Shown here: positions 1-62,855 of the stretch, in pieces
Position numbering within the stretch: position 1 is the stretch's first letter
How the letters are laid out: each line of letters opens with the position of its first letter
IMG/VR virus record: IMGVR_UViG_3300046543_000285
Coordinates: 1-62,855 of that record
DNA: 62,855 nt
Origin: a virus
Strand: one strand, 5' to 3'
The notes under the pieces: model-generated
What the model was told of the DNA's origin: nothing
The model's input: the letters and a program-made list of their open reading frames with translations, nothing else
The model's database searches: none
Translations under genes and position numbers: made by a program

Positions 1-127
1 GCTCGGCGTTACACCGCAGTGGGCGGCTACCTTGTGCATACCAGAGACGGTCTTGTGGCCTAGCCAGCGCAAGGCCGCGACCGCATCGCGCACGTCAGCG
101 ACAGCGATTTCCGCGTCGTCTACGTAC
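1..127. repeat. Direct terminal repeat, left copy
   Basis: The first 127 bases are identical to bases 62729-62855. An exact overlap of 127 bp is what a de Bruijn assembler leaves when it closes a circle with k=127, so this is most likely an assembly signature of a circular or circularly permuted molecule rather than a biological terminal repeat. Confidence 0.95.
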
Positions 128-150
128 AGTTTATTCCTATCACTAGACAC
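1..150 (-). CDS. N-terminal part of the junction-spanning gene (HTH-like, 126 aa)
   Basis: This is the 5' end of the minus-strand gene whose remainder lies at 62498-62855. Read around the circle, the frame stays open up to a GTG at 150-148. That GTG has a GGAG seven bases upstream, a better start than the in-frame GTG at position 93. The added residues read MSSDRNKLYVDDAEIAVADV. A terminator hairpin lies just upstream at 201-245. The complete protein is described under the right-end entry. Confidence 0.75.
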   Translation of the reverse strand, partial: MSSDRNKLYVDDAEIAVADVRDAVAALRWLGHKTVSGMHKVAAHCGVTPS

Positions 151-200
151 CGGGATTCTCCATAGAGAGCGTCGTTGCTTGGAGAGAATCGTTGGCAGGC

Positions 201-245
201 AAAGAAAAAGTCCCGGCTGGCTTATTTGGACCTTCGCCAGCCGGG
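201..245 (-). terminator. Rho-independent terminator after the Cro-proximal genes
   Basis: A perfect 10-bp inverted repeat (212-221 with 236-245, loop 222-235) is followed on the minus strand by ACTTTTTCTTTG. It stops leftward transcription coming from the Cro operon. The next leftward gene starts at 150, so the hairpin separates immediate-early from replication genes, the position of tR1 in lambda. The surrounding 151-393 stretch holds no convincing gene. Confidence 0.85.
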
Positions 246-393
246 GGAGTCTCCAGCGAGCGGAGGTCTGCTCTAGCTGGGTTGCCTTCTACGGGGAGGC
301 AGGCAACGTCGTCGCGACGCTCGAAGCAGACGGCCGTGCATAGATTGGCCGGCATCGGCGCGTCGCAGTTACAAAGGGGATGGCGATCAGCCA

Positions 394-495
394 CTACTGC
401 GGGTCTTCGCTGGCAAGACGCAGGAGCGGGCCGATGACAAGGCCGACTAGGCACGCCAGCAAGAACCAAGCTGATAAGCTGAGAAAGCACGTCAT
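394..495 (-). CDS. Small single-span membrane protein, 33 aa
   Basis: The start ATG overlaps the stop of the upstream gene (ATGA at 495-492) and is preceded by AAGGAGG at good spacing. Residues 4-25 form one hydrophobic helix (FLSLSAWFLLACLVGLVIGP), followed by a short polar tail ending in EDPQ. It is the last gene before the terminator at 201-245. No family is recognised; small membrane proteins in this early position often affect superinfection or host membrane state, but nothing here shows that. Confidence 0.6.
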   Translation of the reverse strand: MTCFLSLSAWFLLACLVGLVIGPLLRLASEDPQ

Positions 496-746
496 CGCAG
501 CGCCTCCTTCCCTGTTATTTGACGGTACTCGGAACGAATTATGGGTAGCCAAATGCTGTCATTCATGAATTTGCGCTGCTCATAATCGTTCCAGTGCTTA
601 AACCCAGCGCGGCGCAGTATTTTGAGCATATACGGTAGACGGTGAACTGCGGTATCCCATGCACGCTCGTTGTGCGTCCTCACGCCTCCGCTAGAAGAGA
701 TACCGGACGCGGAACGATAGGAGTAAAAAGGAACAGATGCGTTCAT
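492..746 (-). CDS. Hypothetical protein, 84 aa
   Basis: Third gene of the leftward Cro operon. The start is at 746 because its ATG overlaps the upstream stop (ATGA) and GGAGG lies nine bases upstream. The product is basic and aromatic-rich, with a central segment rich in W, H and R (RLPYMLKILRRAGFKHWNDY) and no membrane span. I do not recognise a family. The tight coupling on both sides supports it being translated. Confidence 0.65.
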   Translation of the reverse strand: MNASVPFYSYRSASGISSSGGVRTHNERAWDTAVHRLPYMLKILRRAGFKHWNDYEQRKFMNDSIWLPIIRSEYRQITGKEALR

Positions 747-1075
747 ACTGCTTCGACCTCCGCGCGTTTGAAGCTCGCCATGCGCGCGCCAGCCCGTTCG
801 AGGATGTCATAGTGGTGAGGGAACAGATGCCCTGGTGGCAGGCCGTGGTCCTTCGCGTATTCCACCGCCCACAGGCCGCAGAACGCGATGACGCTGATCT
901 TCAGGTCGTCAATCTCTGCTTGCTGCGCGCGTTTGGTCTCCGCCGCGAACTCCAGCAGCAGGCGCGCCAGTTCCGGCTGTTCGCTTGGGTAATGCGCCAC
1001 CAGACCGGCGATGCGCGTTGCTAGCTGGGTGAGCGAGGGGCGGTCGGCGCTGGCGATGGAGGTGAGGTGAAGCAT
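743..1075 (-). CDS. Hypothetical protein, 110 aa
   Basis: Second gene of the leftward operon. The start is MLHLTSIA at 1075, coupled to the Cro-like stop (TGATG overlap), with GGAAGG upstream. The protein is largely helical, with a charged middle (LEFAAETKRAQQAEIDDLK) that could form a short coiled coil and a more hydrophobic stretch after it. No domain is recognised. It would be expressed with the Cro-like protein and repressed in a lysogen. Confidence 0.65.
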   Translation of the reverse strand: MLHLTSIASADRPSLTQLATRIAGLVAHYPSEQPELARLLLEFAAETKRAQQAEIDDLKISVIAFCGLWAVEYAKDHGLPPGHLFPHHYDILERAGARMASFKRAEVEAV

Positions 1076-1278
1076 CAGGCGACCTTCCGTGCATCGGATG
1101 GCGCTTCCCACAGATCAGGTCTGATCTCGTGGCGATCGACCTCCAGCAGCGCAGCGATGGCAGGAACATGCTTCGGGGGAACGTCAATCCACCCAAGTAC
1201 GGTAGTGTGGTGAAGGCCAAGAATGCGCGCCAGCTTCGACGCTCCCCCAGCCTGCTTGATGATCTCTGTCACATCCAT
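1075..1278 (-). CDS. Cro-like / YdaS-type HTH regulator, 67 aa
   Basis: A small DNA-binding protein whose whole length is a helix-turn-helix of the YdaS/Cro type: IIKQAGGASKLARILGLHHT, followed by the recognition helix and VPAIAALLEVDRHEIRPDLW. I place the start at MDVTEII (1278); longer versions would run into the operator region. It is divergent from the repressor at 1372 and leads a leftward operon. In lambda terms it sits where Cro sits and probably opposes the repressor at the shared operators. The YdaS family also includes antitoxins, so the name is by analogy. Confidence 0.85.
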   Translation of the reverse strand: MDVTEIIKQAGGASKLARILGLHHTTVLGWIDVPPKHVPAIAALLEVDRHEIRPDLWEAPSDARKVA

Positions 1279-1286
1279 GCGCCGAA

Positions 1287-1314
1287 TGTGGGGCATTCCC
1301 ACAATCCATGTCAA
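1287..1314 (-). promoter_or_regulatory. Leftward early promoter with operator O1 in the spacer
   Basis: On the minus strand a perfect -35 TTGACA (1314-1309) is followed by five bases and then the palindrome TGTGGGAATGCCCCACA (1303-1287), which covers the spacer and the -10 region (about CCACAT). A repressor bound here would block RNA polymerase directly. The promoter reads into the Cro-like gene. Confidence 0.8.
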
Positions 1315-1322
1315 GCGCTAAA

Positions 1323-1365
1323 TGTGGGCACAACCCGCGCGTCGATTTGGGGATGCGCCCATAAT
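1323..1365. promoter_or_regulatory. Operators O2 and O3 and the repressor promoter -10
   Basis: O2 is TGTGGG-CACAA-CCCGCG at 1323-1339 (one degenerate half). O3 is TTGGGG-ATGCG-CCCATA at 1347-1363 and overlaps a CATAAT -10 (1360-1365) for the repressor gene, which starts at 1372. O1 and O2 centres are 36 bp apart. Repressor at O3 would autoregulate its own gene. No good -35 is visible for the repressor promoter. Confidence 0.65.
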
Positions 1366-1371
1366 TCTCTT

Positions 1372-1740
1372 ATGAGCATCGGCAGCCGAATAAAGAGCCT
1401 ACGGACCAGTCGGCGCCCGAAGCCTACTCAGTATGAGGTGGCGGAAGCTGTCGGCATCACACGGGCGCACCTCGCCAAGATAGAGACGGGTGGCGATGCG
1501 CCGGGACGCGCTACCCTGTCAGCATTCGCAAGCTACTTCGGCGTTTCCATGGACTACCTTGAAACCGGCACGGAGGCGCCTCGCTCGGAGTTCGCCAACG
1601 ATATCCCGGACAGCGACGACAAACGGGCTTGGATGCTGCTCGGAGATGAGTTGAGTCGAGCCGACAAGATGGCGGTCGCGGAATTTATCCGTGGCACCAT
1701 CCTCGGTCGCCCCCCAAGAGAGAGCCGCAGCAAGAAATAG
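1372..1740 (+). CDS. Phage repressor, XRE-family HTH (CI analogue), 122 aa
   Basis: The lysogeny repressor candidate. Residues 18-60 form an XRE helix-turn-helix (QYEVAEAVGITRAHLAKIE then ATLSAFASYFGVSMDYL). The C-terminal half is a short acidic then helical region; there is no S24/LexA-type peptidase domain, so SOS-induced self-cleavage is not expected and induction must work differently. I start it at 1372, inside the intergenic region, because extensions would cross the divergent promoter. Operator-like sites lie on both sides (1287-1363 and 1757-1809), as around lambda cI. Confidence 0.85.
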   Translation: MSIGSRIKSLRTSRRPKPTQYEVAEAVGITRAHLAKIETGGDAPGRATLSAFASYFGVSMDYLETGTEAPRSEFANDIPDSDDKRAWMLLGDELSRADKMAVAEFIRGTILGRPPRESRSKK

Positions 1741-1756
1741 GACGCCTGCCGATTTT

Positions 1757-1809
1757 TGTGGGGTATCCCCACAGATAGTTGTTGACTTTCGATGTGGGTT
1801 TCTCCCACT
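1757..1809 (+). promoter_or_regulatory. Rightward early promoter with operators O4 and O5
   Basis: O4 is a perfect palindrome, TGTGGGGTATCCCCACA, at 1757-1773. A -35 TTGACT lies at 1782-1787, and five bases later comes O5, TGTGGG-TTTCT-CCCACT, at 1793-1809. The -35/operator spacing and the 36-bp distance between operator centres match the leftward promoter exactly. It reads into the plus-strand early genes. From 1810 to 1941 I see no gene. Confidence 0.8.
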
Positions 1810-1941
1810 ATCGCCTCCACCGAAGCTGGAGGCATTGTCTTGGCTCATTCCCGCTCTTCCCCTATCGTTGAGCTTCACGGGACCGAACCGGCACCCCTTG
1901 GAGCGTACGTTAGCGCGCAGATAATACCCTCTGCCATCGCA

Positions 1942-2130
1942 ATGAAACAGGGGGCTGGACAAATAATTTGTCTAACGTGCAACGTAAATCCTCGTGACCC
2001 TCGCGGCCCCGACCACAGTCACGCCGGCATCTTCGTTTACCAAAATTGCTGGAAGTGCGGCAGCGGCGAGAAGCCATGCGCTGTCGGTAATCCGAACCAA
2101 TGCGAGTTCCCAGTGGCTAGGAACCACTAG
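1942..2130 (+). CDS. Small zinc-ribbon-like protein, about 62 aa
   Basis: The first probable product of the rightward early operon. It carries CLTC near residue 11 and a C-terminal NCWKCGSGEKPC...C..P.ARN block. This Cys pattern resembles short zinc-binding proteins I know from other alphaproteobacterial phages. The start is uncertain: ATG 1942 has no clear ribosome binding site, and the open frame extends upstream into the operator. The gene ends two bases before the next start. Confidence 0.5.
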   Translation: MKQGAGQIICLTCNVNPRDPRGPDHSHAGIFVYQNCWKCGSGEKPCAVGNPNQCEFPVARNH

Positions 2131-2132
2131 CC

Positions 2133-2270
2133 ATGATCTGGTTTTTCGCCGGCATCGGGGTTGGCTTCGTTCTCGGCATCGCTGCATCAATATGGACTGT
2201 GCGGCTATCAGTGCGACACGAGGAAGAGATCAAAAATAATGCTGATCGCACATGGGGCGACCACCCATGA
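2133..2270 (+). CDS. Small membrane protein, 45 aa
   Basis: Residues 2-22 form one strongly hydrophobic, Gly-rich helix (IWFFAGIGVGFVLGIAASIW), followed by a basic then acidic cytoplasmic tail (RHEEEIKNNADRTWGDHP). It has AGGAACC upstream and its stop overlaps the next start (ATGA). No family is recognised. It is transcribed early under repressor control. Confidence 0.65.
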   Translation: MIWFFAGIGVGFVLGIAASIWTVRLSVRHEEEIKNNADRTWGDHP

Positions 2271-2464
2271 CCCTCCGCGCCCAGTGCCTGGATGAAACGC
2301 TGCGCTGCATCCGAGAGTACAGACAAGCCAGCCCCGCCTTCCGCCCCTTCTGGCGCGGCTTGGCGCTGTATGAGATTAGCCAGTTCAAGCGTTGGTTCGT
2401 GTGGCCAGAGAGGCGGGCGTTTGAGGCAGCTGTCGAACGCGCAAAGCATCGGAGAGCGGCATGA
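2267..2464 (+). CDS. Hypothetical protein, 65 aa
   Basis: The start ATG at 2267 overlaps the previous stop (ATGA) and the stop overlaps the next start. The protein is short, basic and aromatic (ISQFKRWFVWPERRAFEAAV) and ends in a run of basic residues, suggesting a nucleic-acid or small protein-binding role. That is a guess from composition; no family is recognised. Confidence 0.6.
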   Translation: MTLRAQCLDETLRCIREYRQASPAFRPFWRGLALYEISQFKRWFVWPERRAFEAAVERAKHRRAA

Positions 2465-2745
2465 GACGCTGGCGCAAGACAATCGACATCAAGCCATTCA
2501 TCCACAAGGATCAGGAGAATACCAGTCCTGAGCATGTTGTATGGGTAGCTCGGCAGATCGCGGCAACTGTTCGGAAAAACACAAGCGAGGATGAACAGAC
2601 ATGGCGCCTACTCGATATCGTTGAAACGCTGGAAGACATCGACTCATCGGACGACGAGGCGCTTGTTGTTCTAAACTCATCTCTGAGTGATCTTTATGAC
2701 TGGGCCGATGATGAATGCGTATGGCTCGGGATAATGTCATCATGA
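2461..2745 (+). CDS. Hypothetical acidic helical protein, 94 aa
   Basis: Coupled by ATGA overlaps on both sides. After a basic N-terminus (MRRWRKTIDIKPF) the rest is acidic and helical (LLDIVETLEDIDSSDDEALV) and ends with several Trp residues (WADDECVWLG). The acidic, compact form is common among phage proteins that mimic DNA or bind host enzymes, but nothing identifies a target. Confidence 0.6.
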   Translation: MRRWRKTIDIKPFIHKDQENTSPEHVVWVARQIAATVRKNTSEDEQTWRLLDIVETLEDIDSSDDEALVVLNSSLSDLYDWADDECVWLGIMSS

Positions 2746-2966
2746 CGACCAGCAACACTCCTGGGCCGGCCACATTAGCAATCGAACTTCATGGGCGAAA
2801 GGTGACGTTGGAGTATGTATTTCCTAGTCACTACGAGGCGATAGTGTTTCACGATGATCTACTCGCCCAGGCGCACAGCGGGAACTTCTCGCTGCCAGAG
2901 ATGGAAGTTAAGAAACGCCCGGACGACGACGACCGCCCCGTCGGTGTGAGCGGAGGGATCGCATGA
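2742..2966 (+). CDS. Hypothetical protein, 74 aa; paralogue of the 5405-5581 gene
   Basis: I choose MTTSNTPG at 2742, where ATG overlaps the previous stop. The middle (IELHGRKVTLEY...HYEAIVFHDDLLAQAHSG) matches in pattern the minus-strand protein at 5405-5581 (VERDGWKVTLTF...SYDALRLYDQVLEGARSG). The two are therefore diverged copies of one small alpha/beta protein. This one adds an acidic tail (KKRPDDDDRPV). Function unknown. Confidence 0.65.
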   Translation: MTTSNTPGPATLAIELHGRKVTLEYVFPSHYEAIVFHDDLLAQAHSGNFSLPEMEVKKRPDDDDRPVGVSGGIA

Positions 2967-3250
2967 CTATCACTAGCATTAAAGAAATGCTGTGGCTGGC
3001 GCAGAAAACCTTGAATGGAGATCGCGTATGCTGTGGATGCAACCCGGCCGGCATCATTGCCCTAGGTAACGTAGCAGAAGCCGCCCGCGAATACCGCGCG
3101 GCGAATGAACGATATATCGCTGTTTCGTCGCGGTATGACGACGTAGATAGCCCAGAATGGCATCAAGCCTCACGCGCTCAGTTGGATAGAGAGTTCGACC
3201 TTTACATAGCGCTCGATGTGCTGGCGAAGATTGAGTCATGCCCTTCATAA
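2963..3250 (+). CDS. Hypothetical protein, 95 aa
   Basis: ATGA-coupled to the upstream gene. A CCGC motif (residues 23-26) is followed by an amphipathic helix (NVAEAAREYRAANERYIAV), an acidic linker and another helix. A small helical-bundle fold is likely. No family is recognised. Confidence 0.6.
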   Translation: MTITSIKEMLWLAQKTLNGDRVCCGCNPAGIIALGNVAEAAREYRAANERYIAVSSRYDDVDSPEWHQASRAQLDREFDLYIALDVLAKIESCPS

Positions 3251-3288
3251 ACGAAGGATGGATGATCGTGTGGCATGGAGAGAAAAAG

Positions 3289-3462
3289 ATGACCGAAGAA
3301 CCTGTGACCAGTGAAGATAGAAAAGCCGCAAGTTGGCGCCATACGGGTGAGTTACGTTTCAAGATACGCGCTATCAATGCGCTATGGGAAGCGGGGATGA
3401 AAGACGCTGGTTTTCTAGTTGTGGACTTACCAACGTCGGGAAAAGAAAGCACGGAGATATGA
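3289..3462 (+). CDS. Hypothetical protein, about 57 aa
   Basis: I choose MTEEPVTSED at 3289 because GGAGAG lies six bases upstream. An in-frame ATG at 3238 overlapping the previous gene would give 74 aa. The C-terminal half (IRAINALWEAGMKDAGFLVV) is a helix then strand. The stop overlaps the next start. No family is recognised. Confidence 0.5.
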   Translation: MTEEPVTSEDRKAASWRHTGELRFKIRAINALWEAGMKDAGFLVVDLPTSGKESTEI

Positions 3463-3632
3463 CCCCGCACCAGATCGCTCGCGATATCGACCGCGCTGCG
3501 CTACAGAAGTTTTACACAACGCAGTTCCAGCGCCGCCGTCGTGGCGAGCGGCGCCGTGATGTGTATGACGTGGTTGGCGTTATGATTGGCGTGCTGGCGA
3601 TCTATCTCGTGATCATCGATTGGGTTTTGTGA
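3459..3632 (+). CDS. Small C-tail-anchored membrane protein, 57 aa
   Basis: ATGA-coupled start at 3459. The N-terminal 35 residues are basic (QFQRRRRGERRRDVYDV) and are followed by one hydrophobic helix to the C-terminus (VGVMIGVLAIYLVIIDWVL). This places the basic part in the cytoplasm next to the membrane. No family is recognised. Confidence 0.65.
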   Translation: MTPHQIARDIDRAALQKFYTTQFQRRRRGERRRDVYDVVGVMIGVLAIYLVIIDWVL

Positions 3633-3653
3633 GTGCCAAGACGGAGGAACCGA

Positions 3654-3956
3654 ATGCTACTTGAACCTGGCGCCGGCAAGCGCATCGCCAAGGAGGCCAT
3701 GCGCGGCGAGGACGGCGACATGATGGGTGAGTTGAACCCGCTGGATGTGATGTTCTTTCGCGGGGCGCGGGTAAACCTACAGGTGCCTATCGTAGATCCT
3801 GTGACAACCAGGGAGTGTCTGATCTTCCTGATCAACGAGCTTCCTGGTCTTGTCGCCCGTATGGATCGGCTGCCTGATAGGCGGTCGAAGTCACTGTTGG
3901 CCGAGACCGTGCTGAAGCGCTGGAACTGGACTTTCAAAAAGAAGGTTAAGCCGTGA
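3654..3956 (+). CDS. Hypothetical protein, 100 aa
   Basis: The ATG at 3654 has GGAGG six bases upstream and is preferred over an in-frame GTG at 3633. The protein is mixed alpha/beta with a basic N-terminus, a central strand-rich part (VMFFRGARVNLQVPIVD) and a C-terminal helix ending in a lysine-rich tail. The stop overlaps the next GTG start (GTGA). No family is recognised. Confidence 0.6.
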   Translation: MLLEPGAGKRIAKEAMRGEDGDMMGELNPLDVMFFRGARVNLQVPIVDPVTTRECLIFLINELPGLVARMDRLPDRRSKSLLAETVLKRWNWTFKKKVKP

Positions 3957-4297
3957 CAGAGATAATTCTATATCGCGCTTTCGCTGCCGACGATACCTTA
4001 TTGTACATTGGGATATCAGGCGGCTTCGTGAACCGCATACGCGATCACAGATTAAGATCTGAGTGGTTTAGAGACGCTGTGAAATTTACCCTGGAACGCT
4101 ACCCAACCAAGGAGGCTGCAAAATACGCGGAGGGAGAGGCGATTGCAACCGAAAAACCATTACATAACACCCTCCATAATCTGTGGCCAGCCAAACGGGT
4201 AGTAGCGCCATACAAAACGCTAGGCACGAGAAAGGCTCTGGTCAAAATAGCTGTTGATAACCAGATGATGTATAAGTACAAGAATTCAATGGGCTAA
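3953..4297 (+). CDS. GIY-YIG superfamily nuclease, 114 aa
   Basis: A small single-domain GIY-YIG-type endonuclease. The hallmark strand LLYIGIS lies at residues 16-22, followed by the catalytic-type Arg helix (FVNRIRDHR, 25-33), the acidic helix with the candidate metal-binding Glu (AAKYAEGEAIATEKPLHN, 55-72) and the closing Asn. It starts at a GTG overlapping the previous stop and is the last gene of the rightward early operon. It looks more AT-rich than its neighbours, which fits mobile origin. It could be a homing-type or stand-alone nuclease; the target is unknown. Confidence 0.75.
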   Translation: MTEIILYRAFAADDTLLYIGISGGFVNRIRDHRLRSEWFRDAVKFTLERYPTKEAAKYAEGEAIATEKPLHNTLHNLWPAKRVVAPYKTLGTRKALVKIAVDNQMMYKYKNSMG

Positions 4298-4463
4298 GTT
4301 ACGCATACTGCCCATATGGTACACTCATTGACTTTACACAATATATCTTCTGCGGCATCAACGACTTAGCATTTTTCCATCCACAGGTTTAAACTTCTAG
4401 CTTCAGTATCATACAGTTATCATCCACACAATGTCCCCTCTTGGGACGACTTGTCCACAGGCT
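4298..4463. other. Convergent intergenic region with DnaA-box-like repeats
   Basis: Between convergent genes. It holds an AT-rich stretch (about 4331-4350) and three TCCACA-containing repeats: CCATCCACAGG near 4378, TTATCATCCACACA at 4417-4430 and TTGTCCACAG at 4451-4460. The last is one base from the consensus DnaA box. A small hairpin, GTCCC-CTCTT-GGGAC (4433-4447), could weakly terminate either strand. It may be an origin or a regulatory site; no gene is seen. Confidence 0.4.
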
Positions 4464-4658
4464 CTAGGGGTTGTGGTCGCGTTCCGATACGTCGGAAAAG
4501 CGAACGGTCCCTAAATCGCCCCCTTCCCTATCGAACCCCTCTCCACGCCAATGCTCCACGAGATGCCAGTAGTCGCCCTCGCACAGAGGCACGCCGTCAC
4601 TGGAGTGGCGCGTTGCGGGGGCGCCGCAGTCGATGCAGGATGTCGTATTGTCGGTCAC
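4464..4658 (-). CDS. Small zinc-finger-like protein, 64 aa
   Basis: Last gene of the leftward operon that begins with the recombinase at 6382. CIDCGAPATRHSSDGVPLC (residues 8-26) is a C-x2-C...C pattern that probably binds zinc, with a further His (HLVEHW). The remainder is acidic. The ATG overlaps the upstream stop. No exact family is recognised. Confidence 0.6.
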   Translation of the reverse strand: MTDNTTSCIDCGAPATRHSSDGVPLCEGDYWHLVEHWRGEGFDREGGDLGTVRFSDVSERDHNP

Positions 4659-4861
4659 TTCGGTCCCTCCAATAACGGCTGCCAGTGCGTAGCGGGGATT
4701 TCAAGAGTTACAGTCAGAGGGCCAGACCGCCACCCGGTCATCCAGCCGCGCCCTTCTTGCCAGAAGCCCTGCCACAGTTGGCCGCCGTCGCTCAGAAGGA
4801 TCACGTCGTTCTTCGGGGCCGTTTCAATCGGCTGCCAGCCGGTCGTTTCGTCCTGGCTCAT
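4655..4861 (-). CDS. DUF551-like phage protein, 68 aa
   Basis: The core WQPIETAPKNDVILLSDGGQ followed by WQGFWQEGRGWMTGW matches the DUF551 pattern, short Trp-rich proteins frequent in phages and with no known function. The start at 4861 is set by overlap with the upstream stop (ATGA). The stop overlaps the next start. Confidence 0.7.
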   Translation of the reverse strand: MSQDETTGWQPIETAPKNDVILLSDGGQLWQGFWQEGRGWMTGWRSGPLTVTLEIPATHWQPLLEGPK

Positions 4862-5025
4862 GCTGGTTTCCATTGCTTCAGGGCATCCGCGATCAGGTCG
4901 CGTTCCTCGATCGTCAGTGTGCGCCACGGGGGCGTCACAACGCGGTCATGGCCACGCTCCCAAATACGGAGATCGTAAAGGTCCGCGATCAGCTTGTGAC
5001 GGAGGGCATCGGTGGTTTCGTTCAT
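4858..5025 (-). CDS. Hypothetical protein, 55 aa
   Basis: Starts at 5025 with GGAGG eight bases upstream and overlaps its neighbours on both sides. A short, helical, charged protein (HKLIADLYDLRIWERGHDR then ERDLIADALKQW). The two LIAD segments suggest a small two-helix fold. No family is recognised. Confidence 0.6.
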   Translation of the reverse strand: MNETTDALRHKLIADLYDLRIWERGHDRVVTPPWRTLTIEERDLIADALKQWKPA

Positions 5026-5192
5026 TGCTCTGCCTCCTGACAAACCGTAAACGGCTCCATCTTGAGAGCGCGTCTGGCATGCTCGCGGATGTAATCCGGT
5101 GTAGGTCCGCTTTCAAAGTTGCCGAACGCTATCTCCGTCAGAGCGTCCCAATAGGCGTCTAGCTCGGCGGTCGTTTTGGATTGGTCAGTCAT
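5022..5192 (-). CDS. Hypothetical protein, 56 aa
   Basis: A short frame starting at ATG 5192 and ending in a TGA that overlaps the next start. The product reads MTDQSKTTAELDAYWDALTE, then a helix and a basic stretch (YIREHARRALKM), ending ...CQEAEQ. The distal part contains the GGAGG ribosome site of the next gene. The good reading frame and the coupling support it. No family is recognised. Confidence 0.55.
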   Translation of the reverse strand: MTDQSKTTAELDAYWDALTEIAFGNFESGPTPDYIREHARRALKMEPFTVCQEAEQ

Positions 5193-5412
5193 GGTTACAC
5201 CCTACTGCTCTCCGGACTGCAGTAAGCCGCTCCCGAAGTCCCTCCGAATAGCCTTCAAGGCGATGGACCCTTATGAGCAGCCGGTCGATTTCATCTGCCG
5301 CCGCGCAGAGGCACCGCGCCGTAGCGTCCCATTGTTCCTGGCGGAAATCCCACGGCGTCAACGTGCGGAGGTAGGCTGCTGCCTCGGTGGTATTGGATAC
5401 CCGGTCAACCAT
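5185..5412 (-). CDS. Hypothetical helical protein, 75 aa
   Basis: The start MVDRVSNTTEAA at 5412 has GGAG seven bases upstream and overlaps the previous gene by 8 bp. It is a helical protein with CLCAAADEIDRLLIRVHRLE suggesting a coiled coil. The AADEIDRL segment resembles HRAADEIERLRAI in the protein at 5571-5750, so the two may share a short helical module. Confidence 0.55.
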   Translation of the reverse strand: MVDRVSNTTEAAAYLRTLTPWDFRQEQWDATARCLCAAADEIDRLLIRVHRLEGYSEGLRERLTAVRRAVGCNHD

Positions 5413-5581
5413 TTGCAATCTCCACATCGATCCGCAGCACGGGGCCTGATCTGGCGCCTTCAAGCACTTGATCGTAGAGGCGCAGCGCGTCGTAGGAGTT
5501 GGCGCATCGGAAGGTTAGCGTCACCTTCCAACCGTCGCGTTCAACCTCTAGGCGTGGCTGGGTGGTTTGGTTATCTGACAT
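5405..5581 (-). CDS. Hypothetical protein, 58 aa; paralogue of the 2742-2966 gene
   Basis: Start MSDNQTTQP at 5581. The body VERDGWKVTLTFRCANSYDA followed by LRLYDQVLEGARSG corresponds piece by piece to the plus-strand early protein at 2742-2966. The N-terminal DNQTT is also shared with the upstream neighbour (MGDNQTTVGEW), hinting at recombination between small genes. Function unknown. Confidence 0.6.
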   Translation of the reverse strand: MSDNQTTQPRLEVERDGWKVTLTFRCANSYDALRLYDQVLEGARSGPVLRIDVEIANG

Positions 5582-5750
5582 AATTGCCTCCAAGATCGTA
5601 GATGATGGCGCGCAATCGCTCGATCTCATCGGCCGCACGATGGAATAACCCATCCCGACCGCCCCAATGCACATCTATGCCCTCGCTGCGCAACTGACTA
5701 ACGATGTCATCGCCGGTCCATTCACCGACTGTGGTCTGGTTATCGCCCAT
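5571..5750 (-). CDS. Hypothetical protein, 59 aa
   Basis: Starts at 5750, sharing a TGATG junction with the recombinase stop, and so is translationally coupled to it. It contains TGDDIVSQLRSEGIDVHWGG and a C-terminal helix HRAADEIERLRAI. This arrangement is common in short phage proteins of unknown role. It overlaps the next gene by 11 bp. Confidence 0.6.
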   Translation of the reverse strand: MGDNQTTVGEWTGDDIVSQLRSEGIDVHWGGRDGLFHRAADEIERLRAIIYDLGGNYVR

Positions 5751-6382
5751 CACAGCTTTCCCTGAATGTATAGCTTCTCTCTCGCGCGCTGCACGGCCTT
5801 GATAAACCCTGGAACACTCATCTTGGCAGCGCGTGATCCTGGCTTCGTGCCAAGCTTCGCCCATTCCAATATGGCCTCGTCGGAATGCCTCGCCACGGTG
5901 CCACCCTTGCGCCCTTCTGCCCTGGCGCGAGCTAGACCGGCGATCGTCCGCTCCCGGCTCAGATCCCGCTCAAACTCAGCCATGACCGCCAACATCCCGA
6001 ACATCAGGCGCCCCGCCGCTGTGGTGGTGTCCAGTCCCGAGTTGTCCAGCAGCCGCAGGTTGGCGCCTTTCGACCGGATGCGCTCGGCAATCTGGTGCAG
6101 CGCAACATTGTTCCGCGCCAGCCGGTCGAGCTTCCACACGACAACGGTATCGCCCTCACGCACGTCCTTCATCATCGCGTCAAACTGGGGGCGCTTGATT
6201 GCGGCGCCGCTCACCTGTTCGGTATAGATGTCGGAGTGGTGGACGCCGGCACGGATCAGCGCGTCTACCTGAAGCTGTGGGTTCTGATCGACGGTCGAGA
6301 CGCGGGCGTAGCCGATCATATGTCCCGGCTCATCATCGGCCTGGAGCGGCGGCAGCGCCGGTTTCTTCCTGTTGGCCGCCAT
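5750..6382 (-). CDS. Small serine recombinase (resolvase/invertase family), 210 aa
   Basis: Catalyses site-specific strand exchange through a 5'-phosphoserine. The resolvase core is clear: GYARVSTVDQNPQLQ with the nucleophile Ser29, TEQVSGAAIKRPQFDAMM, the catalytic Arg block VVWKLDRLARN (residues 82-91), and the long E-helix GRLMFGMLAVMAEFERDLSRERT. The C-terminal 50 residues hold a basic DNA-binding region. The size matches Tn3-type resolvases or Gin/Hin invertases, not large serine integrases. The 21 residues before MIGYARVS are unusual, so translation may start there. It is divergent from the 6486 operon across a palindrome-rich promoter region and is the only recombinase seen in the genome. 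Confidence 0.92.
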   Translation of the reverse strand: MAANRKKPALPPLQADDEPGHMIGYARVSTVDQNPQLQVDALIRAGVHHSDIYTEQVSGAAIKRPQFDAMMKDVREGDTVVVWKLDRLARNNVALHQIAERIRSKGANLRLLDNSGLDTTTAAGRLMFGMLAVMAEFERDLSRERTIAGLARARAEGRKGGTVARHSDEAILEWAKLGTKPGSRAAKMSVPGFIKAVQRAREKLYIQGKL

Positions 6383-6395
6383 TCCTTACAACCTC

Positions 6396-6446
6396 GCTAA
6401 ACAATGCTTGACAGGGGTTTAGCTTACCCCTATGGTTCGTGTCAAG
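6396..6446. promoter_or_regulatory. Overlapping divergent promoters with nested inverted repeats
   Basis: Rightward: -35 TTGACA (6408-6413), 17-bp spacer, -10 TATGGT (6431-6436). The spacer is itself a palindrome, GGGGT-TTAGCTT-ACCCC. Leftward: TTGACA at 6445-6440, with a weak TAAACC about 18 bp on. The CTTGACA/TGTCAAG pair and GCTAAAC (6396-6402)/GTTTAGC (6417-6423) form further inverted repeats. The site probably controls both the recombinase and the 6486 operon and could also be its recombination (res-like) site. Confidence 0.7.
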
Positions 6447-6485
6447 ACATACCGGCGCCTCGCGGATCAGGGGCGGAGTAGATCG

Positions 6486-6698
6486 ATGGAAAAGCTGGTC
6501 AAGAATGCCGAAGGCAAGTGGACCTACCACGGCATGACCTCCAATCAGTGCAACATCTACGTTGACCGCTCATCGCATTTCACACTCTGGCAGGTTCAGC
6601 GCCCCGATGGGGTGTATGCCAAGAACGTCGGCGGCTCGTTCGCCACGGAGCAAGCGGCGCTGGATTATGTCGCAGCGAATGGCTGGGAGGTCAGGTAA
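6486..6698 (+). CDS. Hypothetical protein, 70 aa
   Basis: The start MEKLVKNAEG at 6486 has GGAG seven bases upstream. A small beta-rich protein (WTYHGMTSNQCNIYVDR, then FTLWQVQRPDGVYAKNVGGS) ending in a helix that looks like a compact domain. It is the first gene after the TTGACA-N17-TATGGT promoter and is coupled to the next gene (TAATG). No family is recognised. Confidence 0.6.
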   Translation: MEKLVKNAEGKWTYHGMTSNQCNIYVDRSSHFTLWQVQRPDGVYAKNVGGSFATEQAALDYVAANGWEVR

Positions 6699-7006
6699 TG
6701 GCCAACCATCCCAACCGATCTATGGTCCGCAAGATCACGATTTGGCATGTCTGGGACGGCGGTGACGCCGCACAATCAGACTCGTTCTTCCCGACCAAGG
6801 ATGCGGCGTTGCGCCACATCAAAGAGAACTACGATGGCGTGAAACTGAGCGACGAAGGCGACGGTAGATGGATGGGTTATTCGCAGCTACGGCACGAGAC
6901 AGACGGCCTCCTGCACGATAGCGACGACGTGCATCTGGAGGTGTGCGAAGTCGAGGTGACCCGCGAGGGCATTTGCAGGGCGCTTCACCTGATCCCTAAC
7001 CGATGA
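6698..7006 (+). CDS. Hypothetical protein, 102 aa
   Basis: Starts on a TAATG junction with the previous gene. The sequence is alpha/beta with ITIWHVWDGGDAAQSDSFFP followed by a helix (KDAALRHIKENYDG) and a C-terminal strand run (VHLEVCEVEVT). The WHVWDGG...F.TKDAAL arrangement parallels the WQVQRPDG...FATEQAAL of the preceding protein, so the two may be related. Function unknown. Confidence 0.6.
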   Translation: MANHPNRSMVRKITIWHVWDGGDAAQSDSFFPTKDAALRHIKENYDGVKLSDEGDGRWMGYSQLRHETDGLLHDSDDVHLEVCEVEVTREGICRALHLIPNR

Positions 7007-7164
7007 CCCCAGATACCAGCGTGGGCGAGCGTGACGTGCCTTGGACTTGGATGGATGGAAGGCCACGCAGAGGGACCAAGGATGTCAACGACGATCCCCC
7101 TCAACCCGCCAGTAAACTCGCATGCTGGCGGACTATCCTAAACCCCGACCTTGGAGAGCCTGAG

Positions 7165-7650
7165 TTGAAAATCTGGTTTGACACTGAGTTCATCGAGGAC
7201 GGTAGCACGATTGATCTGATCTCGATCGGCATGATCCGCGAGGACGGCGCCGAGTATTACGCCGAGACAGACCAATGGATTCCCGGAAAGGCGTCTCAGT
7301 GGGTCAAGGATAACGTGATCGCCCATCTACAAGGCGGCGACGCTATCCGACCTCGCGACATAATCGCCAGAGAGATTGAGGAGTTCGCAGGAGAGAAGCC
7401 CGAGTTCTGGGGCTATTACGCTGATTATGATTGGGTGGCGCTCTGCTGGTTGTTCGGCACGATGATGCAGTTACCTCGTCATTGGCCGAAGTACTGCCGA
7501 GACATCAAGCAGCTGTGTGATAGTCTCGGCAACCCCAGCTTGCCGATACAAGGCAAGAGCGAACACCATGCTCTAGCGGATGCTAGATGGAACCGCATCG
7601 CCTATGAGTTCCTATTATCCGATCGTTCCGCAACGACTGAGACCACCTGA
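7165..7650 (+). CDS. 3'-5' exoribonuclease, Rv2179c-like DEDD family, 161 aa
   Basis: A DEDD-type exonuclease expected to trim RNA 3' ends with two metal ions. The catalytic blocks are visible: WFDTEFIEDG (Asp6, Glu8), GYYADYDWVAL (Asp87 or Asp89) and EHHALADARW (His135, Asp139). I start it at TTG 7165: the family begins directly with the KIWFDTEF strand, and GGAGAGCC plus the recurring intergenic motif lie just upstream. The frame continues upstream to an ATG at 7003 overlapping the previous gene; that start would add 54 residues of atypical sequence. Confidence 0.85.
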   Translation: MKIWFDTEFIEDGSTIDLISIGMIREDGAEYYAETDQWIPGKASQWVKDNVIAHLQGGDAIRPRDIIAREIEEFAGEKPEFWGYYADYDWVALCWLFGTMMQLPRHWPKYCRDIKQLCDSLGNPSLPIQGKSEHHALADARWNRIAYEFLLSDRSATTETT

Positions 7651-7670
7651 AACCCCGATCTGAGGAACCG

Positions 7671-8030
7671 ATGGCACAAGACAAGCTAAGCGATGAACAG
7701 CAGGCTGAGCGCGACAAGCTAATCCTTGAGTGCATGGCACTTGGCTATCTCATAAACCGCACGACGGAATATGCAGTATTCGTGGATATGGCTGGCCACG
7801 TTGAGTCGCTGTCAATCCGTATCTGCCGTGGCAAAGAGACCGGCTACAACGATGAGCTTGCCAAGACCGAGTTCAAGTTGGATGGTAAGTATGAGAGATG
7901 GGACTTCGAGAACGCGAACCAATGGCTTGAGATGAAGCGAGATATGTTGAAGTCGATCGCTGAGTCTCGCGACATTCCGTATGATGCCATGCAGCGCGAG
8001 GCCGAGACGATTTACCATCACTATTTCTGA
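7671..8030 (+). CDS. Hypothetical protein, 119 aa
   Basis: The start at 7671 follows a cassette copy with GAGGAACCG as ribosome site. The protein is charged and helical, with a central strand pair (YAVFVDMAGHVESLSIRICR) and a long acidic/basic C-terminal helix with several Trp and Tyr residues. No family is recognised. It sits in the exoribonuclease-tRNA operon. Confidence 0.6.
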   Translation: MAQDKLSDEQQAERDKLILECMALGYLINRTTEYAVFVDMAGHVESLSIRICRGKETGYNDELAKTEFKLDGKYERWDFENANQWLEMKRDMLKSIAESRDIPYDAMQREAETIYHHYF

Positions 8031-8053
8031 TGATCCTAAACCCCGGAGAGGAC

Positions 8054-8251
8054 ATGGCAAACATCACGATAAAAATGAAAGACGGCACTGTGCGAGAGTT
8101 CAAACACCAAGGTCGCGCGGGCGGCAGCTACACAAAGAGTCTCTCCTATGAAGGCGCGTTCGCTGTCATTAGGGATGAATGGGACATCAAGACCTCTATC
8201 CCTGCGGCAGACATTGCCGAGATAATTGAGCGCCCAGAGCGCAGCTACTAA
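8054..8251 (+). CDS. Hypothetical beta-rich protein, 65 aa
   Basis: The start MANITIKMKDGTVREF at 8054 has AGAGGAC directly upstream inside a cassette copy. The protein begins with two strands around a DGT turn, continues GRAGGSYTKSLSYEGAF and ends with a helix (AADIAEIIERPER). This resembles small phage proteins with a one-sheet fold, with no assigned function. Confidence 0.6.
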   Translation: MANITIKMKDGTVREFKHQGRAGGSYTKSLSYEGAFAVIRDEWDIKTSIPAADIAEIIERPERSY

Positions 8252-8273
8252 ACCCCCGATCTGAGAGGAAGCC

Positions 8274-8390
8274 ATGACGGGCATCCAATTCGCTTGGTCG
8301 ATCGCTGCCATAGGATGGGCGATGTATGTTTTCGAGGCTTATGAGCGCTGGCATCTCGTTCAGATCGTCCGTAGCGCTATGCTGTCCTAA
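8274..8390 (+). CDS. Small membrane protein, 38 aa
   Basis: Starts at ATG 8274 after a cassette copy (GAGAGGAAGCC) and ends 10 bases before the tRNA. Residues 4-22 (IQFAWSIAAIGWAMYVFEA) form one membrane helix, followed by a basic amphipathic tail. No family is recognised. Confidence 0.55.
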   Translation: MTGIQFAWSIAAIGWAMYVFEAYERWHLVQIVRSAMLS

Positions 8391-8400
8391 CCCCCCGGAT

Positions 8401-8477
8401 GGGGCCGTGGCTCAAATGGATGAGCACCGATATCCTACATCGGACATATGCAGGTTCGAATCCTGTCGGCCTCGCCA
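8401..8477 (+). tRNA. tRNA-Arg (anticodon CCU), with encoded CCA
   Basis: A full cloverleaf can be drawn. The acceptor GGGGCCG pairs with CGGCCTC (one G-U). The D-stem is GCTC/GAGC around a GG-containing loop. The anticodon stem CCGAT/ATCGG is perfect with loop ATCCTAC (anticodon CCT). The T-arm is GCAGG-TTCGAAT-CCTGT. The discriminator is G at 8474 and CCA is encoded at 8475-8477. It decodes AGG, a codon usually rare in GC-rich hosts. It lies at the end of a rightward operon and is intact. Confidence 0.92.
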
Positions 8478-8489
8478 ACCCCACCAACG

Positions 8490-8518
8490 AAAAAGCCGCC
8501 CCGGCTTCCCGGAGCGGC
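8490..8518 (-). terminator. Rho-independent terminator of the leftward late operon
   Basis: GCCGCCCCGG (8495-8504), loop CTTC, CCGGAGCGGC (8509-8518): a 10-bp stem with one mismatch. On the minus strand it is followed by TTTTTCG. It lies downstream of the last leftward gene (stop at 8547). On the plus strand it is followed by TCATTTTC and may also stop the tRNA transcript. Confidence 0.85.
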
Positions 8519-8546
8519 TCATTTTCGCAAGTACCTTATCGAGAGG

Positions 8547-9290
8547 TCACGCCACGAAGCCAGCCACATCTGCTCGCAGCGTCGCGTAGTCGATGCCAGG
8601 GGCACGATCGCCCCAAAGCAGACCGTGGGCCTCGTCGGTGCGTGTCGCCACCCAGCGCCACGTAGCTGGCTGCCAATTGCCCCACGTTCCGATCTGCACA
8701 AGAGCCTCGTTACCAAGCCCCGCATAAGACCAGATGAATGTGGCGTGTAAACCGATAAGCGCTCCAGGATCGCTGCCGTCGTCATCCCACGGACCCGTAC
8801 CAAACGCGTCCATGTCACACTGATAGAGCCTAACGCCGATCTCGCACGCCCCTAGATGCGCTACAGCCGATGCGATGCCCATTCGGTCAACTACATCGAT
8901 CACTCCGAAGTTGGCCACCAGCGGCGCCTGCTGGCCGCAGTCGAACCCATTGCGGGATTGGTAGGATAGCACGTCTAGGATAGCGGCTCCGTCAGTCGCC
9001 ATCAGATCGGCGGTTGTAGCGCCAGGCTTGCCAATGCTGGCAGCGTAGAAGGCTGGCACCGTCGCGGGGTCAATTACCTCGCCGCAGCCGGTCAGCACCC
9101 AGTTCGCAGCCTGCGCACAATTGGCTAGTGTCACAGCAGTGCAATCCGGCAGTGTGTCGTTCTGATATAGTTCTGGCACGAAAGGGATAGCACTGCGGTC
9201 CACCACAGGAGGAGGCAGCGCTAGGCCATAGCGCTGAAGGGCTGGGGCGGCGGCGAGGCGGACGGGATCATGTGCCTTGCGACCAAACAT
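8547..9290 (-). CDS. Papain-fold cysteine peptidase-like protein, 247 aa; candidate endolysin
   Basis: The layout follows the papain (C1) fold. A Gln-Asn-Asp-x4-Cys block precedes a helix (QNDTLPDCTAVTLANCAQ, Cys50). A middle part has TDGAAILDVLSYQSRNGF. The His strand is IGLHATFIWSYAG (His182), and GTWGNWQPATWRW stands where papain has its Asn-Ser-Trp-Gly turn. It is the last gene of the lysis-type cluster, next to holin- and spanin-like genes, and no standard endolysin occurs elsewhere, so a wall-cleaving role is plausible. GGAGG precedes three possible starts (GTG 9296, GTG 9293, ATG 9290). No signal peptide is seen. Function is inferred. Confidence 0.6.
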   Translation of the reverse strand: MFGRKAHDPVRLAAAPALQRYGLALPPPVVDRSAIPFVPELYQNDTLPDCTAVTLANCAQAANWVLTGCGEVIDPATVPAFYAASIGKPGATTADLMATDGAAILDVLSYQSRNGFDCGQQAPLVANFGVIDVVDRMGIASAVAHLGACEIGVRLYQCDMDAFGTGPWDDDGSDPGALIGLHATFIWSYAGLGNEALVQIGTWGNWQPATWRWVATRTDEAHGLLWGDRAPGIDYATLRADVAGFVA

Positions 9291-9334
9291 CACCACACGT
9301 CCTCCTGTCTATTCCCCGACAACGCCCAAGCCAG

Positions 9335-9805
9335 TCAGCGCTTCGGCAGCGCCCGCAACCGAGCCATAGCCGCCGTGCTGCCGGGTGACGCCGCAGCGCC
9401 TGTGAGAAGGCCCACAGCCGCCAGAAGCACCGGTAGCGCCAGTTGGATGTCAGTCAGGAGATTGGATGCAGCGGTGTTGCCAGCCAGATAAGGCTGCACC
9501 GCAGAAGCCACAGCCAAAACGTCAGCCTGGATCTGCTGGATAATCGGCTGCGCTTGCGTTTGAGTCATAGAGGCGGAAAGCGACTGCGCCGCAGCAATCG
9601 CCTGCTGGCCGTACGTTGTTACCGTTGCCACTACATTCGGCGGCAGATTCGGTAGGTTCGGCAGCATATTGAGCACGGAATTGGCGATCGTGATTGCATC
9701 ACTCAGCACGGTCTGAGTGATCTGCGCGGATGTCTGTCCTGCTGTGCAGGCTGCTAGCGCTGTGGTTGCCAGCATGGTGCCGGCCAGGGTGCGACGGGTG
9801 ATCAT
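9335..9805 (-). CDS. Lipoprotein, 156 aa
   Basis: The N-terminus MITRRTLAGTMLATTALAAC is a lipoprotein signal with a twin-arginine start and lipobox LAAC (Cys20). The rest is an Ala/Thr/Gln-rich helical protein with a second hydrophobic helix near the C-terminus (LALPVLLAAVGLLTGAAA). GGAG precedes the ATG. A similar Cys-anchored helical protein is often found next to lysis genes in phages of alphaproteobacteria. It may act in the envelope during lysis or in superinfection control; not shown. Confidence 0.65.
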   Translation of the reverse strand: MITRRTLAGTMLATTALAACTAGQTSAQITQTVLSDAITIANSVLNMLPNLPNLPPNVVATVTTYGQQAIAAAQSLSASMTQTQAQPIIQQIQADVLAVASAVQPYLAGNTAASNLLTDIQLALPVLLAAVGLLTGAAASPGSTAAMARLRALPKR

Positions 9806-9960
9806 GGGGATTCTCCTTTGGGTGTAAGCAACGCCGCTGCTTCGTCCAGCCTCTGGATCGCGCGCTCGGCGGTGGTGCCGCGCAAAAGCTGGTATTCGGC
9901 CCGCAGGATGCTTCTCTGGACCTCGATCAGCAGCATTAGGGCTTGGGCTTCGGGGGTCAT
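9802..9960 (-). CDS. Hypothetical helical protein, 52 aa
   Basis: Start ATG 9960 overlaps the previous stop and the stop overlaps the next start (ATGA at both ends). The protein is one or two amphipathic helices (LMLLIEVQRSILRAEYQLL then RAIQRLDEAAALL). It fills the only apparent gap in the lysis cluster, which supports it being real. No family is recognised. Confidence 0.6.
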   Translation of the reverse strand: MTPEAQALMLLIEVQRSILRAEYQLLRGTTAERAIQRLDEAAALLTPKGESP

Positions 9961-10352
9961 GGGCGGGCCGGTGTTGGCGTCGGCATTGGCGTCGGCATTG
10001 GCGTCGGCACTGGCGTAGCCGTGGATGATGTCACAGTGTCGGTGTGAACCACCGATGGTGTTGCAGGAGCGGGCACTGGAGACGAAGCGGCGAGGAGATC
10101 AGTCTTTTTCTCTGATCCACTGGACGAGCCGTAATAGTAACCGACAACCGTCTGTGCCATTGGTATGACGGCGCCAATCAGAAGCAACTGTGCCTCAGTG
10201 TTCTTAGTCACCACTGCAACCACTAAGCACGCCAAGAACAGCGATAGGCCGTAAACTCCTATGCTTGGCTTTGCCCACGATGGTTCGCTCGGCGCTAGAA
10301 CAGTAGTCGCCTGTGTCGTTGTCGTCGCTGGCGGCGTGGTTGTGCCGCTCAT
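9957..10352 (-). CDS. Putative holin-like membrane protein, 131 aa
   Basis: After a Thr-rich N-terminus come two membrane helices (about residues 35-52, YGLSLFLACLVVAVV, and 58-75, LLLIGAVIPMAQTVVGYYYG), then GSSSGSEKKTDLL, a motif I associate with phage holin-like proteins, and a Pro/Thr tail. The tail is encoded by four tandem copies of a 12-bp unit (GGCGTCGGCATT on the plus strand, about 9975-10014). I start at MSGTTTPP, coupled to the upstream stop. Holin function is inferred from topology and from the spanin-like neighbours. Confidence 0.6.
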   Translation of the reverse strand: MSGTTTPPATTTTQATTVLAPSEPSWAKPSIGVYGLSLFLACLVVAVVTKNTEAQLLLIGAVIPMAQTVVGYYYGSSSGSEKKTDLLAASSPVPAPATPSVVHTDTVTSSTATPVPTPMPTPMPTPTPARP

Positions 10353-10579
10353 CGCCGCAACCACATTCCAGATCCTAGCGCACACGAGATCATATCAACA
10401 CAAAGCCAGATCACGATAATTGCAGCCACGACGGCGATAATTATGTTGATTGTCTGCGCAATCCGCCCGTCTATCGCTCCCAGCAGTGGCAGCAACCACA
10501 ATCTAATCAGAGCCACCACGGCACAGATTATGATGATGGTGATAAGAAATTGCGCGAACCAAGCTAAACTGAAACACAT
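10349..10579 (-). CDS. Small membrane protein with two spans, 76 aa
   Basis: Very hydrophobic: helix one at residues 5-30 (WFAQFLITIIIICAVVALIR) and helix two at 42-63 (INIIIAVVAAIIVIWLCVDM). The ATG at 10579 has GGAG six bases upstream. The stop overlaps the start of the holin-like gene. Two small multi-span proteins side by side suggest a holin/antiholin pair; which is which cannot be told. Confidence 0.65.
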   Translation of the reverse strand: MCFSLAWFAQFLITIIIICAVVALIRLWLLPLLGAIDGRIAQTINIIIAVVAAIIVIWLCVDMISCALGSGMWLRR

Positions 10580-10588
10580 GACACACTC

Positions 10589-10780
10589 CTATTCTCGTGC
10601 CGCACACAATCGTAACGCTTCTTCAGTTCCAAGACGTGCTGCGTGTTCGGCGGCATCGTGGATACGGAGCGCCTCTGGACTCACAAGCTTGGGGAGCGAC
10701 GGCGGACCAGGCTGCGGCAGCGGACAGGGCGACTGAGACGAAGCGCACCCGATCAGAAGCAGTAGGAGTATCAGGGGCAC
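10589..10780 (-). CDS. Small lipoprotein, o-spanin (Rz1)-like, 63 aa
   Basis: Signal LILLLLLIGC with lipobox Cys12, then a proline-rich stretch (CPLPQPGPPSLPKL), which is the hallmark of outer-membrane spanin subunits, and a short helix. It starts at a GTG overlapping the end of the upstream membrane-anchored coiled-coil protein, as Rz1 overlaps Rz. Together they would bridge the inner and outer membranes in the last step of lysis. The identification rests on form and position. Confidence 0.65.
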   Translation of the reverse strand: MPLILLLLLIGCASSQSPCPLPQPGPPSLPKLVSPEALRIHDAAEHAARLGTEEALRLCAARE

Positions 10781-11289
10781 GACAGCGACTTCTTCCCGCT
10801 CGCACCCATGATACCCACAAGCTTAGCGCAAAGTCTGGATATTTGGTCAGCGCGTTCCCGTTGCTCATAAAGCAGGTTACGATCGAGCGTATCTGCCCTG
10901 CCATCCAGGGCACCGAGGTGTGAACCGTATTTCTCGATCACGTCAGATGTCACGATCACAGGAGATACTTCCGTCTCAAGTTTTGTAAGCCTACTGTTCA
11001 CCGCCAAAAGATTGACGGCGCGCTCTTTACTCCATACCTCGATGACCTTTTCCACAGCATCAATGCGCACACCTAGCGCTGTATTGGAGGCCATTACTTT
11101 GTCGTACTTCATCTCCTGCGCGACGTAAGTCGCCTGACTGCTCCATAGCCCCCATGCAATTGCGGCTAACGCTCCCGCTGGGACGCCGACGATCCACCCG
11201 ATTAAAAACCCGAGCGTTTGTAGGGTTCCCCAGTCCAGCTTACGCCACCAGCGCGTCCGAACCAAAGGATCAGATGATGTCACAGACAT
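10771..11289 (-). CDS. Membrane-anchored coiled-coil protein, i-spanin (Rz)-like, 172 aa
   Basis: A short basic cytoplasmic N-terminus, one membrane helix (about residues 25-48, TLGFLIGWIVGVPAGALAAI) and a long helical periplasmic part with heptad-like spacing (NTALGVRIDAVEKVIEVW, LLAVNSRLTKLETEV, LLYEQRERADQISRL). This N-in/C-out topology and the overlap with a small Pro-rich lipoprotein gene fit an inner-membrane spanin. An accessory lysis or tail-chaperone role cannot be excluded. Confidence 0.6.
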   Translation of the reverse strand: MSVTSSDPLVRTRWWRKLDWGTLQTLGFLIGWIVGVPAGALAAIAWGLWSSQATYVAQEMKYDKVMASNTALGVRIDAVEKVIEVWSKERAVNLLAVNSRLTKLETEVSPVIVTSDVIEKYGSHLGALDGRADTLDRNLLYEQRERADQISRLCAKLVGIMGASGKKSLSCP

Positions 11290-11293
11290 GATG

Positions 11294-11572
11294 TTACTTG
11301 CTCATCTGATCCAACAGATGAATGAGGAACGGACCTCTTGACACAACCAGGGCGGTAAAAACCGCAATAGCGATTGCGGTGCCTAATCCGGCTAACCATC
11401 TTCCACGACGTTCCTTGCGATCGAGGAAGTATTCCATCCTGCGATATTGGTCGCCAAATTTCTTACGAGACTCGGCATCGTCTGGGTATATGCCAGCCGC
11501 GACGAATGTGCGCTCCACCTGGTCAAGTCGCCTGACGTAGTTCCCGGCACGCGTCGGTGCATCATCAGCCAT
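11294..11572 (-). CDS. C-tail-anchored membrane protein, 92 aa
   Basis: The N-terminal 55 residues are charged and helical (RAGNYVRRLDQVERTFVAAG, RRMEYFLDRKERRGRW). They are followed by a single membrane helix (WLAGLGTAIAIAVFTALVV) and a short tail. It sits between the spike gene and the lysis genes. Its own ATG has only a weak ribosome site. A well-spaced GGAGG 70 bp upstream serves an ATG at 11640 in another frame that runs through this gene, so a frameshift or a short leader peptide should be considered. Confidence 0.6.
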   Translation of the reverse strand: MADDAPTRAGNYVRRLDQVERTFVAAGIYPDDAESRKKFGDQYRRMEYFLDRKERRGRWLAGLGTAIAIAVFTALVVSRGPFLIHLLDQMSK

Positions 11573-11738
11573 TCCCTGTTATTCCGTTCCCGGGAAAGTA
11601 ACGGGGGATTCACGGGATTCATTTGAGCGGCGTTTTCCATAGATGCCTCCAACCAGCGGTAGCTGGTTATCGCTCACCCCAGCCCCTGTCTGTGACGAGC
11701 ATCACTGATACGTGGGGTTCTCTTGTCTATCATCATCA

Positions 11739-14700
11739 TCACTCATCAGTGGTCTCCATCCACGGGTGGGCGTCGTCGGGCGGCTCCGTCTCCCCCGAGG
11801 CGGGGCCGTCCTGTAACAATAACATATTCCGCCTTGACACGCTTGGGTTGTTTTCGATTAGTGCTGCTGCGCCAATGGCGAACCCAAGCTTCCAATCCCA
11901 GCCAAACCTAAAGCGCAGCCGGGGGCCAAGCGTCGGAGGAGGTGGTCCTCCAGACCCGATAGCACCCAGTGTCCCGCCGTTGTCGGTGCGGGCCGTCAGT
12001 GCGGCGATCGGGTAGCCAGGCGTAGGTGTGCCTATCATAGAGGTCTGGAACGTCGGAACCAAGCTTCCAAGGCTACCACCGCTCCCTGGATTTGTGCCGG
12101 CGCCAATCGCTGGTGACCCGCCTGCGAGGGTAAAGTCAAATGCCGACACGTTGTTCCAGACGGCGCCCACCAGCGGAGCGTTGAACCCCGAACCGTTGTA
12201 GGCATTCACCTGGAGATTAAAGCTGCTGACTGTTGGATAACTCACTCCTCCAAAAAGAACGATCCCAGGATATGTCTGAATATACCCTCCGCTCATAGAC
12301 GGATTGTAGTACGCAAACAAATTGTTGACGACCAGACCGGTTGGTGAGCCACTATTGAGTGCGATATTCAGGGCTGGCGGTCCCCATGTTAACGGATCGA
12401 TCGCTAGCATATCAGGCCCATTTCCGATGGCGATATCCATCACTAAAATATCGCCAGAGACGATCGAGGGGATCGTGAAAGACACCGAGTTCGTATTTGA
12501 GTTAGTTGAAGATTGCGGCGTCCCACGAATCGTCAATGAAGCTCCCGCAATTGCATCGACCAAAATACTAGTGGAAATGCTGCCAGATTGAGTCACTGAA
12601 AGAGAGGTCTGTGGCGAGGTGGTGACTTTGTATTCCGACATCAGATCACCAAGCGCGGCGGCCTGAGTCCATCCCGCACCTGCCCCAGCCGATCCTGTCC
12701 GGAAGGAACCGAAAATCACAGTGTTTGTCGCCGCTGTCGTGGCGGTTGCCGAAGTCGCTGGCGTTGACAGTTGTGCTGTAGGGAAATCAGCATCAAACGG
12801 CCAAGGGCTTGTTGCGCCAGACCACACTTGTACGCACGCAGTGAGCGGGACGCCTTGTATGTTATCTTGCCGGTTGTTGCTAGCGGTAACAACGTAGTTG
12901 GTATAATTGCTAGTGGCGATAGCAAACCACCGGGAGAACCCAGAAGGAGCGTAGTTGCCTCGCCTATACCATTTCAACCGATTCGGATTTAGATTCACAA
13001 GTCCTGTTGTTGGTTCTGTCCAGTTTGTGCCGAGTGCGATTGGTGAGGCGTTCTGCTTATAAAAATTGTAGCTTAGCCTCTCTGCTTGTCTGAATGCGGC
13101 GGATTGCACCCAGTCGGTGCCGATAGCTATGGGGGTATCTACCTGCGGTGAAAGCCCCATCGGCCCAATGAAGCCGCCACTGTAAGGTACGACCTGGACA
13201 TTAGGATACCATCCAGTCGCTCCTGTTATTGCAGGGGCCGACTTGATTGTAAGAAAACTATTGACAGGAACGCTTATCACAGCGGCCACCGTCTGTACCG
13301 GAGAACTAGAGGGCAGAAGGTCGAAGCGACAACCTCCAAATCCGAAATTGACGCTAGGCCCTTCCGAAAACACGTATGTTACGGTAACATAAACGAACGA
13401 TGCTGGTTGGCTTCCTCCAGAGTTGATCACGAACATTGGCAGGGTAAACGCTGAGTCATAGTAGAACTGGTTAGGCCCGGTAGCAGGGGGCGACGCATTA
13501 CCACTGTTCCACCATATGACAGGATCAGCGTGAGCAGCGTACGCATTGTAATTTACACCGCCAGTCCTGGTGATAGGCGAGGCCAGGACGGCTAAATTAT
13601 TAGCCGCTATAGAGACCAGAGGGTTGACTCCTGTGAAGGGGTTAGCCCCTTCCATACAGGAAGGTAAGCTTTCGTTGCCGTCACCATCAAGTAACGTGGT
13701 AGCAAACCAATACGACCTGGTAGGGAGCGAGCCTCCAGAAGTGGTCGACAGCGCCGGAATCTCCGGGTTCTTTAGCCCAGGAAAACCAACAGCTATAGGC
13801 GCCCAGTTAGTCTCATTTATCCCGATCCCATTGGACGGCGCCAACCCATCACAATTAACTACATATATGCCGGATATCGGATTGGCTGCGCCGTTGTTGC
13901 TGTTGCCGCCCAGTCCGCAGACAGGGTAGCTCATCTCCTCTTGCCATCGGATAAGCTCAATGTCGTCGTGTAGGCTGTTCACCATCTGGCAGCCAATCAA
14001 AAAAATCTCGCCGCCATTAGGAAAGTCATAGTTAGCTGACCATGTGTTGGCAGGGTTTACGGTACTCCCATGGTCGCTGAAAGTCCTATTGTACAACATA
14101 TAGTTTACGCGGCTGCGAGACTTGAACAGGTGCGCTCCAGCCACCCCAGTGGCAGATGTGGTATCTTGCCAAGACAGAGAATTTTGCAAGGTCAATATGT
14201 CGGCTTCGACATAAGCGTTATGATTGAAACCATCACCATTGAGCCCATTGCGATAGAACTCTGTGTTGAAGATTTCTAAAAAAACACCGGAATTTACCGA
14301 CGAATCCCCCGGCCGTAAGCCGAACATATTGTCATGGAAGAACATATTATTAAGCGCAACGCTACCAAACCCACCCCCAATAGCAAGATTCACGTACTGG
14401 AAAATCGCTGCCCCGCTTGGGTAAGCCGCCGCACCCCACAACTCAAGGTTTGACATCGTAATGCCGGTGGGATTCGTAGCGGCCGGCGTGAAGTACGCTT
14501 TTGCCCCTGGCACAATGGCCATAATTGGATTACCGATCGGGACAGCAGACGACAGGCTGCCGCTATTGGTAACGCCAGTCAGCGTATTCCCAGAAACGCC
14601 AGTGAAGCCCATCTGCACGCTCTGCCACGTACCATCACCATTACCCCACGCATATATACTATCGCCGCCGGTGTTGAAGTCGGTAGCGTCGTCCAAGTGA

Positions 14701-15581
14701 ATAGTCGTATCACCAGGGTTAAGCGTAGCAGTCAGATACCCTACGGAAGAAGATATCTGCGCGCGGTCATTGTTCAAAACTGGCGAACCACCGATCGTGC
14801 CGTAAACTCCAGCACTTGCTGGAGCATTGAGTACCAGCGTGCTGCCGCTGACAGAAAGCACAGTAAAAGCGTTGTTGATCGATCCTAGTTTACCTGGGAC
14901 AATACCCCCTGTGCCGGTATTGGTTGCTCCTGATATTCTCACATACATCCCTTTGCGATATGTCGTCACCAGAGAGCCGGTCACAACGGCCGTAAGCTGG
15001 CCGCCAGACCAGGAGAGGCTGGACAAATTATTGCTGGATGGGATGCCCACAATCGACAAGTAGGTTGCAGTGTACAATGAGGGGTTTGAAGTTTCTGACG
15101 GATTGCCTATCACCATGATCGTGGAGCTATTGCCGCTATATCCTGGCCAAGAGTTCAATTGCCCAAAGTTACTATAGCGCGTAAATGTCCCAAGATGGGT
15201 AGCGCCGCTGCCGGCGGGCAAAATGATCTCATCACCAGATGAGGCTAGGTAAACGGCGTCTTTAATCGTCGCATAGGTCGTACTGGTAGTGAAGTTGGTG
15301 ATTTCGCTAATTGGTCCCGTCTGCGCCAGCAGAAGGCCATTCCGGAAGCTTTTAGTAAGTTCCTCCCGCATCATACCGCGTAGTGTGATCTTCTCGAAAA
15401 GCCGTCTTTCGTGTGGGTAGATAATGCCGCTGTACGCTATGCGCTCACATGCCTTTCTGTCCGGGCGCCATGCCCCAGGTCCATGGAGTTCCTCACCCAG
15501 CTTCAGGGAGTCCTCGCGGAGGTTCCGACGCCACAATACCTCCGGGCTTTCCAGTCCGCGATGACGGATTGCGAATACCAT
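11739..15581 (-). CDS. Large beta-helix tail spike-like protein, 1280 aa
   Basis: From about residue 90 the sequence has the look of a right-handed beta-helix surface protein: TTYATIKDAVYLASSGDEII and an LPAG start typical of pectate-lyase-like repeats, long Gly/Asn/Ser/Thr-rich strands, and few charged residues. It probably forms or decorates the receptor-binding spike and could degrade a surface polysaccharide, but no catalytic site is identified. The first 85 residues are strikingly different: basic, no repeats, several Met codons including MMREELTKSF. They may be an assembly domain or may not be translated. ATG 15581 overlaps the upstream stop (TGATG). It is more AT-rich than the capsid genes by eye. 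Confidence 0.6.
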   Translation of the reverse strand: MVFAIRHRGLESPEVLWRRNLREDSLKLGEELHGPGAWRPDRKACERIAYSGIIYPHERRLFEKITLRGMMREELTKSFRNGLLLAQTGPISEITNFTTSTTYATIKDAVYLASSGDEIILPAGSGATHLGTFTRYSNFGQLNSWPGYSGNSSTIMVIGNPSETSNPSLYTATYLSIVGIPSSNNLSSLSWSGGQLTAVVTGSLVTTYRKGMYVRISGATNTGTGGIVPGKLGSINNAFTVLSVSGSTLVLNAPASAGVYGTIGGSPVLNNDRAQISSSVGYLTATLNPGDTTIHLDDATDFNTGGDSIYAWGNGDGTWQSVQMGFTGVSGNTLTGVTNSGSLSSAVPIGNPIMAIVPGAKAYFTPAATNPTGITMSNLELWGAAAYPSGAAIFQYVNLAIGGGFGSVALNNMFFHDNMFGLRPGDSSVNSGVFLEIFNTEFYRNGLNGDGFNHNAYVEADILTLQNSLSWQDTTSATGVAGAHLFKSRSRVNYMLYNRTFSDHGSTVNPANTWSANYDFPNGGEIFLIGCQMVNSLHDDIELIRWQEEMSYPVCGLGGNSNNGAANPISGIYVVNCDGLAPSNGIGINETNWAPIAVGFPGLKNPEIPALSTTSGGSLPTRSYWFATTLLDGDGNESLPSCMEGANPFTGVNPLVSIAANNLAVLASPITRTGGVNYNAYAAHADPVIWWNSGNASPPATGPNQFYYDSAFTLPMFVINSGGSQPASFVYVTVTYVFSEGPSVNFGFGGCRFDLLPSSSPVQTVAAVISVPVNSFLTIKSAPAITGATGWYPNVQVVPYSGGFIGPMGLSPQVDTPIAIGTDWVQSAAFRQAERLSYNFYKQNASPIALGTNWTEPTTGLVNLNPNRLKWYRRGNYAPSGFSRWFAIATSNYTNYVVTASNNRQDNIQGVPLTACVQVWSGATSPWPFDADFPTAQLSTPATSATATTAATNTVIFGSFRTGSAGAGAGWTQAAALGDLMSEYKVTTSPQTSLSVTQSGSISTSILVDAIAGASLTIRGTPQSSTNSNTNSVSFTIPSIVSGDILVMDIAIGNGPDMLAIDPLTWGPPALNIALNSGSPTGLVVNNLFAYYNPSMSGGYIQTYPGIVLFGGVSYPTVSSFNLQVNAYNGSGFNAPLVGAVWNNVSAFDFTLAGGSPAIGAGTNPGSGGSLGSLVPTFQTSMIGTPTPGYPIAALTARTDNGGTLGAIGSGGPPPPTLGPRLRFRFGWDWKLGFAIGAAALIENNPSVSRRNMLLLQDGPASGETEPPDDAHPWMETTDE

Positions 15582-18500
15582 CAATGAATCCTTAACAAGC
15601 TGCCGCCCACCCGAAGGAAAGACGGTGGGCCGCCGCTACCAGTGAGTGTCTCTGGTTGCGTTAAGGGACTTCCCGTCGCACCGGCCTGTGTCGCCACGAT
15701 GTTCAAATCGGAATACGGGCCGCCCGAAGACGGGCACCCCGTTGAAGCGTTGGCAATCAGATTCGAACCGGATAGCGCGAACCCTCCGCTATTTGCTCCT
15801 GTAAGCGACAGCGTGCCTGTGAAAGACGATGAGGGTGTCGTGGTAACCGTGACGGCACCGATGACCGTGCTGGCGGAGCAACTGTAGGTAAATGTGTTGC
15901 CAGATAGGTTGACCGAGTTCAACACGGTGGTGCCTCCCGGCACGCCAGTGAGTGACAGCGCGCTGCTAAAGGGGCTTCCTGTGGCAGAGGCGTTCGTGGC
16001 CACTAGGTTCACATCAGTGAACGGTCCAGCGGTGGCAGGGCAACCCGCTACTGGACAGATCAAATTCGCCGGTAAAGATGTGCTCGACAGACGAAACCCC
16101 TGCGCATTCGCGCCTGTCAACGACAGCGTCGTTGTTCCCGCTGGAGTGCCAGTAGTGCTGACGACTACTGCGCCTATGACCGTGCTGGCCGACGCACCTT
16201 CAACGAAGGTCGAGGGTGAAACGGAGTTACCAACAAAGGTGTACGGACCCGATAGTGACTGCTCCGGACCAACGTCCCAACTGCTGCTCTGCGGACGCGT
16301 TGAGCCAAGGAAGTCTGGCGTGTCGTAGTTCTTGGTTACAGGCGTGCAGCCCCCCCCGCCACACCCCCACGAGAAAGAGCCGTACGATGCCCCAGCGCCG
16401 ATCAGCGCCGGCCCAGGTCTCCAATCGGAACCTGGACTCACGAACATTGTCGCGCCAGATGCGCCGTAGGTTGAATTGGGAACCATTATGATGCTGCCGC
16501 CATTTGCGTTACCTCCGACTGGCACATTATCCGCCACCATGCCGGTATGGACCCCGCTGCCGGCCGATCCGGCTACAATCGAGGAGCCGCCGGAATTTAG
16601 CTGCACGTTTGAACTGCTCAAACCGGTGGCGCTGACGGTATAGTACGTGCCCTGTGAGAAATTTGTCGGAAGCGTACCGGTAGTCTGAAGAAGAACCTGC
16701 TTGCCAGCCGTAAGTGTGTTGCTCGGCCATGCGATATTGGCTGAGCCATTGGTAAATGTGACCGTGCGCTGGTTGCCATCCGGGCTCGGAGTATCCGTGA
16801 TGTTGTTCTTAGAACTGCCGTCAAAGGCTCCTAAATATCCTGGGTTATCGTGGGCTTCACCGGTATTGAATGATCCGAAGTGGGGCCAATTATAGCAAGC
16901 GTTGTTGGCAGCGATCAAATTGGTCCATACCCACGCCCAATGGTAGGTAATGCAGATTGCGTTTGAGAGACTTCCTACGTTTACGATCGTATTGAATAGG
17001 GCAACAGATGACCCGTATTTGAAACACAAACCAGAAGCATGGCTCAAAATGAGATTGTTCGCGGCAATAACTGGAACATCTCCCCATACTGCGCAACTAT
17101 CTCCGACCCCATCATAGCCCCCATCGAGAATATTATTTGTGATATATTCATAGTTGAATATAAGTACCGCGTCCGCTGTCGTGCTCTTAACTTGCAGGCC
17201 GTTGATATTGACGTTCCAGTCTCCGCTGGCAAACCCCCACGGCCACCTGCCATACCCTGAATTACCTGTTGCACCGTAGTCTGCGATAGCAACACCTTTT
17301 GTCGGGTCATAGCCGGTCAATGGGATAGACGATGTGAATCCTGAGGCAAAACCTTCGCCGTCAGCCGGCTTGATTGTAATCAGCGGGCAACCTTCCATCA
17401 CCGACGAGGTGCCAACGCATAAATGATTGGTAGCTTCTCCGCTACAGCAGTGATCCCCCCCTTGATGGTCACTTGTAAAAATAGGCGCACTTTCGCCGTT
17501 GGCACCAGCCACGTACTCCCGGTCGTTCCAGAGCAATGCGGTGTAAGGCCGTGACATATGCGACACATTCGTCGCGTTCTGGGGAATTGGGTCTCCCGTC
17601 CAAACATTGGTGGCATATGAAATGAACGGCATACTGTTCGCCCCGGTTGCACTGGACGAGTACGTAATATCCCCCATGTAGGCCCAGGTGCAGCCATCAG
17701 CCGTCGTGAGATAGCCGGATGAATACGAGTTTCCGCCCGAACCAAGACCAGAGGGCGCAACTGTGGACGTACAAAATGCCAGCGGATAACCGCTGGTGCC
17801 GTCGAAAGACTCCAAGGCGTACGATCGAAAGTGCCCGCTGATGTTTGTTGAAATCTCGTTCCCGTAGGAATATGTCGTCCCGCTCGCCCACGCCACGGCG
17901 TCCCGCACCCAACCGGTGATGGTCACGTAGTCAGTGGCGGAGACATAATTCCACGTACAGGTGCCATCGGAGATGGCTGAACCGGTCCCAGTAGGACCGC
18001 CGCTAGCGGCACTGGTGCAAGCCCCTGAAGTCAACTGATAAGCATTAAGCGCCGATCCTGGGTTCCACGTTCCTGTGCTCTCTGTCCATCCCGCACCATT
18101 GTTAACCCGCGTCGGTCCTGACGAGGTGTAGCCCGTTTGCGTCCCGCTCCCCGCCGAGCCAGCCACGATTGCCGAGCCACCAACAGTCGCGCTCACCTGG
18201 ACATTTGATCCACTCAATCCGGTGGCTATAACGTAATATCTCGCACCTACCGAAAAGTTTGTCGGGAGGCTGCCCGTTGTTCCCAAATAGACCGGCGTCC
18301 CTGCTACCAGCACGTTGGTCCAGGCAATGTTTGCTGAGCCATTCGTGAAGGTGATTGTCGCAGTTTGCGGCGCGTAAGCGTGCGAGTGCAGCCAACCAGG
18401 CGCATTGTGGATGTTCGACGTTATGGTGCCTCCGCTTGGATAGGCAAAGATTGTGGTCGGAGGGCTGGTCGCTGTCGTGCTTAGGTTTGTTGTGATTGTC

Positions 18501-18838
18501 AGTGTGCATCCGACGCCTGCTGTTGTCGGCGCAACGGCAGCAACCGTATAGGTGCCAGTCGCACCTGACGCGCCGCCCGTATTGGCGATCGGATACGGAT
18601 TTAGCCCGAACCCCATAATGGTCGCGGCTCCGCCACCACACCCAGTCCAAGTTCCCGTAGCACTCGTCGGCGCTGTGCCGGTGTACGTCCCGTAGCCAGT
18701 CATAGGGTAGTCGCCATTATACGCCGTGGCAGTTGATTGCCCCACTACCCCTGGTTCCATGGTCAGAAGTGTCAATTGGGCCAGTGCCGGTGATGCGATG
18801 CCAAGTAGCGCAACGACGAGGGCAGATAGAAATCTCAT
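15581..18838 (-). CDS. Secreted beta-helix protein with two C-terminal Ig-like repeats, 1085 aa
   Basis: It starts with a Sec signal ([20 protein letters not shown] then Q), with the ATG overlapping the upstream stop. Two copies of a roughly 70-residue module (FTNGSANIAW...LPTNFS...YYV.ATGLS.SNVQ...GGS.IVAGSAGSG) lie near residues 155-235 and 700-775. A central part resembles parallel beta-helix repeats. The last 220 residues hold two copies of a choice-of-anchor/ASH-like domain (ASTVIGAV.V.TT...LSLTGAN..GF.LS...GCP...GP..D.N.VAT). A spike or surface-display role is likely; the export signal is unusual for a virion protein. Confidence 0.6.
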   Translation of the reverse strand: MRFLSALVVALLGIASPALAQLTLLTMEPGVVGQSTATAYNGDYPMTGYGTYTGTAPTSATGTWTGCGGGAATIMGFGLNPYPIANTGGASGATGTYTVAAVAPTTAGVGCTLTITTNLSTTATSPPTTIFAYPSGGTITSNIHNAPGWLHSHAYAPQTATITFTNGSANIAWTNVLVAGTPVYLGTTGSLPTNFSVGARYYVIATGLSGSNVQVSATVGGSAIVAGSAGSGTQTGYTSSGPTRVNNGAGWTESTGTWNPGSALNAYQLTSGACTSAASGGPTGTGSAISDGTCTWNYVSATDYVTITGWVRDAVAWASGTTYSYGNEISTNISGHFRSYALESFDGTSGYPLAFCTSTVAPSGLGSGGNSYSSGYLTTADGCTWAYMGDITYSSSATGANSMPFISYATNVWTGDPIPQNATNVSHMSRPYTALLWNDREYVAGANGESAPIFTSDHQGGDHCCSGEATNHLCVGTSSVMEGCPLITIKPADGEGFASGFTSSIPLTGYDPTKGVAIADYGATGNSGYGRWPWGFASGDWNVNINGLQVKSTTADAVLIFNYEYITNNILDGGYDGVGDSCAVWGDVPVIAANNLILSHASGLCFKYGSSVALFNTIVNVGSLSNAICITYHWAWVWTNLIAANNACYNWPHFGSFNTGEAHDNPGYLGAFDGSSKNNITDTPSPDGNQRTVTFTNGSANIAWPSNTLTAGKQVLLQTTGTLPTNFSQGTYYTVSATGLSSSNVQLNSGGSSIVAGSAGSGVHTGMVADNVPVGGNANGGSIIMVPNSTYGASGATMFVSPGSDWRPGPALIGAGASYGSFSWGCGGGGCTPVTKNYDTPDFLGSTRPQSSSWDVGPEQSLSGPYTFVGNSVSPSTFVEGASASTVIGAVVVSTTGTPAGTTTLSLTGANAQGFRLSSTSLPANLICPVAGCPATAGPFTDVNLVATNASATGSPFSSALSLTGVPGGTTVLNSVNLSGNTFTYSCSASTVIGAVTVTTTPSSSFTGTLSLTGANSGGFALSGSNLIANASTGCPSSGGPYSDLNIVATQAGATGSPLTQPETLTGSGGPPSFLRVGGSLLRIH

Positions 18839-19584
18839 GGGTGGAAGGCCGCCACGATCGCGCACATATCATCCCCCGTCGATGATGCTGTCCAGGTTGG
18901 ATTGATCGCTGCAGCGGGGTTTTGTTCCAAATGCGCGACTGCGCCCCCGAAGCTCTGGGCGGCAACCATGAGGAAATCATGATCGAGAGTCATACCGGAG
19001 TTTACCGTCAAAGTTCCGGTTCCGGTCGAGTCATTGTAACTTGTGGCAGAAAAGACCATTGAACGCCCGACGCTCGGCGTGATCGATCCCGGCTGCTGCG
19101 TCAGGGTGCTGGTTCCGCATGCCCCAGCATGTGAAGCGTCATACGATGGCGTCCCGCCGCTGCCAGTTAGAGCATAAACGTACATCCATGCGTAAGCATT
19201 AGAGCCAGCTAGTTCCACTGTATAAGTGGAAGATGTGGCGGGAGATATGACGTACCAGATTTGGGCAGAGCTACTTGTTCCAGAGTTTGCGGATTGTGCT
19301 GCCGTCCAAGTGTTTCCTGCGCTATCGGAAAAAGGAGCGCCGTTAAGATTAAGGGAAACAACCACCGCAACAAGCAGGTTAGTCCCGCCAGTTGTTGTGT
19401 TGGTAGACGGAATGGTGCAAGCCGTGCCTGGGTCAATGTATCTACAAAACGCCGTTGCGTTGATGGTCCATGCTGGCCCCGCAGCGGCTGCGGGTGTGCC
19501 TGGGCCTGGTTGCATTCCACCTTGCGCGCCGGCCGATCCTGCCAACAAGACGTATAGTACTAGGGCGAAGATCAAGCGCATCAT
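18835..19584 (-). CDS. Secreted beta-sandwich protein, 249 aa
   Basis: Signal peptide [20 protein letters not shown], a short Pro/Ala linker, then a Thr/Ser/Gly-rich beta-sandwich-like domain ([51 protein letters not shown]) ending in CAIVAAFHP. The fold resembles carbohydrate-binding or jelly-roll modules. It is coupled by ATGA to neighbours that also carry signal peptides, so the three probably act together at the cell surface or on the virion. No specific family is recognised. Confidence 0.55.
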
Positions 19585-21032
19585 CGTACCACCCGCCAGT
19601 TTAGAGTAAGGGCTCCAGGTGTGATGCTGGTTGAGGTTAAATTGCACACCTTAAAATTCGCATTGCCCGAGGACGGGTAGGCGAAAATCGTAAGTGCGCC
19701 GGTCGTGACTGGAGTGTAGCCGGTTACCCCGGTTGGATCGCCGTTGAAACCCCAAGTGAGAACGTCAGTTGTGGCCACGCCAGTCGCCGTCGTGGTCACC
19801 ACGGTCGCGCAGGCGGCAGATGAAATAGCGCCCGTTCCCATTGCGGACGTGCCACTAGCGACTGTCGTGGTGCTGCCGCCGCTGACAGAGGCGACGACAA
19901 TGCGCCCGCTAGAGTCCAACCCAAGGTTCTTGCCGCTCGCGATCGTGCCGGATGGAGGCGAGGCTGGGAACGAGATGGCACACGTATAATCGGTCCCGCC
20001 CCCTGGAGCGATGGACAGAAGCTGCCCAGGCTGTACCGAGATCGACGCCTGCCCGCACACTGTGCCGGATGCCGGGGTAAGTGTCGTCGCGGCAAGCGTT
20101 GCGTAAATGCTGGTGCCCCAACCCGCCGCCGCCGTGAAGCCAGCCGAGTTCGCCACCGGGATCGTCATGGTGGTGGCCGAAGCGTTCGTCATTAGGACAA
20201 TCTTGGTGTTGTCCCCCGTTAGGACGGCGTAGGAGGCGCCAGACTGCGCGTTGGTCGGAACCTGAGTGCCAACGGTAAACGTGCCCGTGCCAGGGGAGGG
20301 ATTGATAACAATGTCGGGCGTGGCGGCTGTGACGGATACTGAACCGCCGCCCGCAGGCGTTGCCCACGTCCCGTCCCCACGCCAGAACGTGGTCGATGAG
20401 GCACTTGTGCCGCTGTTAAGATTTGCCACAGGCAGATTGCCGGTGACGCCTGTGCTTAGGGGCAGAGCGGTGCCGTTTGCCAGATTGATTGCCGAAGGTG
20501 TGCCGCCCGCGCCGCCAAGCACTACCGGTGCGCCTGCGCTGCCAATGTTGATCCCCAACGCTGTGACGATGCCCGTTCCAGTCGTAATACCCTGAAGGGT
20601 CGTGGCGCCGGTCCATACCCCTAGCTGACCGTTCGTGGGGGTGCCTACATTATTGACGTTCCCCGAACCGCTGCCAGCAGGCGTTGCCCATGTGCCGTCG
20701 CCTCGCCAGAACGTTGTAGACGACGCGCTAGTGCCGCTGTTTAGGTTTGTTATCGGGATATTACCAAGCCCAACGGTACCTGAACTGGTAATGGTGCCGC
20801 CGGTGAGAGGCGAAGAAAATATTATGCTAGTGACAGTCCCGGAGCCGCTTCCCCCAGGGTAGTCCTGCTTCGCCCGCAACGCGTTGTTCACCGCGTTGTT
20901 GACCGCCTGCGGCGTGATCTGCTGACCTCCCTGAGAAGGGCCGACCAGATTGACCGTGCCTGGAGACTGCGCTCCAGCGGGGCTGGCAAGCAGCAGGCAT
21001 GCCGCCGCAATCGCCCAAAGGACGTGCTTCAT
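19581..21032 (-). CDS. Tail fibre-like protein with signal peptide, 483 aa
   Basis: Signal peptide [21 protein letters not shown] then Q, followed by a helical stretch ([19 protein letters not shown]) and Gly/Ser/Thr-rich fibre sequence. A 25-residue fibre motif built around [20 protein letters not shown] occurs twice (plus-strand 20346-20430 and 20684-20757). Repeats of this type are common in phage tail fibre shafts. The C-terminal 130 residues form a separate beta domain. It is first of three signal-peptide genes in a row. Export of a fibre-like protein suggests surface display or a misleading N-terminal hydrophobic segment. Confidence 0.65.
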
Positions 21033-21216
21033 CTCATTCAGTCTCCAGATTGACGGGAGTAATGCTCGCGCCCGAGGGATTCGGGGCGTCGGCCTGCTGC
21101 CCCTTACGGGGCGACTAGGTTGCTGTGGTCAGGTCAGATGCCGGCGGAGCGAGGGGCTCAACGCCTAGCGGGGAGGTTGGCACGGCTACCGCCAGGAGCG
21201 GGCGCCGTGCCAGTTA
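21033..21216. other. 184-bp intergenic region with two hairpins
   Basis: No gene seen. It contains GGCACGGC/GCCGTGCC (about 21179-21210) and GCCCC-TTAC-GGGGC (about 21100-21113) inverted repeats. Neither is followed by a T-run on the minus strand, so they are more likely mRNA structures or processing sites ahead of the fibre genes than terminators. Confidence 0.45.
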
Positions 21217-21393
21217 TCACTGCGACGAGGTGCCGCCGCTGGTCTTGGGTGGGGTGGAGGCCTTGGTAGGATGGAGGCGCATGAACTCCGCCACCTTCTG
21301 CGCCGCAGCCTTAGCCTCTTCGTCCGTCATTAGCTTCCCGGGCGGATCAGGGTCGCTGATCCACGGTGCCCATTGCCCTGGCGAGAGTGTCAT
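21217..21393 (-). CDS. Hypothetical protein, 58 aa
   Basis: Start ATG 21393 has GGAG six bases upstream. It overlaps the 3' end of the 1533-residue gene by 47 bp in another frame. The product begins MTLSPGQWAPWISDPDPPGK, then has an Ala-rich helix (TDEEAKAAAQKVAEFMRLH) and a Ser/Thr/Pro tail. No family is recognised. Small proteins after the internal-virion genes are often structural. Confidence 0.55.
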   Translation of the reverse strand: MTLSPGQWAPWISDPDPPGKLMTDEEAKAAAQKVAEFMRLHPTKASTPPKTSGGTSSQ

Positions 21394-24300
21394 CTGAAAC
21401 TCCCTTCTTTCTTGCTAAGTCGCTGATAGCGCTAGCATAATCCACGTTGATGCCTTCGCTATCCCGACCACCCAATTTACCATAAAGATCTTTTTCTGGA
21501 TACCACCAAATCGCTTGCAAGTCGGCGGGAGTGACATTTATGCCCTCACCCGCCAGGAGATCCCGGGCGCGCATGACCACCGAGCGCATCCAGGTTCGGG
21601 CAGACCCCGAACCAGGTTGCTCGTTAATGCCGTTCTGGCCTTTCTGGAACCGCTCGGCCGCATAGGTCAATTCCGACTTGGCCTTCTCGCCAGAGTCATA
21701 GGCGGCGCGATTTGTGACGTAGTCGCGTTCATGCGTTTTGATAACGTCTTCCGCAGCCTTCATGAGCGCCTGGTCAGTCTTGGGAACCTTCTGCCCTACC
21801 GCCTCCAGCGCCGCCTCAAGCCTGGTGCGCTGCTTGGCCAGTGCCTCTGGGGCCATGCCGACCAGAGTGCCCGTGAGGCGCCCCCAGGCCCGCATGAACC
21901 ACAAGTCCATGGTAACGGGGTTAAAATTGCCATTGAGGTTCTGGTAGAACCCTCCCCCGATCTTCGGGCCAAGAATAGCTGATCCTTTGACCTGGGTTCC
22001 GACGTTCTCCCCGCCGATGTCGTAGCCCATAGTTTTCAGGTCTTTGACCGTGAAGTCATTGGAGAGGAACTCCCGCGCGCCATCGACCCCCTGGGTGTCA
22101 ATCAGCCTGTTGAGCTTAGTAAAATTCGCGTTCATCGCAGGGCCGTTCTTGGCCACCACATTCGTCGGGAATCGCCCGTTCTCCTTGAAATAGAGATAGG
22201 CCTGATCCCCCAGGCGCACGTTTGACGGAACCGTCTCGCCCTGGCTCGTAATAGCAAGCGATGCAGTGTAGGCCATGTTGGCATTCGGATCGGTGGCAAT
22301 CTCCGGATGCATCGTGGATGCCGCCGCCTTCGCCTCAATGATCTTGTGCGTATACCAGTCGCTGGCTGTTTTCCCGCCGCGATCAAGTGCCGCCTTGATC
22401 TCGCTTCCGATCGTCCTAGACAGCAATTCATCCGTCAGTGGCGCCGGCTCGGTGATTTTGCCTTCCTTGACGCCGAGAGCCTTCAGCGCGTTGCCGCCGC
22501 GCGTCATAAGCTGCTGCGCTATGTCCTCGACGCCACGCGACCGCGCCGCTAACGAAGGGAAGGCCGGGTCGAGAATGTCGTTGACAGACAGATTACGTTC
22601 CAGCCGATCGGCGCCCAGTGGCTCCTGCGAGATCGTAAGCCGCGCCCGCCGGGGGCCGGGTTGATCGCCCAGCATCGTTTTTGCTGCGGCGTAGGCCTCC
22701 TCCAGATGCGGGCGCACTGCTTCGCCCATGTCGTGGATCATTCTTGTCGAGAATTGGCCGAATGACCTGGCGCCAGACTCAATATGGAACCCAGCCAGCC
22801 GCACCATGGCAGCAAGCGCTTCCGGATCGAGGCCGCTGTTTAGCTGGCCAGCTTTCGCCTTTAATGTTGCTCGGGCGTCGTCTGCGTCTTCTTTTGTGAA
22901 GAAGCGGTTCTGGGAACCGTAGCCGGCGGCGCCAGGTTCTACTGGCGCGCCAGGATCTACTGGGGCCGCTTGCCCGTAGGTATCACGTAGCCTTTCCCCG
23001 AGGGAGGCAATTCCCGGAACCCCCGACTCTTGTATAACTCTAGAATAGACTGCCCTGGCATCAGCCCGCTGTTCTGCGTCTGTTCCGTCCTGCTTCTCGG
23101 TGCCGATGAACTCAGCGCGTCCTCCCTGGACGGCGGGTTGTTCCCCGTATCTGTCGGCAGCACGTTTGACGGCATCGACCGCACTCCCATCCATATCGGC
23201 CACGTATACCATGGCTCCGCCTTGAGTCGGAACAATGGTGTGGAACGCGACGCCATCATCTAGCAGATTTTGATGGATGGTAGCCAGATCTCCTTTGGCA
23301 GGGAATGACGAAAGCACCGCCGTGCCGTCAGGGGCCTCCTGGAACACCAGAGTTGCCTTCTGGTCTCCAATAGCGCCCTTCATCGCCGCTGACGCGCGTA
23401 ACTCGTCCCAACTTCCTCCGCTGACCTCAGTCATCACCGAGTTTTCAGCCCCATCCGCCCATGCGCCGATCGCTGGGCGTGAGCGTGTCTTCAGGCCCAT
23501 GCCAGTATCGATGTCGTCGGACATGGCGCCGAAAGTGGCCTGCCGCCTCGTTTGCAAACCAGCCACGGCTTCGGGGAAGTTGAGATGCTCTGCTATGTTG
23601 GGCGAGGCAAAAATCGCACCTGGGATAGCGCGTCTCTGCTCGGCCTGTGACTTCATGGCTGCCAGTGCCGCCTGCTCGCGCTGGACCTGAGACAGGGCTG
23701 GGGCAGCCTTTGGCGCTGGCTCCAGCCCCATCTGGGCGGTCGGGAGTGGCGACCCTACACCACCACCGCCAGACGTGGGCGTAGGAGGCGGAGCGGCGCC
23801 AGGCTCCTCTGGGGGCGGCTCAATGTCAGGATTGCGCGGAGTAGTATCCAGCAACCGAGCCTTCGTCGCCTCCAGCTTGGCTGCGGCCTCCCGCGCCTCC
23901 GAAGCGGCCATCATGGGCTTGACGACAAGGCGGTAAGCTCCCGCCGCCAAATTAGTGGCGCCGTGCGTGAAGGGCCCAGCAGCGTGAAGTGCCATCTCTC
24001 CAGCACCACGAACGGCAGTCCCAAGCGGCCCGCTGCCCATAACGCCTGCTGCGTTGGTAAGCTGGGTTGTCGGAGATCCTCGCACCCCCGCCCGACGATC
24101 GAGCAGATCTTTCGCCGCCAACTCGTTCCGAACAGCTTCGATCTGGTTTATGTCTTCCGGCGTCATTTCCTTTGCGCCGCCGGTCAGGTCAGCGTGATGT
24201 GCCTGAATGTCTTCCAGCATCTTCTGCACCTTGTTGAGTTGCAGATTGCCGGCAATGTCGGTTAGCTTTCGCGACCCGGTGAGGAACTTTTGCATGTAAT

Positions 24301-25948
24301 CTAGCTTGTCTACCCGCCCCAGAGCCGCGCTTAGGTTGGACAGGTAATCCTGATATTTCGTTCCAGGGAGGCCGCTCGCGATGGTTTCGTCAACAACGTC
24401 CAGCACGGCATTAAGTTGGTTTCTTGCAGTGCGAGCAGCGTTACCTTCTACGGTAGGGGTTTTGTCATAAAGCTTGTCCGTGATGTCGTCGCGGACGCCC
24501 TTCAGCATCGAGGGGAGTTCTTCTAGGCTTCCGTCTGCATCGTATAGGTTTGATAGAATGCCGTTCAGCACGGTTCTTACCGCTCCGCGCTTACCGGCTG
24601 GACTAGCAAGTATATCCTGAATTTCAGCCGCGATAGGAGAGGCAGATACGGGCTGTTGATCATCAAACAATCCGACCGGGCCAGGCATGAGTTCCTTAGC
24701 TTCGTTCATGGCAGCATCGCGCGTGTTGGCATCACCGAACTGATCGTTCAGCTTATCCACCATGACGTTGTTGTTCTTCTTTACCTGCGCGTCGAACTGG
24801 TCATGATAGTTTGAGTCGGTGTTGTATAGCGTCTTGTGCTCTAGCGCGGTGGAAGGCTCGCCGGGGGCGGCCAGGGCGAAATCGCGCATTGCTTCGGGAC
24901 GTTCAACACCGTCCACATAAACGGCATCATCACGTCCCTGCGGTGTCAGTCGATCCTCGGCCGACTGAGTGACCATCTTTTGCAGCGCTGTTGCCGTCTG
25001 CGCTGGCGTTACCTCCGGTATTGCCCCCGGTGCCGCCATCTCGCGTGACGAGGCGGCGCCGACTGATTGAAGGCCTGCCTCGTCGTTTGCGGCAGGAGGG
25101 GGAATTGCCTCATCAGGAGTTGGGCGAACTGGGCCAATCGGATTGGTAATGCTGAAGTCAGGTTCTTCTACCGGAACACCACTCGGTGCCACCGGACCGT
25201 TAACCGCATCTCCAGCCGCCTGGATAGCCGTATCTACGTCACCAGCCTTACCGATCCGCGCCAGCGCATCCGTTGCCGCCCCGCGAACAGCTTCAGCCGC
25301 CGCCCCCACCGGGACGTGGCCCAAGGCTGGCGCGACTTCCATCGAAGCCGCCAGTTCTCTCCCGAGCGAGCCGCCACGGTTCGGTGGCACGATAGCATCG
25401 GTCGCAGCAGCCACGCCACGCTGAGCCTCGCCAAACAGGCCGCCCATACCCCCGTAAGCCGCCCCCACATCGCGCGAGAGCAGCCCCAGCGCTGGGCCCA
25501 CCACCGGCACGCCCTCAACAGCCGCCTGGGCCTCTGGCGTCAGCACGCCAGACTTATAGCCAGCCCCGATAGCACTTCCGACACGCGTCGCCGCGTCTCC
25601 GATGGCGTCCCCTATTTTCTCGCCTACGGTGGTATCAGGTGCAGCACGTTGCGGTGGCGGGGTCGGAGCGGCCAGTCCGAAGTGCGCAAACACATCCGCT
25701 GGTGGAATCCCAGCTTTCTCTGAAGCCTGCCACGTATCCTGAAGGAACGGTGCCTTCACCATCAGATCGCGGATCTGATCGTCGCTCGCCCCCATCTGGC
25801 GCGATTGGTCGATCAGGCTGCGCACGTCAGGCGTTGATGGCGAGCCTGTGTCTGGCGCGGCTAGGGGAGGCGGCGTCCTATCTGGAGGCGCAGAAGCAAA
25901 GGCAGGGGCCTGCTGCTGTACACCAGTGGTATCATCCAATGGCGGCAT
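21347..25948 (-). CDS. Very large internal virion protein, 1533 aa
   Basis: The largest gene. It occupies the position of T7 gp16-type ejection proteins, after the transglycosylase and core proteins and before the fibres. Layout: Pro/Ala-rich N-terminus (1-130), Gly/Ala-rich hydrophobic stretches (130-230), charged helices including MLKGVRDDITDKLYDKTP, a Pro-rich linker near 720-760, an alpha/beta region around 800-1000, and a C-terminal globular part containing FYQNLNGNFNPVTMDLWFMR, a signature I associate with phage polyvalent or internal proteins. It probably enters the host envelope with the DNA. Individual enzymatic activities cannot be assigned by eye. Confidence 0.65.
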   Translation of the reverse strand: MPPLDDTTGVQQQAPAFASAPPDRTPPPLAAPDTGSPSTPDVRSLIDQSRQMGASDDQIRDLMVKAPFLQDTWQASEKAGIPPADVFAHFGLAAPTPPPQRAAPDTTVGEKIGDAIGDAATRVGSAIGAGYKSGVLTPEAQAAVEGVPVVGPALGLLSRDVGAAYGGMGGLFGEAQRGVAAATDAIVPPNRGGSLGRELAASMEVAPALGHVPVGAAAEAVRGAATDALARIGKAGDVDTAIQAAGDAVNGPVAPSGVPVEEPDFSITNPIGPVRPTPDEAIPPPAANDEAGLQSVGAASSREMAAPGAIPEVTPAQTATALQKMVTQSAEDRLTPQGRDDAVYVDGVERPEAMRDFALAAPGEPSTALEHKTLYNTDSNYHDQFDAQVKKNNNVMVDKLNDQFGDANTRDAAMNEAKELMPGPVGLFDDQQPVSASPIAAEIQDILASPAGKRGAVRTVLNGILSNLYDADGSLEELPSMLKGVRDDITDKLYDKTPTVEGNAARTARNQLNAVLDVVDETIASGLPGTKYQDYLSNLSAALGRVDKLDYMQKFLTGSRKLTDIAGNLQLNKVQKMLEDIQAHHADLTGGAKEMTPEDINQIEAVRNELAAKDLLDRRAGVRGSPTTQLTNAAGVMGSGPLGTAVRGAGEMALHAAGPFTHGATNLAAGAYRLVVKPMMAASEAREAAAKLEATKARLLDTTPRNPDIEPPPEEPGAAPPPTPTSGGGGVGSPLPTAQMGLEPAPKAAPALSQVQREQAALAAMKSQAEQRRAIPGAIFASPNIAEHLNFPEAVAGLQTRRQATFGAMSDDIDTGMGLKTRSRPAIGAWADGAENSVMTEVSGGSWDELRASAAMKGAIGDQKATLVFQEAPDGTAVLSSFPAKGDLATIHQNLLDDGVAFHTIVPTQGGAMVYVADMDGSAVDAVKRAADRYGEQPAVQGGRAEFIGTEKQDGTDAEQRADARAVYSRVIQESGVPGIASLGERLRDTYGQAAPVDPGAPVEPGAAGYGSQNRFFTKEDADDARATLKAKAGQLNSGLDPEALAAMVRLAGFHIESGARSFGQFSTRMIHDMGEAVRPHLEEAYAAAKTMLGDQPGPRRARLTISQEPLGADRLERNLSVNDILDPAFPSLAARSRGVEDIAQQLMTRGGNALKALGVKEGKITEPAPLTDELLSRTIGSEIKAALDRGGKTASDWYTHKIIEAKAAASTMHPEIATDPNANMAYTASLAITSQGETVPSNVRLGDQAYLYFKENGRFPTNVVAKNGPAMNANFTKLNRLIDTQGVDGAREFLSNDFTVKDLKTMGYDIGGENVGTQVKGSAILGPKIGGGFYQNLNGNFNPVTMDLWFMRAWGRLTGTLVGMAPEALAKQRTRLEAALEAVGQKVPKTDQALMKAAEDVIKTHERDYVTNRAAYDSGEKAKSELTYAAERFQKGQNGINEQPGSGSARTWMRSVVMRARDLLAGEGINVTPADLQAIWWYPEKDLYGKLGGRDSEGINVDYASAISDLARKKGVSDDTLARAMGTVDQRP

Positions 25949-27511
25949 CTACTGCCCCCATAACTTTAGCAGGGCCGGATTGGCTGGCGCTGTCCCAGTC
26001 GTCCCCGTCGTCGCGCCATACAAGCCACCCATCGGGGCATTAGCCAACGCTCCCGCTGGAGAAGTTGTATTAGTCGTTGGAGCGATGTGCGCAGCACCCC
26101 CACCCTGGAGCTTAGCGATAGTCTCAGGGGCCAGCTTGTTCTCGAATGCAAAGGGGCCGCTCTTAAAACCTGTAGCCTCTTCATATTGCTGCTTGAGACC
26201 AGCCAGCTGCCCGACCATCAATGCGCGAAACCCATTTGTGACATTAATCAACTGCTCAGGAGAGTTCGCATCACTCAGCGACTTCATTATACGGTCACGA
26301 TCTGCCGCCGCTCCTATGCCACCAGCAATCGCCTTTTCTATCTCGGTCCCAACAATCTGTTTCAACGCATTAAATGTCGTTGGAGCGGGGCTTCCAAATT
26401 GCTGTTGAAATGCGTTTTTCAATTGGTTGGCCACGTTAACGTCAGTGTTGCCTAAGTTCTGCGCGGCCTGATCTAGTACATCCAAGTGCTGCACGCCGAC
26501 ATTGTTGAAACGAACAGCATTACCCTGCGGCCCGGTTGCAAAGGCAGTCATAGCTTTGCTGATTTCTGGATACTTAGAAGCCTGATATTGCGGATTAATA
26601 GCCAGAACCTCTTTCATAGTCTCAGCGCCGCCAGGCATCGCCAATGGACGACCTTCAAGTGGCGCGAATTGATAACTTGCAATGCCCTGCGCCATCGCTG
26701 TGCGGGCCACCGGGTCTATCATCTTCCCGGTGGCTACTGCAAACAGAGTCTCCACCTGTGCCGCTTGTTCGGCTGCCGTTTTGTATTTGAAGATGGGGTC
26801 GTTCTTAACGCCCTGAGCAATGGCGTAGCGAGTGTCCTCTGGTGAACCAAGCTGCGGAAGCCCAAGGGCGTGCCTTGCAAGAGGATTACCCATTGCGTTA
26901 GGCACAGGCGTGACTGCTGACGGAGTAGCTCCTGGCGCTGCTGACGGAGTGGCTCCTGGCGCTGCTGACGGAGTAGCTCCTGGCGCTCCAGCCGCATCAC
27001 TCGTCGTTGGTGCTGCCGTTGCGTCTGTGCTTGTTGTGCTTGCCCCAGTCGATGGCGCTGATGGCGTGGCGCTCGTAGTCGCGGGGCTACCGTCAGGGTT
27101 AATTCCGAGAAATTTGAATAGCCTTTCAGTCTCGGTTGGGGCGTTCTCCCTCAACTTCTCAAGATCTGTTGCAGCTTGTCTGGCTGCGGCGCTGCGTTCA
27201 TTCTCCGCTGCTATAGTAGCAGCGTTACGTGTATTCGCGCCGCCTTCGGTAGCAGCCGTTCGTGCCGCTTCAGCCGCGATGGTCTTATCGGTCTGCGTGC
27301 CCTGGAACGCCTGAGACTGCGCCTGCAACCCAGTCTGAAATTGCTGCTGCTGCCCCTGTAGCTTCGTCTCTCTAGTTGTAGCCAACGTATCAGCAAGCAC
27401 CTGTGCCTGATTGGCAAGCTGCGCTTTCTGCAACTCCAATCCAGCAGTGCCGGCGAACGCGGCAATGCCGCTCCCCATCTGTGACAAACCGTTGAGCAAA
27501 CTAATAGGCAT
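25949..27511 (-). CDS. Internal virion / core protein, 520 aa
   Basis: Residues 20-130 are long Ala/Gln-rich helices (QAQVLADTLATTRETKLQGQ) like T7 gp14/gp15-type core proteins. A Thr/Ser/Ala/Pro linker follows, containing three tandem copies of an eight-residue unit (APGATPSA), and then a folded helical C-terminal half (RFNNVGVQHLDVLDQAAQNL). The N-terminus MPISLLNGLSQMGSGI resembles MSLLNGLGAGLSSF of the next gene. The stop lies directly before the 1533-residue gene. Role inferred from position and composition. Confidence 0.6.
   Translation of the reverse strand: MPISLLNGLSQMGSGIAAFAGTAGLELQKAQLANQAQVLADTLATTRETKLQGQQQQFQTGLQAQSQAFQGTQTDKTIAAEAARTAATEGGANTRNAATIAAENERSAAARQAATDLEKLRENAPTETERLFKFLGINPDGSPATTSATPSAPSTGASTTSTDATAAPTTSDAAGAPGATPSAAPGATPSAAPGATPSAVTPVPNAMGNPLARHALGLPQLGSPEDTRYAIAQGVKNDPIFKYKTAAEQAAQVETLFAVATGKMIDPVARTAMAQGIASYQFAPLEGRPLAMPGGAETMKEVLAINPQYQASKYPEISKAMTAFATGPQGNAVRFNNVGVQHLDVLDQAAQNLGNTDVNVANQLKNAFQQQFGSPAPTTFNALKQIVGTEIEKAIAGGIGAAADRDRIMKSLSDANSPEQLINVTNGFRALMVGQLAGLKQQYEEATGFKSGPFAFENKLAPETIAKLQGGGAAHIAPTTNTTSPAGALANAPMGGLYGATTGTTGTAPANPALLKLWGQ
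26916..26987. repeat. Three tandem 24-bp repeats
   Basis: The unit GCTGACGGAGTAGCTCCTGG plus CGCT occurs at 26916-26939, 26940-26963 (one base changed) and 26964-26987, in frame, and encodes the APGATPSA linker of the core protein. Such repeats change copy number easily and probably only set linker length. Confidence 0.9.
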
Positions 27512-28086
27512 CAGCTTGCTCCCATATGGCGTCGAACGTTGGCAACGTAGTTGGGGTCACCCCCACCATTGTAGCTTGCGAGCGCTGCATTGACTGCGGC
27601 CGGGTCGTTGAAGTTCGGATTGCCGGCACGAGCCTTGAGATAATCAGCAGCAAAATTGATGTTGACAGCCGGATCTTTTAGCGTCGCTGGATCAATCCCC
27701 TTCAGGCCGAACCCAGGCTGTGCAGCAGTGCTAGGCTTGATCTGATGAATGCCAATCTCCCCAGCGCTTCCAACTGCATTCGGATCGAAGTTGCTCTCCT
27801 GCTTGCCTTGCGCAATCAGCACGTCAACCGGTATCCCCGTGCGTTTCGAGGCCGCCTGATAGATTGGCAACAGGTCTTGCGGGACGCCCTTGACAGATGA
27901 TGGCGCAGGAACATCGGTTGCTTCCGTGGCGCCAGGAGCGCCCGCTATCCCCTCGGCCGGGGGCGGGGCAACGGCTGGCGTTGAGTTCAGCAGCGGACGT
28001 GCCTGTGCCTGTTCGTCAGCCTCATCCTTCAGCCCAAGAGCACCGAAGGAGGAAAGGCCAGCCCCCAACCCATTAAGCAGACTCAT
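27511..28086 (-). CDS. Virion-associated lytic transglycosylase (SLT domain), 191 aa
   Basis: Cleaves peptidoglycan glycan strands. Residues 69-180 are an SLT/goose-lysozyme-like domain: VPQDLLPIYQAASKRTGIPV, the catalytic-Glu motif AQGKQESNFDPNAVGSAGEI (Glu97), GIHQIKPSTA and ALASYNGGG. The N-terminal 65 residues are a low-complexity Ala/Pro segment without signal peptide, so the enzyme is delivered in the virion rather than exported. It lies among internal-virion genes with ATGA overlaps, as expected for a protein that opens the wall for DNA entry. Confidence 0.9.
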   Translation of the reverse strand: MSLLNGLGAGLSSFGALGLKDEADEQAQARPLLNSTPAVAPPPAEGIAGAPGATEATDVPAPSSVKGVPQDLLPIYQAASKRTGIPVDVLIAQGKQESNFDPNAVGSAGEIGIHQIKPSTAAQPGFGLKGIDPATLKDPAVNINFAADYLKARAGNPNFNDPAAVNAALASYNGGGDPNYVANVRRHMGAS

Positions 28087-28721
28087 GGAGCAGGCTCAGG
28101 GGGCGGAGGCGTGGCGGCAACATCCGGCAATGGCGTGGGCGTCGCAGCCAACGGATGGCGGGTGATGCCGGCTTTGAGATTGATCGCGGCCATTTTTTCA
28201 GGGTCTTGAAGAATTTGATGCACGCGCCCAGTAGCATGCTGGATCATGCCAGGCGTGATACCGAGCTTATGGAACATCTCGTTGGTGAATATCTTGGTCG
28301 CGTTGTCCAGTTCTGGCTCAGCGATCTTAGCGATGCCAGCGCGGTCGATGAAATCCAACCCGTGTAGCATCAGCACCATGCCAGCGGGGATTGCCGCCTT
28401 CATCGGCATGACGCCTTGGCTCTCGCGGCGCATGATAAGCACTATCGCCACAGCCCCACGCGCACAGTCTCCTATCGGATCTTGGCTGTTGTGAAGCTTT
28501 GCCACGAAGCTATTCGGGCCGTTCGCAAGCGCGACGTGGAGGCCAGCGACAAGCACCTTCATGTAGTCGGCTTTGACGTTCGGATCGACAATGTTCCCCT
28601 CGATCTTCTGCTCGGTGGCTGCCAGCAGTGGATTGCGAAGTGTGCTTGATGACTGATCCGGTTGCGCGTCACCGGCATCTGGTTGCGCGTCACTAGGCTG
28701 GGCATTGATTAGGCCACTCAT
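28083..28721 (-). CDS. Putative internal virion protein, 212 aa
   Basis: A polar N-terminus with a DAQPDAGDAQPDQ repeat, a helical core (VKADYMKVLVAGLHVALANG, GAVAIVLIMRRESQGVMPMK, PAGMVLMLHGLDFIDRAGIA) and a Pro-rich C-terminus. The amphipathic helices and the position between two Ala-rich core genes suggest a DNA-ejection or core component. No family is recognised. Confidence 0.55.
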   Translation of the reverse strand: MSGLINAQPSDAQPDAGDAQPDQSSSTLRNPLLAATEQKIEGNIVDPNVKADYMKVLVAGLHVALANGPNSFVAKLHNSQDPIGDCARGAVAIVLIMRRESQGVMPMKAAIPAGMVLMLHGLDFIDRAGIAKIAEPELDNATKIFTNEMFHKLGITPGMIQHATGRVHQILQDPEKMAAINLKAGITRHPLAATPTPLPDVAATPPPPEPAP

Positions 28722-29767
28722 GCTGCCCTTCCTGTCACCGGCTGTGATGCGCTGTTAATCAATCCTTGCTGCCCAGGCACAAGCGCGGGCGTTCCAGTCA
28801 CAGGCGCAGAACTAGCAACCGCCTTGGGCGCCGTGATATTTGCAACCTGCTGCTTGGTCAGCGACGCCGCAGCATTGTTCGCCGCTGCCTGCGCCTGGAG
28901 TGCGCTAACCTGTGCCGGCGTTAGCGTGGAAGTCGCGCCACTCAGTAACGAGCCACCAGCTTGCAGCGCACCGAAGGCCAGTGTGGGGTGCTTTTCAACG
29001 AAGTTCATGACGCCACTGAGCGCGCCAGAGGAACCATCCGCAGCCTTGGATACCGACGTATCGAACGGAACGTCAGTTGCGTCCGTTGATGACGCTGCGG
29101 TCGTGGCAGGCCCAGTCGGTTGCGGCACAGGGTTCGCAGCCGTCGCTGGATTAGTCGCCGTGGTTGGCGTGCCACTCGCCGCCGCTGTCGTTGTATCTGT
29201 GCCAGTCGTGCCAGGCGCCACTACGTCAGCCGGATTAGCGGACTCCGATGTGGTGGATAGCAGGTTAATATCACCGCCAGTAGGCGCAGAACCCAGCCCG
29301 CTGTTGAGCAAGCCACCAGCCGGGTTCGCCGCAGCTTCGGCAGCATCCATGGTCGCTGGAACATCGCCAGGCACCTGACTGGCCAGATCCCCCACAATAT
29401 CCGGCGCCGCACCACTCGCCGCAGACGCTGCTATGCTGGCAGCCGGGTTCGCTGCGGCTTCGGCGGCGTCCATGGTGGTGACAGCCCCGCCAGCCACGTC
29501 CGTGGCCCCGGCCGCGCCAACAGCCCCTGCCCCCGCCTCCCCAGCCGTAGCGCCGCCTGTGATCGCCGCAGAGCCAACCCCGAGCGCGCTGGTCGCCAGG
29601 GCACCGACGCCCCCCACGAGGCCGAGCCCCAGCCCGATCATGCTCAGCGTCTTGTTCTTCGTCACGGCGCCCACGGCACCCACGACCGCTCCCACAACCG
29701 CGACCGATTCCAGGACGGTGGTGACGCTGATGGCGGCAGCGGCGCCTACGGCTACGACTAGGCCCAC
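28718..29767 (-). CDS. Ala/Gly/Thr-rich internal virion protein, 349 aa
   Basis: The N-terminal 70 residues hold two hydrophobic Gly-rich helices (LESVAVVGAVVGAVGAV, IGLGLGLVGGVGALATSALG). Then come repeats of MDAAEAAANPA (two exact copies, plus-strand near 29325 and 29446) and Thr/Ala linkers. The last 110 residues are helical (VSALQAQAAANNAAASLTKQ). Hydrophobic N-termini of this kind occur in podovirus pilot or ejection proteins that insert into membranes. ATGA-coupled to the next gene. Confidence 0.55.
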   Translation of the reverse strand: MGLVVAVGAAAAISVTTVLESVAVVGAVVGAVGAVTKNKTLSMIGLGLGLVGGVGALATSALGVGSAAITGGATAGEAGAGAVGAAGATDVAGGAVTTMDAAEAAANPAASIAASAASGAAPDIVGDLASQVPGDVPATMDAAEAAANPAGGLLNSGLGSAPTGGDINLLSTTSESANPADVVAPGTTGTDTTTAAASGTPTTATNPATAANPVPQPTGPATTAASSTDATDVPFDTSVSKAADGSSGALSGVMNFVEKHPTLAFGALQAGGSLLSGATSTLTPAQVSALQAQAAANNAAASLTKQQVANITAPKAVASSAPVTGTPALVPGQQGLINSASQPVTGRAA

Positions 29768-30825
29768 GGGCGGTCCTCCAAATCCATGCCGTAGAGCATC
29801 CCTTCGGGGTGAAAGCCTAGCCGCTCATACAGCGAGCCAAGCCGGGGGCCGTCCCCACGAATGCCGGTGCGAGCAACCACGCGCGGAATACCCTTCGCGC
29901 GCAATAACTCAATCGCCTTGCTCTGCAACCGCCGCCCCAATCCAGGGCAGTCCGGAGATGCGTAAGGCAACAGGTTCTGCGCCATCAGACGATCGCGGTG
30001 ATCGGCGTCGGGGCTGATGAGGGAAATTACGTAACCGAACATGCGTCCGTTCACTCTGGCCGTCGTGATCTGCATCACGCCGGCTGCATCCAACTGGCGC
30101 CCGAGCGGAATGTTCTTCAACATCGCACCGTCTGCGTCTTGGTCAGTCTGGGCGAGATGATGCCGAAACAGATGCTGCGCATCTCTAAGCCACCGCTCAA
30201 ACGGCTCTTCCTGAAACACGAACCCGTCCATCGACGGTCGCGTGCCATATTGGCGCGTCAGTTGCGCCAGTGTCGCCTGCTTCGCCGCCCGCTCCAGCTT
30301 CCGGATCTGCGGTAGGTAGGCGCGGCAATAACGGACCTGGGCGGCGAGATTGCCCGAGATGCGCTGGCCGTTCCACGAGGCCCACCAGTCGTGGTCGTGT
30401 GGATACGGCAGGCAATGCTCGAACAAACCAGCGCATGTGGCTTCATCGACCAGGTCGGAGAACTCCACCCGCATCACGCCGAGAATGCGCCTCTCGACCT
30501 GATCTAGCTTCCGATCGGTTGCGCGCAACACCTTGTCCATCGCCGCCATATCAGTCGCCGGCAGAACGCGCATTACGCTATCCAGCACATCCTCGACCTG
30601 GCGGCGCACCGTCACGATCTTGGCGTCAGGAGGCAGGAGGCGCCAGAACGGCGCAGCAGCAGTTTCAACGGTGCCAATGTCTGGCTGCGTGAACCACGAC
30701 CGCACGTCCTCTAACGACCGGCAATGCTGAAGCTCGTCATGGCCGCAATGCCACGAGCCATAGGAGAGAAAGCGGGAAAGCCAGTAGGTTCTACTGCGAG
30801 GCAGAGCCAGGACGATGAAAGCCAT
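29758..30825 (-). CDS. Sulfotransferase-like plus GNAT acetyltransferase fusion, 355 aa
   Basis: The N-terminal part (residues 1-210) looks like a sulfotransferase-type P-loop fold. A strand and loop FIVLALPRSRTYWLSRFL sit where such enzymes bind the 5'-phosphosulfate, and VRRQVEDVLDSVMR matches the 3'-phosphate-binding Arg/Ser region. The C-terminal 120 residues match GNAT N-acetyltransferases: GRMFGYVISLISPD, the acetyl-CoA-like loop PGLGRRLQSKAIELLRAKGI and SLYERLGFHPEGMLYGMDL. Both lie in one uninterrupted frame inside the internal-virion/tail gene block, coupled on both sides. It may modify virion or host components. The enzymatic assignment of the first half is less certain. Confidence 0.65.
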   Translation of the reverse strand: MAFIVLALPRSRTYWLSRFLSYGSWHCGHDELQHCRSLEDVRSWFTQPDIGTVETAAAPFWRLLPPDAKIVTVRRQVEDVLDSVMRVLPATDMAAMDKVLRATDRKLDQVERRILGVMRVEFSDLVDEATCAGLFEHCLPYPHDHDWWASWNGQRISGNLAAQVRYCRAYLPQIRKLERAAKQATLAQLTRQYGTRPSMDGFVFQEEPFERWLRDAQHLFRHHLAQTDQDADGAMLKNIPLGRQLDAAGVMQITTARVNGRMFGYVISLISPDADHRDRLMAQNLLPYASPDCPGLGRRLQSKAIELLRAKGIPRVVARTGIRGDGPRLGSLYERLGFHPEGMLYGMDLEDRPWA

Positions 30826-32195
30826 CAGCCCGTGCCCTCGCGATTGATGCCACCGAACAGACCGGTAATAGCATTCCCTAAATCAGTATTGGTGCCAGGG
30901 GCTTGGTTCGGATTGACGGCACCTGGATTACCAGGGTTAGCCACGGGAGCCGGGGGCGGTCCACCGCCAGGATCGGAGAACGTCAACAGGCTCTTCGCCT
31001 GCTGATTGCCCGCAATGCTATTCAGAGCCGATAGCCCATCCTGAAGCTGCTTGACCCCGTTGTTCAGCGCCGTCGTCTGCTGCGCCGTGGACAGGTTTGG
31101 ATTAGTCATGATCGAAGACAGGTTGGTCAGCGCCTGATTGTAGAGCGTCGCCGCGCCCTGGCTCGTCTGGAGCAGCGTCTTGTTGTCGTTGGTCAGTTGC
31201 TGGATCTGGGTGTTGATCGCGCCGTTCGCTTGGATGTTCTGGAGGCTGCCCGCGTTTTGCAGGTTCTGAACCGCTATCGCATTAGCGTTGTTCAGCGACG
31301 CTACAATCTGCGCCGATTGAGTCTGCTGCTGCGCGACCGACAGCGACGTATCCGACTGAATGCGCGCAATAGCCTCGTTGCTGGTGTTGTTGACCGCCGC
31401 AAGGGCCGCCGTCGCCTGTGCGGCGCGGTCCTGCACGGTTAGCTGGGTATTAGCCGACAACTGGCCCAGGTAGGTCTGGAGGCCCGTCTGCTGCGCCTGG
31501 ATCGCCAGCGTGGTCGCGTCCTGCTTGTCCTGATTAGACAAGCTGGTGTTGGCCTGAATGTTGGCGATAATCTGCGAGGTGGCCGACGCCTTGTCCTGCA
31601 CCGACAGGCTGGTGTTTGCCTGAAGTTGGGCAATCGCCTGTGACGAAGCATTGTTGACCGTGGCGAGGTCGGACGCCGACGCGATCTGTGCATTGGTGAT
31701 TGAGGCGGTGTTCTGCGCCGCTGTGGTGTTTGTGGCAGCCGTTGCGTATGTCTGTGCGTCCGCTGCCGCGATTGGTTCCGCTGCGCTATAGAGCGCCGAT
31801 TGATCCGCTGTGATGCCCTGACTCGAATTGATCAGCCCGCGCTGGTTCATCAAGTTGCGCGCGTTCGCCTCGGCCTGCTCCATGAGCGGCGAGCCTTTGG
31901 CGATGATATTGCTGATCTGGCCAGAGACCGTCTGATTCGGCTGGACAGTGAACGGGTTCGCGATAGCCGTTGGCGGGTTGGTCTGAGCCGTAGGTGTCGG
32001 TGGCGTTGTGAGGGGCGGAGTAGTAGGCGCCGCAGCCCCTGGAGCGGTCGTGGCGGGAGGAGTTGGAGCGGTATTGATCAGCCCAGGCGTGGGAGGCGGT
32101 GGCGTCCCAGGAACAGCCGGAGACCCCGCCCCCGGCATAGGCGGGATCGGTGGAGTTGTCGGCGCGTTAACGCCAGGGGCGATCGAGCCTGACAT
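30825..32195 (-). CDS. Repeat-rich helical structural protein, 456 aa
   Basis: The Pro/Thr-rich first 100 residues are followed by long helices built of imperfect repeats of roughly 26-30 residues containing (I/L)QANTSLS(V/N)QDK or close variants (about residues 180-320), rich in Gln, Ala, Asn. The C-terminus is again Pro-rich. Such a protein could be a coiled-coil tail or internal component, possibly a short rod at the tail/capsid interface. No family is recognised. TGATG-coupled to the sulfotransferase-GNAT gene. Confidence 0.55.
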   Translation of the reverse strand: MSGSIAPGVNAPTTPPIPPMPGAGSPAVPGTPPPPTPGLINTAPTPPATTAPGAAAPTTPPLTTPPTPTAQTNPPTAIANPFTVQPNQTVSGQISNIIAKGSPLMEQAEANARNLMNQRGLINSSQGITADQSALYSAAEPIAAADAQTYATAATNTTAAQNTASITNAQIASASDLATVNNASSQAIAQLQANTSLSVQDKASATSQIIANIQANTSLSNQDKQDATTLAIQAQQTGLQTYLGQLSANTQLTVQDRAAQATAALAAVNNTSNEAIARIQSDTSLSVAQQQTQSAQIVASLNNANAIAVQNLQNAGSLQNIQANGAINTQIQQLTNDNKTLLQTSQGAATLYNQALTNLSSIMTNPNLSTAQQTTALNNGVKQLQDGLSALNSIAGNQQAKSLLTFSDPGGGPPPAPVANPGNPGAVNPNQAPGTNTDLGNAITGLFGGINREGTG

Positions 32196-32684
32196 TTAGG
32201 CGATCGTCGCCGTCTGCGCCGGCCAGACCGGAGTGCCACCATGTGCCATGATTGCCGCCTGATTGTTCATAGCCGATATGAGAGCCGCCACCGCCTGAAG
32301 GAACGCAACGAACTCGGCAATAGTGAAGGTGTGCGGGGTGCCGGTGATATCTGGGTAAGCCTGAGTCGTACCGCCGCTGGGGAAGGTTCCGATTTGCGAG
32401 GCATAAAGGCCGATCTGATAAATCTGCCCAGCGCTTGTCTCGTCCAGGGCATAGGTTCCGTTGAGCGCGGGAGTGCCCGTGGACGTGAGCGCGAGACCGT
32501 TCGCAAGCTTTGTGTCGAGTTCCTGATCGGCGGTGGGCAACGGAGCCGGATCTGCCGTATTGCCCTGTGCCACCCAACTGAGATATGCCATATAATCGAC
32601 GTTGCGCGGATCGGCGGGGATGAATGCCAAGTCTATTTCGCGGACGATCGTGGTTTCGGATGTCAGTTGGTATGCTTTTGCCAT
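32196..32684 (-). CDS. Tail fibre-associated protein (DUF4376/XkdW-like), 162 aa
   Basis: Near residue 20, FIPADPRNVDYMAYLSWVAQ followed by GNTADPAP matches the short motif found in many phage fibre-assembly or fibre-associated proteins (insert-frame NxDYxxYLxWxxxGN). The C-terminal half is helical and hydrophobic (FTIAEFVAFLQAVAALISAM). It directly follows the fibre gene at 32689-33999, as such proteins usually do. Confidence 0.7.
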   Translation of the reverse strand: MAKAYQLTSETTIVREIDLAFIPADPRNVDYMAYLSWVAQGNTADPAPLPTADQELDTKLANGLALTSTGTPALNGTYALDETSAGQIYQIGLYASQIGTFPSGGTTQAYPDITGTPHTFTIAEFVAFLQAVAALISAMNNQAAIMAHGGTPVWPAQTATIA

Positions 32685-32688
32685 GTTG

Positions 32689-33999
32689 CTATAGGTCCGA
32701 AGATGCAGTTATCGTGGTATTTATGGAGAACCCGGTCGTAGCAACAGCAGTTGCCGTAATATAAACACTACTTATAGTACTTCCCCCCGAAACCCCGCTC
32801 AAGTTTGTGTTAGTAACATTTATTAGAACTAAAGTCGGAGTTACACGCATCGCTGTCAATAAGGAGTTACTTACTGCAACACTAGTTCCCGCCGGCACAT
32901 TTCCATTAAAAATAATCTGAATAACCTGAAAAAACCGCAAACACTCGATTGTCTGAAGAGCATAATCCAGCTTTTCAAAGGATGAGGCTGATGGAGCTAT
33001 CTCTAGCTGCATTGCCCAAAATGAGAAGATACCAGTTTGAACGCCAATACCACCAGCTTCGGTATTAAAACTAGCCCCAGACGAAAGCCAAAAATTAAAC
33101 TCCAAAAAATCTGTCTGAGGTGTAGTCCCGAATGTCTTACCAGACACACTCGTTATCGCAAATGTCTTGCTATAGCGGGTCCATGTAGTAGACAATGTGA
33201 CAGTCTGAGCGGTGCCCACTACAACCGTAGATGGGCTCCCACCAGTTCCAAAAGATTGCTGCCAATTAAGTCCTATCGTTGGCGCACCTGAAGTAGCTTT
33301 TGCCCAAAAACTAACAGTCACAGTCTTACCACTCGTCCGTTTCACGCCTTCCATTCGCTGGTTGATTTCATCAAAATCACCCGCACCTGAACCGCCCGTA
33401 ACGGTATAAACAAGTGCGCGTTGAGCGGCTTCGTCGCCAATCGCGGTACGGTCAGCATCACTGAGTGATGCAACACTGACAGATCCAGTGCCACCACCAG
33501 TGCCGCGCCCCATCGACCACCGATCAGAGGTGTACCCTGTTGTCGTGAACGGCCCAAAACCACGTTGCGCAACAAGAAACTCAGGGTTGTGCAAAAGGTT
33601 GCGGCCTATGTTGTTATACGCCAGCGCCTCGGCCGCTATTGCCCGCGTTGTCTCGGCCGTGATCGCCGCCGCCCTAGTCGTTGCCTCAGTCGTGATCGCA
33701 GATGCGCGGGTCGTCGCCTCAGTTGTAATCGCTGTCGCGTTGGCCGCCTCTGCCGTCATTGCGCGCGTCGTCTCGACTGCAATATCTGAAGTCATCGCCA
33801 GCGTTCCAGGAGCGCTCGGCAGCGTAAAGGTGAAATTCCCCAACTGCGCAAAGATGGTGTTGAAAACGCCTGTCGTGGTAATGCGCGGCATCTGATCAAA
33901 GCCAGAGCCGATAGCAGCGAACTCGCCGCGAACTACGGACGATAGTCCATCCGCGCCAGTCGTTGGGTTACCTGTCGGATTATAGAACGGATTGGTAAT
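32689..33999 (-). CDS. Tail fibre protein, 436 aa, with ATT start codon
   Basis: The N-terminus reads (M)TNPFYNPTGNPTTGADGLSS, a virion-attachment motif seen in many phage fibre proteins. It lies upstream of the first ATG (33891). In that frame the only codon at the start position is ATT (33999-33997), six bases after a perfect AGGAGG; an in-frame TGA, the upstream gene's stop, precedes it. No ATG, GTG or TTG is available. A helical shaft of ITTEATTRA-type repeats (about residues 80-125) precedes a beta-sandwich receptor-binding domain (NPEFLVAQRG...DRW, FWAKATSG). The distal part is clearly more AT-rich than the rest of the genome. Confidence 0.85.
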   Translation of the reverse strand: MTNPFYNPTGNPTTGADGLSSVVRGEFAAIGSGFDQMPRITTTGVFNTIFAQLGNFTFTLPSAPGTLAMTSDIAVETTRAMTAEAANATAITTEATTRASAITTEATTRAAAITAETTRAIAAEALAYNNIGRNLLHNPEFLVAQRGFGPFTTTGYTSDRWSMGRGTGGGTGSVSVASLSDADRTAIGDEAAQRALVYTVTGGSGAGDFDEINQRMEGVKRTSGKTVTVSFWAKATSGAPTIGLNWQQSFGTGGSPSTVVVGTAQTVTLSTTWTRYSKTFAITSVSGKTFGTTPQTDFLEFNFWLSSGASFNTEAGGIGVQTGIFSFWAMQLEIAPSASSFEKLDYALQTIECLRFFQVIQIIFNGNVPAGTSVAVSNSLLTAMRVTPTLVLINVTNTNLSGVSGGSTISSVYITATAVATTGFSINTTITASSDL

Positions 34000-34017
34000 G
34001 ACACACCTCCTTTCCGG

Positions 34018-36207
34018 TCATACGCGCATTCCTCGACGCATAGAATACTGGTGTATGACGGAATTAACCGTGTAGGCTGCGATGTAGTTGGTTCCAGATG
34101 CGATCGTGACGCGAATATTCTCCGCAGTCCCGGTCTCATCAACATCAGTCGGTATCAAACCCGTGCCGTCCCACACGAAGTTATCCCACACGAATTGATC
34201 CCAATGCGGCACACCACCAAGGTTGAGCACCTGCAAGGTCGGCGGAAGCTGCGGAATCTGCGCATTGCTGTAGCCAAGCTGCCAGCCGTACTGAATTTCC
34301 GCGTAGCTATCGCCCTGCACCTCGATAGAGGCAGCGCGAAATCGCTTCAGGATGCGCGGCGACTTTACCTGATCCCAAGCCGTCACGATGTAAGCAGAGA
34401 TTATAGCGCCATCGAAACTCGTTCCCACGTCAAGCTGAAAGACATATCCGGCTTCCGAGCCAGCATATGTCGCCTCGTCGTCGGTGATCAGATTAGTGGT
34501 ATCGACGCATGAGAGAACGTCGGGGAATAGCACCAGACCACATCCAAGATATTGCTGATTAAGAATCGTGGCATACAACCCATAACCATCGCCAAAGAAC
34601 AGTCGATACTGGCTCTTTTCCCGGTTAATCGAAGACGCCACCAGGTTTCCACGCTCGCGCGCTATGAATGGAAGGATGTTCTTGGTCAACGTGGTCGGCA
34701 GAAAGTTTCCCCAGTTCAGCGTGGTCTTCAACGTGATAACACCAAGATCATCGAGGACGAACGTATCGAACAGGTTTTGCATGCTATACGGCACAGCGCC
34801 GATGCCGCTGTTGAACGTCACATAGTTGAACGTCGTGGGATCGGTGCCATACAGGAAAGAGGTGTTGGTCCTTAGATAGACGCCCAAAGTTGCCGTGGTC
34901 TGGCTGCCTGGCAGAGTAAGCATGCCAGTGATCGTGTCACCCGTTGCAATCTCGCCACCGCCATCCACAGCGGACCACTTGAACGGATTGCCGGCTGCGG
35001 AATAGATCAGCGAGGCGTCCTGCGAGACAAACAGAATGTTCTTGTGGATACGGATATGCGAAGGCCGATCTAGCGTAAGCCCGGTACTGATCGGCACTAA
35101 TGCATCACCATCAAACTCAAAGCACTTATTGACCCCATCGCAGCCGTAAATGCGCCGCGTGATCAATTGCCCGGAGAAGTTACCCTTGTCGAACTCAAAC
35201 CGCCCCCCGGCCGCCATGGTGATAGCCGTCTGCGCTCCTGAGAGCGTGACCGTTGCTCCTGATGTGGTGTGCGCAGCGCCGGCCGCGAAATTGCCTCCAG
35301 CAGGCGTCGTGACGACGAACTGACCGACAGCGCTTCCAGTCCAAGAGCCAGATTGCCACACTACCCGCTTGATCGTGGCCGTGACGCCACCTTGCGTCAG
35401 GGTCTCGCCGTCAAACGGCTCAGAAGTCCCGCCTGCCGTGAAAGACACAATGTCGTAGTAAGGCACCAGCACCCAGCCAGTAGACGTGGCCCTGTAGAGC
35501 AACTCCGCTGTAGCGCCTACGTTATCACGGAACGCATAGACATGATCGACGCCGGCAAAGGCCATGGCAACCACACCGCGAACCGGCCCACTGCCAGGAA
35601 CCTTCTGGATCATTGCCCGGTAAACGTCAGCCGCAGCAGCGGTGTATATCGCCTTGGTTTTTGCGTTAATCCCAACCGTCAGCGTGGTGGCATTACCGAT
35701 AACAATCGACCCTGCCGTATCCCAGGTAAACGCGTCCCACACGAAGGAATCCCACATGGGAATCGGCGTGGCTACCGATAGGGAGTTCGTCCCATCGAAG
35801 ATACCGGTAACTTGGGTCAACACGATATAGGGCGTCGGCGCGGTCACAACGGCTGCAATTATCCCTGTAGCGCCACTACCCGTCTGCGTGACAGTCTGTC
35901 CGATCATAGGGGTCAGGATAAACGAGGCTACCTGAACGATGGTGTAAGTCGCAGCACTCGGGGACGGTCGTCCATCGAAACGCTCGTAACCAGCAATCCT
36001 GGAGTAGCCACCGAACTGCGCTACCTCGAAGTTAACCCCATCATGCAACGCGCCAGGCTGTAGGCGCAGCGTTGGTGTTACGAGGTCGAGGCCGCCAGGA
36101 TAGGAGACACCTTGCGCCGTCGTCCCACCCCCGAGTTGCGTCTGGGTGTATTGAACCTTGACCCAGGATTGTTTTGGAACGGCATTCACGCCAGTGCCCC
36201 AGACCAC
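34018..36207 (-). CDS. Tail tube/nozzle-like protein (T7 gp12-like position), 729 aa
   Basis: The N-terminal YPGGLDLVTPTLRLQPGALH then DGVNFEVAQFGGYSRIAGYE is the start seen in podovirus tail tubular B / stabilisation-type proteins. The remainder is beta-rich (HWDQFVWDNFVWDGTG, RVTIASGTNYIAAYTV). The motif WDSFVWDAFTWDT near residue 160 recurs as WDQFVWDNFVWDG near 675. It lies directly after the adaptor-like gene and before the fibre, as in short-tailed phages. The start at 36207 overlaps the upstream gene by 22 bp. It probably forms the tail nozzle that carries fibres. Confidence 0.7.
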   Translation of the reverse strand: MVWGTGVNAVPKQSWVKVQYTQTQLGGGTTAQGVSYPGGLDLVTPTLRLQPGALHDGVNFEVAQFGGYSRIAGYERFDGRPSPSAATYTIVQVASFILTPMIGQTVTQTGSGATGIIAAVVTAPTPYIVLTQVTGIFDGTNSLSVATPIPMWDSFVWDAFTWDTAGSIVIGNATTLTVGINAKTKAIYTAAAADVYRAMIQKVPGSGPVRGVVAMAFAGVDHVYAFRDNVGATAELLYRATSTGWVLVPYYDIVSFTAGGTSEPFDGETLTQGGVTATIKRVVWQSGSWTGSAVGQFVVTTPAGGNFAAGAAHTTSGATVTLSGAQTAITMAAGGRFEFDKGNFSGQLITRRIYGCDGVNKCFEFDGDALVPISTGLTLDRPSHIRIHKNILFVSQDASLIYSAAGNPFKWSAVDGGGEIATGDTITGMLTLPGSQTTATLGVYLRTNTSFLYGTDPTTFNYVTFNSGIGAVPYSMQNLFDTFVLDDLGVITLKTTLNWGNFLPTTLTKNILPFIARERGNLVASSINREKSQYRLFFGDGYGLYATILNQQYLGCGLVLFPDVLSCVDTTNLITDDEATYAGSEAGYVFQLDVGTSFDGAIISAYIVTAWDQVKSPRILKRFRAASIEVQGDSYAEIQYGWQLGYSNAQIPQLPPTLQVLNLGGVPHWDQFVWDNFVWDGTGLIPTDVDETGTAENIRVTIASGTNYIAAYTVNSVIHQYSMRRGMRV

Positions 36208-37046
36208 GACATCCGTGGCGCCCGCACCGCCAACAACTGGGCATACATTCCAGCGTTCTCTTGCGAGCCACGCTCATAAACTTCTGGAGCGCTCTCATAC
36301 CCCGCGTATTTCATCATCGTGCGGTAGACGATCAGCATCTGAAAGCGCGTCGGCAAACCAGCAGGAACGTCGGTGTCAGCCGACATCTCAGTCGGCGCTA
36401 CCCAGTAGTCACCTGTGATGGTGTAGAGCGCATTTGGAGGAGGCCCGAGACACAGAGATTGATCCGGCCCCACTGCAATCACATACGGTCGCGTCTGCAC
36501 ACGACGCATCGCGCCAAGCATGTAGGCATTCCGCCACGCGTCGTACGGTATCTCATCAAGGAACATCTCGTCATTGAAGCCGCCGCCGCCGCCAGATCCC
36601 GTGCTGAAATCAGAGGAGAAATCAGAACTGAAATCGCCACTACTGACCGAAGTTGTGAAGCATCGGAACGTATCGCGATCCCACTTGCCAAACGAGTCTA
36701 CCGCGACCCCAACGGTGCCGTCCGTAGCTACGCCTCCTGTGGTGGCAAAGTCGGAGGAGAAGTCCGAACTGAAATCGCCGCCAGAGGCGCCGCCCGCAAG
36801 GGGATAGCTGTACTTCCCTGCTACGGTCGTAAATGCCACACCACTACCAAGCAGGCTGCTGGCGCGCATCCACTCCCACTCGTCGTTGTCCATCTGCACG
36901 TCGGTCCAAGCGTCGTTAACCCAGTTCACGATGCGGCCGAGCGCACCCGTAGCGCCAACCGTTGTCGGGAGCGCTATCTTGATAGCTGAACCACTGGCAA
37001 CGCCGCACTCGACGGCTGCGCGCTGGCAGAGTTGGAGGAAGTTCAT
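36186..37046 (-). CDS. Tail adaptor protein (tubular protein A-like), 286 aa
   Basis: MNFLQLCQRAAVECGVASGS followed by IVNWVNDAWTDVQMDNDEWEWM is the start of the head-tail adaptor family of podovirus-like phages. IPYDAWRNAYMLGAMRRVQT and FQMLIVYRTMMKYAGYESAP are also typical. Two low-complexity insertions, each with GDFSSDFSSDF flanked by Gly/Ser/Thr, interrupt the fold (plus-strand about 36601-36645 and 36742-36786). They probably form an exposed loop or linker. It would connect the portal to the tail nozzle. Confidence 0.75.
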   Translation of the reverse strand: MNFLQLCQRAAVECGVASGSAIKIALPTTVGATGALGRIVNWVNDAWTDVQMDNDEWEWMRASSLLGSGVAFTTVAGKYSYPLAGGASGGDFSSDFSSDFATTGGVATDGTVGVAVDSFGKWDRDTFRCFTTSVSSGDFSSDFSSDFSTGSGGGGGFNDEMFLDEIPYDAWRNAYMLGAMRRVQTRPYVIAVGPDQSLCLGPPPNALYTITGDYWVAPTEMSADTDVPAGLPTRFQMLIVYRTMMKYAGYESAPEVYERGSQENAGMYAQLLAVRAPRMSWSGALA

Positions 37047-37055
37047 CGAGCGAAC

Positions 37056-37604
37056 TTAGAGGTTGCGACGCCGAAGTTCTTGAACCCACGCAGGGCCGCG
37101 AGGGTTGCGATCTTCAGTGATCGAGAACGAATGGACAGCAGTAGTTGATCTACCTTCGGTATTGTAAGGTTGGTCACTATCCACATTTTCTATGATCGTA
37201 TTGATCGTATTTATCTTGGCGCGGATAATCACCTCAAGCACCTTGCGTTTGACTACTAACAGGCGACCGACTGGAAGGTACCCGATCTCATCCCATCGTC
37301 CATTCTGATATACTTCGGCCATTTTTCCATTTACCCAAACCGGGAATGAAGTCGCGGCATTCCTATCAGTCGATGGCTCCAGCCGGATCGTGACTGGCTC
37401 TTCCATAAACGCCAATTCGTCCAGATAATCCTGTTGATGCGTCCGCTCAGTCAGCACGACATCGCCGTCATACGTGGACGGGTCAGTAATCGGTGGCAAC
37501 TGCTCGATCGGCATAGTATCGCTGTGAAGTTCTTGACGCGGCATTTGGTGCTCCGAGATAGAGAAATGACGAGGCCGCACACGACGACGGCCTCGTCTGC
37601 TCAT
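37056..37604 (-). CDS. Hypothetical structural protein, 182 aa
   Basis: Basic N-terminus (MSRRGRRRVRPRHF), then a mostly beta region with EEPVTIRLEPSTDRNAATSF and FPVWVNGKMAEVYQNGRWDE, followed by LPVGRLLVVKRKVLEVIIRA. The start at 37604 is coupled to the upstream stop (TGATG). An internal start at MPRQELHSDT is possible. Proteins of this type lie between capsid and adaptor genes in other phages and may be head-completion or portal-associated; no function is proven. Confidence 0.6.
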   Translation of the reverse strand: MSRRGRRRVRPRHFSISEHQMPRQELHSDTMPIEQLPPITDPSTYDGDVVLTERTHQQDYLDELAFMEEPVTIRLEPSTDRNAATSFPVWVNGKMAEVYQNGRWDEIGYLPVGRLLVVKRKVLEVIIRAKINTINTIIENVDSDQPYNTEGRSTTAVHSFSITEDRNPRGPAWVQELRRRNL

Positions 37605-38107
37605 CAGCTAGCCTGCGGCCGGTTAGGAAGCTGACATACGTTCTGGAACGTCGAAGCGCTGACGCCAGATGCCGTCCACGAGCTTGTCCCAGGCGTCCAC
37701 GCCGCCGCAGACGGCGCGGTGCGGACGACGGTATAAGCAAGCGGGCAGAAGTCAGCCGGCAGTGCCGGGAACTGCGGTTCATAAAGCAGCGCCCCCACAG
37801 TCGTAGTGACGCCGGTCAGGGTAGAGATAATCGGCCCCTGACACATCTTAATGGCGCCGGCCAGGTTCTGCCCAAGCACGATGCAGCAAGTCTGGTTCGG
37901 CGCCAGCGCTACGAATGCAGCGCCCGTAGTCGCATCCGTCGTCGGAGTTGCGGTGGCGGTCTGCGCGGCCAGCGTAGTGGCGAATTTACCGTTGATCACA
38001 CAAGTTGTCGTGACAGTGGTGGTGTAAGTGCTGGTGGTACCAGCGACCATAGCGGCGCTCACCATGTTCTGCGTGACGCCGCTATCGAAGTTCAGATTGT
38101 TAGCCAT
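37604..38107 (-). CDS. Putative capsid decoration / minor head protein, 167 aa
   Basis: Short, beta-rich and Thr/Ala-rich with few charges (TTSTYTTTVTTTCVINGKFA, FVALAPNQTCCIVLGQNLAG, CPLAYTVVRTAPSAAAWTPG). It follows the major capsid gene and another similar small protein. Such proteins are typical capsid-surface or head-fibre components. Five Cys residues may form disulfides. Assigned by position and composition only. Confidence 0.55.
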   Translation of the reverse strand: MANNLNFDSGVTQNMVSAAMVAGTTSTYTTTVTTTCVINGKFATTLAAQTATATPTTDATTGAAFVALAPNQTCCIVLGQNLAGAIKMCQGPIISTLTGVTTTVGALLYEPQFPALPADFCPLAYTVVRTAPSAAAWTPGTSSWTASGVSASTFQNVCQLPNRPQAS

Positions 38108-38122
38108 TGGTCAAGTGTCCTT

Positions 38123-38623
38123 TCAGAGCAGCACGGTTGGGTCAAACGGACCCAACGGACTGACATAGACGGTGGTGGCGGTGTCTAGCGGCGTTGTCCC
38201 GCCAGTGAATGCAGAGGCGTAGGTAAGGATCAGAAAGCCCACCAAGGCCTTGCCTTGGGGGAACTGCGGCGGAACAACCGCTGCCAATGTCGCTCCTGGC
38301 GTGCCAGCAGCAACAGTGACCGTTCCTGCGCTGTCCACAAAGAAGTAGACGGTGCAGAAACTTCCAGCACCAACATTGATCCCCGTCAAAGCCGGCATAT
38401 CAGTAGACGCCGCGATCTTTACCAAAACGCCTGTGACGCTAGCGTAGAAGTCAGCAGCGCCGGTTTTCGCCAGCGTGCTTCCCCCCGCCTTGATCACAAG
38501 TCCAGCACTCGTCAGTGGTTGAGACGAATACCGATCACCGATCGGATTGATGATGGTTTGCAGGAACCTGGCGTCTTTGACGTTCGACAGGCCCTGTAGG
38601 TATCGACCTATGGTATCGAGCAT
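38123..38623 (-). CDS. Putative minor capsid/decoration protein, 166 aa
   Basis: GGAG lies seven bases before ATG 38623. After a helical start (MLDTIGRYLQGLSNVKDARF) the protein is beta-rich (LVIKAGGSTLAKTGAADFYA, CTVYFFVDSAGTVTVAAGTP) with VPPQFPQGKALVGFLILTYA. This pattern, common in proteins encoded next to N4gp56-type capsid genes, suggests a decoration or head-fibre role. Function not proven. Confidence 0.55.
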   Translation of the reverse strand: MLDTIGRYLQGLSNVKDARFLQTIINPIGDRYSSQPLTSAGLVIKAGGSTLAKTGAADFYASVTGVLVKIAASTDMPALTGINVGAGSFCTVYFFVDSAGTVTVAAGTPGATLAAVVPPQFPQGKALVGFLILTYASAFTGGTTPLDTATTVYVSPLGPFDPTVLL

Positions 38624-38648
38624 TGAATTTCTCCCTCACTCGATGATT

Positions 38649-39719
38649 TTAGGTCAGCACTTTCGAGCCGACGTTGCCGACTGCCATCCAGCCCTGATTC
38701 TCGATCATGATGGCCTTCCACCAGATCGTCCCGGCGTAGCCACGCTGGCCAAGCGGGTCCGACTTCGACTTGTCGCCAGGCGACATGAACGTGGGTGACA
38801 GGCCATTCAGCCCACGCACCGCGATCTGCCCCCAGGCGTCCTGCGCCGTGACGATGAAGGGGTAGACATCGATTGACGTGCCGGTGGTGGAGTAGAGGCC
38901 AGTAGCGCCGATCGCAGCGCCACCATCTTGGATCGCGGGCAGATCCGGGGACGTGATGAACCGGAACCGCTCGCACTTGCCGATTTCGTTCGGCATCGGC
39001 GTGCCACTGGCATACGCCTCTGACGGGACGAAGTTCGGCAAATCACGAATGTCAGGCTCAAGATCGGTATGGCAATAGACCGTGTAGCCTTCCGCCACCG
39101 GATCGGTCGCGAAATTCGGCCCAGCCTTCAGTACCTTGTTCACCGGCTTGCCGTGGTTCGCCTGTAGGTTCTTGGCGATCTTGCGGATCATACCAAGCGT
39201 CAGGCCGCCGTTAACGGTCGCAACCGACGTTCCGGCGCCACCATAGTATTGATTGGTGCAAGCCCGCAGTGCGCCCCATGCGATCATCTCGTTGACGAAC
39301 GTCACACGCTCGCCAATCTGCTCGATCATCGCCTTGGGGATGTCATCTTCGTACAGGTCATAGGTAACGTCGGTGAACCCGTAGAGGCACGAATACTGCT
39401 GCACGACAACGGTGATATCCAACGGCACGATGCTGTCGGGCGGCGGAGTGACGCCTTCCGAAGTCTGGTGCGCCTGGACGATGACATTGCCTCGGTCGCC
39501 AGTGCCGTTCTGGAAGAACTGGTTCTGGCTCGATGCGGAGGTAGCGGTTGCGCCATACGGCAACCAACGGCGAGCGACGTAGGTCTTGCTGTTGTTGCGC
39601 GGCATCGGAATCTGCCGCCCAGCCTTGCCGAGTACTTCGAGAGGCACGGCGTGAGCAAGGATCTCGCCCTTGAACTTGTTAATTCTACCCGGAGTTAGGT
39701 CGAAGTTTTGCATAGGCAT
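38649..39719 (-). CDS. Major capsid protein, N4gp56 family, 356 aa
   Basis: The capsid lattice subunit. Family features are clear: an N-terminal arm ending in GKAGRQIPMPRNNSKTYVAR, QYSCLYGFTDVTYDLYEDDI, a long spine helix (AMIEQIGERVTFVNEMIAWG), the loop NQYYGGAGT, VYCHTDLEPDIRDLPNFVPS, EIGKCERFRFITSPDL and the C-terminal WWKAIMIENQGWMAVGNVGS. The length is normal for the family. A scaffold gene lies directly upstream. The 116 bp between them hold no gene. It adopts the HK97-type fold. Confidence 0.93.
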   Translation of the reverse strand: MPMQNFDLTPGRINKFKGEILAHAVPLEVLGKAGRQIPMPRNNSKTYVARRWLPYGATATSASSQNQFFQNGTGDRGNVIVQAHQTSEGVTPPPDSIVPLDITVVVQQYSCLYGFTDVTYDLYEDDIPKAMIEQIGERVTFVNEMIAWGALRACTNQYYGGAGTSVATVNGGLTLGMIRKIAKNLQANHGKPVNKVLKAGPNFATDPVAEGYTVYCHTDLEPDIRDLPNFVPSEAYASGTPMPNEIGKCERFRFITSPDLPAIQDGGAAIGATGLYSTTGTSIDVYPFIVTAQDAWGQIAVRGLNGLSPTFMSPGDKSKSDPLGQRGYAGTIWWKAIMIENQGWMAVGNVGSKVLT

Positions 39720-39835
39720 CGGATTTGTCCTGTGAAGGGGATTGCGGGGTTTGGATTTTCATGTCGCAACCGTCGTCACAGGGCGTCGGTTATAGGCGCG
39801 GGCCGAAGCACGCGTCGTAGTCGTAGGCGCTTAGG

Positions 39836-40699
39836 CTAGCCCCGCGCGCTGCGGAAACCAGCCTCCAACTCGTCGTTGTCGCTATTGCTTGGAGCGGGTG
39901 CCGCTCCGTCACCTTTCGGCTGTACTGCTGCGCGGAACCTATCGGCACGCTCTTGCGGCTTTGCGGGCGGCGCTGACGCGGACCTTGGTGCCGTACGTGT
40001 TTCGCGCCGAAACAGAGCGATTGACCGCTGGATAGCGGCAGCCGACTCCGTTTCGTTGATACGGCGTTGATATTCCGCATCCTTCGTGCCGAGCCATTTC
40101 CGAAACTCGTTGCTCGGATCAGGCTGCGCCTTCGTCACATCCACCGCACCGACGATAGTGCGCCAGTCCGGATATGTGTCTTCAAGACCTTCCATCTCTT
40201 TCTTGGCGATGAAGCCAGCCATAACCTTCTCAATCTTGCCGTCATCGATGTCATTGGCATCAAGCTTCAGGCCAGATAGAGCCGCCTCAAGAGCGGCGCG
40301 GTTATGCTCGGCAAGTTCCGGAAAGTCTCTCGCCATCGCCTCAAAAGCTGTCTTCGGTACCTCGAACTTACGCGTCGGTGCTGGCGCGTCTTTCCGAGAC
40401 TCCGCGATTTGCTTTTGGAGGTTACCAATCGTGCCGAACGCCTTCGACAATTGGGCGTCGTAGGATGCCGTCTTTCTGGCGGCGGCCTGAACTTCAGCCC
40501 AGTCTGCGGCAGTTACCTGCACATACTCTGGCTTATCCGGCTTTCCCTCTGCCGTTGCGGTCGCCTTGTCAGGTGCCGCTGGCTCAGCCTTGGCCGGTTT
40601 CGCTGTAGCCTTCGCGCTCGGCTTCTCGGAAAATCCGGACGCGAAGTCGTCTTGCTCCTGCGCTGTCTCAGTGGCAGCGGTATCGTCTTCTGGTGGCAT
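39836..40699 (-). CDS. Capsid scaffolding protein, 287 aa
   Basis: A hydrophilic, highly charged, helical protein with an Ala/Lys/Glu/Pro-rich N-terminus and long helices (DWAEVQAAARKTASYDAQLS, NLQKQIAESRK) and a disordered C-terminus ending in NDELEAGFRSARG. This composition, with its position immediately before the major capsid gene, is typical of phage scaffold proteins that direct procapsid assembly and are then lost. GGAG lies eight bases upstream of ATG 40699. Confidence 0.8.
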   Translation of the reverse strand: MPPEDDTAATETAQEQDDFASGFSEKPSAKATAKPAKAEPAAPDKATATAEGKPDKPEYVQVTAADWAEVQAAARKTASYDAQLSKAFGTIGNLQKQIAESRKDAPAPTRKFEVPKTAFEAMARDFPELAEHNRAALEAALSGLKLDANDIDDGKIEKVMAGFIAKKEMEGLEDTYPDWRTIVGAVDVTKAQPDPSNEFRKWLGTKDAEYQRRINETESAAAIQRSIALFRRETRTAPRSASAPPAKPQERADRFRAAVQPKGDGAAPAPSNSDNDELEAGFRSARG

Positions 40700-40722
40700 G
40701 TAGGTTTCTCCAAGCAGTCGCC

Positions 40723-40950
40723 TTACGGTGACTGGTCCTCGTTTCCGGTCACGAATGGCCGGTCATTCCCCAGGGCTATTAGATCCCTAAGGGCTTTGAT
40801 TTCACCGCGTAAGGCTGCTGTCTGCATCTTGGATAGCGCGCTGTCGTTTTGCTTGCGCTTTGCATCAAGACGCTCTTCGAGATGAGCTTTCAGCCGCAGC
40901 CATAGGCCCTGCGCCCTGTCGTTCTCAGAAAGATGGAACGGCTCAATCAT
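40723..40950 (-). CDS. Hypothetical helical protein, 75 aa
   Basis: I choose MIEPFHLSENDRAQ at 40950. The rest is helical and charged (LWLRLKAHLEERLDAKRKQN and ALSKMQTAALRGEIKALRDL), suggesting a short coiled coil. It sits between the scaffold and small head-protein genes and overlaps the upstream gene by 8 bp. It may be an assembly cofactor; no family is recognised. Confidence 0.55.
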   Translation of the reverse strand: MIEPFHLSENDRAQGLWLRLKAHLEERLDAKRKQNDSALSKMQTAALRGEIKALRDLIALGNDRPFVTGNEDQSP

Positions 40951-41431
40951 AGATGTAATAGATACTACCCTGTATCTCGACATCGCAGCCGCAGAGGCCA
41001 GCATGATCCATGTGGCAGAGTATATAGGAGCCGACTGGCACGACGATATTAAGGTTGTCACGAGAAACATTCTGGTTAACGGCGTTGCCGTTGACCCCCT
41101 TTAGGATCATCGACATAAGCGAACCGCCCCCATTAAAGCCGCCGCCACCCCCGATATGGCTGGGGTTATCCATGATCTGAGTGCCCCAATCACTCGCTGT
41201 AAAAGTGCCACCGCTCATATAGTCCTGCCCAGAACCTTGTGTGAACGGACGACTCGGGCACACCTGGACCATGAAAAGCACCTGATTAATACCAGGCGAT
41301 GTGACACTTGGAGCAAATGAACAGGACATCTGGACGTTAGTGATAGTGATATTACGCGTCACAGGGATGAAGCAGTTGGCGCCGTTGTTAAGGGCTAAGC
41401 ACAATTCCCATCCAAGATTAAGACTCGGCAT
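40943..41431 (-). CDS. Hypothetical beta-rich structural protein, 162 aa
   Basis: Start MPSLNLGWE at 41431; an upstream in-frame TTG at 41446 overlapping the previous stop is possible. A beta-rich chain with many aliphatic/aromatic strands (FIPVTRNITITNVQMSCSFA, QVLFMVQVCPSRPF), a Gly-rich insert (HIGGGGGFNGGGSLM) and a final strand GCDVEIQGSIYYIYD. Probably a capsid-associated or head-fibre protein given its neighbours. Unrecognised. Confidence 0.55.
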   Translation of the reverse strand: MPSLNLGWELCLALNNGANCFIPVTRNITITNVQMSCSFAPSVTSPGINQVLFMVQVCPSRPFTQGSGQDYMSGGTFTASDWGTQIMDNPSHIGGGGGFNGGGSLMSMILKGVNGNAVNQNVSRDNLNIVVPVGSYILCHMDHAGLCGCDVEIQGSIYYIYD

Positions 41432-41442
41432 GTCAGCGTCTC

Positions 41443-41793
41443 TCAATTATAACCATAACCCGCAATCGCAGCCGTCGCCGTAGAGTTGACCGACACCGGG
41501 CCATACGTCGGCGGAATATTGAAGATCACGTTCTGCGCCACGCACACCGTATCGCCCGACGACGCCACTCCCGCAGTGCCCACCAGGTTTACGCACAGGC
41601 CGGCGGCGTTGGATGTCACAACAAACCCACCGCGACGCGCATTGCCGGCCGCCAGCGCCACCACAGCCGTGCTGCCAACCGCTATCGCCTTAACATCGAG
41701 CGTGATGATGTTGACCGAGCCAGGCACTACAACGGTGTCAGCTAACGCAGGGAATGCGAACGCTACCAGCATCGCAGCAGTCAAAATTTTCAT
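41443..41793 (-). CDS. Secreted small beta protein, 116 aa
   Basis: Signal peptide MKILTAAMLVAFAFPALA then D, with GAGG six bases upstream of the ATG. The mature part is a compact beta domain (VNIITLDVKAIAVGSTAVVA, RRGGFVVTSNAAGLCVNLVG, DTVCVAQNVIFNIPPTYGPV), perhaps with one disulfide. It is the fourth signal-peptide gene inside the virion gene block. It could coat the cell surface or be an accessory virion protein. Unknown family. Confidence 0.6.
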   Translation of the reverse strand: MKILTAAMLVAFAFPALADTVVVPGSVNIITLDVKAIAVGSTAVVALAAGNARRGGFVVTSNAAGLCVNLVGTAGVASSGDTVCVAQNVIFNIPPTYGPVSVNSTATAAIAGYGYN

Positions 41794-41801
41794 TGTGATC
41801 C

Positions 41802-42005
41802 TCACGCCATCGCCTTCTCAACCGCTTCTAGCTGCCGACTACGCGCCGACCGTAGCGTCGCCAACTCTTCCTCCGTAAGATTCCCCACGCAGGCAATTCC
41901 GTCAGCACCGACAACCGCAATCTCGGCATACCCAAGCACATCGCACATCATCCGACCGCACCGTGAACACCAGCCGCCTTCAAAAGGATGACCGGCGATT
42001 ATCAC
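41802..42005 (-). CDS. Small zinc-finger protein, 67 aa
   Basis: Starts at a GTG overlapping the portal stop (GTGA). His6 plus WCSRCGRMMC form a probable zinc site (CxxC...C), followed by two beta strands (EIAVVGADGIACVGN) and a helix rich in Glu/Arg. Small zinc proteins between portal and capsid genes are known in related phages without assigned roles. Confidence 0.6.
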   Translation of the reverse strand: MIIAGHPFEGGWCSRCGRMMCDVLGYAEIAVVGADGIACVGNLTEEELATLRSARSRQLEAVEKAMA

Positions 42006-44530
42006 TGCGGCGGTCCAGCTTGTGAAAAGGCGCGCCCGTTCCCTGCCCGTCCCGGCACCTGTGCCGCCGGCTTTGGCATTTGTGGCTGCGGATTGCGATG
42101 CTTGTGCAGATCAATCGCGTTATTCGTCGCGTTCAACTCACGCTCCGTATTCAACTCCATCGTGGTCTTGGCAAGCTGCACCTTAGCCGCATCGAGGCTG
42201 ATCCCGCGCTTGGTCGCATAATCCATCAGCGCGCGCTGATGCTCCATGTCCATCTTATGCGCCTTCAGCGTGGCATCCAGATGCGTCTGCTGCTGATCGA
42301 CCTGAACCCTCCCGACCTCCAGCGTATGCGCTGCGGCGGCGATCTGCTGCTCAGCCTGCGCATTCTGCTGATCAATCGGCTGCTTCATCACGGCCAGTTT
42401 GATCTGGGCATCAGCAGCGATCTGAGCCGCCTGAACCGCAGGGGCTTGCGGCGGCGGTGCCGCCTCCATCTTCGCCTGATCTTCCTCGCTGTATTGGAAT
42501 CTATCGGGGGTCATCTTTTTCGATTTGATAAACTCAGCCATAGTTTTCTTGGGATCAATCCCATAGGCTGGATTAACAGAAGCCTGCAACATCTGCCCGA
42601 TGGTCTGATCCTGTATCGCCCGCTCCACTAGAGCAATACTCCCGTGCGCGTCGATCTGGAACTCGCCCTTTTCCTCGTTCGGCACATCGGGATCGAGCAG
42701 CAGCCATTCATAATACTGCCTTACCTTTGGCTCGGTAATGTTGTCGTCGAAGGTGTAACCGATGCTTCGCAGTAGCTGGTTGGCGTTGTTGTCCTGTAAT
42801 TGGGTAGCGCCAAGGGTATCTGGCGTCGTGGCGCCCGACTGCCCCTGCGTGATGAGCGGAATGCTAGTGGTCTCCTCCGCGAAACGCTCACCCATCGTCA
42901 CAATCTCGGTAAGCTGCTGCGTCGCGTTCGGAATTTCGATCGCCATCATCGCCTGGCGCACATCAGCCGGCCCGTCATTGGTCACGAACCAGATCTTGTC
43001 TGGTGTAACCTCCCAGCGTTCGTCAGCCGGCCGGATTGCCGCCTGATTGATGACCAACTGAATACCAGCACTCTTGCCAGCATTGTTCAGGAGAGCCCGC
43101 AGCGCAGCATTGGTGATCTTCTGCGGCGCCCGCATCTGCTCCGCCACACCAACGCCAGCCCAGGATTGCGGACGGCGCTGCCACGGCATGGAATGATACG
43201 GGAAATTACCGCTGTCTAGCGGGTTAATCGCAGCGCGCACCACGCTATCGTTAATCAGCGTGACGATCGCGTACATCTCTTCCGGTGGCTCGCCTGGCAT
43301 CTGAGGGTGACCACCAGACGCCTGACTGATTGCCAGCATCTCGTCCCTGGTCAACGTGCCGTAGAAGTACCAAACGTCGAACCTATTCCTCTCCGCTGCC
43401 TTTTCATCGTTCGGGCGCCCCTCGGTCTTCGTGTTGATCTTGTTGGGGCCTTCCTTCAGCACCTGGTCAATCTGCGATCCGATATACCCCGGCAGCTTCT
43501 TTAACTCACGGACCTTCTTCGCGGACATGCTGTCACGCTCAAACACGTAGTCGCCTTCGTGAATGTTCTCGCCACACGCCGGGTCTGGATAGATGTTCCA
43601 CGGATCGACCCAAACCGACGCCGGGACGATCTTCTCCTTGATCTCCAGATCTACGCCACCGTCCGGGCTATCCTTCAGAACCATGACGCGCTTTGAGGTG
43701 GGAATCGGACCTTTCAGGACACCAACGCCGATCCTGGCCGAGTCAGCAATCACCTTGCGCACTTCGGCGCGGAACTGCGTCTCCACCATCCAATCGTATA
43801 TGCGCGTTTCCGCTGCCTTAGCCTTCTTCCTAGCCACCTCGATCTTCTCGATCGCCAGATCCTTGACCGTCAGAGGGACGCGAGGAGGCGCTGGAGACGC
43901 ACCAGCAGCGGCTGGAGCGGGAGCGGCGGGCGGCATACCTGGCGGCGGCTGCACCGGGGCGGCGGCCACGGGAGCGCCAGGCGGGGGCTGGGGCGCGGCG
44001 GCCACGGGAGGCGGCGCTGGTGGCATCTCCCCCGGCGCCAGCGGTCGCGTCAGAGGCGCATTGCCCATGTCGCTATGCAGAACCTGGCTCTCGTCGTCCT
44101 TCGCGTCGATCAGTTCAGGAACCGGCATTTCCGAGAACGAAAAAGCTTTGTCGTCGGCCGGCAGCAAGATTTCACACAACTTCGCGGTGCCGGCGTCCAC
44201 ATACCGCGTGGTCAGGCGCAGGTAGACGGTCGATTTGTGCCCGGCATTCTGGCGCGTCCGACCCGTCGTGACAGGCGAATCAGGCGACAGCCCCTTCGAC
44301 CAACGACCGGACCTGACTTCGCCACGGTTGGCGTCGTCAATGCCGTCGTAAGCCTCCTCACACTCCAGCCACGTCGTCTCAATGCCGGAACTCACGCGGG
44401 CACTCTTGGCTTCCTCGCGCTTGGCAGCGATCTCCGTGCCGATCGTGGCCAGCACGGTCGGGTCGAGGTCGAGGTGCGGCTTGATGATGTCCCGCACGTC
44501 GTCTGGCAGATCAGGGAGCGTGTCGCTCAT
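42002..44530 (-). CDS. Portal protein, 842 aa
   Basis: Forms the DNA-packaging vertex. N-terminal WLECEEAYDGIDDANRGEV, TRYVDAGTAKLCEILLPADD, a Pro/Ala-rich insert (residues 160-225), then the portal core (ARIGVGVLKGPIPTSKRVMV, IYPDPACGENIHEGDYVFER, GNFPYHSMPWQRRPQSWAGV, GVAEQMRAPQKITNAALRAL). A long Gln/Ala-rich helical C-terminus (680-830) would form the barrel or crown. It lies between the small head genes and terminase, as usual. No strong ribosome site precedes ATG 44530; the 41 bp upstream are shared with a divergent plus-strand gene. Confidence 0.9.
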   Translation of the reverse strand: MSDTLPDLPDDVRDIIKPHLDLDPTVLATIGTEIAAKREEAKSARVSSGIETTWLECEEAYDGIDDANRGEVRSGRWSKGLSPDSPVTTGRTRQNAGHKSTVYLRLTTRYVDAGTAKLCEILLPADDKAFSFSEMPVPELIDAKDDESQVLHSDMGNAPLTRPLAPGEMPPAPPPVAAAPQPPPGAPVAAAPVQPPPGMPPAAPAPAAAGASPAPPRVPLTVKDLAIEKIEVARKKAKAAETRIYDWMVETQFRAEVRKVIADSARIGVGVLKGPIPTSKRVMVLKDSPDGGVDLEIKEKIVPASVWVDPWNIYPDPACGENIHEGDYVFERDSMSAKKVRELKKLPGYIGSQIDQVLKEGPNKINTKTEGRPNDEKAAERNRFDVWYFYGTLTRDEMLAISQASGGHPQMPGEPPEEMYAIVTLINDSVVRAAINPLDSGNFPYHSMPWQRRPQSWAGVGVAEQMRAPQKITNAALRALLNNAGKSAGIQLVINQAAIRPADERWEVTPDKIWFVTNDGPADVRQAMMAIEIPNATQQLTEIVTMGERFAEETTSIPLITQGQSGATTPDTLGATQLQDNNANQLLRSIGYTFDDNITEPKVRQYYEWLLLDPDVPNEEKGEFQIDAHGSIALVERAIQDQTIGQMLQASVNPAYGIDPKKTMAEFIKSKKMTPDRFQYSEEDQAKMEAAPPPQAPAVQAAQIAADAQIKLAVMKQPIDQQNAQAEQQIAAAAHTLEVGRVQVDQQQTHLDATLKAHKMDMEHQRALMDYATKRGISLDAAKVQLAKTTMELNTERELNATNNAIDLHKHRNPQPQMPKPAAQVPGRAGNGRAFSQAGPPQ

Positions 44531-44571
44531 TTATGTGGCTTTGTGTCCCAATGTGGTGCTAGAATGCACCC

Positions 44572-44739
44572 ATGAACCCGATTGATGTCGCTCTTGTTTG
44601 CTTCGGCAGCATCTTAGCCGCCATCGTGGTGGCGCTCGTAATAGCGGCTGCAATCCACGACGCGCGCCATCCCAGCAAAATTACACACCATTGCAGGGTT
44701 AAGTTTCGCGGCAAAACCATCTTCGAGGGTGACTGGTAG
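44572..44739 (+). CDS. Small membrane protein, 55 aa (plus-strand island)
   Basis: First of four rightward genes inserted between the portal and terminase genes, both leftward. MNPIDVALVCFGSILAAIVV and the following residues form one membrane helix; the tail is basic (RVKFRGKTIFEGDW). A TAGAAT lies seven bases upstream of the start but no good -35 is seen. Its stop overlaps the next GTG start. No family is recognised. Confidence 0.55.
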   Translation: MNPIDVALVCFGSILAAIVVALVIAAAIHDARHPSKITHHCRVKFRGKTIFEGDW

Positions 44740-44921
44740 TGAGTAAGCGCCAATCAGTGACATTCTCGGATCAGGCGATGGCTGATCTGAAAGCTAGAGC
44801 TAAGCTGCTTGGAATCTCCGTCTCCGATTTGCTTAGGCGAATAGTTGACGGATGGCGGCGAGAAGACGGCAGTCTCAGTCAATACGAGGTAACAAAATGG
44901 ATCGATTCATACGGAACTTAG
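44739..44921 (+). CDS. Ribbon-helix-helix (CopG/Arc-type) protein, 60 aa
   Basis: QSVTFSDQAMADLKARAKLL then GISVSDLLRRIVDGWRR is a complete ribbon-helix-helix fold: an N-terminal strand and two helices. It binds DNA as a dimer and probably regulates this four-gene island or neighbouring late genes. It starts at a GTG overlapping the upstream stop and overlaps the next gene by 25 bp. Confidence 0.75.
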   Translation: MSKRQSVTFSDQAMADLKARAKLLGISVSDLLRRIVDGWRREDGSLSQYEVTKWIDSYGT

Positions 44922-45169
44922 CGTTGGCATCGGCACTGACGGCCCTCGCCGCCTGCAACACCACCAGCGACGCCCAGGACGCGGCTGCGGCCTGTAGCGG
45001 CGTCCGAAGCGCTCGCGCCCACGACTACTGCGTGTCGAACTACGTGAATAACGCCAGGATCGGGCGTGACGCGGAGTGGAGCGCGGCCGGGTCCGCTTAT
45101 CTCAGCAGCCAGTCTTACCGTCGCAGCCCAACGTGCATGAACATCGGTGGGATCGTGACGTGCAACTGA
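44897..45169 (+). CDS. Lipoprotein, 90 aa
   Basis: MDRFIRNLALASALTALAAC is a clear lipoprotein signal with lipobox LAAC (Cys20). The mature part has five more Cys (ACSGVRSARAHDYC, CMNIGGIVTC) and is small and polar. GAGG precedes the ATG. Phage-encoded lipoproteins at such island positions often alter the lysogen surface, for example by blocking receptors; here that is only a suggestion. Confidence 0.7.
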   Translation: MDRFIRNLALASALTALAACNTTSDAQDAAAACSGVRSARAHDYCVSNYVNNARIGRDAEWSAAGSAYLSSQSYRRSPTCMNIGGIVTCN

Positions 45170-45405
45170 CTGATGAAACAGTCGCTCGTGTCGCTAAGGC
45201 GATGTTTGACGTTCTGATCGCTGGCGATGGCCCCTACACGCTAGCGCAGGGGGGCGGACCAGAAAACGTCACGCTAGATGGCAGCTTCGATCTACGGGAT
45301 CTCGCTATGGCGGCGATTATGGAGATTAACCCAGCATCCCCACTGACGGATCAGCGTTCTCATACGCCGCCACCACAGGCGCCGGCCGCTCGCCCTCGTT
45401 CCTAA
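45160..45405 (+). CDS. Hypothetical protein, 81 aa
   Basis: I choose GTG 45160, overlapping the lipoprotein stop, giving MQLTDETVARVAKAMFDVLI, then PYTLAQGGGPENVTLDGSFD, a helix and a Pro-rich tail. Its last 80 bp overlap the 3' end of the terminase gene on the other strand, so the C-terminal tail is constrained by that reading frame. No family is recognised. Confidence 0.5.
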   Translation: MQLTDETVARVAKAMFDVLIAGDGPYTLAQGGGPENVTLDGSFDLRDLAMAAIMEINPASPLTDQRSHTPPPQAPAARPRS

Positions 45406-46690
45406 TCCGATCCACAATCTCAGCCAGCCCGCCAAACGCATCGCCAGCATGCGAATGCACATCGTGTGCCGGTGATGCTGGCTCACCAGTCGTGCGCGGC
45501 ACAACGCGGTTGTAGCGCTTCAGCCGGTCCATCAAGTGCCCAGCACCCAGCAACCGCTCGGGCCTGTCAGTCGGCGTGTCGTGCTTGCTGTTGTCCATAT
45601 AAAGCCGGGGCCACATCATGCGCCCAGCCTTAATGCGCGCCTCCGGGTCAGACCGCCCAATAAGCTGCACGCGACACCCCAAACCCTCCAGCGTCTTCTT
45701 CGCGTTCGTGCCGCTGGTCGGATGATGCTGCACCGCGTCATGCGGTAGCCAATCAGTGCCCCACTTGTAGCCCAGACGATCCATCGCGGCGATCATGGCG
45801 GCATACGTGATATGCGACTCTTCCAGATAGTTGATCACGTTCAATGCGCTCGGGTGCGGCTTCTGCACCATCACCACGACCATCCGGTCGTTCCAGCCCA
45901 GATCCCACGCGCGATGCACCGGCAACCGTGGATCATAGGGCACTGGCCGGAACCGGCGTTCAGTGATCATCTCGACCACCTCGGCGGCGTAGATCGCGCC
46001 AGCAACAACGGTACGGGGGCGACCGTCCCAGATGTTGGCATACTCATGCTTCGAGTAGATCAGGTCATACTGGCGTAGACGCTCATTCTCCTCCGACATC
46101 CAACCGCACGCGACAGCATCGCGCCAGTTCATCTCCACCACCATCGCGCCAGGCGGCGGATTGACCACAAAGCGTTCCCACACCTCGTCCGTGTCCATAT
46201 CCGGATTAAACGACACCCACGCCTCCGCGCCCTTCGTGCGGAACAACGTCGGCAGCGCGATCTGAAAACTCCTGCGCGTAATGGACTGCGCTTCCTCAAA
46301 CCAGAAGATGTCAAAAGCCTCGTAGCTTTTCATAGATTCAGATGTCTGATCCGATAAACCAGCAAACCGAATCAGCGTGTTGTTCCGCGTGCCTCGAATA
46401 GCATTGTCAGTGACGGTGTATCGATCGCCATAGCCTAGTTTGCGTATCTGATCCTGAAGCAATAGATGCACAGAATCAGTCAGCGACTTCTGCACTTCAC
46501 GAAGACACAGAATGCGCAGCGACTGGTCGATGCCAAGCGATAACAGCGACGCGCCGAACGAGGTTGACTTGAGACTAGCACGGCCGCCGTAAGCAACCTT
46601 GTAGCTGTGCATGTCCAACAGGAACTTCAGCTTGCGCGGTAGCTGAAGGCGAAAGACCTTCTCGTTCAGTTGTTGGAGCGCTGCGCTCAT
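45326..46690 (-). CDS. terL: Terminase large subunit, 454 aa
   Basis: The ATP-driven DNA-packaging motor and nuclease. Walker A-type loop YGGRASLKSTSFG (residues 34-46), Walker B FDIFWFEEAQ (126-135, the Glu pair catalytic), coupling motif WVSFNPD and the C-terminal RNase H-like nuclease with HRAWDLGWNDRM (Asp263) and SHAGDAFGGLAE. This pattern fits the PBSX/terminase-3 or -6 group. The start at 46690 is coupled to the upstream stop (ATGA). Downstream genes of the plus-strand island separate it from the portal gene. Confidence 0.93.
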   Translation of the reverse strand: MSAALQQLNEKVFRLQLPRKLKFLLDMHSYKVAYGGRASLKSTSFGASLLSLGIDQSLRILCLREVQKSLTDSVHLLLQDQIRKLGYGDRYTVTDNAIRGTRNNTLIRFAGLSDQTSESMKSYEAFDIFWFEEAQSITRRSFQIALPTLFRTKGAEAWVSFNPDMDTDEVWERFVVNPPPGAMVVEMNWRDAVACGWMSEENERLRQYDLIYSKHEYANIWDGRPRTVVAGAIYAAEVVEMITERRFRPVPYDPRLPVHRAWDLGWNDRMVVVMVQKPHPSALNVINYLEESHITYAAMIAAMDRLGYKWGTDWLPHDAVQHHPTSGTNAKKTLEGLGCRVQLIGRSDPEARIKAGRMMWPRLYMDNSKHDTPTDRPERLLGAGHLMDRLKRYNRVVPRTTGEPASPAHDVHSHAGDAFGGLAEIVDRIRNEGERPAPVVAAYENADPSVGMLG

Positions 46691-46899
46691 GCAGGTATTC
46701 TCATCCACTCACAACCGATTACATCAAGCGGCTTATAACTTCTCAGCCCTACGCAGGAAACATCAACCCATCGCCCCCCATGCCAACCGCCCAGCAGATG
46801 AAACCACCCAAATGTCTGGGTGCTTGGCATGAGTTCACGTTTGCGAATCAATAGCGTCGGGCCTTTAGGGGCATTCGTCCAATCGGATTGCCAGGTCAT
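46687..46899 (-). CDS. Hypothetical protein, 70 aa
   Basis: ATGA overlaps at both ends place it firmly in the packaging operon between a coiled-coil protein and TerL. It is Trp- and Gly-rich (WFHLLGGWHGGRWVDVSCVG) with mixed charge and no membrane span. Unrecognised. It may aid packaging; position is the only clue. Confidence 0.55.
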   Translation of the reverse strand: MTWQSDWTNAPKGPTLLIRKRELMPSTQTFGWFHLLGGWHGGRWVDVSCVGLRSYKPLDVIGCEWMRIPA

Positions 46900-47306
46900 C
46901 CCACCACTGGTGGCTGCGGCGCCTGCGTAGGCTGCATGGTAACAGGCGCCGCCTGGGTTGCCATCGCCGCAGTCTGCGCCTTCAGTTCCGCCTCTCGTTG
47001 CGCAGCAGCCGCCTTCGCCTGCTCTTCGGCAGCGTCCACCTTCGCCTTATCCTCTTCTTCCGCCTGCGCGTTCAACGCCTCACGCGCCGCCGTAGCCTTG
47101 GCCACCGCTTCCTTCGCTGCCGCCTCGTGCGCCATCACCTCGTCCTCAGTGATGCCAGGCGCGACCACAGGCTTCGCGTTCTTCGCCTCGCCAACCGGGT
47201 CAATGCCAAGCTGGGCTACCAGATCCATCGCCACCGCCTCGTCGGTCCAATGCCGATGCTCGCGATGCGCGGTTAGAACCGCAACAATGCACTCCATGTT
47301 ATTCAT
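46896..47306 (-). CDS. Helical coiled-coil protein, 136 aa
   Basis: Start MNNMECIVAVL at 47306 with GGAG eight bases upstream. After a 60-residue N-terminal domain comes a long, highly charged Ala/Glu/Lys/Gln helix (AAKEAVAKATAAREALNAQA and on), clearly coiled-coil, and a Pro/Gln tail. Such a protein next to terminase genes may link packaging subunits or be a minor virion component. Unrecognised. Confidence 0.6.
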   Translation of the reverse strand: MNNMECIVAVLTAHREHRHWTDEAVAMDLVAQLGIDPVGEAKNAKPVVAPGITEDEVMAHEAAAKEAVAKATAAREALNAQAEEEDKAKVDAAEEQAKAAAAQREAELKAQTAAMATQAAPVTMQPTQAPQPPVVG

Positions 47307-47319
47307 CGTGTTTGCTCCT

Positions 47320-47457
47320 TCATGATACAAACGAGAGAAGCGCTGTAACTACAGAAATTGCAGCGAAAACAGCGGCAATGACAGCGAAAACAAGCGATGC
47401 ACTAGCTAGCCTATCAGGCCACTTCACGTCGAATCTGGGCTCGCTTGAAGTCGTCAC
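47320..47457 (-). CDS. Small membrane protein, 45 aa
   Basis: A short frame starting at a GTG that overlaps the small-terminase stop (GTGA at 47457-47454). Residues 17-43 are a single hydrophobic helix (ASASLVFAVIAAVFAAISVV and TALLSF). No family is recognised. A membrane peptide within the packaging operon is unexpected but recurs in phages. Confidence 0.55.
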   Translation of the reverse strand: MTTSSEPRFDVKWPDRLASASLVFAVIAAVFAAISVVTALLSFVS

Positions 47458-48056
47458 CCTTTAAACTCCACGTCATTCACTAAACGCGGGCGAAACCGTT
47501 CAGGTTCCCGTCGATCATGCTCAACCGCCGGTGCCGCATCCCCAACGAGTTCAACGATCAACCGTGTGTTGACATCCGTCGTTCCGCTGTTCTCCAGCTT
47601 GTCCTTCTGATCCAACATCTGCTTGCCGAGCCAAATCTGCATGGTCGGGTTGCCGTTCTCGGCATTCTGCCATTGAAACCGGCGCAGTGCGGCCTTGCCA
47701 CCCTCCCGCCCTCGATCAATGACTTCCTTTAGCGTTGGATCTTCCCTTAGATGCCTGTAAAAAGTGTTGCGATTGCAACCAAGCAAAGCCACGATTTCTT
47801 CGTTCGTGCAGCCGATGCGCGCGGACCTCTCGACAAGCCCCATGTCGATCTCAAGATACTGGCCACCAGCCTCCCTTTGAAAGTCCGTTATCGGCTCACT
47901 TGGCACCTCGGGCACCCCGGCCTTCATCGGTCGCCCAGCCTCGTATTCGTGCCGATATGCGTAATGCGTTGTGCATAAACCGCGCGCTGATCCCGGCGTG
48001 TTCGCCTCACGCTCGCAACCGACAACCCGGCATATGCGCTTCGGCTTGTCGCTCAT
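47454..48056 (-). CDS. terS: Terminase small subunit, 200 aa
   Basis: The DNA-recognition subunit of packaging. The central helix-turn-helix IGCTNEEIVALLGCNRNTFY and the oligomerisation helix LKEVIDRGREGGKAALRRFQ with QNAENGNPTMQIWLGKQMLD are typical of TerS. The N-terminus carries a putative zinc site (CRVVGC...GLCTTHY), common in TerS proteins of proteobacterial phages. It is coupled to its neighbours. The pac/cos site is not visible by eye. Confidence 0.85.
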   Translation of the reverse strand: MSDKPKRICRVVGCEREANTPGSARGLCTTHYAYRHEYEAGRPMKAGVPEVPSEPITDFQREAGGQYLEIDMGLVERSARIGCTNEEIVALLGCNRNTFYRHLREDPTLKEVIDRGREGGKAALRRFQWQNAENGNPTMQIWLGKQMLDQKDKLENSGTTDVNTRLIVELVGDAAPAVEHDRREPERFRPRLVNDVEFKG

Positions 48057-48223
48057 CGGTTGATCAACCCCCGCGCCTTACGCTTCGGCAGCTTGCGCTT
48101 CCCGGCCTTCTTATCGGCAGCCACAAAGTCCTTGCCTACCGACGCCGGAACGCCGCCATAGCCGCCTGGCGTGTGCGCAGCGGCGCGCATCAGATTTTGC
48201 TGGGACTTAGAGACGGATGGCAT
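48053..48223 (-). CDS. Short basic protein, DUF3008-like, 56 aa
   Basis: Reads MPSVSKSQQNLMRAAAHTPG, then a lysine/arginine-rich tail ending ARGLINR. The SVSK(A/S)QQ start recalls the short DUF3008-type proteins of phages and bacteria. Start directly after the upstream stop; the stop overlaps TerS. Probably binds nucleic acid by charge; role unknown. Confidence 0.6.
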   Translation of the reverse strand: MPSVSKSQQNLMRAAAHTPGGYGGVPASVGKDFVAADKKAGKRKLPKRKARGLINR

Positions 48224-48406
48224 CTACTTCTTCCGCTTAGCACGCCGCTTCTTCGGCGCCGCTCGATTGATCAAACCCGGGGACATCATGGCCGCCTCTT
48301 GTGCATTGTGCCACGCCGCGTTGCGCGGTTGCCGCTCACTGTCCGCAGGATGTGGGTTCTTGAGGCCAGCGGCGTACTTGCCAATGCGAGGAGCGGGGAC
48401 GGCCAT
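48224..48406 (-). CDS. Short basic protein, 60 aa
   Basis: Strongly basic C-terminus (GLINRAAPKKRRAKRKK) and an N-terminus with Pro/Ala and RIGKYAAGLKNPHPADSERQ. The GLINR segment is shared with the next protein (ARGLINR), so the two small genes may be related. TGATG-coupled upstream. No family is recognised. Confidence 0.55.
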   Translation of the reverse strand: MAVPAPRIGKYAAGLKNPHPADSERQPRNAAWHNAQEAAMMSPGLINRAAPKKRRAKRKK

Positions 48407-48837
48407 CAGATCGCCCCCGCATTCCGATGGATGGTTACGAAATTAGCAACCGCAACCCGCGCCACTTCCAGCCAATTGGTGCCATCAACACCATACGCCC
48501 TAGCCTTTGGAATTTGCGGGCCAATAACCGAGTACTTAGCAAGCCACTCACCAACCGCCTTACTGCCCCCCGCACCAAACCGCTTTCTGGCCCTAACAGA
48601 AAGAGTAGAATACGACGGATCATCCAGCCATTCCTGCACCAGGACAGCCATTTCTACATCGCCCTCGCTCATGAGCGACGCCCTTAAGGGCAACAGATGC
48701 TCGCGCACCTTCGCCACACCACGCTCGATATCAACAAGCCATGCCAGCGCATCATCAATGCGCTTCGTGTCAATGGATGCCGCAGGAACCGGACTCGTCG
48801 GCTCTTTGGGCTTATCGACGCACCAACTCCACATCAT
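48406..48837 (-). CDS. Hypothetical protein, 143 aa
   Basis: I place the start at MMWSWCVDKPKEP (48837), with GGAG nine bases upstream, just after the neighbour's stop; a longer version overlapping that gene is possible. Helical, with KRIDDALAWLVDIERGVAKV and VRARKRFGAGGSKAVGEWLA, the latter helix-turn-helix-like, and a C-terminal ANFVTIHRN. It could be a DNA-binding packaging accessory. Unrecognised. Confidence 0.55.
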   Translation of the reverse strand: MMWSWCVDKPKEPTSPVPAASIDTKRIDDALAWLVDIERGVAKVREHLLPLRASLMSEGDVEMAVLVQEWLDDPSYSTLSVRARKRFGAGGSKAVGEWLAKYSVIGPQIPKARAYGVDGTNWLEVARVAVANFVTIHRNAGAI

Positions 48838-48841
48838 ATGA

Positions 48842-49303
48842 CTACGCTCCGCCGCCCATTCCCACAGGCGTTGGGCTCTTCGAAGCACCGAACCCAGCCG
48901 CGAACTGATCGTCGGCCGCGCCCTCGGACGACTTGTCCGCTTGCATAATGTCCATCGCTAACTTCAGCGCCGCGCCTATCGAATCGGCAGGTTGGCCAGC
49001 GCTGCCAGTAGCACCGCCGCCTCCTCCACCACCGTTACCCCCACCAGCGCCCATAGCATCGCCCATAGCATCATCGTCGTCCTCACTCATGTCAGCGCCA
49101 CCGCCGCCGCCGCCATCGTCAGGCTCATCGCCAGCGTAGACCATGTAAGTGCCGTCAGGCGCCTTGCTGATCGTGACGACAACATCACCGCCGCTGTCGT
49201 CGCCCGCGTCAGGCGCAGGCGCATCGCCAGGCCCAGCGCCGCCAGCCATGGCCCCGGGGTCAGGCGGCGGCATCACACCAGCGCCGGGAGGAGGAAGCGC
49301 CAT
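48842..49303 (-). CDS. Low-complexity Gly/Asp-rich protein, 153 aa
   Basis: Mostly Gly, Ala, Asp and Pro, with a Gly-rich run broken by Asn near residues 87-97 and an acidic run (EDDDD). A short folded-looking segment (VVVTISKAPDGTYMVYAG) and an amphipathic helix (IGAALKLAMDIMQAD) are present. Proteins with this VTI..DGTY.V segment lie near terminase genes in several phages. Probably disordered; role unknown. Confidence 0.55.
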   Translation of the reverse strand: MALPPPGAGVMPPPDPGAMAGGAGPGDAPAPDAGDDSGGDVVVTISKAPDGTYMVYAGDEPDDGGGGGGADMSEDDDDAMGDAMGAGGGNGGGGGGGATGSAGQPADSIGAALKLAMDIMQADKSSEGAADDQFAAGFGASKSPTPVGMGGGA

Positions 49304-49304
49304 T

Positions 49305-49613
49305 TCAGGGCGCCGTGGTGACGGGCGGTACGGCAGGCATGACGCCAGGGATCGCCTCTAGCTTCGTGCCAATCTCGTTCAACGCATCAACCTGCGCCTG
49401 CGTGATGGTATCGCCAGCCGACATCTGGGCAGTGAGGGCGGCAACATCGGCCGCCACGGCAGCCACATCCGCAGAGATGCGAGCGGTTGCGGCATCAAGC
49501 TGTGCGCTGAGAGACGTGCTCATGGTTTTTATCTCCGTGTAAATCCGTTGAAGTTCAGGAGCGATTGCCCTGACAACAGCCTCTGCGATCGAGTGGATGA
49601 AATGCAAAGGCAT
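49305..49613 (-). CDS. Short coiled-coil protein, 102 aa
   Basis: An N-terminal helix (MPLHFIHSIAEAVVRAIAPE), then an Ala/Asp heptad region (LSAQLDAATARISADVAAVA), ending in a Pro/Val tail. An internal ATG (MSTSLSAQL, 49523) is an alternative start. It is the first gene after the presumed late promoter. Similar short coiled coils with ITQAQVDALN-type motifs are common in phages; role unknown. Confidence 0.55.
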   Translation of the reverse strand: MPLHFIHSIAEAVVRAIAPELQRIYTEIKTMSTSLSAQLDAATARISADVAAVAADVAALTAQMSAGDTITQAQVDALNEIGTKLEAIPGVMPAVPPVTTAP

Positions 49614-49797
49614 AAGTCCTTGATATCGTTAACGGCGCTGTGGCTGTCCGCGCCTATCTGTGCCGGTCTGGTTCGCTGTCGGACCCATTATAGAGGACCG
49701 CGCGGGAGTTGCGATCTAGGCTGTTCACCACAACCACCTCAGATTGTATTTCTCAACCACCAGTTACGTCCGATAAGTTCTTGTTTGCGGACGGAAC
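49614..49797 (-). promoter_or_regulatory. Probable late promoter region with consensus -10 TATAAT
   Basis: On the minus strand a perfect TATAAT occurs at 49692-49687, about 75 bp before the first packaging-operon gene. No consensus -35 lies 16-18 bp upstream (the sequence there is about ATCGCA), which would fit a promoter that needs an activator or reads through an antiterminator. No gene in this stretch. Confidence 0.45.
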
Positions 49798-50244
49798 CTA
49801 TCGCAACGCCCGACCCACTGCCGCATCCGAACCCGGCCGCACCCTCTCGGCACGATCGATAGACGTGGTCAGCTTCGCGCGCTGCTTGTCATCCGTGTGA
49901 CCCTTGAATAGGTGATCACACACGCGATCGATGTCGGCCTGAACGCCAGTCGAGGGCGTCTCGCTGCCATCGTCTTCTGGAAGACGCGACACCAACTCGC
50001 GGACCATCGCGATCTCGCCTTGAAGCTGATCAATTGTAGTCTTTAGAAAACTGATCTGCTTAGCAGTTTCAATAACATGCATCGATGCCAGACGCTCCTG
50101 CAAATCATGCCACTCAGGATCGCCAAGAGGATTGGACCGCGACGGCGGTTCTGGCTCATTCGCCGCAGATCCATCATCGTCTGACCACTTAACCACCTCG
50201 CCCTCCCAAGCCTCCCAAGCGCGCCGGTTCTCTTCTACGGTCAT
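49798..50244 (-). CDS. Hypothetical helical protein, 148 aa
   Basis: ATG 50244 overlaps the NusG-like stop (TGATG). Acidic N-terminus with several Trp, then a helical region (ETAKQISFLKTTIDQLQGEI, AMVRELVSRL) suggestive of a coiled coil, and a C-terminal DDKQRAKLTTSIDRAERVRP. It could be a partner of the NusG-like factor. Unrecognised. Confidence 0.55.
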   Translation of the reverse strand: MTVEENRRAWEAWEGEVVKWSDDDGSAANEPEPPSRSNPLGDPEWHDLQERLASMHVIETAKQISFLKTTIDQLQGEIAMVRELVSRLPEDDGSETPSTGVQADIDRVCDHLFKGHTDDKQRAKLTTSIDRAERVRPGSDAAVGRALR

Positions 50245-50834
50245 CACGCCACCAACTCCACCGCATCGCGCCGAAAGCTAAACTCTCGATCGATCTCTGC
50301 AAAGAACAACAAGACGCGATCTTTATTAGAACGCTTGCAGATACCAGTGAGATGCGAAAAGTGCCCCTCGCGCGCACGCGCCTTATCATCAACCTTCAGC
50401 TTGTGCGCTAAAACCTGGCGCTCTACCACGAAGGTAGCCTCGCATTCGGCCCTCAGACGCTCCACGGCGGCATCGGGAACGTTGGCTGGCATTCTAGTGG
50501 TGGGCGACAACAGAAAGCGCCCAACCTCGCCACAACCCTGCCGTGACGTAGCGTCGCGCCCCCACTCAATCGCATTCACGTCGAAGCGCGCCAACGTGTA
50601 GCCTACCAACGCCGCCACCTCGTGCCGATCGGCACCGTGCCAGCGTTCAATCATCAACGGGAGGTAGGTTTCCATGCCGAGACGACGAAGTGCCAAATCG
50701 GCTTGTCGCTCGAAACGCGGGCGGGCGTGGAATACGTGCCATCGAATGCCGCTGCGGGGCAAAAATCGCGTCTCAGTGCGATTTACCCCACTGTCTGAGG
50801 ATAACTTACCCATTTCGCGAATGTCAAGCCCCAT
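50244..50834 (-). CDS. NusG/RfaH-like transcription factor, 196 aa
   Basis: An NGN-type domain starts at residue 31 (RWHVFHARPRFERQADLALR then RLGMETYLPLMIERW), matching the WYVLHTKPRQE...YLPL pattern of NusG/RfaH. The C-terminal 50 residues contain a KOW-like segment (DDKARAREGHFSHLTGICKR, then RVLLFFAEIDREFSFRRDAV). These proteins bind elongating RNA polymerase and suppress pausing or termination. Placed just ahead of the late operon, it probably acts as the phage's late antiterminator. The start at 50834 has GGAG six bases upstream. Confidence 0.8.
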   Translation of the reverse strand: MGLDIREMGKLSSDSGVNRTETRFLPRSGIRWHVFHARPRFERQADLALRRLGMETYLPLMIERWHGADRHEVAALVGYTLARFDVNAIEWGRDATSRQGCGEVGRFLLSPTTRMPANVPDAAVERLRAECEATFVVERQVLAHKLKVDDKARAREGHFSHLTGICKRSNKDRVLLFFAEIDREFSFRRDAVELVA

Positions 50835-51456
50835 GATGGTCTCCTGTGCCGCGCCGTGGCGACAAAACCGCAATACGCCGCGTGGTTCGATTTGGGGTGG
50901 CCACCACACGAGCCGCCTCGTCTGGTGTAATTGCCATCTCAACCCTGAGTTTTCTGGCCTCTTCCTCAGTCAGATGCGGGTCCACCCATGCGCGTCGCCG
51001 CACATTAGCCACCGCGACATCGAGCAACGGAATTACCCGGTCAACAGAGTGCTTGACCCATTCCGAAGCGCCTTCCTCGACCAGCAGAAGCTGGAAAAGC
51101 TCGGTTTCCACTTCCTTCGCTGATTCCGGTCTGACCTGCACAAAATAAACCATCTCTATTTTCAGAGATGCTGCACGCGACGCCAAGTTAGAAGTCATAC
51201 CAGCCTTAACCCGGCCGGTAGCCGATTGCCCCACGTAAACAAACGCCTCGCCAGTGGCGGTGCCCACATGACCAGAGGTAATCTTGGCTCTAACCCGCTT
51301 CGCCGCCCATTGAGCCGGCATTCGTCCTTTGTCAGGACTGCGATGGCGTTTGTTTAAAGCTGCGGACAGCCCATTCATTGGTTTGTCAAGCCTTTCCAAA
51401 ATTGTATATACGACATCCTGACACCCTACTGACATAACAGTACTGCTGCCATTCAT
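50824..51456 (-). CDS. T5orf172/GIY-YIG-type nuclease, about 210 aa
   Basis: The core AFVYVGQSATGRVKAGMTSN then LASRAASLKIEMVYFVQVRP and SAKEVETELFQLLL follows the T5orf172 (MUG113) layout: VYV...VK.GMT.N...R...L...E..L. This is a GIY-YIG-related nuclease group of phages. The first 70 residues are basic (KRHRSPDKGRMPAQWAAKRV) and may bind DNA, as may the Arg-rich tail. The start is uncertain (51456, 51435 or 51378). It is the second GIY-YIG relative in the genome, with the 3953-4297 protein. Confidence 0.7.
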   Translation of the reverse strand: MNGSSTVMSVGCQDVVYTILERLDKPMNGLSAALNKRHRSPDKGRMPAQWAAKRVRAKITSGHVGTATGEAFVYVGQSATGRVKAGMTSNLASRAASLKIEMVYFVQVRPESAKEVETELFQLLLVEEGASEWVKHSVDRVIPLLDVAVANVRRRAWVDPHLTEEEARKLRVEMAITPDEAARVVATPNRTTRRIAVLSPRRGTGDHHGA

Positions 51457-51471
51457 TCTCAATCATGAGAC

Positions 51472-51501
51472 TTGACTGAGTAGGGCCAACGGCCCTACAA
51501 C
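51472..51501 (+). promoter_or_regulatory. Promoter with palindromic operator for the small-gene/HTH operon
   Basis: -35 TTGACT (51472-51477), 18-bp spacer, -10 TACAAC (51496-51501). A perfect palindrome, GTAGGGCC-AAC-GGCCCTAC (51480-51498), fills the spacer and runs into the -10. It reads into 51532-53084, an operon ending with an HTH gene. Autoregulation through this site, as in acr-aca operons, is the natural reading. Confidence 0.75.
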
Positions 51502-51531
51502 ACTCGAACGGCCAAGACGAGGAACGGACCA

Positions 51532-51795
51532 ATGACCTACAGCACCACAACCTACCGGACGCTTCGCAACACTCGCCTGCTGGATAAGGGCGAATTGGAT
51601 GGAAAGCGGTTCATTCGGTGCATTCCTCCGCATGGTCTTTCGGCTTCTGAGCGGACTGAGGTTGTGTTGCTGGCTCTGCGTGAGATTGGGGAGCCTGGGC
51701 TTTGCTTGGCGAGTAATCCTGACTTTGGTGGGGATTACCTGCGGGTCGAAACCCACACCGCTACGTATGCCCTCGTCTGCCAGATGCTTTCCTAA
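51532..51795 (+). CDS. Small protein, first gene of an acr-aca-like operon, 87 aa
   Basis: First of five unrecognised small genes driven by the palindrome-containing promoter. It begins MTYSTTTYRTLRNTRLLDKG and continues with alternating strands and a helix (ASERTEVVLLALREIGEPGL) and ETHTATYALVCQML at the end, suggesting a compact alpha/beta domain. GAGGAACGG precedes the ATG. A candidate anti-defence protein by context only. Confidence 0.6.
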   Translation: MTYSTTTYRTLRNTRLLDKGELDGKRFIRCIPPHGLSASERTEVVLLALREIGEPGLCLASNPDFGGDYLRVETHTATYALVCQMLS

Positions 51796-51840
51796 CAACC
51801 ACCCCGAGGCGATCAAGCCAGGGCAACAAGGAACCGGAAA

Positions 51841-52071
51841 ATGACCAACCAGATAACCACCGAAGAACTCGCAGCCCTGCAAGCCTTTGCCGCCGAGAGT
51901 GGTCGTTGCTGGAAGCGTGATCTGATGAACACCTACTGGTACAACGCTCGCATCTGGCGCGACGCAGACGGCTCCACGTTCCACGGCTCGGTGCTGCACG
52001 GGCTTCGCAATCGCCTTGGCGCTTCGTGGCTTGTTGGTTTCAAGCTTCCCACCACCCAGACGGAGGGCTGA
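51841..52071 (+). CDS. Small protein of the acr-aca-like operon, 76 aa
   Basis: Reads MTNQITTEELAALQAFAAES, then RCWKRDLMNTYWYNARIWRD and a Gly/His-rich loop (GSTFHGSVLHGLRNRLGASW). A helix followed by an aromatic-rich region, small and single-domain. AAGGAACC precedes the start. It ends 3 bp before the next gene. No family is recognised. Confidence 0.6.
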   Translation: MTNQITTEELAALQAFAAESGRCWKRDLMNTYWYNARIWRDADGSTFHGSVLHGLRNRLGASWLVGFKLPTTQTEG

Positions 52072-52074
52072 GCG

Positions 52075-52260
52075 ATGACCCAAGAAATCGCAATGGTAAT
52101 CTACCCGCAAGGATCGCGTTGGCTTTGGCATATCACGGTCGATGGCGTGAAGCAGGCGCAAGACACGCGGCGCGCTTATGGGACGCTCAGCGGCGCAGTC
52201 GCTGCCGCGCGACAGGCGCACATCGACTACATGGCTCGCTTCGCGCCAGTGGAGGGCTGA
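52075..52260 (+). CDS. Small protein of the acr-aca-like operon, 61 aa
   Basis: Start 3 bp after the previous stop, inside the recurrent module GGAGGGCTGAGCG-ATG. Two strands with Trp (SRWLWHITVDGVKQAQDTRR), then a helix (GTLSGAVAAARQAHIDYMAR). It resembles small one-helix-packed-on-a-sheet proteins. No family is recognised. Confidence 0.6.
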   Translation: MTQEIAMVIYPQGSRWLWHITVDGVKQAQDTRRAYGTLSGAVAAARQAHIDYMARFAPVEG

Positions 52261-52263
52261 CCA

Positions 52264-52566
52264 ATGACCATCACCTACGAAGCCACCCAAGAACGCCCGA
52301 ACTACTGGGACGGCCTGCGCCACGATCGGCGCGCTGACGATGGTCGCAATGGCGACTGGCGCATGTCGCACACCCGGGTGGCTCGCGAGTGCGCGACGCT
52401 GGAGGACGCCGAGAAGTATGCGCGTCGCATTCTGGGCCAGCGGCCGGGGGTGCCGGTTGAGATAACCCGGCGCGAGAGAGATTTTTACCAAGTGACAGTC
52501 GTCGCCAGGGTGTCGCGTGACGCGTTGGGGCGCACTTGGACTGACATTTTGCAGTGGGAGGTTTGA
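52264..52566 (+). CDS. Small protein of the acr-aca-like operon, 100 aa
   Basis: Start 3 bp after the previous stop with GGAGGGCTGACCA upstream. Charged N-terminal half (YWDGLRHDRRADDGRNGDWR), a helix (ATLEDAEKYARRILGQRPGV) and a two-strand C-terminus (FYQVTVVARVSRDALGRTW). The T.EDAEKYARRI piece resembles small domains in other phage accessory proteins. Function unknown. Confidence 0.6.
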   Translation: MTITYEATQERPNYWDGLRHDRRADDGRNGDWRMSHTRVARECATLEDAEKYARRILGQRPGVPVEITRRERDFYQVTVVARVSRDALGRTWTDILQWEV

Positions 52567-52569
52567 GCG

Positions 52570-52827
52570 ATGGCCAAGCTTGCAATCCCCACGATCCACA
52601 TGAACGGCACTGCGGCCCAAGACCTCCTTTCCGACATCTGCGCTGCGCTTGAAGCTATTCGTAACGCTGAAGAGGCGATGAAGGCCGTCTGCCCGAACGG
52701 TCGCGATTATTACCCGCAGGGGCCAGACGCGATCCAAGAGGCGCTCCGACAGCACGCCAATCGCCTGCACAACCTCAGAGCCGTCTATTCCGAACTGGAA
52801 GAGATCGGCGAAGCGATCACCAGTTGA
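52570..52827 (+). CDS. Small helical protein of the acr-aca-like operon, 85 aa
   Basis: Start 3 bp after the previous stop, same GGGAGGTTTGAGCG module. Apart from the N-terminus (MAKLAIPTIHMNGTAAQDLL) it is helical (SDICAALEAIRNAEEAMKAV, ALRQHANRLHNLRAVYSELE). The stop overlaps the TTG start of the HTH gene, so the two are coupled. Function unknown. Confidence 0.65.
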   Translation: MAKLAIPTIHMNGTAAQDLLSDICAALEAIRNAEEAMKAVCPNGRDYYPQGPDAIQEALRQHANRLHNLRAVYSELEEIGEAITS

Positions 52828-53084
52828 CACCCACCGAAATCCGCTCCCGCCGCCTGTCCTTGGGGCTAACCCAGGGGCAGGTTGCGCGTTTGATCGGGGT
52901 GGATGCGCGTACGTGGAGGAGGTGGGAGATGTCCACCCCCACGCTACAGCCCCCCAGAACGTCGGAGACGGCGCCCAGCGTCTCCTCCGCCCGTTGTATG
53001 CCAGAACCGGTCCAGCGCCTTCTACGCCTCTGTGAGCGCCCGGAGGTGAGGGGGTGGCTGGAGGAGGAGATTGCTCAAAACTGA
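52824..53084 (+). CDS. HTH regulator, Aca-like, 86 aa
   Basis: Last gene of the operon. TEIRSRRLSLGLTQGQVARL then IGVDARTWRRWEM is a helix-turn-helix in which the ARTWRRWE recognition helix resembles the anti-CRISPR-associated (Aca) regulators. The C-terminus MPEPVQRLLRLCERPEVRGW is helical. It starts at TTG inside the previous stop (TTGA), which would keep its level low, and it probably binds the palindrome at 51480-51498. It could also be an ordinary XRE regulator. Confidence 0.75.
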   Translation: MTPTEIRSRRLSLGLTQGQVARLIGVDARTWRRWEMSTPTLQPPRTSETAPSVSSARCMPEPVQRLLRLCERPEVRGWLEEEIAQN

Positions 53085-53103
53085 CTGCGCACTTTTGAGC
53101 AAT
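53070..53103. terminator. 11-bp perfect inverted repeat between convergent operons
   Basis: ATTGCTCAAAA (53070-53080) and TTTTGAGCAAT (53093-53103) with a 12-base loop; it covers the stop of the HTH gene and precedes the stop of the leftward operon at 53115. The T-run on each strand's 3' arm and the convergent setting suggest a bidirectional terminator. The stem is AT-rich and would be weak, so a protein-binding role is an alternative. Confidence 0.6.
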
Positions 53104-53114
53104 GAGCAATCCAG

Positions 53115-53678
53115 TCACGCCGCCACCTTCGGATCGTGCAGAAACGCGAACTCGGAATCCACCGCCCAATCGTGGGCGTAGCCTTCCGATCGTTGGACGG
53201 TTGACCGAACGCGTGCGCCGGGGAAGTGAACCTTGGCCTGGTAAGTGACTTCCAGCGTCGGGAGGACATTGGCCAACTCTTCCATCGTCCAAACGACACG
53301 CTCGCGCGCGGCTCCCTGGTCGTGCTGGAGGGCGCTGGCCTCCGCAAAGGTCCGACACACCACCAGCACGCGCCCATCGGCCAGCGGGGCTTCCCAGTGG
53401 TCGCCTGGATCGATGCGCGCGTGTCCCCTCGCCTCCGCTTCAGCCTCCATGGCGCGAATGGCCTGGGCGATCTTTGGGGCGAGACGCTCGACGGCGGCGG
53501 CGTCGCCATGGGCGATGGCTGTGGCATAGCGTCGCCAGCCTTCTCTCCAGTTGGTCAACGTGCCGGCACTCACGAGGGACTCCAATCTAGCCACGCCCCA
53601 GCGTAGCTCAGCTGCCCGCGCCACGGCGTCGGTGGGAACGATGGCTACCTGGATGCGATCGTGGTCGGTGGGGGTCAC
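53115..53678 (-). CDS. Hypothetical protein, 187 aa
   Basis: Starts at a GTG overlapping the upstream stop (GTGA). N-terminal helices (VARAAELRWGVARLESLVSA, WREGWRRYATAIAHGDAAAV, RLAPKIAQAIRAMEAEAEAR) and a C-terminal alpha/beta part (DHWEAPLADGRVLVVCRTFA, WTMEELANVLPTLEVTYQAK). It is the last gene of the replication operon. No family is recognised. Confidence 0.6.
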   Translation of the reverse strand: MTPTDHDRIQVAIVPTDAVARAAELRWGVARLESLVSAGTLTNWREGWRRYATAIAHGDAAAVERLAPKIAQAIRAMEAEAEARGHARIDPGDHWEAPLADGRVLVVCRTFAEASALQHDQGAARERVVWTMEELANVLPTLEVTYQAKVHFPGARVRSTVQRSEGYAHDWAVDSEFAFLHDPKVAA

Positions 53679-53860
53679 GGTGTTTTCCTTCCCAGAATTT
53701 CCTGCCACTCGGCGTTCACCTTGGCCCGCCACTCCTCCATCGCCTGCTTGGTCCATGGGCGCAGGTTACCGATGGCTGGTCCGGTCAAGCCGCAGCAGCA
53801 GGCGTCGTTCTCGTTGTCTGGCCAGAAGAGGCAATCGGGGTGGTGGGTGAGGTCGGTCAT
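53675..53860 (-). CDS. Small zinc-binding-like protein, 61 aa
   Basis: HHPDCLFWPDNENDACCCGL suggests a metal site (H-x3-C...C-C-C). The C-terminus is a helix (TKQAMEEWRAKVNAEWQEIL). ATGA and GTGA overlaps at both ends. This type of short HxxxC...CxC protein is frequent in phages of alphaproteobacteria; role unknown. Confidence 0.6.
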   Translation of the reverse strand: MTDLTHHPDCLFWPDNENDACCCGLTGPAIGNLRPWTKQAMEEWRAKVNAEWQEILGRKTP

Positions 53861-54267
53861 TGGGCGCGCTTCTTACTAACGCGTTTGCCTGGCGCCTTGC
53901 ATCGATCACACCGGCGACGCGGCCATCTGAACGAGCTAGCTGTCGTCACCACGAAGGTTACCCCGCACCGTGGGCACTCCGTTTTCCAAACCGTGAACGA
54001 TGTCAGCCTACCTGTGTGGCTGGTATACGGGCGCGTCTCAACAAACCGATATTCCTGCCCTTCCCAAAGCATCACCTCTCCAGCTAGCGGGACATTCTCA
54101 CCCCTGTCCCGATCAGACGCATCCCTTTCCGCACAAGACTTGAGGGGGACAAAGCCACCACCACCTTCTAGGTGGCTTTGTCCCCCAAAAGTGTCCCGGG
54201 ACATTTTGTCCGTCATGTCCCTTGAATGTCCCTCTGCCAAAAGATGTCCCTCTATTCGGTTTCGCAT
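53857..54267 (-). CDS. Zinc-ribbon protein carrying an iteron-like repeat field, 136 aa
   Basis: ATG 54267 overlaps the primase-helicase stop. The C-terminal half holds a zinc ribbon (CPRCGVTFVVTTASSFRWPR then CDRCK) and a basic tail (GKRVSKKRAQ). The N-terminal half is low-complexity and reads through the TGTCCC/GGGACA repeats and a 16-bp perfect inverted repeat, so here the DNA rather than the protein seems to be selected. It may be a replication accessory protein. Confidence 0.65.
   Translation of the reverse strand: MRNRIEGHLLAEGHSRDMTDKMSRDTFGGQSHLEGGGGFVPLKSCAERDASDRDRGENVPLAGEVMLWEGQEYRFVETRPYTSHTGRLTSFTVWKTECPRCGVTFVVTTASSFRWPRRRCDRCKAPGKRVSKKRAQ
54089..54250. repeat. Iteron-like field of TGTCCC/GGGACA sites with a 16-bp palindrome
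   Basis: Nine exact hexamers in 162 bp: TGTCCC at 54105, 54179, 54192, 54216, 54227 and 54245; GGGACA at 54089, 54146 and 54198. A perfect 16-bp inverted repeat (54144-54159 with 54171-54186, 11-base loop) and the palindrome TGTCCCGGGACA (54192-54203) are included. It lies directly downstream of the primase-helicase gene, inside the next gene, as lambda ori lies inside O. Candidate replication origin or initiator-binding site. Confidence 0.7.
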
Positions 54268-56177
54268 CAGTTTACCTTCCAAATCCAAGGGTCTCGAACA
54301 GCGACGAGACGGTATTCCACGAGGGCATCGACGGCTCTTCCGAAAGCCTTTTTTCGCGCCTCGTAAGACCGTGTGGCGTTCCGCGCGTAGAACTCACGGC
54401 GAAACACATCGATGGCAACGCCGCGTGTATTGCTAGGTAATTCGTCTACTGGAGGTAGCATTGCGCTCTCTGGCCCCGCTATGGTGTCAGTTAGTATTTC
54501 CAACGCAAAACCAGTTATTCCCCTTGGCTTCTCTTCCCTTGCGGGGGTGTTATTGGTGCCTTCCAGAAGCACCGGAACGAGGCTCTTGCGGCTTATGCCG
54601 ACTGGCACCTCGACCATCTCGAAGACCATCTCTGGCGCGCACTCGGCGTCCTTCTGGTCCTCGTTCTTGAGGGTCAGGCGTTTGCCGCTGGCGGTTACGC
54701 GGAAGGCGGCATCGACCGCTCCACGGATGGCGGATGTCCCGCGAAGTCCCCGTGTCTCGTCCTTGCCTTGGTGATGGATGGGGATGACGGCGCATGCCAA
54801 TTCGTCCCGCACCACGTCGCAGGCAGCGATGACGACGCCAACTTCCTTGGCTGAGTTCTCGTCGGCGCCGGCCATTGAACGCGCCAGGGTGTCCACGATC
54901 ACGGCGGCGATCGGCTCGTCTCCAACCGTGTCACGCACCAGCTTGACGAGGTAAGCGGCGGCGGCCGGATCGGTGAAATTGATGGCGCGAGGGATGACGT
55001 AGAACGGGATGTTGCTCGGGATTTGGTAGTGGGACCGCATTGCCTTCAGGCGGCTGCCAAGGCCACCGACGCCCTCCCCCGCTATGTAGACGATGCAGCC
55101 GCCACGAACCTTATGCCCGAACCAGCCCTTGTTCGCGGCCAAGTGGAGGCAGGCGGAGAGGACCAGAAATGTCTTGCCGCTCTTCGGCGGGCCGTAGACA
55201 ACGATCAGGCCACCAGCCGGGAACAGGCCGTCGATCAGGAACTCTGGGGGTGGTAGGCGCTCGACATCCTCAAGATGCAGGATAGCGGGACGCCCTTTTG
55301 GGGCTGTTTGTCCCGCTGGCTTAGCGGCGATGAAAGGGGGCAGCACGCCCTTAGCCAGCCGGCCCAGCGTATAGCGGCACTTGGCGCGCACTTCGGTGGC
55401 GCCGCGACCTGGCCGCGTGAAATCCACCTTGCGCGAGTATTGCGGCCAGACCGCCTCGAACAACTCATCTTCGGTCGGAGGGTGGCCGAGCGTGCGGCAC
55501 AGATCAGCCAGGACAGCCAGCACAGTATCCCGCATGTAAGTCTCGCGACCGTCCGTCACGACCGCCTGGGCGAGACCTAGGGGCCCAGCGTGGAGGGTGT
55601 GGACGATAGCGGTGTCACTCGCCGTGCCAGCCGGTAGCTCATCGCAGATCATCTGGACGACCCATACGGGGCACGGAGCTAGCGCCGTCTCCTCCGGGTG
55701 GTGATCGCAGTCCCACTCATAGCGCCGGGTGTTGGCGTGGATGCTGGGACAGGCCACGACGAAGCCGCCGTCCCCGCGCACGTCCATGCCGTCCCTCACC
55801 TTCTTGCGTGTAGGGACGGGGCGGCCAGGATGCTGAAGGAAGACGTGACAGCCGCCTGATGGGGTCAGGGCTTCTACGGTATGAGGGAGTGCGCCGTATT
55901 CGCGCTCCAGGGCGGCGCGGGTTTCGTGGCCCTCCTCGCCGTCGAAGTCGAGCACGATGGAGCCGGCGGCGGCGCCTTGCACGAGGCCGACGCCGTAGCC
56001 GCCGACCGAGAACCAGCCGTGGAGTTCGTCTTGGGTGGCGGGGGAGTCCTGATACTTAGCCCAGGCGATTGCCGGGAGTTTAGAGCGCGGTGAGACGGGC
56101 ACGACTGACCAGCCGAGGTCACGGTACTGGCGCGCGAGCCTTAGTGTCTCTGGCTCTGGTAGCGGCTGCGCACTCAT
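54267..56177 (-). CDS. Bifunctional primase-polymerase / RepA-like helicase, 636 aa
   Basis: Replication initiator enzyme. Residues 10-190 form a Prim-Pol (AEP) domain: WSVVPVSPRSKLPAI, the metal motif IVLDFDGEEG (Asp77, Asp79) and TPSGGCHVFLQ (Ser107, His111). Residues 310-520 form a RecA-like ATPase (AAA_25/RepA type): Walker A VVYGPPKSGKTFLVL (Lys335), Walker B AAVIVDTLARS, and CAVIPIHHQGKDETRGLRGT. A C-terminal winged-helix-like part (ARKKAFGRAVDALVEYRLVA) follows. It would prime and unwind DNA, probably at the adjacent repeat field. It heads the distal half of the leftward operon. Confidence 0.92.
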   Translation of the reverse strand: MSAQPLPEPETLRLARQYRDLGWSVVPVSPRSKLPAIAWAKYQDSPATQDELHGWFSVGGYGVGLVQGAAAGSIVLDFDGEEGHETRAALEREYGALPHTVEALTPSGGCHVFLQHPGRPVPTRKKVRDGMDVRGDGGFVVACPSIHANTRRYEWDCDHHPEETALAPCPVWVVQMICDELPAGTASDTAIVHTLHAGPLGLAQAVVTDGRETYMRDTVLAVLADLCRTLGHPPTEDELFEAVWPQYSRKVDFTRPGRGATEVRAKCRYTLGRLAKGVLPPFIAAKPAGQTAPKGRPAILHLEDVERLPPPEFLIDGLFPAGGLIVVYGPPKSGKTFLVLSACLHLAANKGWFGHKVRGGCIVYIAGEGVGGLGSRLKAMRSHYQIPSNIPFYVIPRAINFTDPAAAAYLVKLVRDTVGDEPIAAVIVDTLARSMAGADENSAKEVGVVIAACDVVRDELACAVIPIHHQGKDETRGLRGTSAIRGAVDAAFRVTASGKRLTLKNEDQKDAECAPEMVFEMVEVPVGISRKSLVPVLLEGTNNTPAREEKPRGITGFALEILTDTIAGPESAMLPPVDELPSNTRGVAIDVFRREFYARNATRSYEARKKAFGRAVDALVEYRLVAVRDPWIWKVN

Positions 56178-56241
56178 CGTACCGTTGCCATCGTCGGGTG
56201 TTTCCTAGCTCGGCACTTTGTCGGCGTTGTTCGTCGGCAGG

Positions 56242-56267
56242 CCCGCTCCTGCGTCAACAGGAGCGGG
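56242..56267. promoter_or_regulatory. Perfect 10-bp hairpin between SSB-like and primase genes
   Basis: CCCGCTCCTG-CGTCAA-CAGGAGCGGG in the 103-bp gap downstream of the SSB-like gene. On the minus strand no T-run follows, so it is more likely an attenuating or RNA-stabilising structure, or a protein site, than a simple terminator. Confidence 0.6.
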
Positions 56268-56280
56268 TTGCCCGTTCGTC

Positions 56281-56973
56281 TCAGTTCCAGTCGTCAGGCA
56301 TGCCGGCCGACTCTGGAGCGCGCACGGTTTGCGGTGGCTCAGCGGTCGCTGCGGGAGGTGGAGCAGGCGGCGGTGCGTGATGGGCACCATTAGCGCGGTT
56401 TGTCTTTGCGCCAGGCGTGGGGACCGTTCGTTCGCCCATCTCGGGCTTGCGATCGGTCCAGGCGACGATCTCAAAGACCGGCCCGTAGTTGGTCGTCTTG
56501 CCTTGCGGGCCGGTGGTAACGACAGCCGTGGTGCCTGTCAGCTTCACAACCGGGATTTTGCCGGCCGCAGCTTCGGGGGCCGCCTCGTAGCGCGTGTGCA
56601 AGTCGTCCACCGCGCTCAGCACACACTTAGCCGTGTGACTGAACTCGCGCAGACCATCGAGCACGTTGCCGAAGATACGCACGCGGAAGCCCTGCTTGTA
56701 ATCCTTACTTGGCTGCACCGGGAGCGGTTGACCGATCGGGACCAACTGGAAGTCGGGGCCGGTCGCGGCAAACACAATCCAGCCAACCTCGATGGTGCCG
56801 AAGTCAACAGCGAACGATGGCGGTGGAGAGGTGATATCAACGCGGTTGCTCTCCCACCCTCCGGTGGATACTTGCGCCCGTTCGACTTTGAACATGCGAC
56901 CGGCGCGTGCGTCGTAGATGGCGATCGGCAGGAAGTCCGCGCCGTTTGAGCCAGTGTTTAACCCTAGTGCCAT
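56281..56973 (-). CDS. SSB-like single-strand DNA-binding protein, 230 aa
   Basis: Start MALGLNTGSNGADF at 56973 with AAGGAA upstream. Residues 10-170 form a beta-rich domain with aromatic and basic strands (FLPIAIYDARAGRMFKVERA, GWIVFAATGPDFQLVP, GFRVRIFGNVLDGLREFSH). A Pro/Ala-rich linker follows, ending in an acidic tip (GMPDDWN) like the protein-docking tails of SSBs. It sits between recombination nucleases and the primase-helicase, so a replication SSB is the best reading. It is not a clear match to bacterial SSB. Confidence 0.6.
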   Translation of the reverse strand: MALGLNTGSNGADFLPIAIYDARAGRMFKVERAQVSTGGWESNRVDITSPPPSFAVDFGTIEVGWIVFAATGPDFQLVPIGQPLPVQPSKDYKQGFRVRIFGNVLDGLREFSHTAKCVLSAVDDLHTRYEAAPEAAAGKIPVVKLTGTTAVVTTGPQGKTTNYGPVFEIVAWTDRKPEMGERTVPTPGAKTNRANGAHHAPPPAPPPAATAEPPQTVRAPESAGMPDDWN

Positions 56974-57055
56974 TGTCTTCGTTCCTAAACTTTGCCGGCT
57001 GTTGGATGCGCCGCCGGTCATTCGCGCATTGGTGCCAGCATCGCTGGCAGGCAAT

Positions 57056-57316
57056 TCATTCAGGCTCTCTGAAGTGCTCCGCAACGCGGGCTTCTTCGGG
57101 GTCTGTAAGCGGCCCACAGAAACGCTCGACGGCTGGTGGCGCCAGGATACAATCAAAGCGGTTGCACCAGTCGCGGAACTGCCACCACCATTGACATTGC
57201 CTGCGGCCTGACTCTATTCGGTAGACCAATCCAGATTCATCTATCCTGCAAATGTAGCGCCATTGGCTACCGGGCTTCGTTGGTATCCACGTTTGTCCAG
57301 CCGCTAGTGGGGTCAT
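57056..57316 (-). CDS. Hypothetical protein, 86 aa
   Basis: Start MTPLAAGQTWIPTKPGSQWR at 57316, overlapping the nuclease stop (ATGA). A Trp-rich small beta domain (QWRYICRIDESGLVYRIESG, CQWWWQFRDWCNRF). The C-terminal DPEEARVAEHF resembles the end of the methyltransferase at 58610-59806 (DPEEARIADLF), suggesting a shared short docking tail. Unrecognised. Confidence 0.6.
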   Translation of the reverse strand: MTPLAAGQTWIPTKPGSQWRYICRIDESGLVYRIESGRRQCQWWWQFRDWCNRFDCILAPPAVERFCGPLTDPEEARVAEHFREPE

Positions 57317-58062
57317 AGCCCGAACACCTCGCGACACGTCGCGCGCGCCGTTGCATCGGAATAGTAAAAGCTATCCACATCGGGACACACGATCCCAGCG
57401 AGGAACGTCGGATCGTCCGACAGCGCCAGGAAACGCTCCAACCGCTGTGCGATGTTGATAAGGTCCGCGATGTGCTGGGCGCAATCGTTGACTAGGTAGA
57501 CTTCGCCCTTGGACGGCGTGAAATAGGCAACTCGTGCCGCATGGTTGGTGCCGTAGGTGTATAACGAAACCTGTCGCGCATGCGCCCTGCTTGGTTCAGA
57601 CGGGAGACGATGCGTCGTCTTGATGTCTACCGTGGCGCCATGTTGCTCATAGTGCAGATCAAGGTATCCTACCCATGGGATGGGCACCCCTGGCAGCAGG
57701 ACATCGACACGCCCCTGTGTGATGGATGGAATGCCACGAGGACGCAGCTTGTCGAGCCCTTGCTTAACCATGCCGGGAATGCCTTCGCGTTCCTTGGCGC
57801 GACGCGGATCGCCAGACAGCGCGGTGAGTTTGTCGAACTCGGCAACGGCATAGTTTTCACAGTCCAGAACGTAATGCGTGGGGTTCATCAGCCCCATGAC
57901 AATGCCAGCCTCTACCGCCGTCCCACGATGCGCTGCTGCACCCACAGGGGCGCGACGCTTCATGAGGCGCTCTGCCACGAACAGCGCCGGCTCGGCGGCG
58001 AACAGTCCGACCGATGAAACGGAAAGATGGTCGATGCCGTGGCGTGCGAAGGAGGATGTCAT
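57313..58062 (-). CDS. PD-(D/E)XK nuclease (RecB/Cas4-type), 249 aa
   Basis: Exonuclease-type fold: an N-terminal HRGTAVEAG helix (His45, Glu51), the strand GYLDLHYEQHGATVDIKTTH with the catalytic set Asp135, Asp146 and Lys148, and the HARQVSLYTYG helix (Gln164, Tyr168) characteristic of RecB/Cas4-like nucleases. It probably resects DNA ends in phage recombination together with the SSB-like protein. The start at 58062 is set by the ATGA overlap. Confidence 0.8.
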   Translation of the reverse strand: MTSSFARHGIDHLSVSSVGLFAAEPALFVAERLMKRRAPVGAAAHRGTAVEAGIVMGLMNPTHYVLDCENYAVAEFDKLTALSGDPRRAKEREGIPGMVKQGLDKLRPRGIPSITQGRVDVLLPGVPIPWVGYLDLHYEQHGATVDIKTTHRLPSEPSRAHARQVSLYTYGTNHAARVAYFTPSKGEVYLVNDCAQHIADLINIAQRLERFLALSDDPTFLAGIVCPDVDSFYYSDATARATCREVFGL

Positions 58063-58613
58063 GCTAATGCCTTTTGAGTCTTGGCCCATTGCCGCAAGCG
58101 GGATGGTGTTGGGGCGCGGGAGGGCTGCTTGTAGAGCGCGGGAGCGGCGCTGCGTTTTGCTTCGGCGCGGACTTCTTGCTTCCGGATATCCGCAGCCACC
58201 AACTCATCCTCGTGCTGCGCCACATACTGCCAGTTACGCTGGAGTGGGACGCCAAGCGACAGCGCCATAGTGGCAAACGTATAGACGCTGTTAGCCCATG
58301 TCGCAGGATGACCGAGGCCTGTCAGGGATTGGAGGATGCGATACTGCTCGCCCTTCTCATCAATCGACACGCCAGGCGCCTTCAATTCACACCGGAATGT
58401 GCGGCCCTTGGGCAACGCTATCTCCAGATCTGGCCAACCGTGCCTTAGCCCCCTCGCCGCTTCCCCGATGTGCTCCAGCGCGGATCTCGCGCGTCCTCTA
58501 TCGTGACAGGCGGCTTCATAGGGACCGTCAATGGCGCGCTTGCAGAAGCGGAGGACCCCTCTCTGGAGAGCCCATTCTGGCTGCGTCTGGATGCGCTTGG
58601 GGGCGTCGGTCAT
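58059..58613 (-). CDS. VRR-NUC nuclease, 184 aa
   Basis: Residues 56-110 match the VRR-NUC fold: GWPDLEIALPKGRTFRCELK (Asp62, Glu76, Lys78), then Q90 in KGEQYRILQSLTGLGHPATW. These small nucleases cut branched or structured DNA and are common in phage replication modules. The N-terminal 50 residues and the basic C-terminus (RAEAKRSAAPALYKQPSRAP) may bind DNA. ATGA-coupled on both sides. Confidence 0.85.
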   Translation of the reverse strand: MTDAPKRIQTQPEWALQRGVLRFCKRAIDGPYEAACHDRGRARSALEHIGEAARGLRHGWPDLEIALPKGRTFRCELKAPGVSIDEKGEQYRILQSLTGLGHPATWANSVYTFATMALSLGVPLQRNWQYVAQHEDELVAADIRKQEVRAEAKRSAAPALYKQPSRAPTPSRLRQWAKTQKALA

Positions 58614-59806
58614 GCTGCCTCCGGTGAGGCGAACAGGTCAGCGATGCGCGCTTCCTCTGGATCAGTGGCGGCAGGCGTGTCCACGAACAGCGGCGCATCG
58701 TCTCGGCAGCGCTGCATCGCCATCTCGGTGTAGGCGGTGTTTAGCTCGATCCCGATCGCATCGCGCTGGAGTCTATCGGCCACGAGGAGCGTCGTGCCTG
58801 CGCCAGCGAACGGGTCCAGCACCGTGCAGGGGGTAACGTCGGCGTTGCATGAGCAGGAGGGGAGCCAGCCAGTGGTGGTGCGTGGGTTTTCCTCCAGCCA
58901 ACGCTGATGCACTGAGCCACCGAGATTATTACCGATGCCACCGTGAGCCTTAGCAGCGTTCGCTAAGTGCTTCGGATACTCGCGATCTGACACTACCCGA
59001 ACCCACGGCTTGCCGCACTGGCTGCAACAGCCGCGCTCCGACGAGCCAGCACGAATGCACCGCTCAACGACTGCCGCAGGCATGGTGGCAAAGTGACTTC
59101 CAGGGAACGGCGCCGTGGCGATCGTCCAAACGTTGCGAAGATTGCGCGTGCCGTTCGTCTCCCGAAACCCGCGAGGAGCCTGCAACGACAGCTTCCCGCT
59201 ATTCGGCGCATCACCTGTGAAAGCGTAGTTGTAGCGGCTCGCACTCTCCGGAACGCCATCCTCCCGAACCGCATCCGCATCGTACCAGTAACGAGCGCTT
59301 TTCGTAATGAGAAACACATGCTCGTGCGCGTTCGTAGGGCGGTCCCGGCAACTCTCCGGCATCGGGTTCGGCTTGTGCCATATGATGTCAGATCGTAACC
59401 ACCACCCATCCGCCTGCAACGCCAGCGCCAGCCGCGCCGGCATCATTAGAAGGTCTTTTTCTTTTAGACCGTCCCAACCTCGACCACCACTGTCTGGCGC
59501 CGGTTTACCGTTCATCTTGCCTTTATGCACGGTCTGCGCCGGTCCTTTAGAAACACGGAAGTTATTGTAAGAATCTCCCATATTCACCCAGCACGTCCCA
59601 TCCGGGCGCAGCACACGCTTAACCTCGCGGAACACCGCAACCATCGTCGCCAGATACTCGTCGGGCGTTGCCTCCAGCCCGATCTGGCCAGCGCAGCCGT
59701 AATCCCGCAGCCCGTAATATGGCGGCGAGGTCACCACGCACTGCACGCTGTCGGCTGGCAGCGTAACCAGCACGTCACGACAGTCGCCTGGAAGTAGCCG
59801 GATCAT
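58610..59806 (-). CDS. DNA methyltransferase, N4-cytosine/N6-adenine beta-class, 398 aa
   Basis: The catalytic motif IV TSPPYYGLRDYG (residues 26-37) comes before the SAM-binding motif I DPFAGAGTT (331-339), the beta-class order. The target-recognition part lies between them and includes HEHVFLITKS. A CCSQCGK...CSC cluster may bind zinc. No restriction enzyme is adjacent, so it probably protects phage DNA. SPPY occurs in both N4C and N6A enzymes, so the modified base is open. Start MIRLLPGDCRD at 59806, coupled to the upstream stop. Confidence 0.9.
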   Translation of the reverse strand: MIRLLPGDCRDVLVTLPADSVQCVVTSPPYYGLRDYGCAGQIGLEATPDEYLATMVAVFREVKRVLRPDGTCWVNMGDSYNNFRVSKGPAQTVHKGKMNGKPAPDSGGRGWDGLKEKDLLMMPARLALALQADGWWLRSDIIWHKPNPMPESCRDRPTNAHEHVFLITKSARYWYDADAVREDGVPESASRYNYAFTGDAPNSGKLSLQAPRGFRETNGTRNLRNVWTIATAPFPGSHFATMPAAVVERCIRAGSSERGCCSQCGKPWVRVVSDREYPKHLANAAKAHGGIGNNLGGSVHQRWLEENPRTTTGWLPSCSCNADVTPCTVLDPFAGAGTTLLVADRLQRDAIGIELNTAYTEMAMQRCRDDAPLFVDTPAATDPEEARIADLFASPEAA

Positions 59807-60147
59807 GTCGCGCTCGCAGCTACAAAACACCGCACGCCTGCCGCGTACCAGCAAAGCACAGCTTCAGCCGTGGGGTTATCATGACGATGCAGCACCGCTT
59901 CATCCGGCACCTGAACCCAGGCATTCGGCGCCCGATCGGGGAATGTCTTGGTATCAACCCAGGCCCACCAATGACCATCGCCACGTATTTCAGCCTGGAC
60001 GTTGCGGCAGTCAGCCATATCACAGCACGAGGCTTGGCTTCCTGGCGCATTAAGTGAGTGGAACCATGGAGCTAGCGAGCCATCACTACCCGGAGGCGGC
60101 GCAGCATAGGCCGGCGAGACCAGTAGCAAGAGAAATAACCGCCTCAT
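59803..60147 (-). CDS. Secreted small protein, 114 aa
   Basis: A short signal peptide (MRRLFLLLLVSPAYA) is followed by a mature part with SCCDMADCRNVQAEIRGDGH, WWAWVDTKTFPDRAPNAWVQ and CWYAAGVRCF, four or five Cys that may form disulfides in the periplasm. It is placed between the two DNA methyltransferase genes, an odd location for an exported protein. Similar CCD..DCR proteins occur in alphaproteobacterial genomes. Function unknown. Confidence 0.65.
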   Translation of the reverse strand: MRRLFLLLLVSPAYAAPPPGSDGSLAPWFHSLNAPGSQASCCDMADCRNVQAEIRGDGHWWAWVDTKTFPDRAPNAWVQVPDEAVLHRHDNPTAEAVLCWYAAGVRCFVAASAT

Positions 60148-61262
60148 CGCCGCACCATCACCAGCGCATCCTCACGCACCATCCGCCGCACGATCCACCT
60201 GACGACTGGGATGGCAAAAGCGTTACCAAGGGCTTTATATCTGTTCCCATCCGCTGCGGGCTTTCCGCGATACACCACGTCCGTCCAGTCGTCAGGGAAG
60301 CCCTGGAGGCGCTCGCACTCGCGCGGGGTTAGACGGCGCACGCTGGAGGCTGTGGCAACGCCATTGTGCCGCCTGCTGCCGTTGTTGCTGTCGAGCGTTG
60401 CGTGCGTCTCGTGCTGGCGAAAGCCGGATTGCGACTGCTGGAAAGCATACGTCTGCTGCTTCGCCCCCGGTTCAGCGGCGATCGCGCCAGCCACGTCCAT
60501 GCAGCGCACCTCGTCGCGCTGGTTCTGCGCGAAGGCGATCGGGTTCTGCGCCCCCATTGACGGACATATTTCTGTCGAACTGGCATATTGCGTCCCACTA
60601 AGATTTGCCGGGAACGCAATCAGTCCTCCGTCGCAGTCGAAGTCGGTGCCGAGGCCGCCGCCTGCTGAAGCGCGGCTTGCAAGTGTGGGGGCAGTTGTTT
60701 TCCCCGCTTCTCGGCTCGGCGCAGGATGCCCGCGCAGGCTCGCTGGCTCAAAAAGTACCGCTGCGGCACGTCGCCAGTCTCCAAGATAGCCGACAACGAA
60801 CACACGCTTGCGTCGCTGGGCCAGTCCGAAATACTGAGCGTCCAGAACTCGGTAAGCGAACCCATACCCGAGTTCGCCCAACCCTCCGAGGAAGGCGCCA
60901 AAGTCCCGTCCTCCAGACGACGACAGGACGCCGGGGACGTTCTCCCAAAGAATCCAACGGGCGCGCAGCCGATCAGCCAGTCGCAGAAATTCAAGGGCCA
61001 AGTTGCCGCGTGCGTCGGCCATGCCTCCTCGCAATCCGGCGATTGAGAACGACTGGCAGGGCGTACCTCCGACAAGAACGTCAACTGGCCCATCGCTGGT
61101 GATCTTCGTGAAGTCATGATGGACCTTCAAGGCTGGGAACCGATGCGCCAGTACGGCGCGCGCGAATGGATCGATCTCGGCGGCGAACGCATGTTCAGCG
61201 ATGCCAGCGAACGCCAGTTCCGCACCACCTATGCCCGAGCAGACTGAAGCGACACGCATCAT
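60144..61262 (-). CDS. C5-cytosine DNA methyltransferase (Dcm-like), 372 aa
   Basis: All main motifs are present: I SVCSGIGGAELAF, IV GGTPCQSFS (nucleophile Cys69), VI ENVPG, VIII AQRRKRVFVVG, and IX/X RRLTPRECERLQGFPDDW with KALGNAFAIPVVRW. The target domain lies between 170 and 310. It probably masks host restriction sites. It starts at ATGATG overlapping the upstream stop. Confidence 0.95.
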   Translation of the reverse strand: MMRVASVCSGIGGAELAFAGIAEHAFAAEIDPFARAVLAHRFPALKVHHDFTKITSDGPVDVLVGGTPCQSFSIAGLRGGMADARGNLALEFLRLADRLRARWILWENVPGVLSSSGGRDFGAFLGGLGELGYGFAYRVLDAQYFGLAQRRKRVFVVGYLGDWRRAAAVLFEPASLRGHPAPSREAGKTTAPTLASRASAGGGLGTDFDCDGGLIAFPANLSGTQYASSTEICPSMGAQNPIAFAQNQRDEVRCMDVAGAIAAEPGAKQQTYAFQQSQSGFRQHETHATLDSNNGSRRHNGVATASSVRRLTPRECERLQGFPDDWTDVVYRGKPAADGNRYKALGNAFAIPVVRWIVRRMVREDALVMVRR

Positions 61263-61564
61263 GCGCGCGCCGCAACCCGTTCCATCGCCGCTTGGCCAAG
61301 CGCGGTATCGACGTAATTACCCAACGCTTGCTCAAGCTTCTCGGTCTCCAACTCGACGTTCTGCCGGAACTCACGCTTTTCTATCGCCTCGAACGTGCGC
61401 TTGGCCGCAGTATGAACGGCAGCAATTTCCACCTTAGACAAACCGGATGACTTCTTAAGCTCGACGCCAAACTCCTTAATGTCCTCAAGGATATTGCGTT
61501 TCGCTTCCAGCAGGTCGATTTCGCGTCGGACGAAGTTAGCCTTGATCGCGTCGCTGTTGGTCAT
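61259..61564 (-). CDS. GapR-like nucleoid protein, 101 aa
   Basis: The central part VRREIDLLEAKRNILEDIKE, FGVELKKSSGLSKVEIAAVH and then EKREFRQNVELETEKLEQAL reproduces the layout of GapR/DUF2312: a coiled-coil helix, a basic segment with V.I...., and a second acidic helix ending in a LEQALG-type motif. GapR is an alphaproteobacterial protein that clamps overtwisted DNA during replication. The match is by pattern only. It lies in the replication/modification operon. Confidence 0.6.
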   Translation of the reverse strand: MTNSDAIKANFVRREIDLLEAKRNILEDIKEFGVELKKSSGLSKVEIAAVHTAAKRTFEAIEKREFRQNVELETEKLEQALGNYVDTALGQAAMERVAARA

Positions 61565-61860
61565 GTCTGATCCCCTATCATCACCATAAGCTGCTGGTGT
61601 GTGGCGTTAGCCCGTATGGCATGATGCAGCGCAGCGATGTGTGCGTTCTCACGACCGCTAAGAAGGTAATCGCTACTCACTTTGAGAAGCCTTGCGAGGT
61701 CTGTAATGCGGTCGCGATCAGGGGCAGAATTGGATGCCTCCCATTGGGCGACAGCATGACGCGAAACACCAAGCCGCTGGCCGACAAGCTTCTGCGTGAA
61801 CCCGCGCGCCAAGCGTAATCGGCGCAGCCGTTCAGCAAAGAACTCATTGCCGCCGCTCAT
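61561..61860 (-). CDS. XRE-family HTH regulator, about 99 aa
   Basis: FAERLRRLRLARGFTQKLVG then QRLGVSRHAVAQWEASNSAP is a textbook XRE helix-turn-helix with ITDLARLLKVSSDYLLSG after it. The C-terminal helix may dimerise. A GTG at 61872 is an alternative start; neither has a well-spaced ribosome site. It overlaps the GcrA-like gene. It may time expression of the replication or methyltransferase genes. Confidence 0.85.
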   Translation of the reverse strand: MSGGNEFFAERLRRLRLARGFTQKLVGQRLGVSRHAVAQWEASNSAPDRDRITDLARLLKVSSDYLLSGRENAHIAALHHAIRANATHQQLMVMIGDQT

Positions 61861-62143
61861 GCTCCTGCCCACTCATCTGGCCGGATGCGAAAGATCGGCG
61901 CTGTGGCGCGCTCTGCACGGGCGGCCTTGATCTCTGCGCGCAACGCGTCACAGGCGGCCTGATGCTTTCCCGGATTGGGGAAGGACGCGGCGCAAGCCCA
62001 AGTCTGCGGCATTTACTGATGGCAGAGTTCTTTCCGCAGCCTAGCTTGTAGCCAATCTCTCCAAACGACAACCCAGCATCATGCATCTTGCGAAGCCGTT
62101 CTTCAGCGCCTGGGTTATTCGCCCAAAATCCAACGATGCTCAT
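61844..62143 (-). CDS. GcrA-like regulator, 99 aa
   Basis: The N-terminal half EERLRKMHDAGLSFGEIGYK then LGCGKNSAISKCRRLGL has the signature of the GcrA DNA-binding domain (W..LW..GLSA.QIA..LG.....AVIGK.HRLGL). GcrA is an alphaproteobacterial sigma70-associated regulator acting at methylated promoters. The C-terminal part is basic and disordered and lacks an obvious sigma-interaction domain. Phage homologues could redirect host RNA polymerase. Start at 62143 coupled by ATGA to the next gene. Confidence 0.8.
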   Translation of the reverse strand: MSIVGFWANNPGAEERLRKMHDAGLSFGEIGYKLGCGKNSAISKCRRLGLAPRPSPIRESIRPPVTRCAQRSRPPVQSAPQRRSFASGQMSGQEHERRQ

Positions 62144-62406
62144 GACGTGACTTTCGGTGGCAGTCCGTTATGTAAATTACTTTTCACGAACCATGTCGGC
62201 TCGTGGCCGCTTCTGTTGTGATTAAAATTCCGCTCGACCGTGCATTTGACTTGTGAAAAGCCACGATCGGCCCAGAACTTTTCAATATCAGCGGCAAGTT
62301 GCATGGCGCCATCATGCGATTCCAACTTACGGCCGACAGCCGGCTTGGGCGATACAAAGTGGCGGCGTGGGTTATAGCGGAGGAGAGCGTCGTCGCTCAC
62401 GGCCAT
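62140..62406 (-). CDS. Hypothetical protein, 88 aa
   Basis: The segment QLAADIEKFWADRGFSQVKC and later PTWFVKSNLHNGLP matches a motif I recall from short hypothetical proteins of alphaproteobacteria and their phages (helix with W..RG, then strand W.V.S....GLP). The N-terminus MAVSDDALLRYNPRRHFVSP is basic. Coupled to the GcrA-like gene. Function unknown. Confidence 0.65.
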   Translation of the reverse strand: MAVSDDALLRYNPRRHFVSPKPAVGRKLESHDGAMQLAADIEKFWADRGFSQVKCTVERNFNHNRSGHEPTWFVKSNLHNGLPPKVTS

Positions 62407-62501
62407 GTTCTCCGCAACAGCCGGTTAACCCGCCGCACTGCTCGGCGCGTTTCCCATCTACGAACAGCGCGAGAGATCATGCGGTTTATAGTCGCTGTCA
62501 T
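62397..62501 (-). CDS. Very basic small protein, 34 aa
   Basis: ATG 62501 overlaps the stop of the junction-spanning gene (ATGA) and its own stop overlaps the next gene. Eleven of 34 residues are Arg (MTATINRMISRAVRRWETRR and AVRRVNRLLRRTWP). The peptide could form an amphipathic RNA- or membrane-binding helix. Arg-rich peptides in this position recall N-type antiterminators, but nothing more specific is seen. Confidence 0.5.
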   Translation of the reverse strand: MTATINRMISRAVRRWETRRAVRRVNRLLRRTWP

Positions 62502-62855
62502 GCGGCTCGCCGCCTCGATGATTTTCCACCCCATACGTCGTCCCCCAGAGGAAGGCTCAGTTGTTCACGTAGTCGGATTGCGTCACCCCTGACGCGGCAC
62601 TGATCGGCATACGCTTCACAATCGTCAGCAATGCGGTCGAACAGAGCAGCGATCGACAGAGCGAGGCTGCGACGCTCATCTGGAAACACAAGGAACGTCT
62701 GATCGCGATAGAACAGCGTCCGGACGCGGCTCGGCGTTACACCGCAGTGGGCGGCTACCTTGTGCATACCAGAGACGGTCTTGTGGCCTAGCCAGCGCAA
62801 GGCCGCGACCGCATCGCGCACGTCAGCGACAGCGATTTCCGCGTCGTCTACGTAC
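62498..62855 (-). CDS. Junction-spanning HTH-like protein, 126 aa in the circle
   Basis: In the window the frame runs off the right end; in the circle it begins at the GTG at position 150. AALRWLGHKTVSGMHKVAAH then CGVTPSRVRTLFYRD is a helix-turn-helix-like segment, a pattern I know from hypothetical proteins of alphaproteobacterial phages. The C-terminal half is helical (RSLALSIAALFDRIADDCEA) and basic at the end. Its place, first after the terminator that follows the Cro operon, is where cII lies in lambda, so a regulatory role is plausible. Confidence 0.7.
   Translation of the reverse strand, partial: YVDDAEIAVADVRDAVAALRWLGHKTVSGMHKVAAHCGVTPSRVRTLFYRDQTFLVFPDERRSLALSIAALFDRIADDCEAYADQCRVRGDAIRLREQLSLPLGDDVWGGKSSRRRAA
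62729..62855. repeat. Direct terminal repeat, right copy
   Basis: Identical to bases 1-127. Removing one copy leaves a 62,728-bp circle and restores the reading frame of the junction-spanning gene. Confidence 0.95.

Follow-up and report, generated by a model that had tools for sequence, protein, structure and literature searches.

A few bacterial genes start at AUU or AUC; infC does so in E. coli (AUU) and Streptomyces (AUC), and pcnB of E. coli starts at AUU. Hecht et al. reportedly found, in 2017, initiation from all 64 codons. In S. aureus, extended Shine-Dalgarno (SD) sequences direct AUU and AUA starts with reduced yield (PMC13009471). The non-canonical starts of infC and of Streptomyces sigR are repressed by IF3 (PMC5472188), and a phage ORF has been annotated with a GTC start (PMC6389784). 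Re-initiation in E. coli is also sensitive to IF3, and an SD lessens this sensitivity (PMC2268962). AUU starts are thus already known, as are free-standing phage endonucleases with stop/start overlaps (PMC2988022). Searching the open-access literature, outside which most subscription papers lie, we found no description of AUU, AUC or AUA starts in a phage structural gene, of a recurrent series of such starts, or of a link between them and endonuclease insertion.

Here we analysed a viral DNA of 62,855 nucleotides (the window), in which, judging from the sequence, a tail fibre gene has very probably lost its normal ATG start and is now started by ATT. Read from ATT, the gene (32689-33999, minus strand) has 436 codons before its stop and encodes a conserved N-terminal segment followed by a carbohydrate-binding-like region. 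The product belongs to a tail fibre family by its profile match to phrog_4492 (E 2.1e-49), and it also matches the carbohydrate-binding domain CBM_4_9 (5.9e-7). The upstream virion gene (34018-36207, minus strand; 729 aa) served to gather and order the relatives. Elsewhere in the virion gene cluster, an ORF at 29758-30825 (minus strand) shows an N-terminal hydrolase-like and a C-terminal acetyltransferase-like match. The single tRNA found in the window is a tRNA-Arg with anticodon CCT (8401-8477, plus strand).

On the minus strand the junction of the two genes reads ...CGCGTA-TGA(34020-34018)-CCGGAAAGGAGG-TGTGTC-ATT(33999-33997)-ACCAATCCGTTC..., so that the upstream gene ends in ...CGC GTA TGA, followed by CCGGAAAGGAGGTGTGTC and then by ATT ACC AAT CCG TTC TAT AAT. 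An earlier note on this DNA had proposed the ATT start from the letters of the window, and its reading of the junction was borne out. The upstream TGA (34020-34018) lies in frame with the fibre, 18 bases before ATT, and the in-frame codons between them are CCG GAA AGG AGG TGT GTC. A perfect AGGAGG (34011-34006) sits within the SD AAAGGAGG (34013-34006), separated from ATT by a 6-nt spacer (34005-34000). No ATG, GTG or TTG is available from the TGA to the first in-frame ATG (33891-33889), which is codon 37 when ATT is counted as codon 1; a default start at this ATG skips 36 codons, ATT included. The note had also recognised a conserved phage-fibre N-terminus ahead of this ATG and had suggested an alignment with homologues. 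Performing this alignment, we find that TNPFYNPTGNP is conserved in the relatives and that their start codon directly precedes it, which places ATT at the Met position.

The two candidate starts differ strongly in their predicted pairing with the anti-SD, the duplex energies being -12.9 kcal/mol before ATT and -1.7 kcal/mol at the internal ATG. Predicted RNA structure did not separate them, the mean unpaired probability being 0.34 for the SD, 0.40 for ATT and 0.34 for the internal ATG. The skipped residues show the mark of purifying selection. Comparing the window with 17 relatives over the 34 codons after the start, we counted 154, 102 and 370 changes at codon positions 1, 2 and 3, respectively, in pairs that share ancestry and are not independent. 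For the window and L004, a relative that also carries ATT, dN is 0.18 and dS about 2.3 over the skipped N-terminus. L004 differs from L009 at 7/34 amino acids, and L007, the ATG-bearing sister of L004, also differs from L009 at 7/34; part of the constraint measured on the N-terminus predates the start change, which makes this an indirect test. Taken with homology, SD strength and spacing, and the ATT, ATC or ATA codons that four further phages have at this position, this selection makes ATT well supported as the start.

We gathered the relatives both through the upstream gene and through the fibre N-terminus. The junction census was automated, and L087 and L089 were placed by eye (ATG after an endonuclease gene). 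This gave about 70 readable, non-redundant junctions. In 65 of them an ATG, GTG or TTG lies close to the aligned position, two or three of these fibres having a longer N-terminus, and the other five have ATT, ATC or ATA (ATH). In most relatives, the start codon shares bases with the upstream stop (for example ATGACC, GTGACC or TTGAAC) or comes after it, in the form TGATGGCC. The ATH junctions are those of the window (ATT), L004 (ATT), L016 (ATC), L012 (ATA) and L050/L115 (ATT). A non-canonical codon is therefore present in more than one relative, as ATT, ATC or ATA and with no single codon conserved. Fibre frames are intact in all five ATH phages. Some other fibres, after the upstream gene in L100, L102 and L047, seem to have their conserved N-terminus preceded by a hydrophobic stretch that resembles a signal peptide. 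The GTG-started fibre of L071 is preceded, after position 5100, by an inserted small ORF with many WD-x-F/WDNF motifs, which resemble the WDxFVWD repeats found towards the end of the upstream gene.

The four further ATH phages were found by homology, with the codon not consulted. The probability that all four carry ATH by chance is of the order of 1e-5 at about 3/61 per random codon, or about (3/7)^4 = 3% if each is a point-mutated ATG. L050 and L115 come from different metagenomes, are identical over 756 nt and both have ATT; this agreement excludes a random base error there. L012 has a weaker SD and is a single contig, and its ATA could be a sequencing error. In L004, a TTG lies in frame 15 nt upstream of ATT and could serve as an alternative start; the window, L016, L012 and L050 have no canonical alternative, and the next canonical codon after ATH is codon 47 in L016 and codon 39 in L012.

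Duplex energies at the five ATH sites averaged -10.8 kcal/mol, compared with -6.8 kcal/mol for 28 canonical relatives (P=0.0016, one-sided Mann-Whitney; one canonical row, L048, is offset by one codon), as is expected if a weak codon needs rescue. The SD-ATH spacing is 6 nt in 4/5 of these junctions. The L050 junction differs in that the upstream stop is TAG without overlap, and it has the same GGAGG-N6-ATT. In a maximum-likelihood phylogeny built from the upstream gene, where L004 is sister to L007, the ATH state takes a minimum of four changes along well-supported branches, a count that recombination at the junction could reduce.

We also scanned the viral contigs by pattern. AGGAGG-N3-10-ATH-ACN-AAY-CCN gave no match in them, and a looser pattern returned L050/L114, L115 and L004/L116. 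The sole addition of a still looser scan, L159, was rejected because it matched by chance, out of frame, within a primase/helicase-like gene. A general survey of long frames preceded by an SD and a non-start codon gave mostly spurious frames and no useful enrichment test. Among cultured phages, the fibre matches were weak and the upstream-gene matches distant (<60% identity), so these offered no comparable annotated start.

The earlier note saw one isolated start; the window ATT now appears as a member of a recurrent ATH series that is linked to insertions, in two phages to an endonuclease gene. The note left out three features of this junction, namely a vestigial ATGA overlap (34021-34018), the 22-bp insert that displaces it and the endonuclease gene that some relatives have there. 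L005 and relatives like it start the fibre at this ATGA, the junction reading ATGACC-AACCCG in L005 versus ATGACC-GGAAAGGAGGTGTGTCATTACC-AATCCG in the window. The insert (33994-34015, minus strand) provides the SD, ATT and a repeated ACC and shifts the old ATG into another frame. The vestigial ATG now opens a 13-codon mini-ORF, MTGKEVCHYQSVL (33980-34021, minus strand), which ends with TAA (33982-33980) 14 nt past ATT. Relative to the overlap junction, the inserts measure 22 nt in the window, 16 in L012, 607 in L004 and 553 in L016, all 1 modulo 3.

In L004 (7163-7783) and L016 (6031-6600), an intact HNH/endonuclease-VII-like gene separates the fibre gene from the upstream virion gene. The endonuclease genes of the two phages are 54% identical to each other and match phrog_1035 of the endonuclease VII/HNH type (E 2.2e-20 and 5.9e-17), and their Pfam HNH match is weak and below its cut-off. 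For these putative homing endonucleases, what is seen is the insertion at the junction. The endonuclease frame of L016 opens at the TTGA overlap with which L009 and similar relatives begin the fibre, and the inserted endonuclease seems to have taken over the old fibre start codon in both phages. At the 3′ end, the gene overlaps the fibre start (TTTGAGGAGGCGCGTC-ATT in L004 and CTTCAGGAGGCGTGCT-ATC in L016), its last codons providing AGGAGG-N6-ATH. AGGAGG-YGYGYY-ATH is common to L004, L016 and the window. A related endonuclease gene also occupies this junction in the more distant L087 and L089, whose fibres retain an ATG start behind TTTGAGGATTCAACTTT; hence insertion does not force a codon change. 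In L087/L089, as in L004 and L016, the SD for the fibre lies within the last endonuclease codons.

In all likelihood, the fibre is made from AUU (33999-33997) by ordinary fMet initiation, which a near-perfect SD at optimal spacing would permit and ribosomes arriving from upstream translation would probably help. Most likely, 30S subunits would bind the strong SD and begin with fMet at AUU. Ribosomes that end the upstream gene 18 nt before AUU could re-initiate there, and those that end the mini-ORF (the endonuclease in L004 and L016) 14 nt past AUU could also feed it. An insertion that parted the old coupled start from the fibre would have led to the ATH state; in L004 and L016 this would be the intact endonuclease gene, using that start region. 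For the window, we give about an even chance to descent from such an insertion with the endonuclease since lost, and likewise to the 22 bp being the scar of the lost gene. The scar reading draws on about 12 nt plus the frame logic, and no endonuclease homologue was found elsewhere in the window. An independent small insertion is the alternative reading of the 22 bp. More tentatively, at slightly under an even chance, endonuclease insertion may repeatedly capture the coupled start and leave the structural gene with AUU, AUC or AUA and an SD from the last endonuclease codons, the weak start staying as a scar after loss.

Could the true codon be ATG, misread by sequencing or assembly? ATT is one base from ATG, and base 33997 has one assembly as support. 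A contig from another metagenome, L001, is 100% identical over 4253 nt, and its first base corresponds to window 33944, 53 nt past the start codon; its break there may stem from differences between strains at the junction. We consider such an error improbable, given that four further phages have ATH at this position and that L050 agrees with L115. Moreover, ATT lies inside the insert that displaced the old ATG, and it is thus not simply a miscalled ancestral ATG. A start at the internal ATG 33891, with the preceding stretch untranslated, is the default choice of a gene caller, as the first canonical in-frame start. It is very unlikely here, since this ATG has no SD, the residues it would forgo are a conserved N-terminus under purifying selection, and the corresponding codon comes as late as 47 and 39 in L016 and L012.

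SD-stimulated frameshifting is known from prfB, and the SD of the window lies inside the mini-ORF, whose ATG overlaps the upstream stop at the ancestral position. A ribosome might therefore start at the vestigial ATG 34021 and shift by +1 over the internal SD into the fibre frame. However, no common slippery codon was seen, the L004 and L016 product would be an endonuclease-fibre fusion, the mini-ORF ATG of L050 overlaps the SD itself, and the 6-nt SD-ATH spacing, constant in 4/5 junctions, would be left unexplained. We find this route as hard to credit as the internal ATG. Somewhat less remote, and still unlikely, is that the AUU start was selected as a regulatory device that holds fibre levels low or ties them to IF3, as in infC or sigR; non-canonical starts are indeed repressed by IF3 (PMC5472188; PMC2268962). 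Yet the relatives use ATG, GTG and TTG freely, and the ATH codon itself is not fixed, being ATT, ATC or ATA. The stronger SDs at the ATH sites also look more like compensation than like selection for low output. By analogy with infC, sigR, cvfC1 and ccpN, IF3 dependence and a low fibre dosage are plausible for the AUU start that we prefer.

Like infC and pcnB, the locus would rely on AUU or AUC alone for its start. Those are cellular genes, infC being autoregulated through IF3, whereas the window gene encodes a virion structural protein and relatives differ in its codon. S. aureus cvfC1 (AUU), ccpN and citZ (both AUA) likewise combine AUH starts with a strong or extended SD; unlike those conserved and supposedly regulatory starts (PMC13009471), the fibre ATH codons repeatedly replaced ATG, GTG or TTG. 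The GTC start of sigR is also non-canonical, was missed by annotation and is sensitive to IF3, but it concerns another codon and a regulatory gene, with no insertion link (PMC5472188). In T-even phages, free-standing genes for HNH homing endonucleases, mobE among them, likewise lie between phage genes and are coupled upstream via an overlapping stop and start (PMC2988022). In contrast to these, the putatively homing endonucleases of L004 and L016 also overlap, at the 3′ end, a downstream start that is now ATT or ATC.

If the AUU start is real, a virion structural gene joins the short list of genes started by AUU, AUC or AUA, and natural ATG, GTG, TTG, ATT, ATC and ATA versions of one junction are open to direct comparison. 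An insertion plus a strong SD is a suggested route by which such starts may originate. Gene callers that accept ATG, GTG and TTG only would clip the conserved fibre N-terminus, here by 36 codons.

Follow-up and report, generated by a model that had tools for sequence, protein, structure and literature searches.

A probable self-repressed accessory cassette with an Aca-like HTH protein and interchangeable cargo genes in a phage genome

Anti-defence genes have been found mainly through their association with a few marker regulators. For the Aca families, it has been shown that early expression of the operon is followed by its shut-off through binding of the HTH protein in the promoter, and just 15% of Aca-like proteins have a known acr gene as their neighbor (PMC9410906). 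Among the closest described systems is the acrIC7-acrIC6-aca10 operon of Pseudomonas citronellolis, in which the minimal operator of Aca10 is an 8-3-8 repeat, ATACGCTC-ATT-GAGCGTAT (PMC9410881; PDB entry 7xi5, which is Aca10 according to that paper and the PDB title). This operon and the one described here both consist of small genes with a terminal HTH gene, and both have a 19-bp 8-3-8 palindrome over the promoter; however, the two operator sequences differ, and our operon contains no known acr gene. A second precedent is acrIF8-aca2 of Pectobacterium phage ZF40 (PMC8434428), where the HTH protein is likewise encoded at the end of a phage operon, although our HTH protein is shorter than Aca2 and its operator is unlike that of Aca2 (judged from the Aca2 probe in PMC9410881). 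The HTH regulator p71 of Paracoccus phage Pkon1 (phrog_7950/phrog_14076) shares the operator, its position in the promoter and an overlapping small gene ahead of the HTH gene with our locus, but its cargo differs. Finally, there are the anti-defence and polyvalent-protein clusters (PMC7648647; PMC5512222): acr loci are accompanied by orphan methyltransferases (PMC7648647), and polyvalent counter-defence proteins include RadC domains and methylases (PMC5512222). RadC and methyltransferase-type proteins are also cargo behind the same operator in relatives of our phage, whereas none of these genes is present in the operon described here.

The DNA that we analyzed (the window, 62,855 nucleotides) comes from the IMG/VR virus record IMGVR_UViG_3300046543_000285, and its genes include those for a primase/helicase, terminase, portal and methyltransferase. 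The stretch with the operon was found, identical, in a second sample (L001). The terminase is nearest to those of an uncultured phage and of Pseudomonas phages, LKA5 and H66 among them, at 41%; the accessory genes and the HTH gene are closest to those of phages of Rhizobium and Paracoccus, and the host is plausibly an alphaproteobacterium. Elsewhere, the window encodes a CI-like HTH regulator (1129–1740) and a serine recombinase of the DNA-invertase type (5750–6382), which point to a possibly temperate or phase-variable phage.

Layout and accessory status of the operon

The features of the locus are, from left to right:

50244–50942, minus strand: left flank, NusG-domain protein, with an ortholog in record G002
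50824–51462, minus strand: L212, divergent neighbor, true start uncertain, missing in the relative G002 too
51472–51477, plus strand: −35 element TTGACT, aligning with the TTGACN before the operator in L071, L064, L067, L068, L069 and L082
51480–51498, plus strand: palindrome GTAGGGCC-AAC-GGCCCTAC, a perfect 8-3-8 inverted repeat and putative operator, whose motif recurs in promoters of homologous HTH loci
51481–51497, plus strand: conserved operator core TAGGGCC-N3-GGCCCTA, from comparison with relatives
51496–51501, plus strand: −10 element TACAAC, overlapping the last arm of the operator
51532–51795, plus strand: gene 1, 87 aa, without a homolog in our searches, coding score above zero but low
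51841–52071, plus strand: gene 2, 76 aa, sharing 64% identity with a protein of Rhizobium phage RHph_I20 annotated as hypothetical
52075–52260, plus strand: gene 3, 61 aa, likewise without a homolog in our searches, codon usage like that of the phage's large genes
52264–52566, plus strand: gene 4, 100 aa, homologs of 66–71% identity in viral contigs L038 and L039
52570–52827, plus strand: gene 5, 85 aa, PT[IV]HxNGT...RDYYPQGxDA family, widespread in phages
52824–53084, plus strand: HTH protein, 86 aa, TTG start inside the gene 5 stop, XRE fold of the Aca/MqsA/HigA type with ARTWRRWE as recognition helix
53070–53103, no strand: hairpin with 14-bp arms (93%), lying between convergent genes and extending over the HTH stop
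53115–53756, minus strand: R213, right flank, whose G002 ortholog abuts the left-flank ortholog

A preliminary description, made from the letters of the window, had read this locus as an acr-aca-like operon. Its account of the layout is borne out: every open reading frame and coordinate of the five small genes (51532–52827) checks out, the HTH gene that follows does start at TTG 52824 within the TGA of gene 5, and the unit runs on the plus strand against genes that are leftward on both sides. The three alike junctions with 3-bp spacing can likewise be read directly, as GGAGGGCTGAGCGATG, GGAGGGCTGACCAATG and GGAGGTTTGAGCGATG, each being TGA-N3-ATG with GGAGG ahead. The closing inverted repeat had been called a terminator. 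The repeat itself is real and folds stably (z about −2.5 and −3.1), but there is no T-tract on either strand, and it is therefore not a standard intrinsic terminator. A search of Rfam gave nothing relevant for the operon or for the leaders of its relatives.

Two of the neighbors deserve mention in their own right. The phage-encoded protein of the left flank matches the NusG domain above the cut-off (PF02357, E 1.4e−6) and is possibly an RfaH-like antiterminator. L212 contains a motif, VYVGQS...VKAGMTSN...R, that by eye is GIY-YIG/T5orf172-like, with no match in Pfam.

The nearest relative that we found is L004 in the 43-kb record G002, with a primase 80% identical to that of the window. There, 25 bp separate the end of the R213 ortholog (8160) from the start (8186) of the gene orthologous to the NusG-like left flank, and the locus lacks both the operon and L212. 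When all six operon proteins were searched in the whole of G002, which is perhaps an incomplete record, no match was found. The operon's absence from G002 places the unit outside the phage's core machinery. Both marks of a moron-like cassette, a promoter of its own and absence from the same locus of a close relative, were found. The preliminary description had named core genes conserved in all relatives as an observation that would speak against it; this was looked for, and what we found was an operon absent from the nearest relative. Nor was anything else found that it had named in this way.

The operator and the HTH protein

The promoter had been proposed as TTGACT-N18-TACAAC. Its hexamers and 18-nt spacing stand, but the −10 element is weak and a generic promoter scan does not list it; consequently, the promoter is supported mainly by comparison with relatives. 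The palindrome sits between the hexamers, its last arm overlapping the −10 element, and is perfect, as had been noted. In dinucleotide shuffles of the 135-bp intergenic region, a perfect palindrome with arms of at least 8 nt arose in 0.55% (P about 0.005), and nowhere else in the window is there a second copy with three or fewer arm mismatches.

HTH homologs were taken from a bacterial genome (L058), viral contigs (L060–L070) and annotated phages (L071–L077), and all loci were scanned with TAGSGCCNNNGGCSCTA. This motif had been drawn up with the window and Pkon1 already in view; in Pkon1, TTGACAAC-TAGCGCC-ATT-GGCGCTA-AATC lies ahead of a small gene and the HTH gene. The 106 kb of HTH loci yielded six sites with at most one mismatch, where Markov resampling predicts 0.17; without the motif-defining Pkon1, five remain (L064, L066, L067 twice and L075). 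The 285 kb of other loci contained only two such sites; the pattern itself had served to fetch both, so that they were not counted as independent, and neither lies in an evident promoter. In 385 genomes sampled around G399 from its class, the operator pattern turned up at just two sites, neither of them in an evident promoter. Searches of whole records gave a single site in five of the six records that hold one (Pkon1, L064, L066, L069 and ppBeUSDA76-2), three clustered sites in L067, and none in G002.

The promoters themselves align, with TTGACN followed by 2–3 nt and the operator, whose last TA opens the −10 element in most relatives. An out-of-sample locus on Tritonibacter plasmid p5 carries a near-identical palindrome, in TTGACA-G-TAGGGGC-ATTT-GCCCCTA-TTTTGT, before a 119-aa gene and an HTH gene. 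Two observations count against the reading of the unit as a self-repressed cassette of this kind: the motif was not found in several loci with more distant HTH proteins (L060, L061, L065, L072 and L074), and a 5′ leader hairpin common to L058, L064, L069 and L071 is missing in the window. As far as sequence comparison can tell, the phylogenetic footprint is that of an operator dedicated to the HTH protein's own operon. In the open literature that we searched, coverage of which is incomplete, no description of the TAGGGCC operator was found, the papers returned being unrelated, and the operator and its HTH lineage appear to be undescribed within the Aca-type kind of operon.

The leaders of the relatives have features of their own. 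In these loci, a conserved hairpin with the sequence GGGCAATGAAGCCC-GCC, or a variant of it, lies behind the operator promoter (L071, 2270–2300; L064, 3155–3185; L058, 1290–1315; L069, 2025–2045; L066, 2765–2790; L082, 2590–2610), possibly as an RNA-level control or a shared leader. Gammaproteobacterial phages with related HTH proteins (L076, L077, L080 and L081) have another common leader, GGTGAGGCAnGGGTGCC. In L068, an exactly repeated operator promoter, TTGACATAGAGGGTCTATCGCCCTATAGTGG, is found at 3373 and 4273, before two small-gene groups that flank the HTH gene.

The HTH gene is atypical in codon usage (−0.13 bits/codon). Searches of Pfam and NCBIfam returned sub-threshold matches of its product to XRE, MqsA and VC1465 models, the score of Pfam Aca2_YdiL being far below its cut-off, and the phrog_7950 and phrog_14076 profiles match it weakly (E 7e−6 and 4e−5). 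In a search of all PDB sequences, 7xi5 ranks first, at a weak E of 0.001, followed by a designed 434-type protein, Aca3 (0.02) and Aca2 (0.06), the last extending across nearly the whole length (residues 1–84; structural Z 7.6). As to the proposed kinship with Aca proteins, Aca10 ranks best and Aca3 and Aca2 are also matched, but every one of these matches is weak, with E values of 0.001 or worse. Contacts Q22 and R34 of Aca10 correspond to the identical Q17 and R29, whereas in an ungapped alignment Q37 is replaced by R32 and R44, which is not conserved, by P39; Aca10 has 65 aa, in contrast to the 86 aa of our protein with its long loop after the recognition helix. A single-sequence model (mean pLDDT 67.7) has a five-helix XRE fold, again with the long loop, and its structural neighbors, at similar Z, are Aca2, Aca1, Aca10, HigA2, MqsA and POU domains. 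The modeled fold is Aca/HigA/MqsA-like, a fold that does not by itself settle function.

The cargo genes and their possible roles

The five small genes had been described as unrecognized, and they are indeed without a family in Pfam, NCBIfam, PHROGs and PADLOC: searches of these collections gave no usable match and no Acr or anti-defence family. Genes 2, 4 and 5 are real coding genes, because they have homologs in other phages, and searches of the PDB with these three found nothing. Genes 1 and 3 are without homologs, so that their coding status rests on frame and codon usage, more weakly so for gene 1. The one relative of gene 2, in RHph_I20, lies within a row of small hypothetical genes; gene 2 was present in none of 398 genomes of the phylum, in a search run without a positive control. 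In L039, the homolog of gene 4 belongs to a small-gene unit that opposes its leftward neighbors, and it overlaps by 4 bp an HTH-like gene (recognized by eye, with no Pfam match) that is followed by an HTH_31 protein. Gene 4 was not found among the genome contigs. The predicted fold of its product is of low confidence (pLDDT 58.9), and we dismissed the Foldseek matches of that model as noise. The gene 5 family occurs in phages of many hosts, with genomes of 39 to 309 kb, and is rare in cellular genomes, where we found it in only four metagenome-assembled genomes. In L031, a homolog of gene 5 lies two genes ahead of an HTH gene, and the gene behind the latter is convergent with it. The promoter of this small-gene array (L031, 4033–4068) contains half-sites, TTGAC-TAGGGCA...TGCCCTA, that are operator-like, despite which the HTH protein of L031 is of another type, with the recognition helix PRTVRRW.

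Homologs of our HTH gene also stand behind small genes, commonly with a 4-bp overlap, and the cargo between operator and HTH gene varies from phage to phage:

Pkon1: 62-aa protein with a putative membrane segment (by eye)
L058: 58-aa relative of the 62-aa Pkon1 protein, 44% identical
L064: 84-aa phrog_6004 protein and 155-aa protein
L066: J-domain protein and 218-aa protein
L067: RadC
L069: 135-aa protein and a DUF4942/methyltransferase protein, the latter resembling phage proteins of very large size

None of the cargo proteins of relatives that were tested resembles those of genes 1–5. HTH cassettes on the opposite strand or inserted among late genes are seen in Pkon1, in Aeromonas phages 56 and 62AhydR11PP, and in a Mu-like prophage of Pannonibacter, whose baseplate module is interrupted by three small genes and an HTH gene. 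The two Aeromonas phages have nearly identical HTH genes, of the more distant type, at the same site among the tail genes, with different small genes. The RadC and methyltransferase cargo of the relatives would be tied to counter-defence through guilt by association, which is no proof.

Taken together, we consider it probable that the unit is an accessory, self-repressed phage cassette, in which an Aca-like HTH protein goes with interchangeable cargo; the regulatory side of this reading is well supported by the comparison of loci. After entry of the DNA, the unrepressed promoter, of the sigma-70 type, would give a burst of the five small proteins, and the HTH protein would be made last, through translational coupling. 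Presumably as a dimer, it would then occupy the palindrome in the spacer between −35 and −10 and shut off its own promoter. The sequences themselves show the layout, the accessory status, the joint conservation of HTH protein and operator, and the difference in cargo: across mainly alphaproteobacterial phages, the HTH family keeps the TAGGGCC-N3-GGCCCTA operator, and the cargo between operator and HTH gene would be interchangeable. We infer that the cargo supports infection early on; among such roles, counter-defence of any kind would be the single most likely, at somewhat less than an even chance, and for an anti-CRISPR role in particular the probability is low.

Could the palindrome be a chance repeat in the promoter, rather than an operator? 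About 12 comparable repeats occur per shuffled window of equal size, but there is only a 0.5% chance of one within the intergenic region, and the palindrome is conserved in homologous HTH loci, which makes this a highly improbable explanation. It is also quite unlikely that the HTH protein is an antitoxin or a lysogeny regulator (MqsA/HigA/Cro-like), and not an Aca-like autorepressor. Such a role would accord with the matches to the NCBIfam MqsA and VC1465 models and to the HigA2 and MqsA structures in the PDB; however, no toxin-like family adjoins the HTH gene, the separate CI-like regulator at 1129–1740 is present, and the operator is single, in the protein's own promoter, with no second site within three mismatches. 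We also considered gene 5 and the HTH gene as a toxin-antitoxin pair, which found no support: no toxin family of Pfam, NCBIfam, PHROGs or PADLOC matched gene 5 or its neighbors.

The remaining question concerns the cargo of the self-repressed cassette. If this were a true acr-aca operon, its HTH protein would be an Aca, and one or more of the five small proteins would inhibit a CRISPR-Cas system in the host. The layout matches acr-aca promoters (PMC9410906), Aca10, Aca3 and Aca2 are among the best PDB matches, and the unit is accessory, absent from G002. Against this stand the lack of a match to an Acr family for any cargo protein, the occurrence of gene 5 in such very different phages, and the small share of Aca-like genes near known acr genes (PMC9410906). 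We regard a true acr-aca operon as unlikely. From the preliminary description, then, the acr-aca form survives, with an operator in the promoter, small accessory genes and a terminal Aca-like HTH gene, but the anti-CRISPR function attached to it is not supported, nor can the five proteins count as proven anti-defence factors. Close to an even chance can be given to a general early accessory operon with an autoregulator, serving host takeover, metabolism, superinfection exclusion or phage-phage conflict, and not anti-defence. Homologs of genes 2 and 5 lie elsewhere in arrays of small hypothetical genes, the HTH family is also found beside terminase or replication genes, and some small cargo proteins have a putative transmembrane segment, by eye (L058 and L071). 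In contrast, gain and loss of cassettes and swapping of cargo, above all at the one site in Aeromonas phages 56 and 62AhydR11PP, are typical of conflict genes, and some of the relatives' cargo resembles components of polyvalent proteins.

The marker pair of HTH protein and operator, defined by comparison, provides a search handle for alphaproteobacterial phages, and the window and about ten related loci supply concrete lists of genes that can be tested. It also poses a direct question of binding, between one protein and one 19-bp site. We tentatively propose, as a possibility that we would rate below an even chance and below counter-defence as such, that the TAGGGCC-box cassettes represent a new class of Aca-like units, chiefly in alphaproteobacterial phages, and that their cargo, including the five genes of the window, consists of undiscovered anti-defence proteins. 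If this class is true, a search with the operator and the HTH protein would find many more cassettes, and the two together may mark anti-defence genes that are as yet undiscovered.
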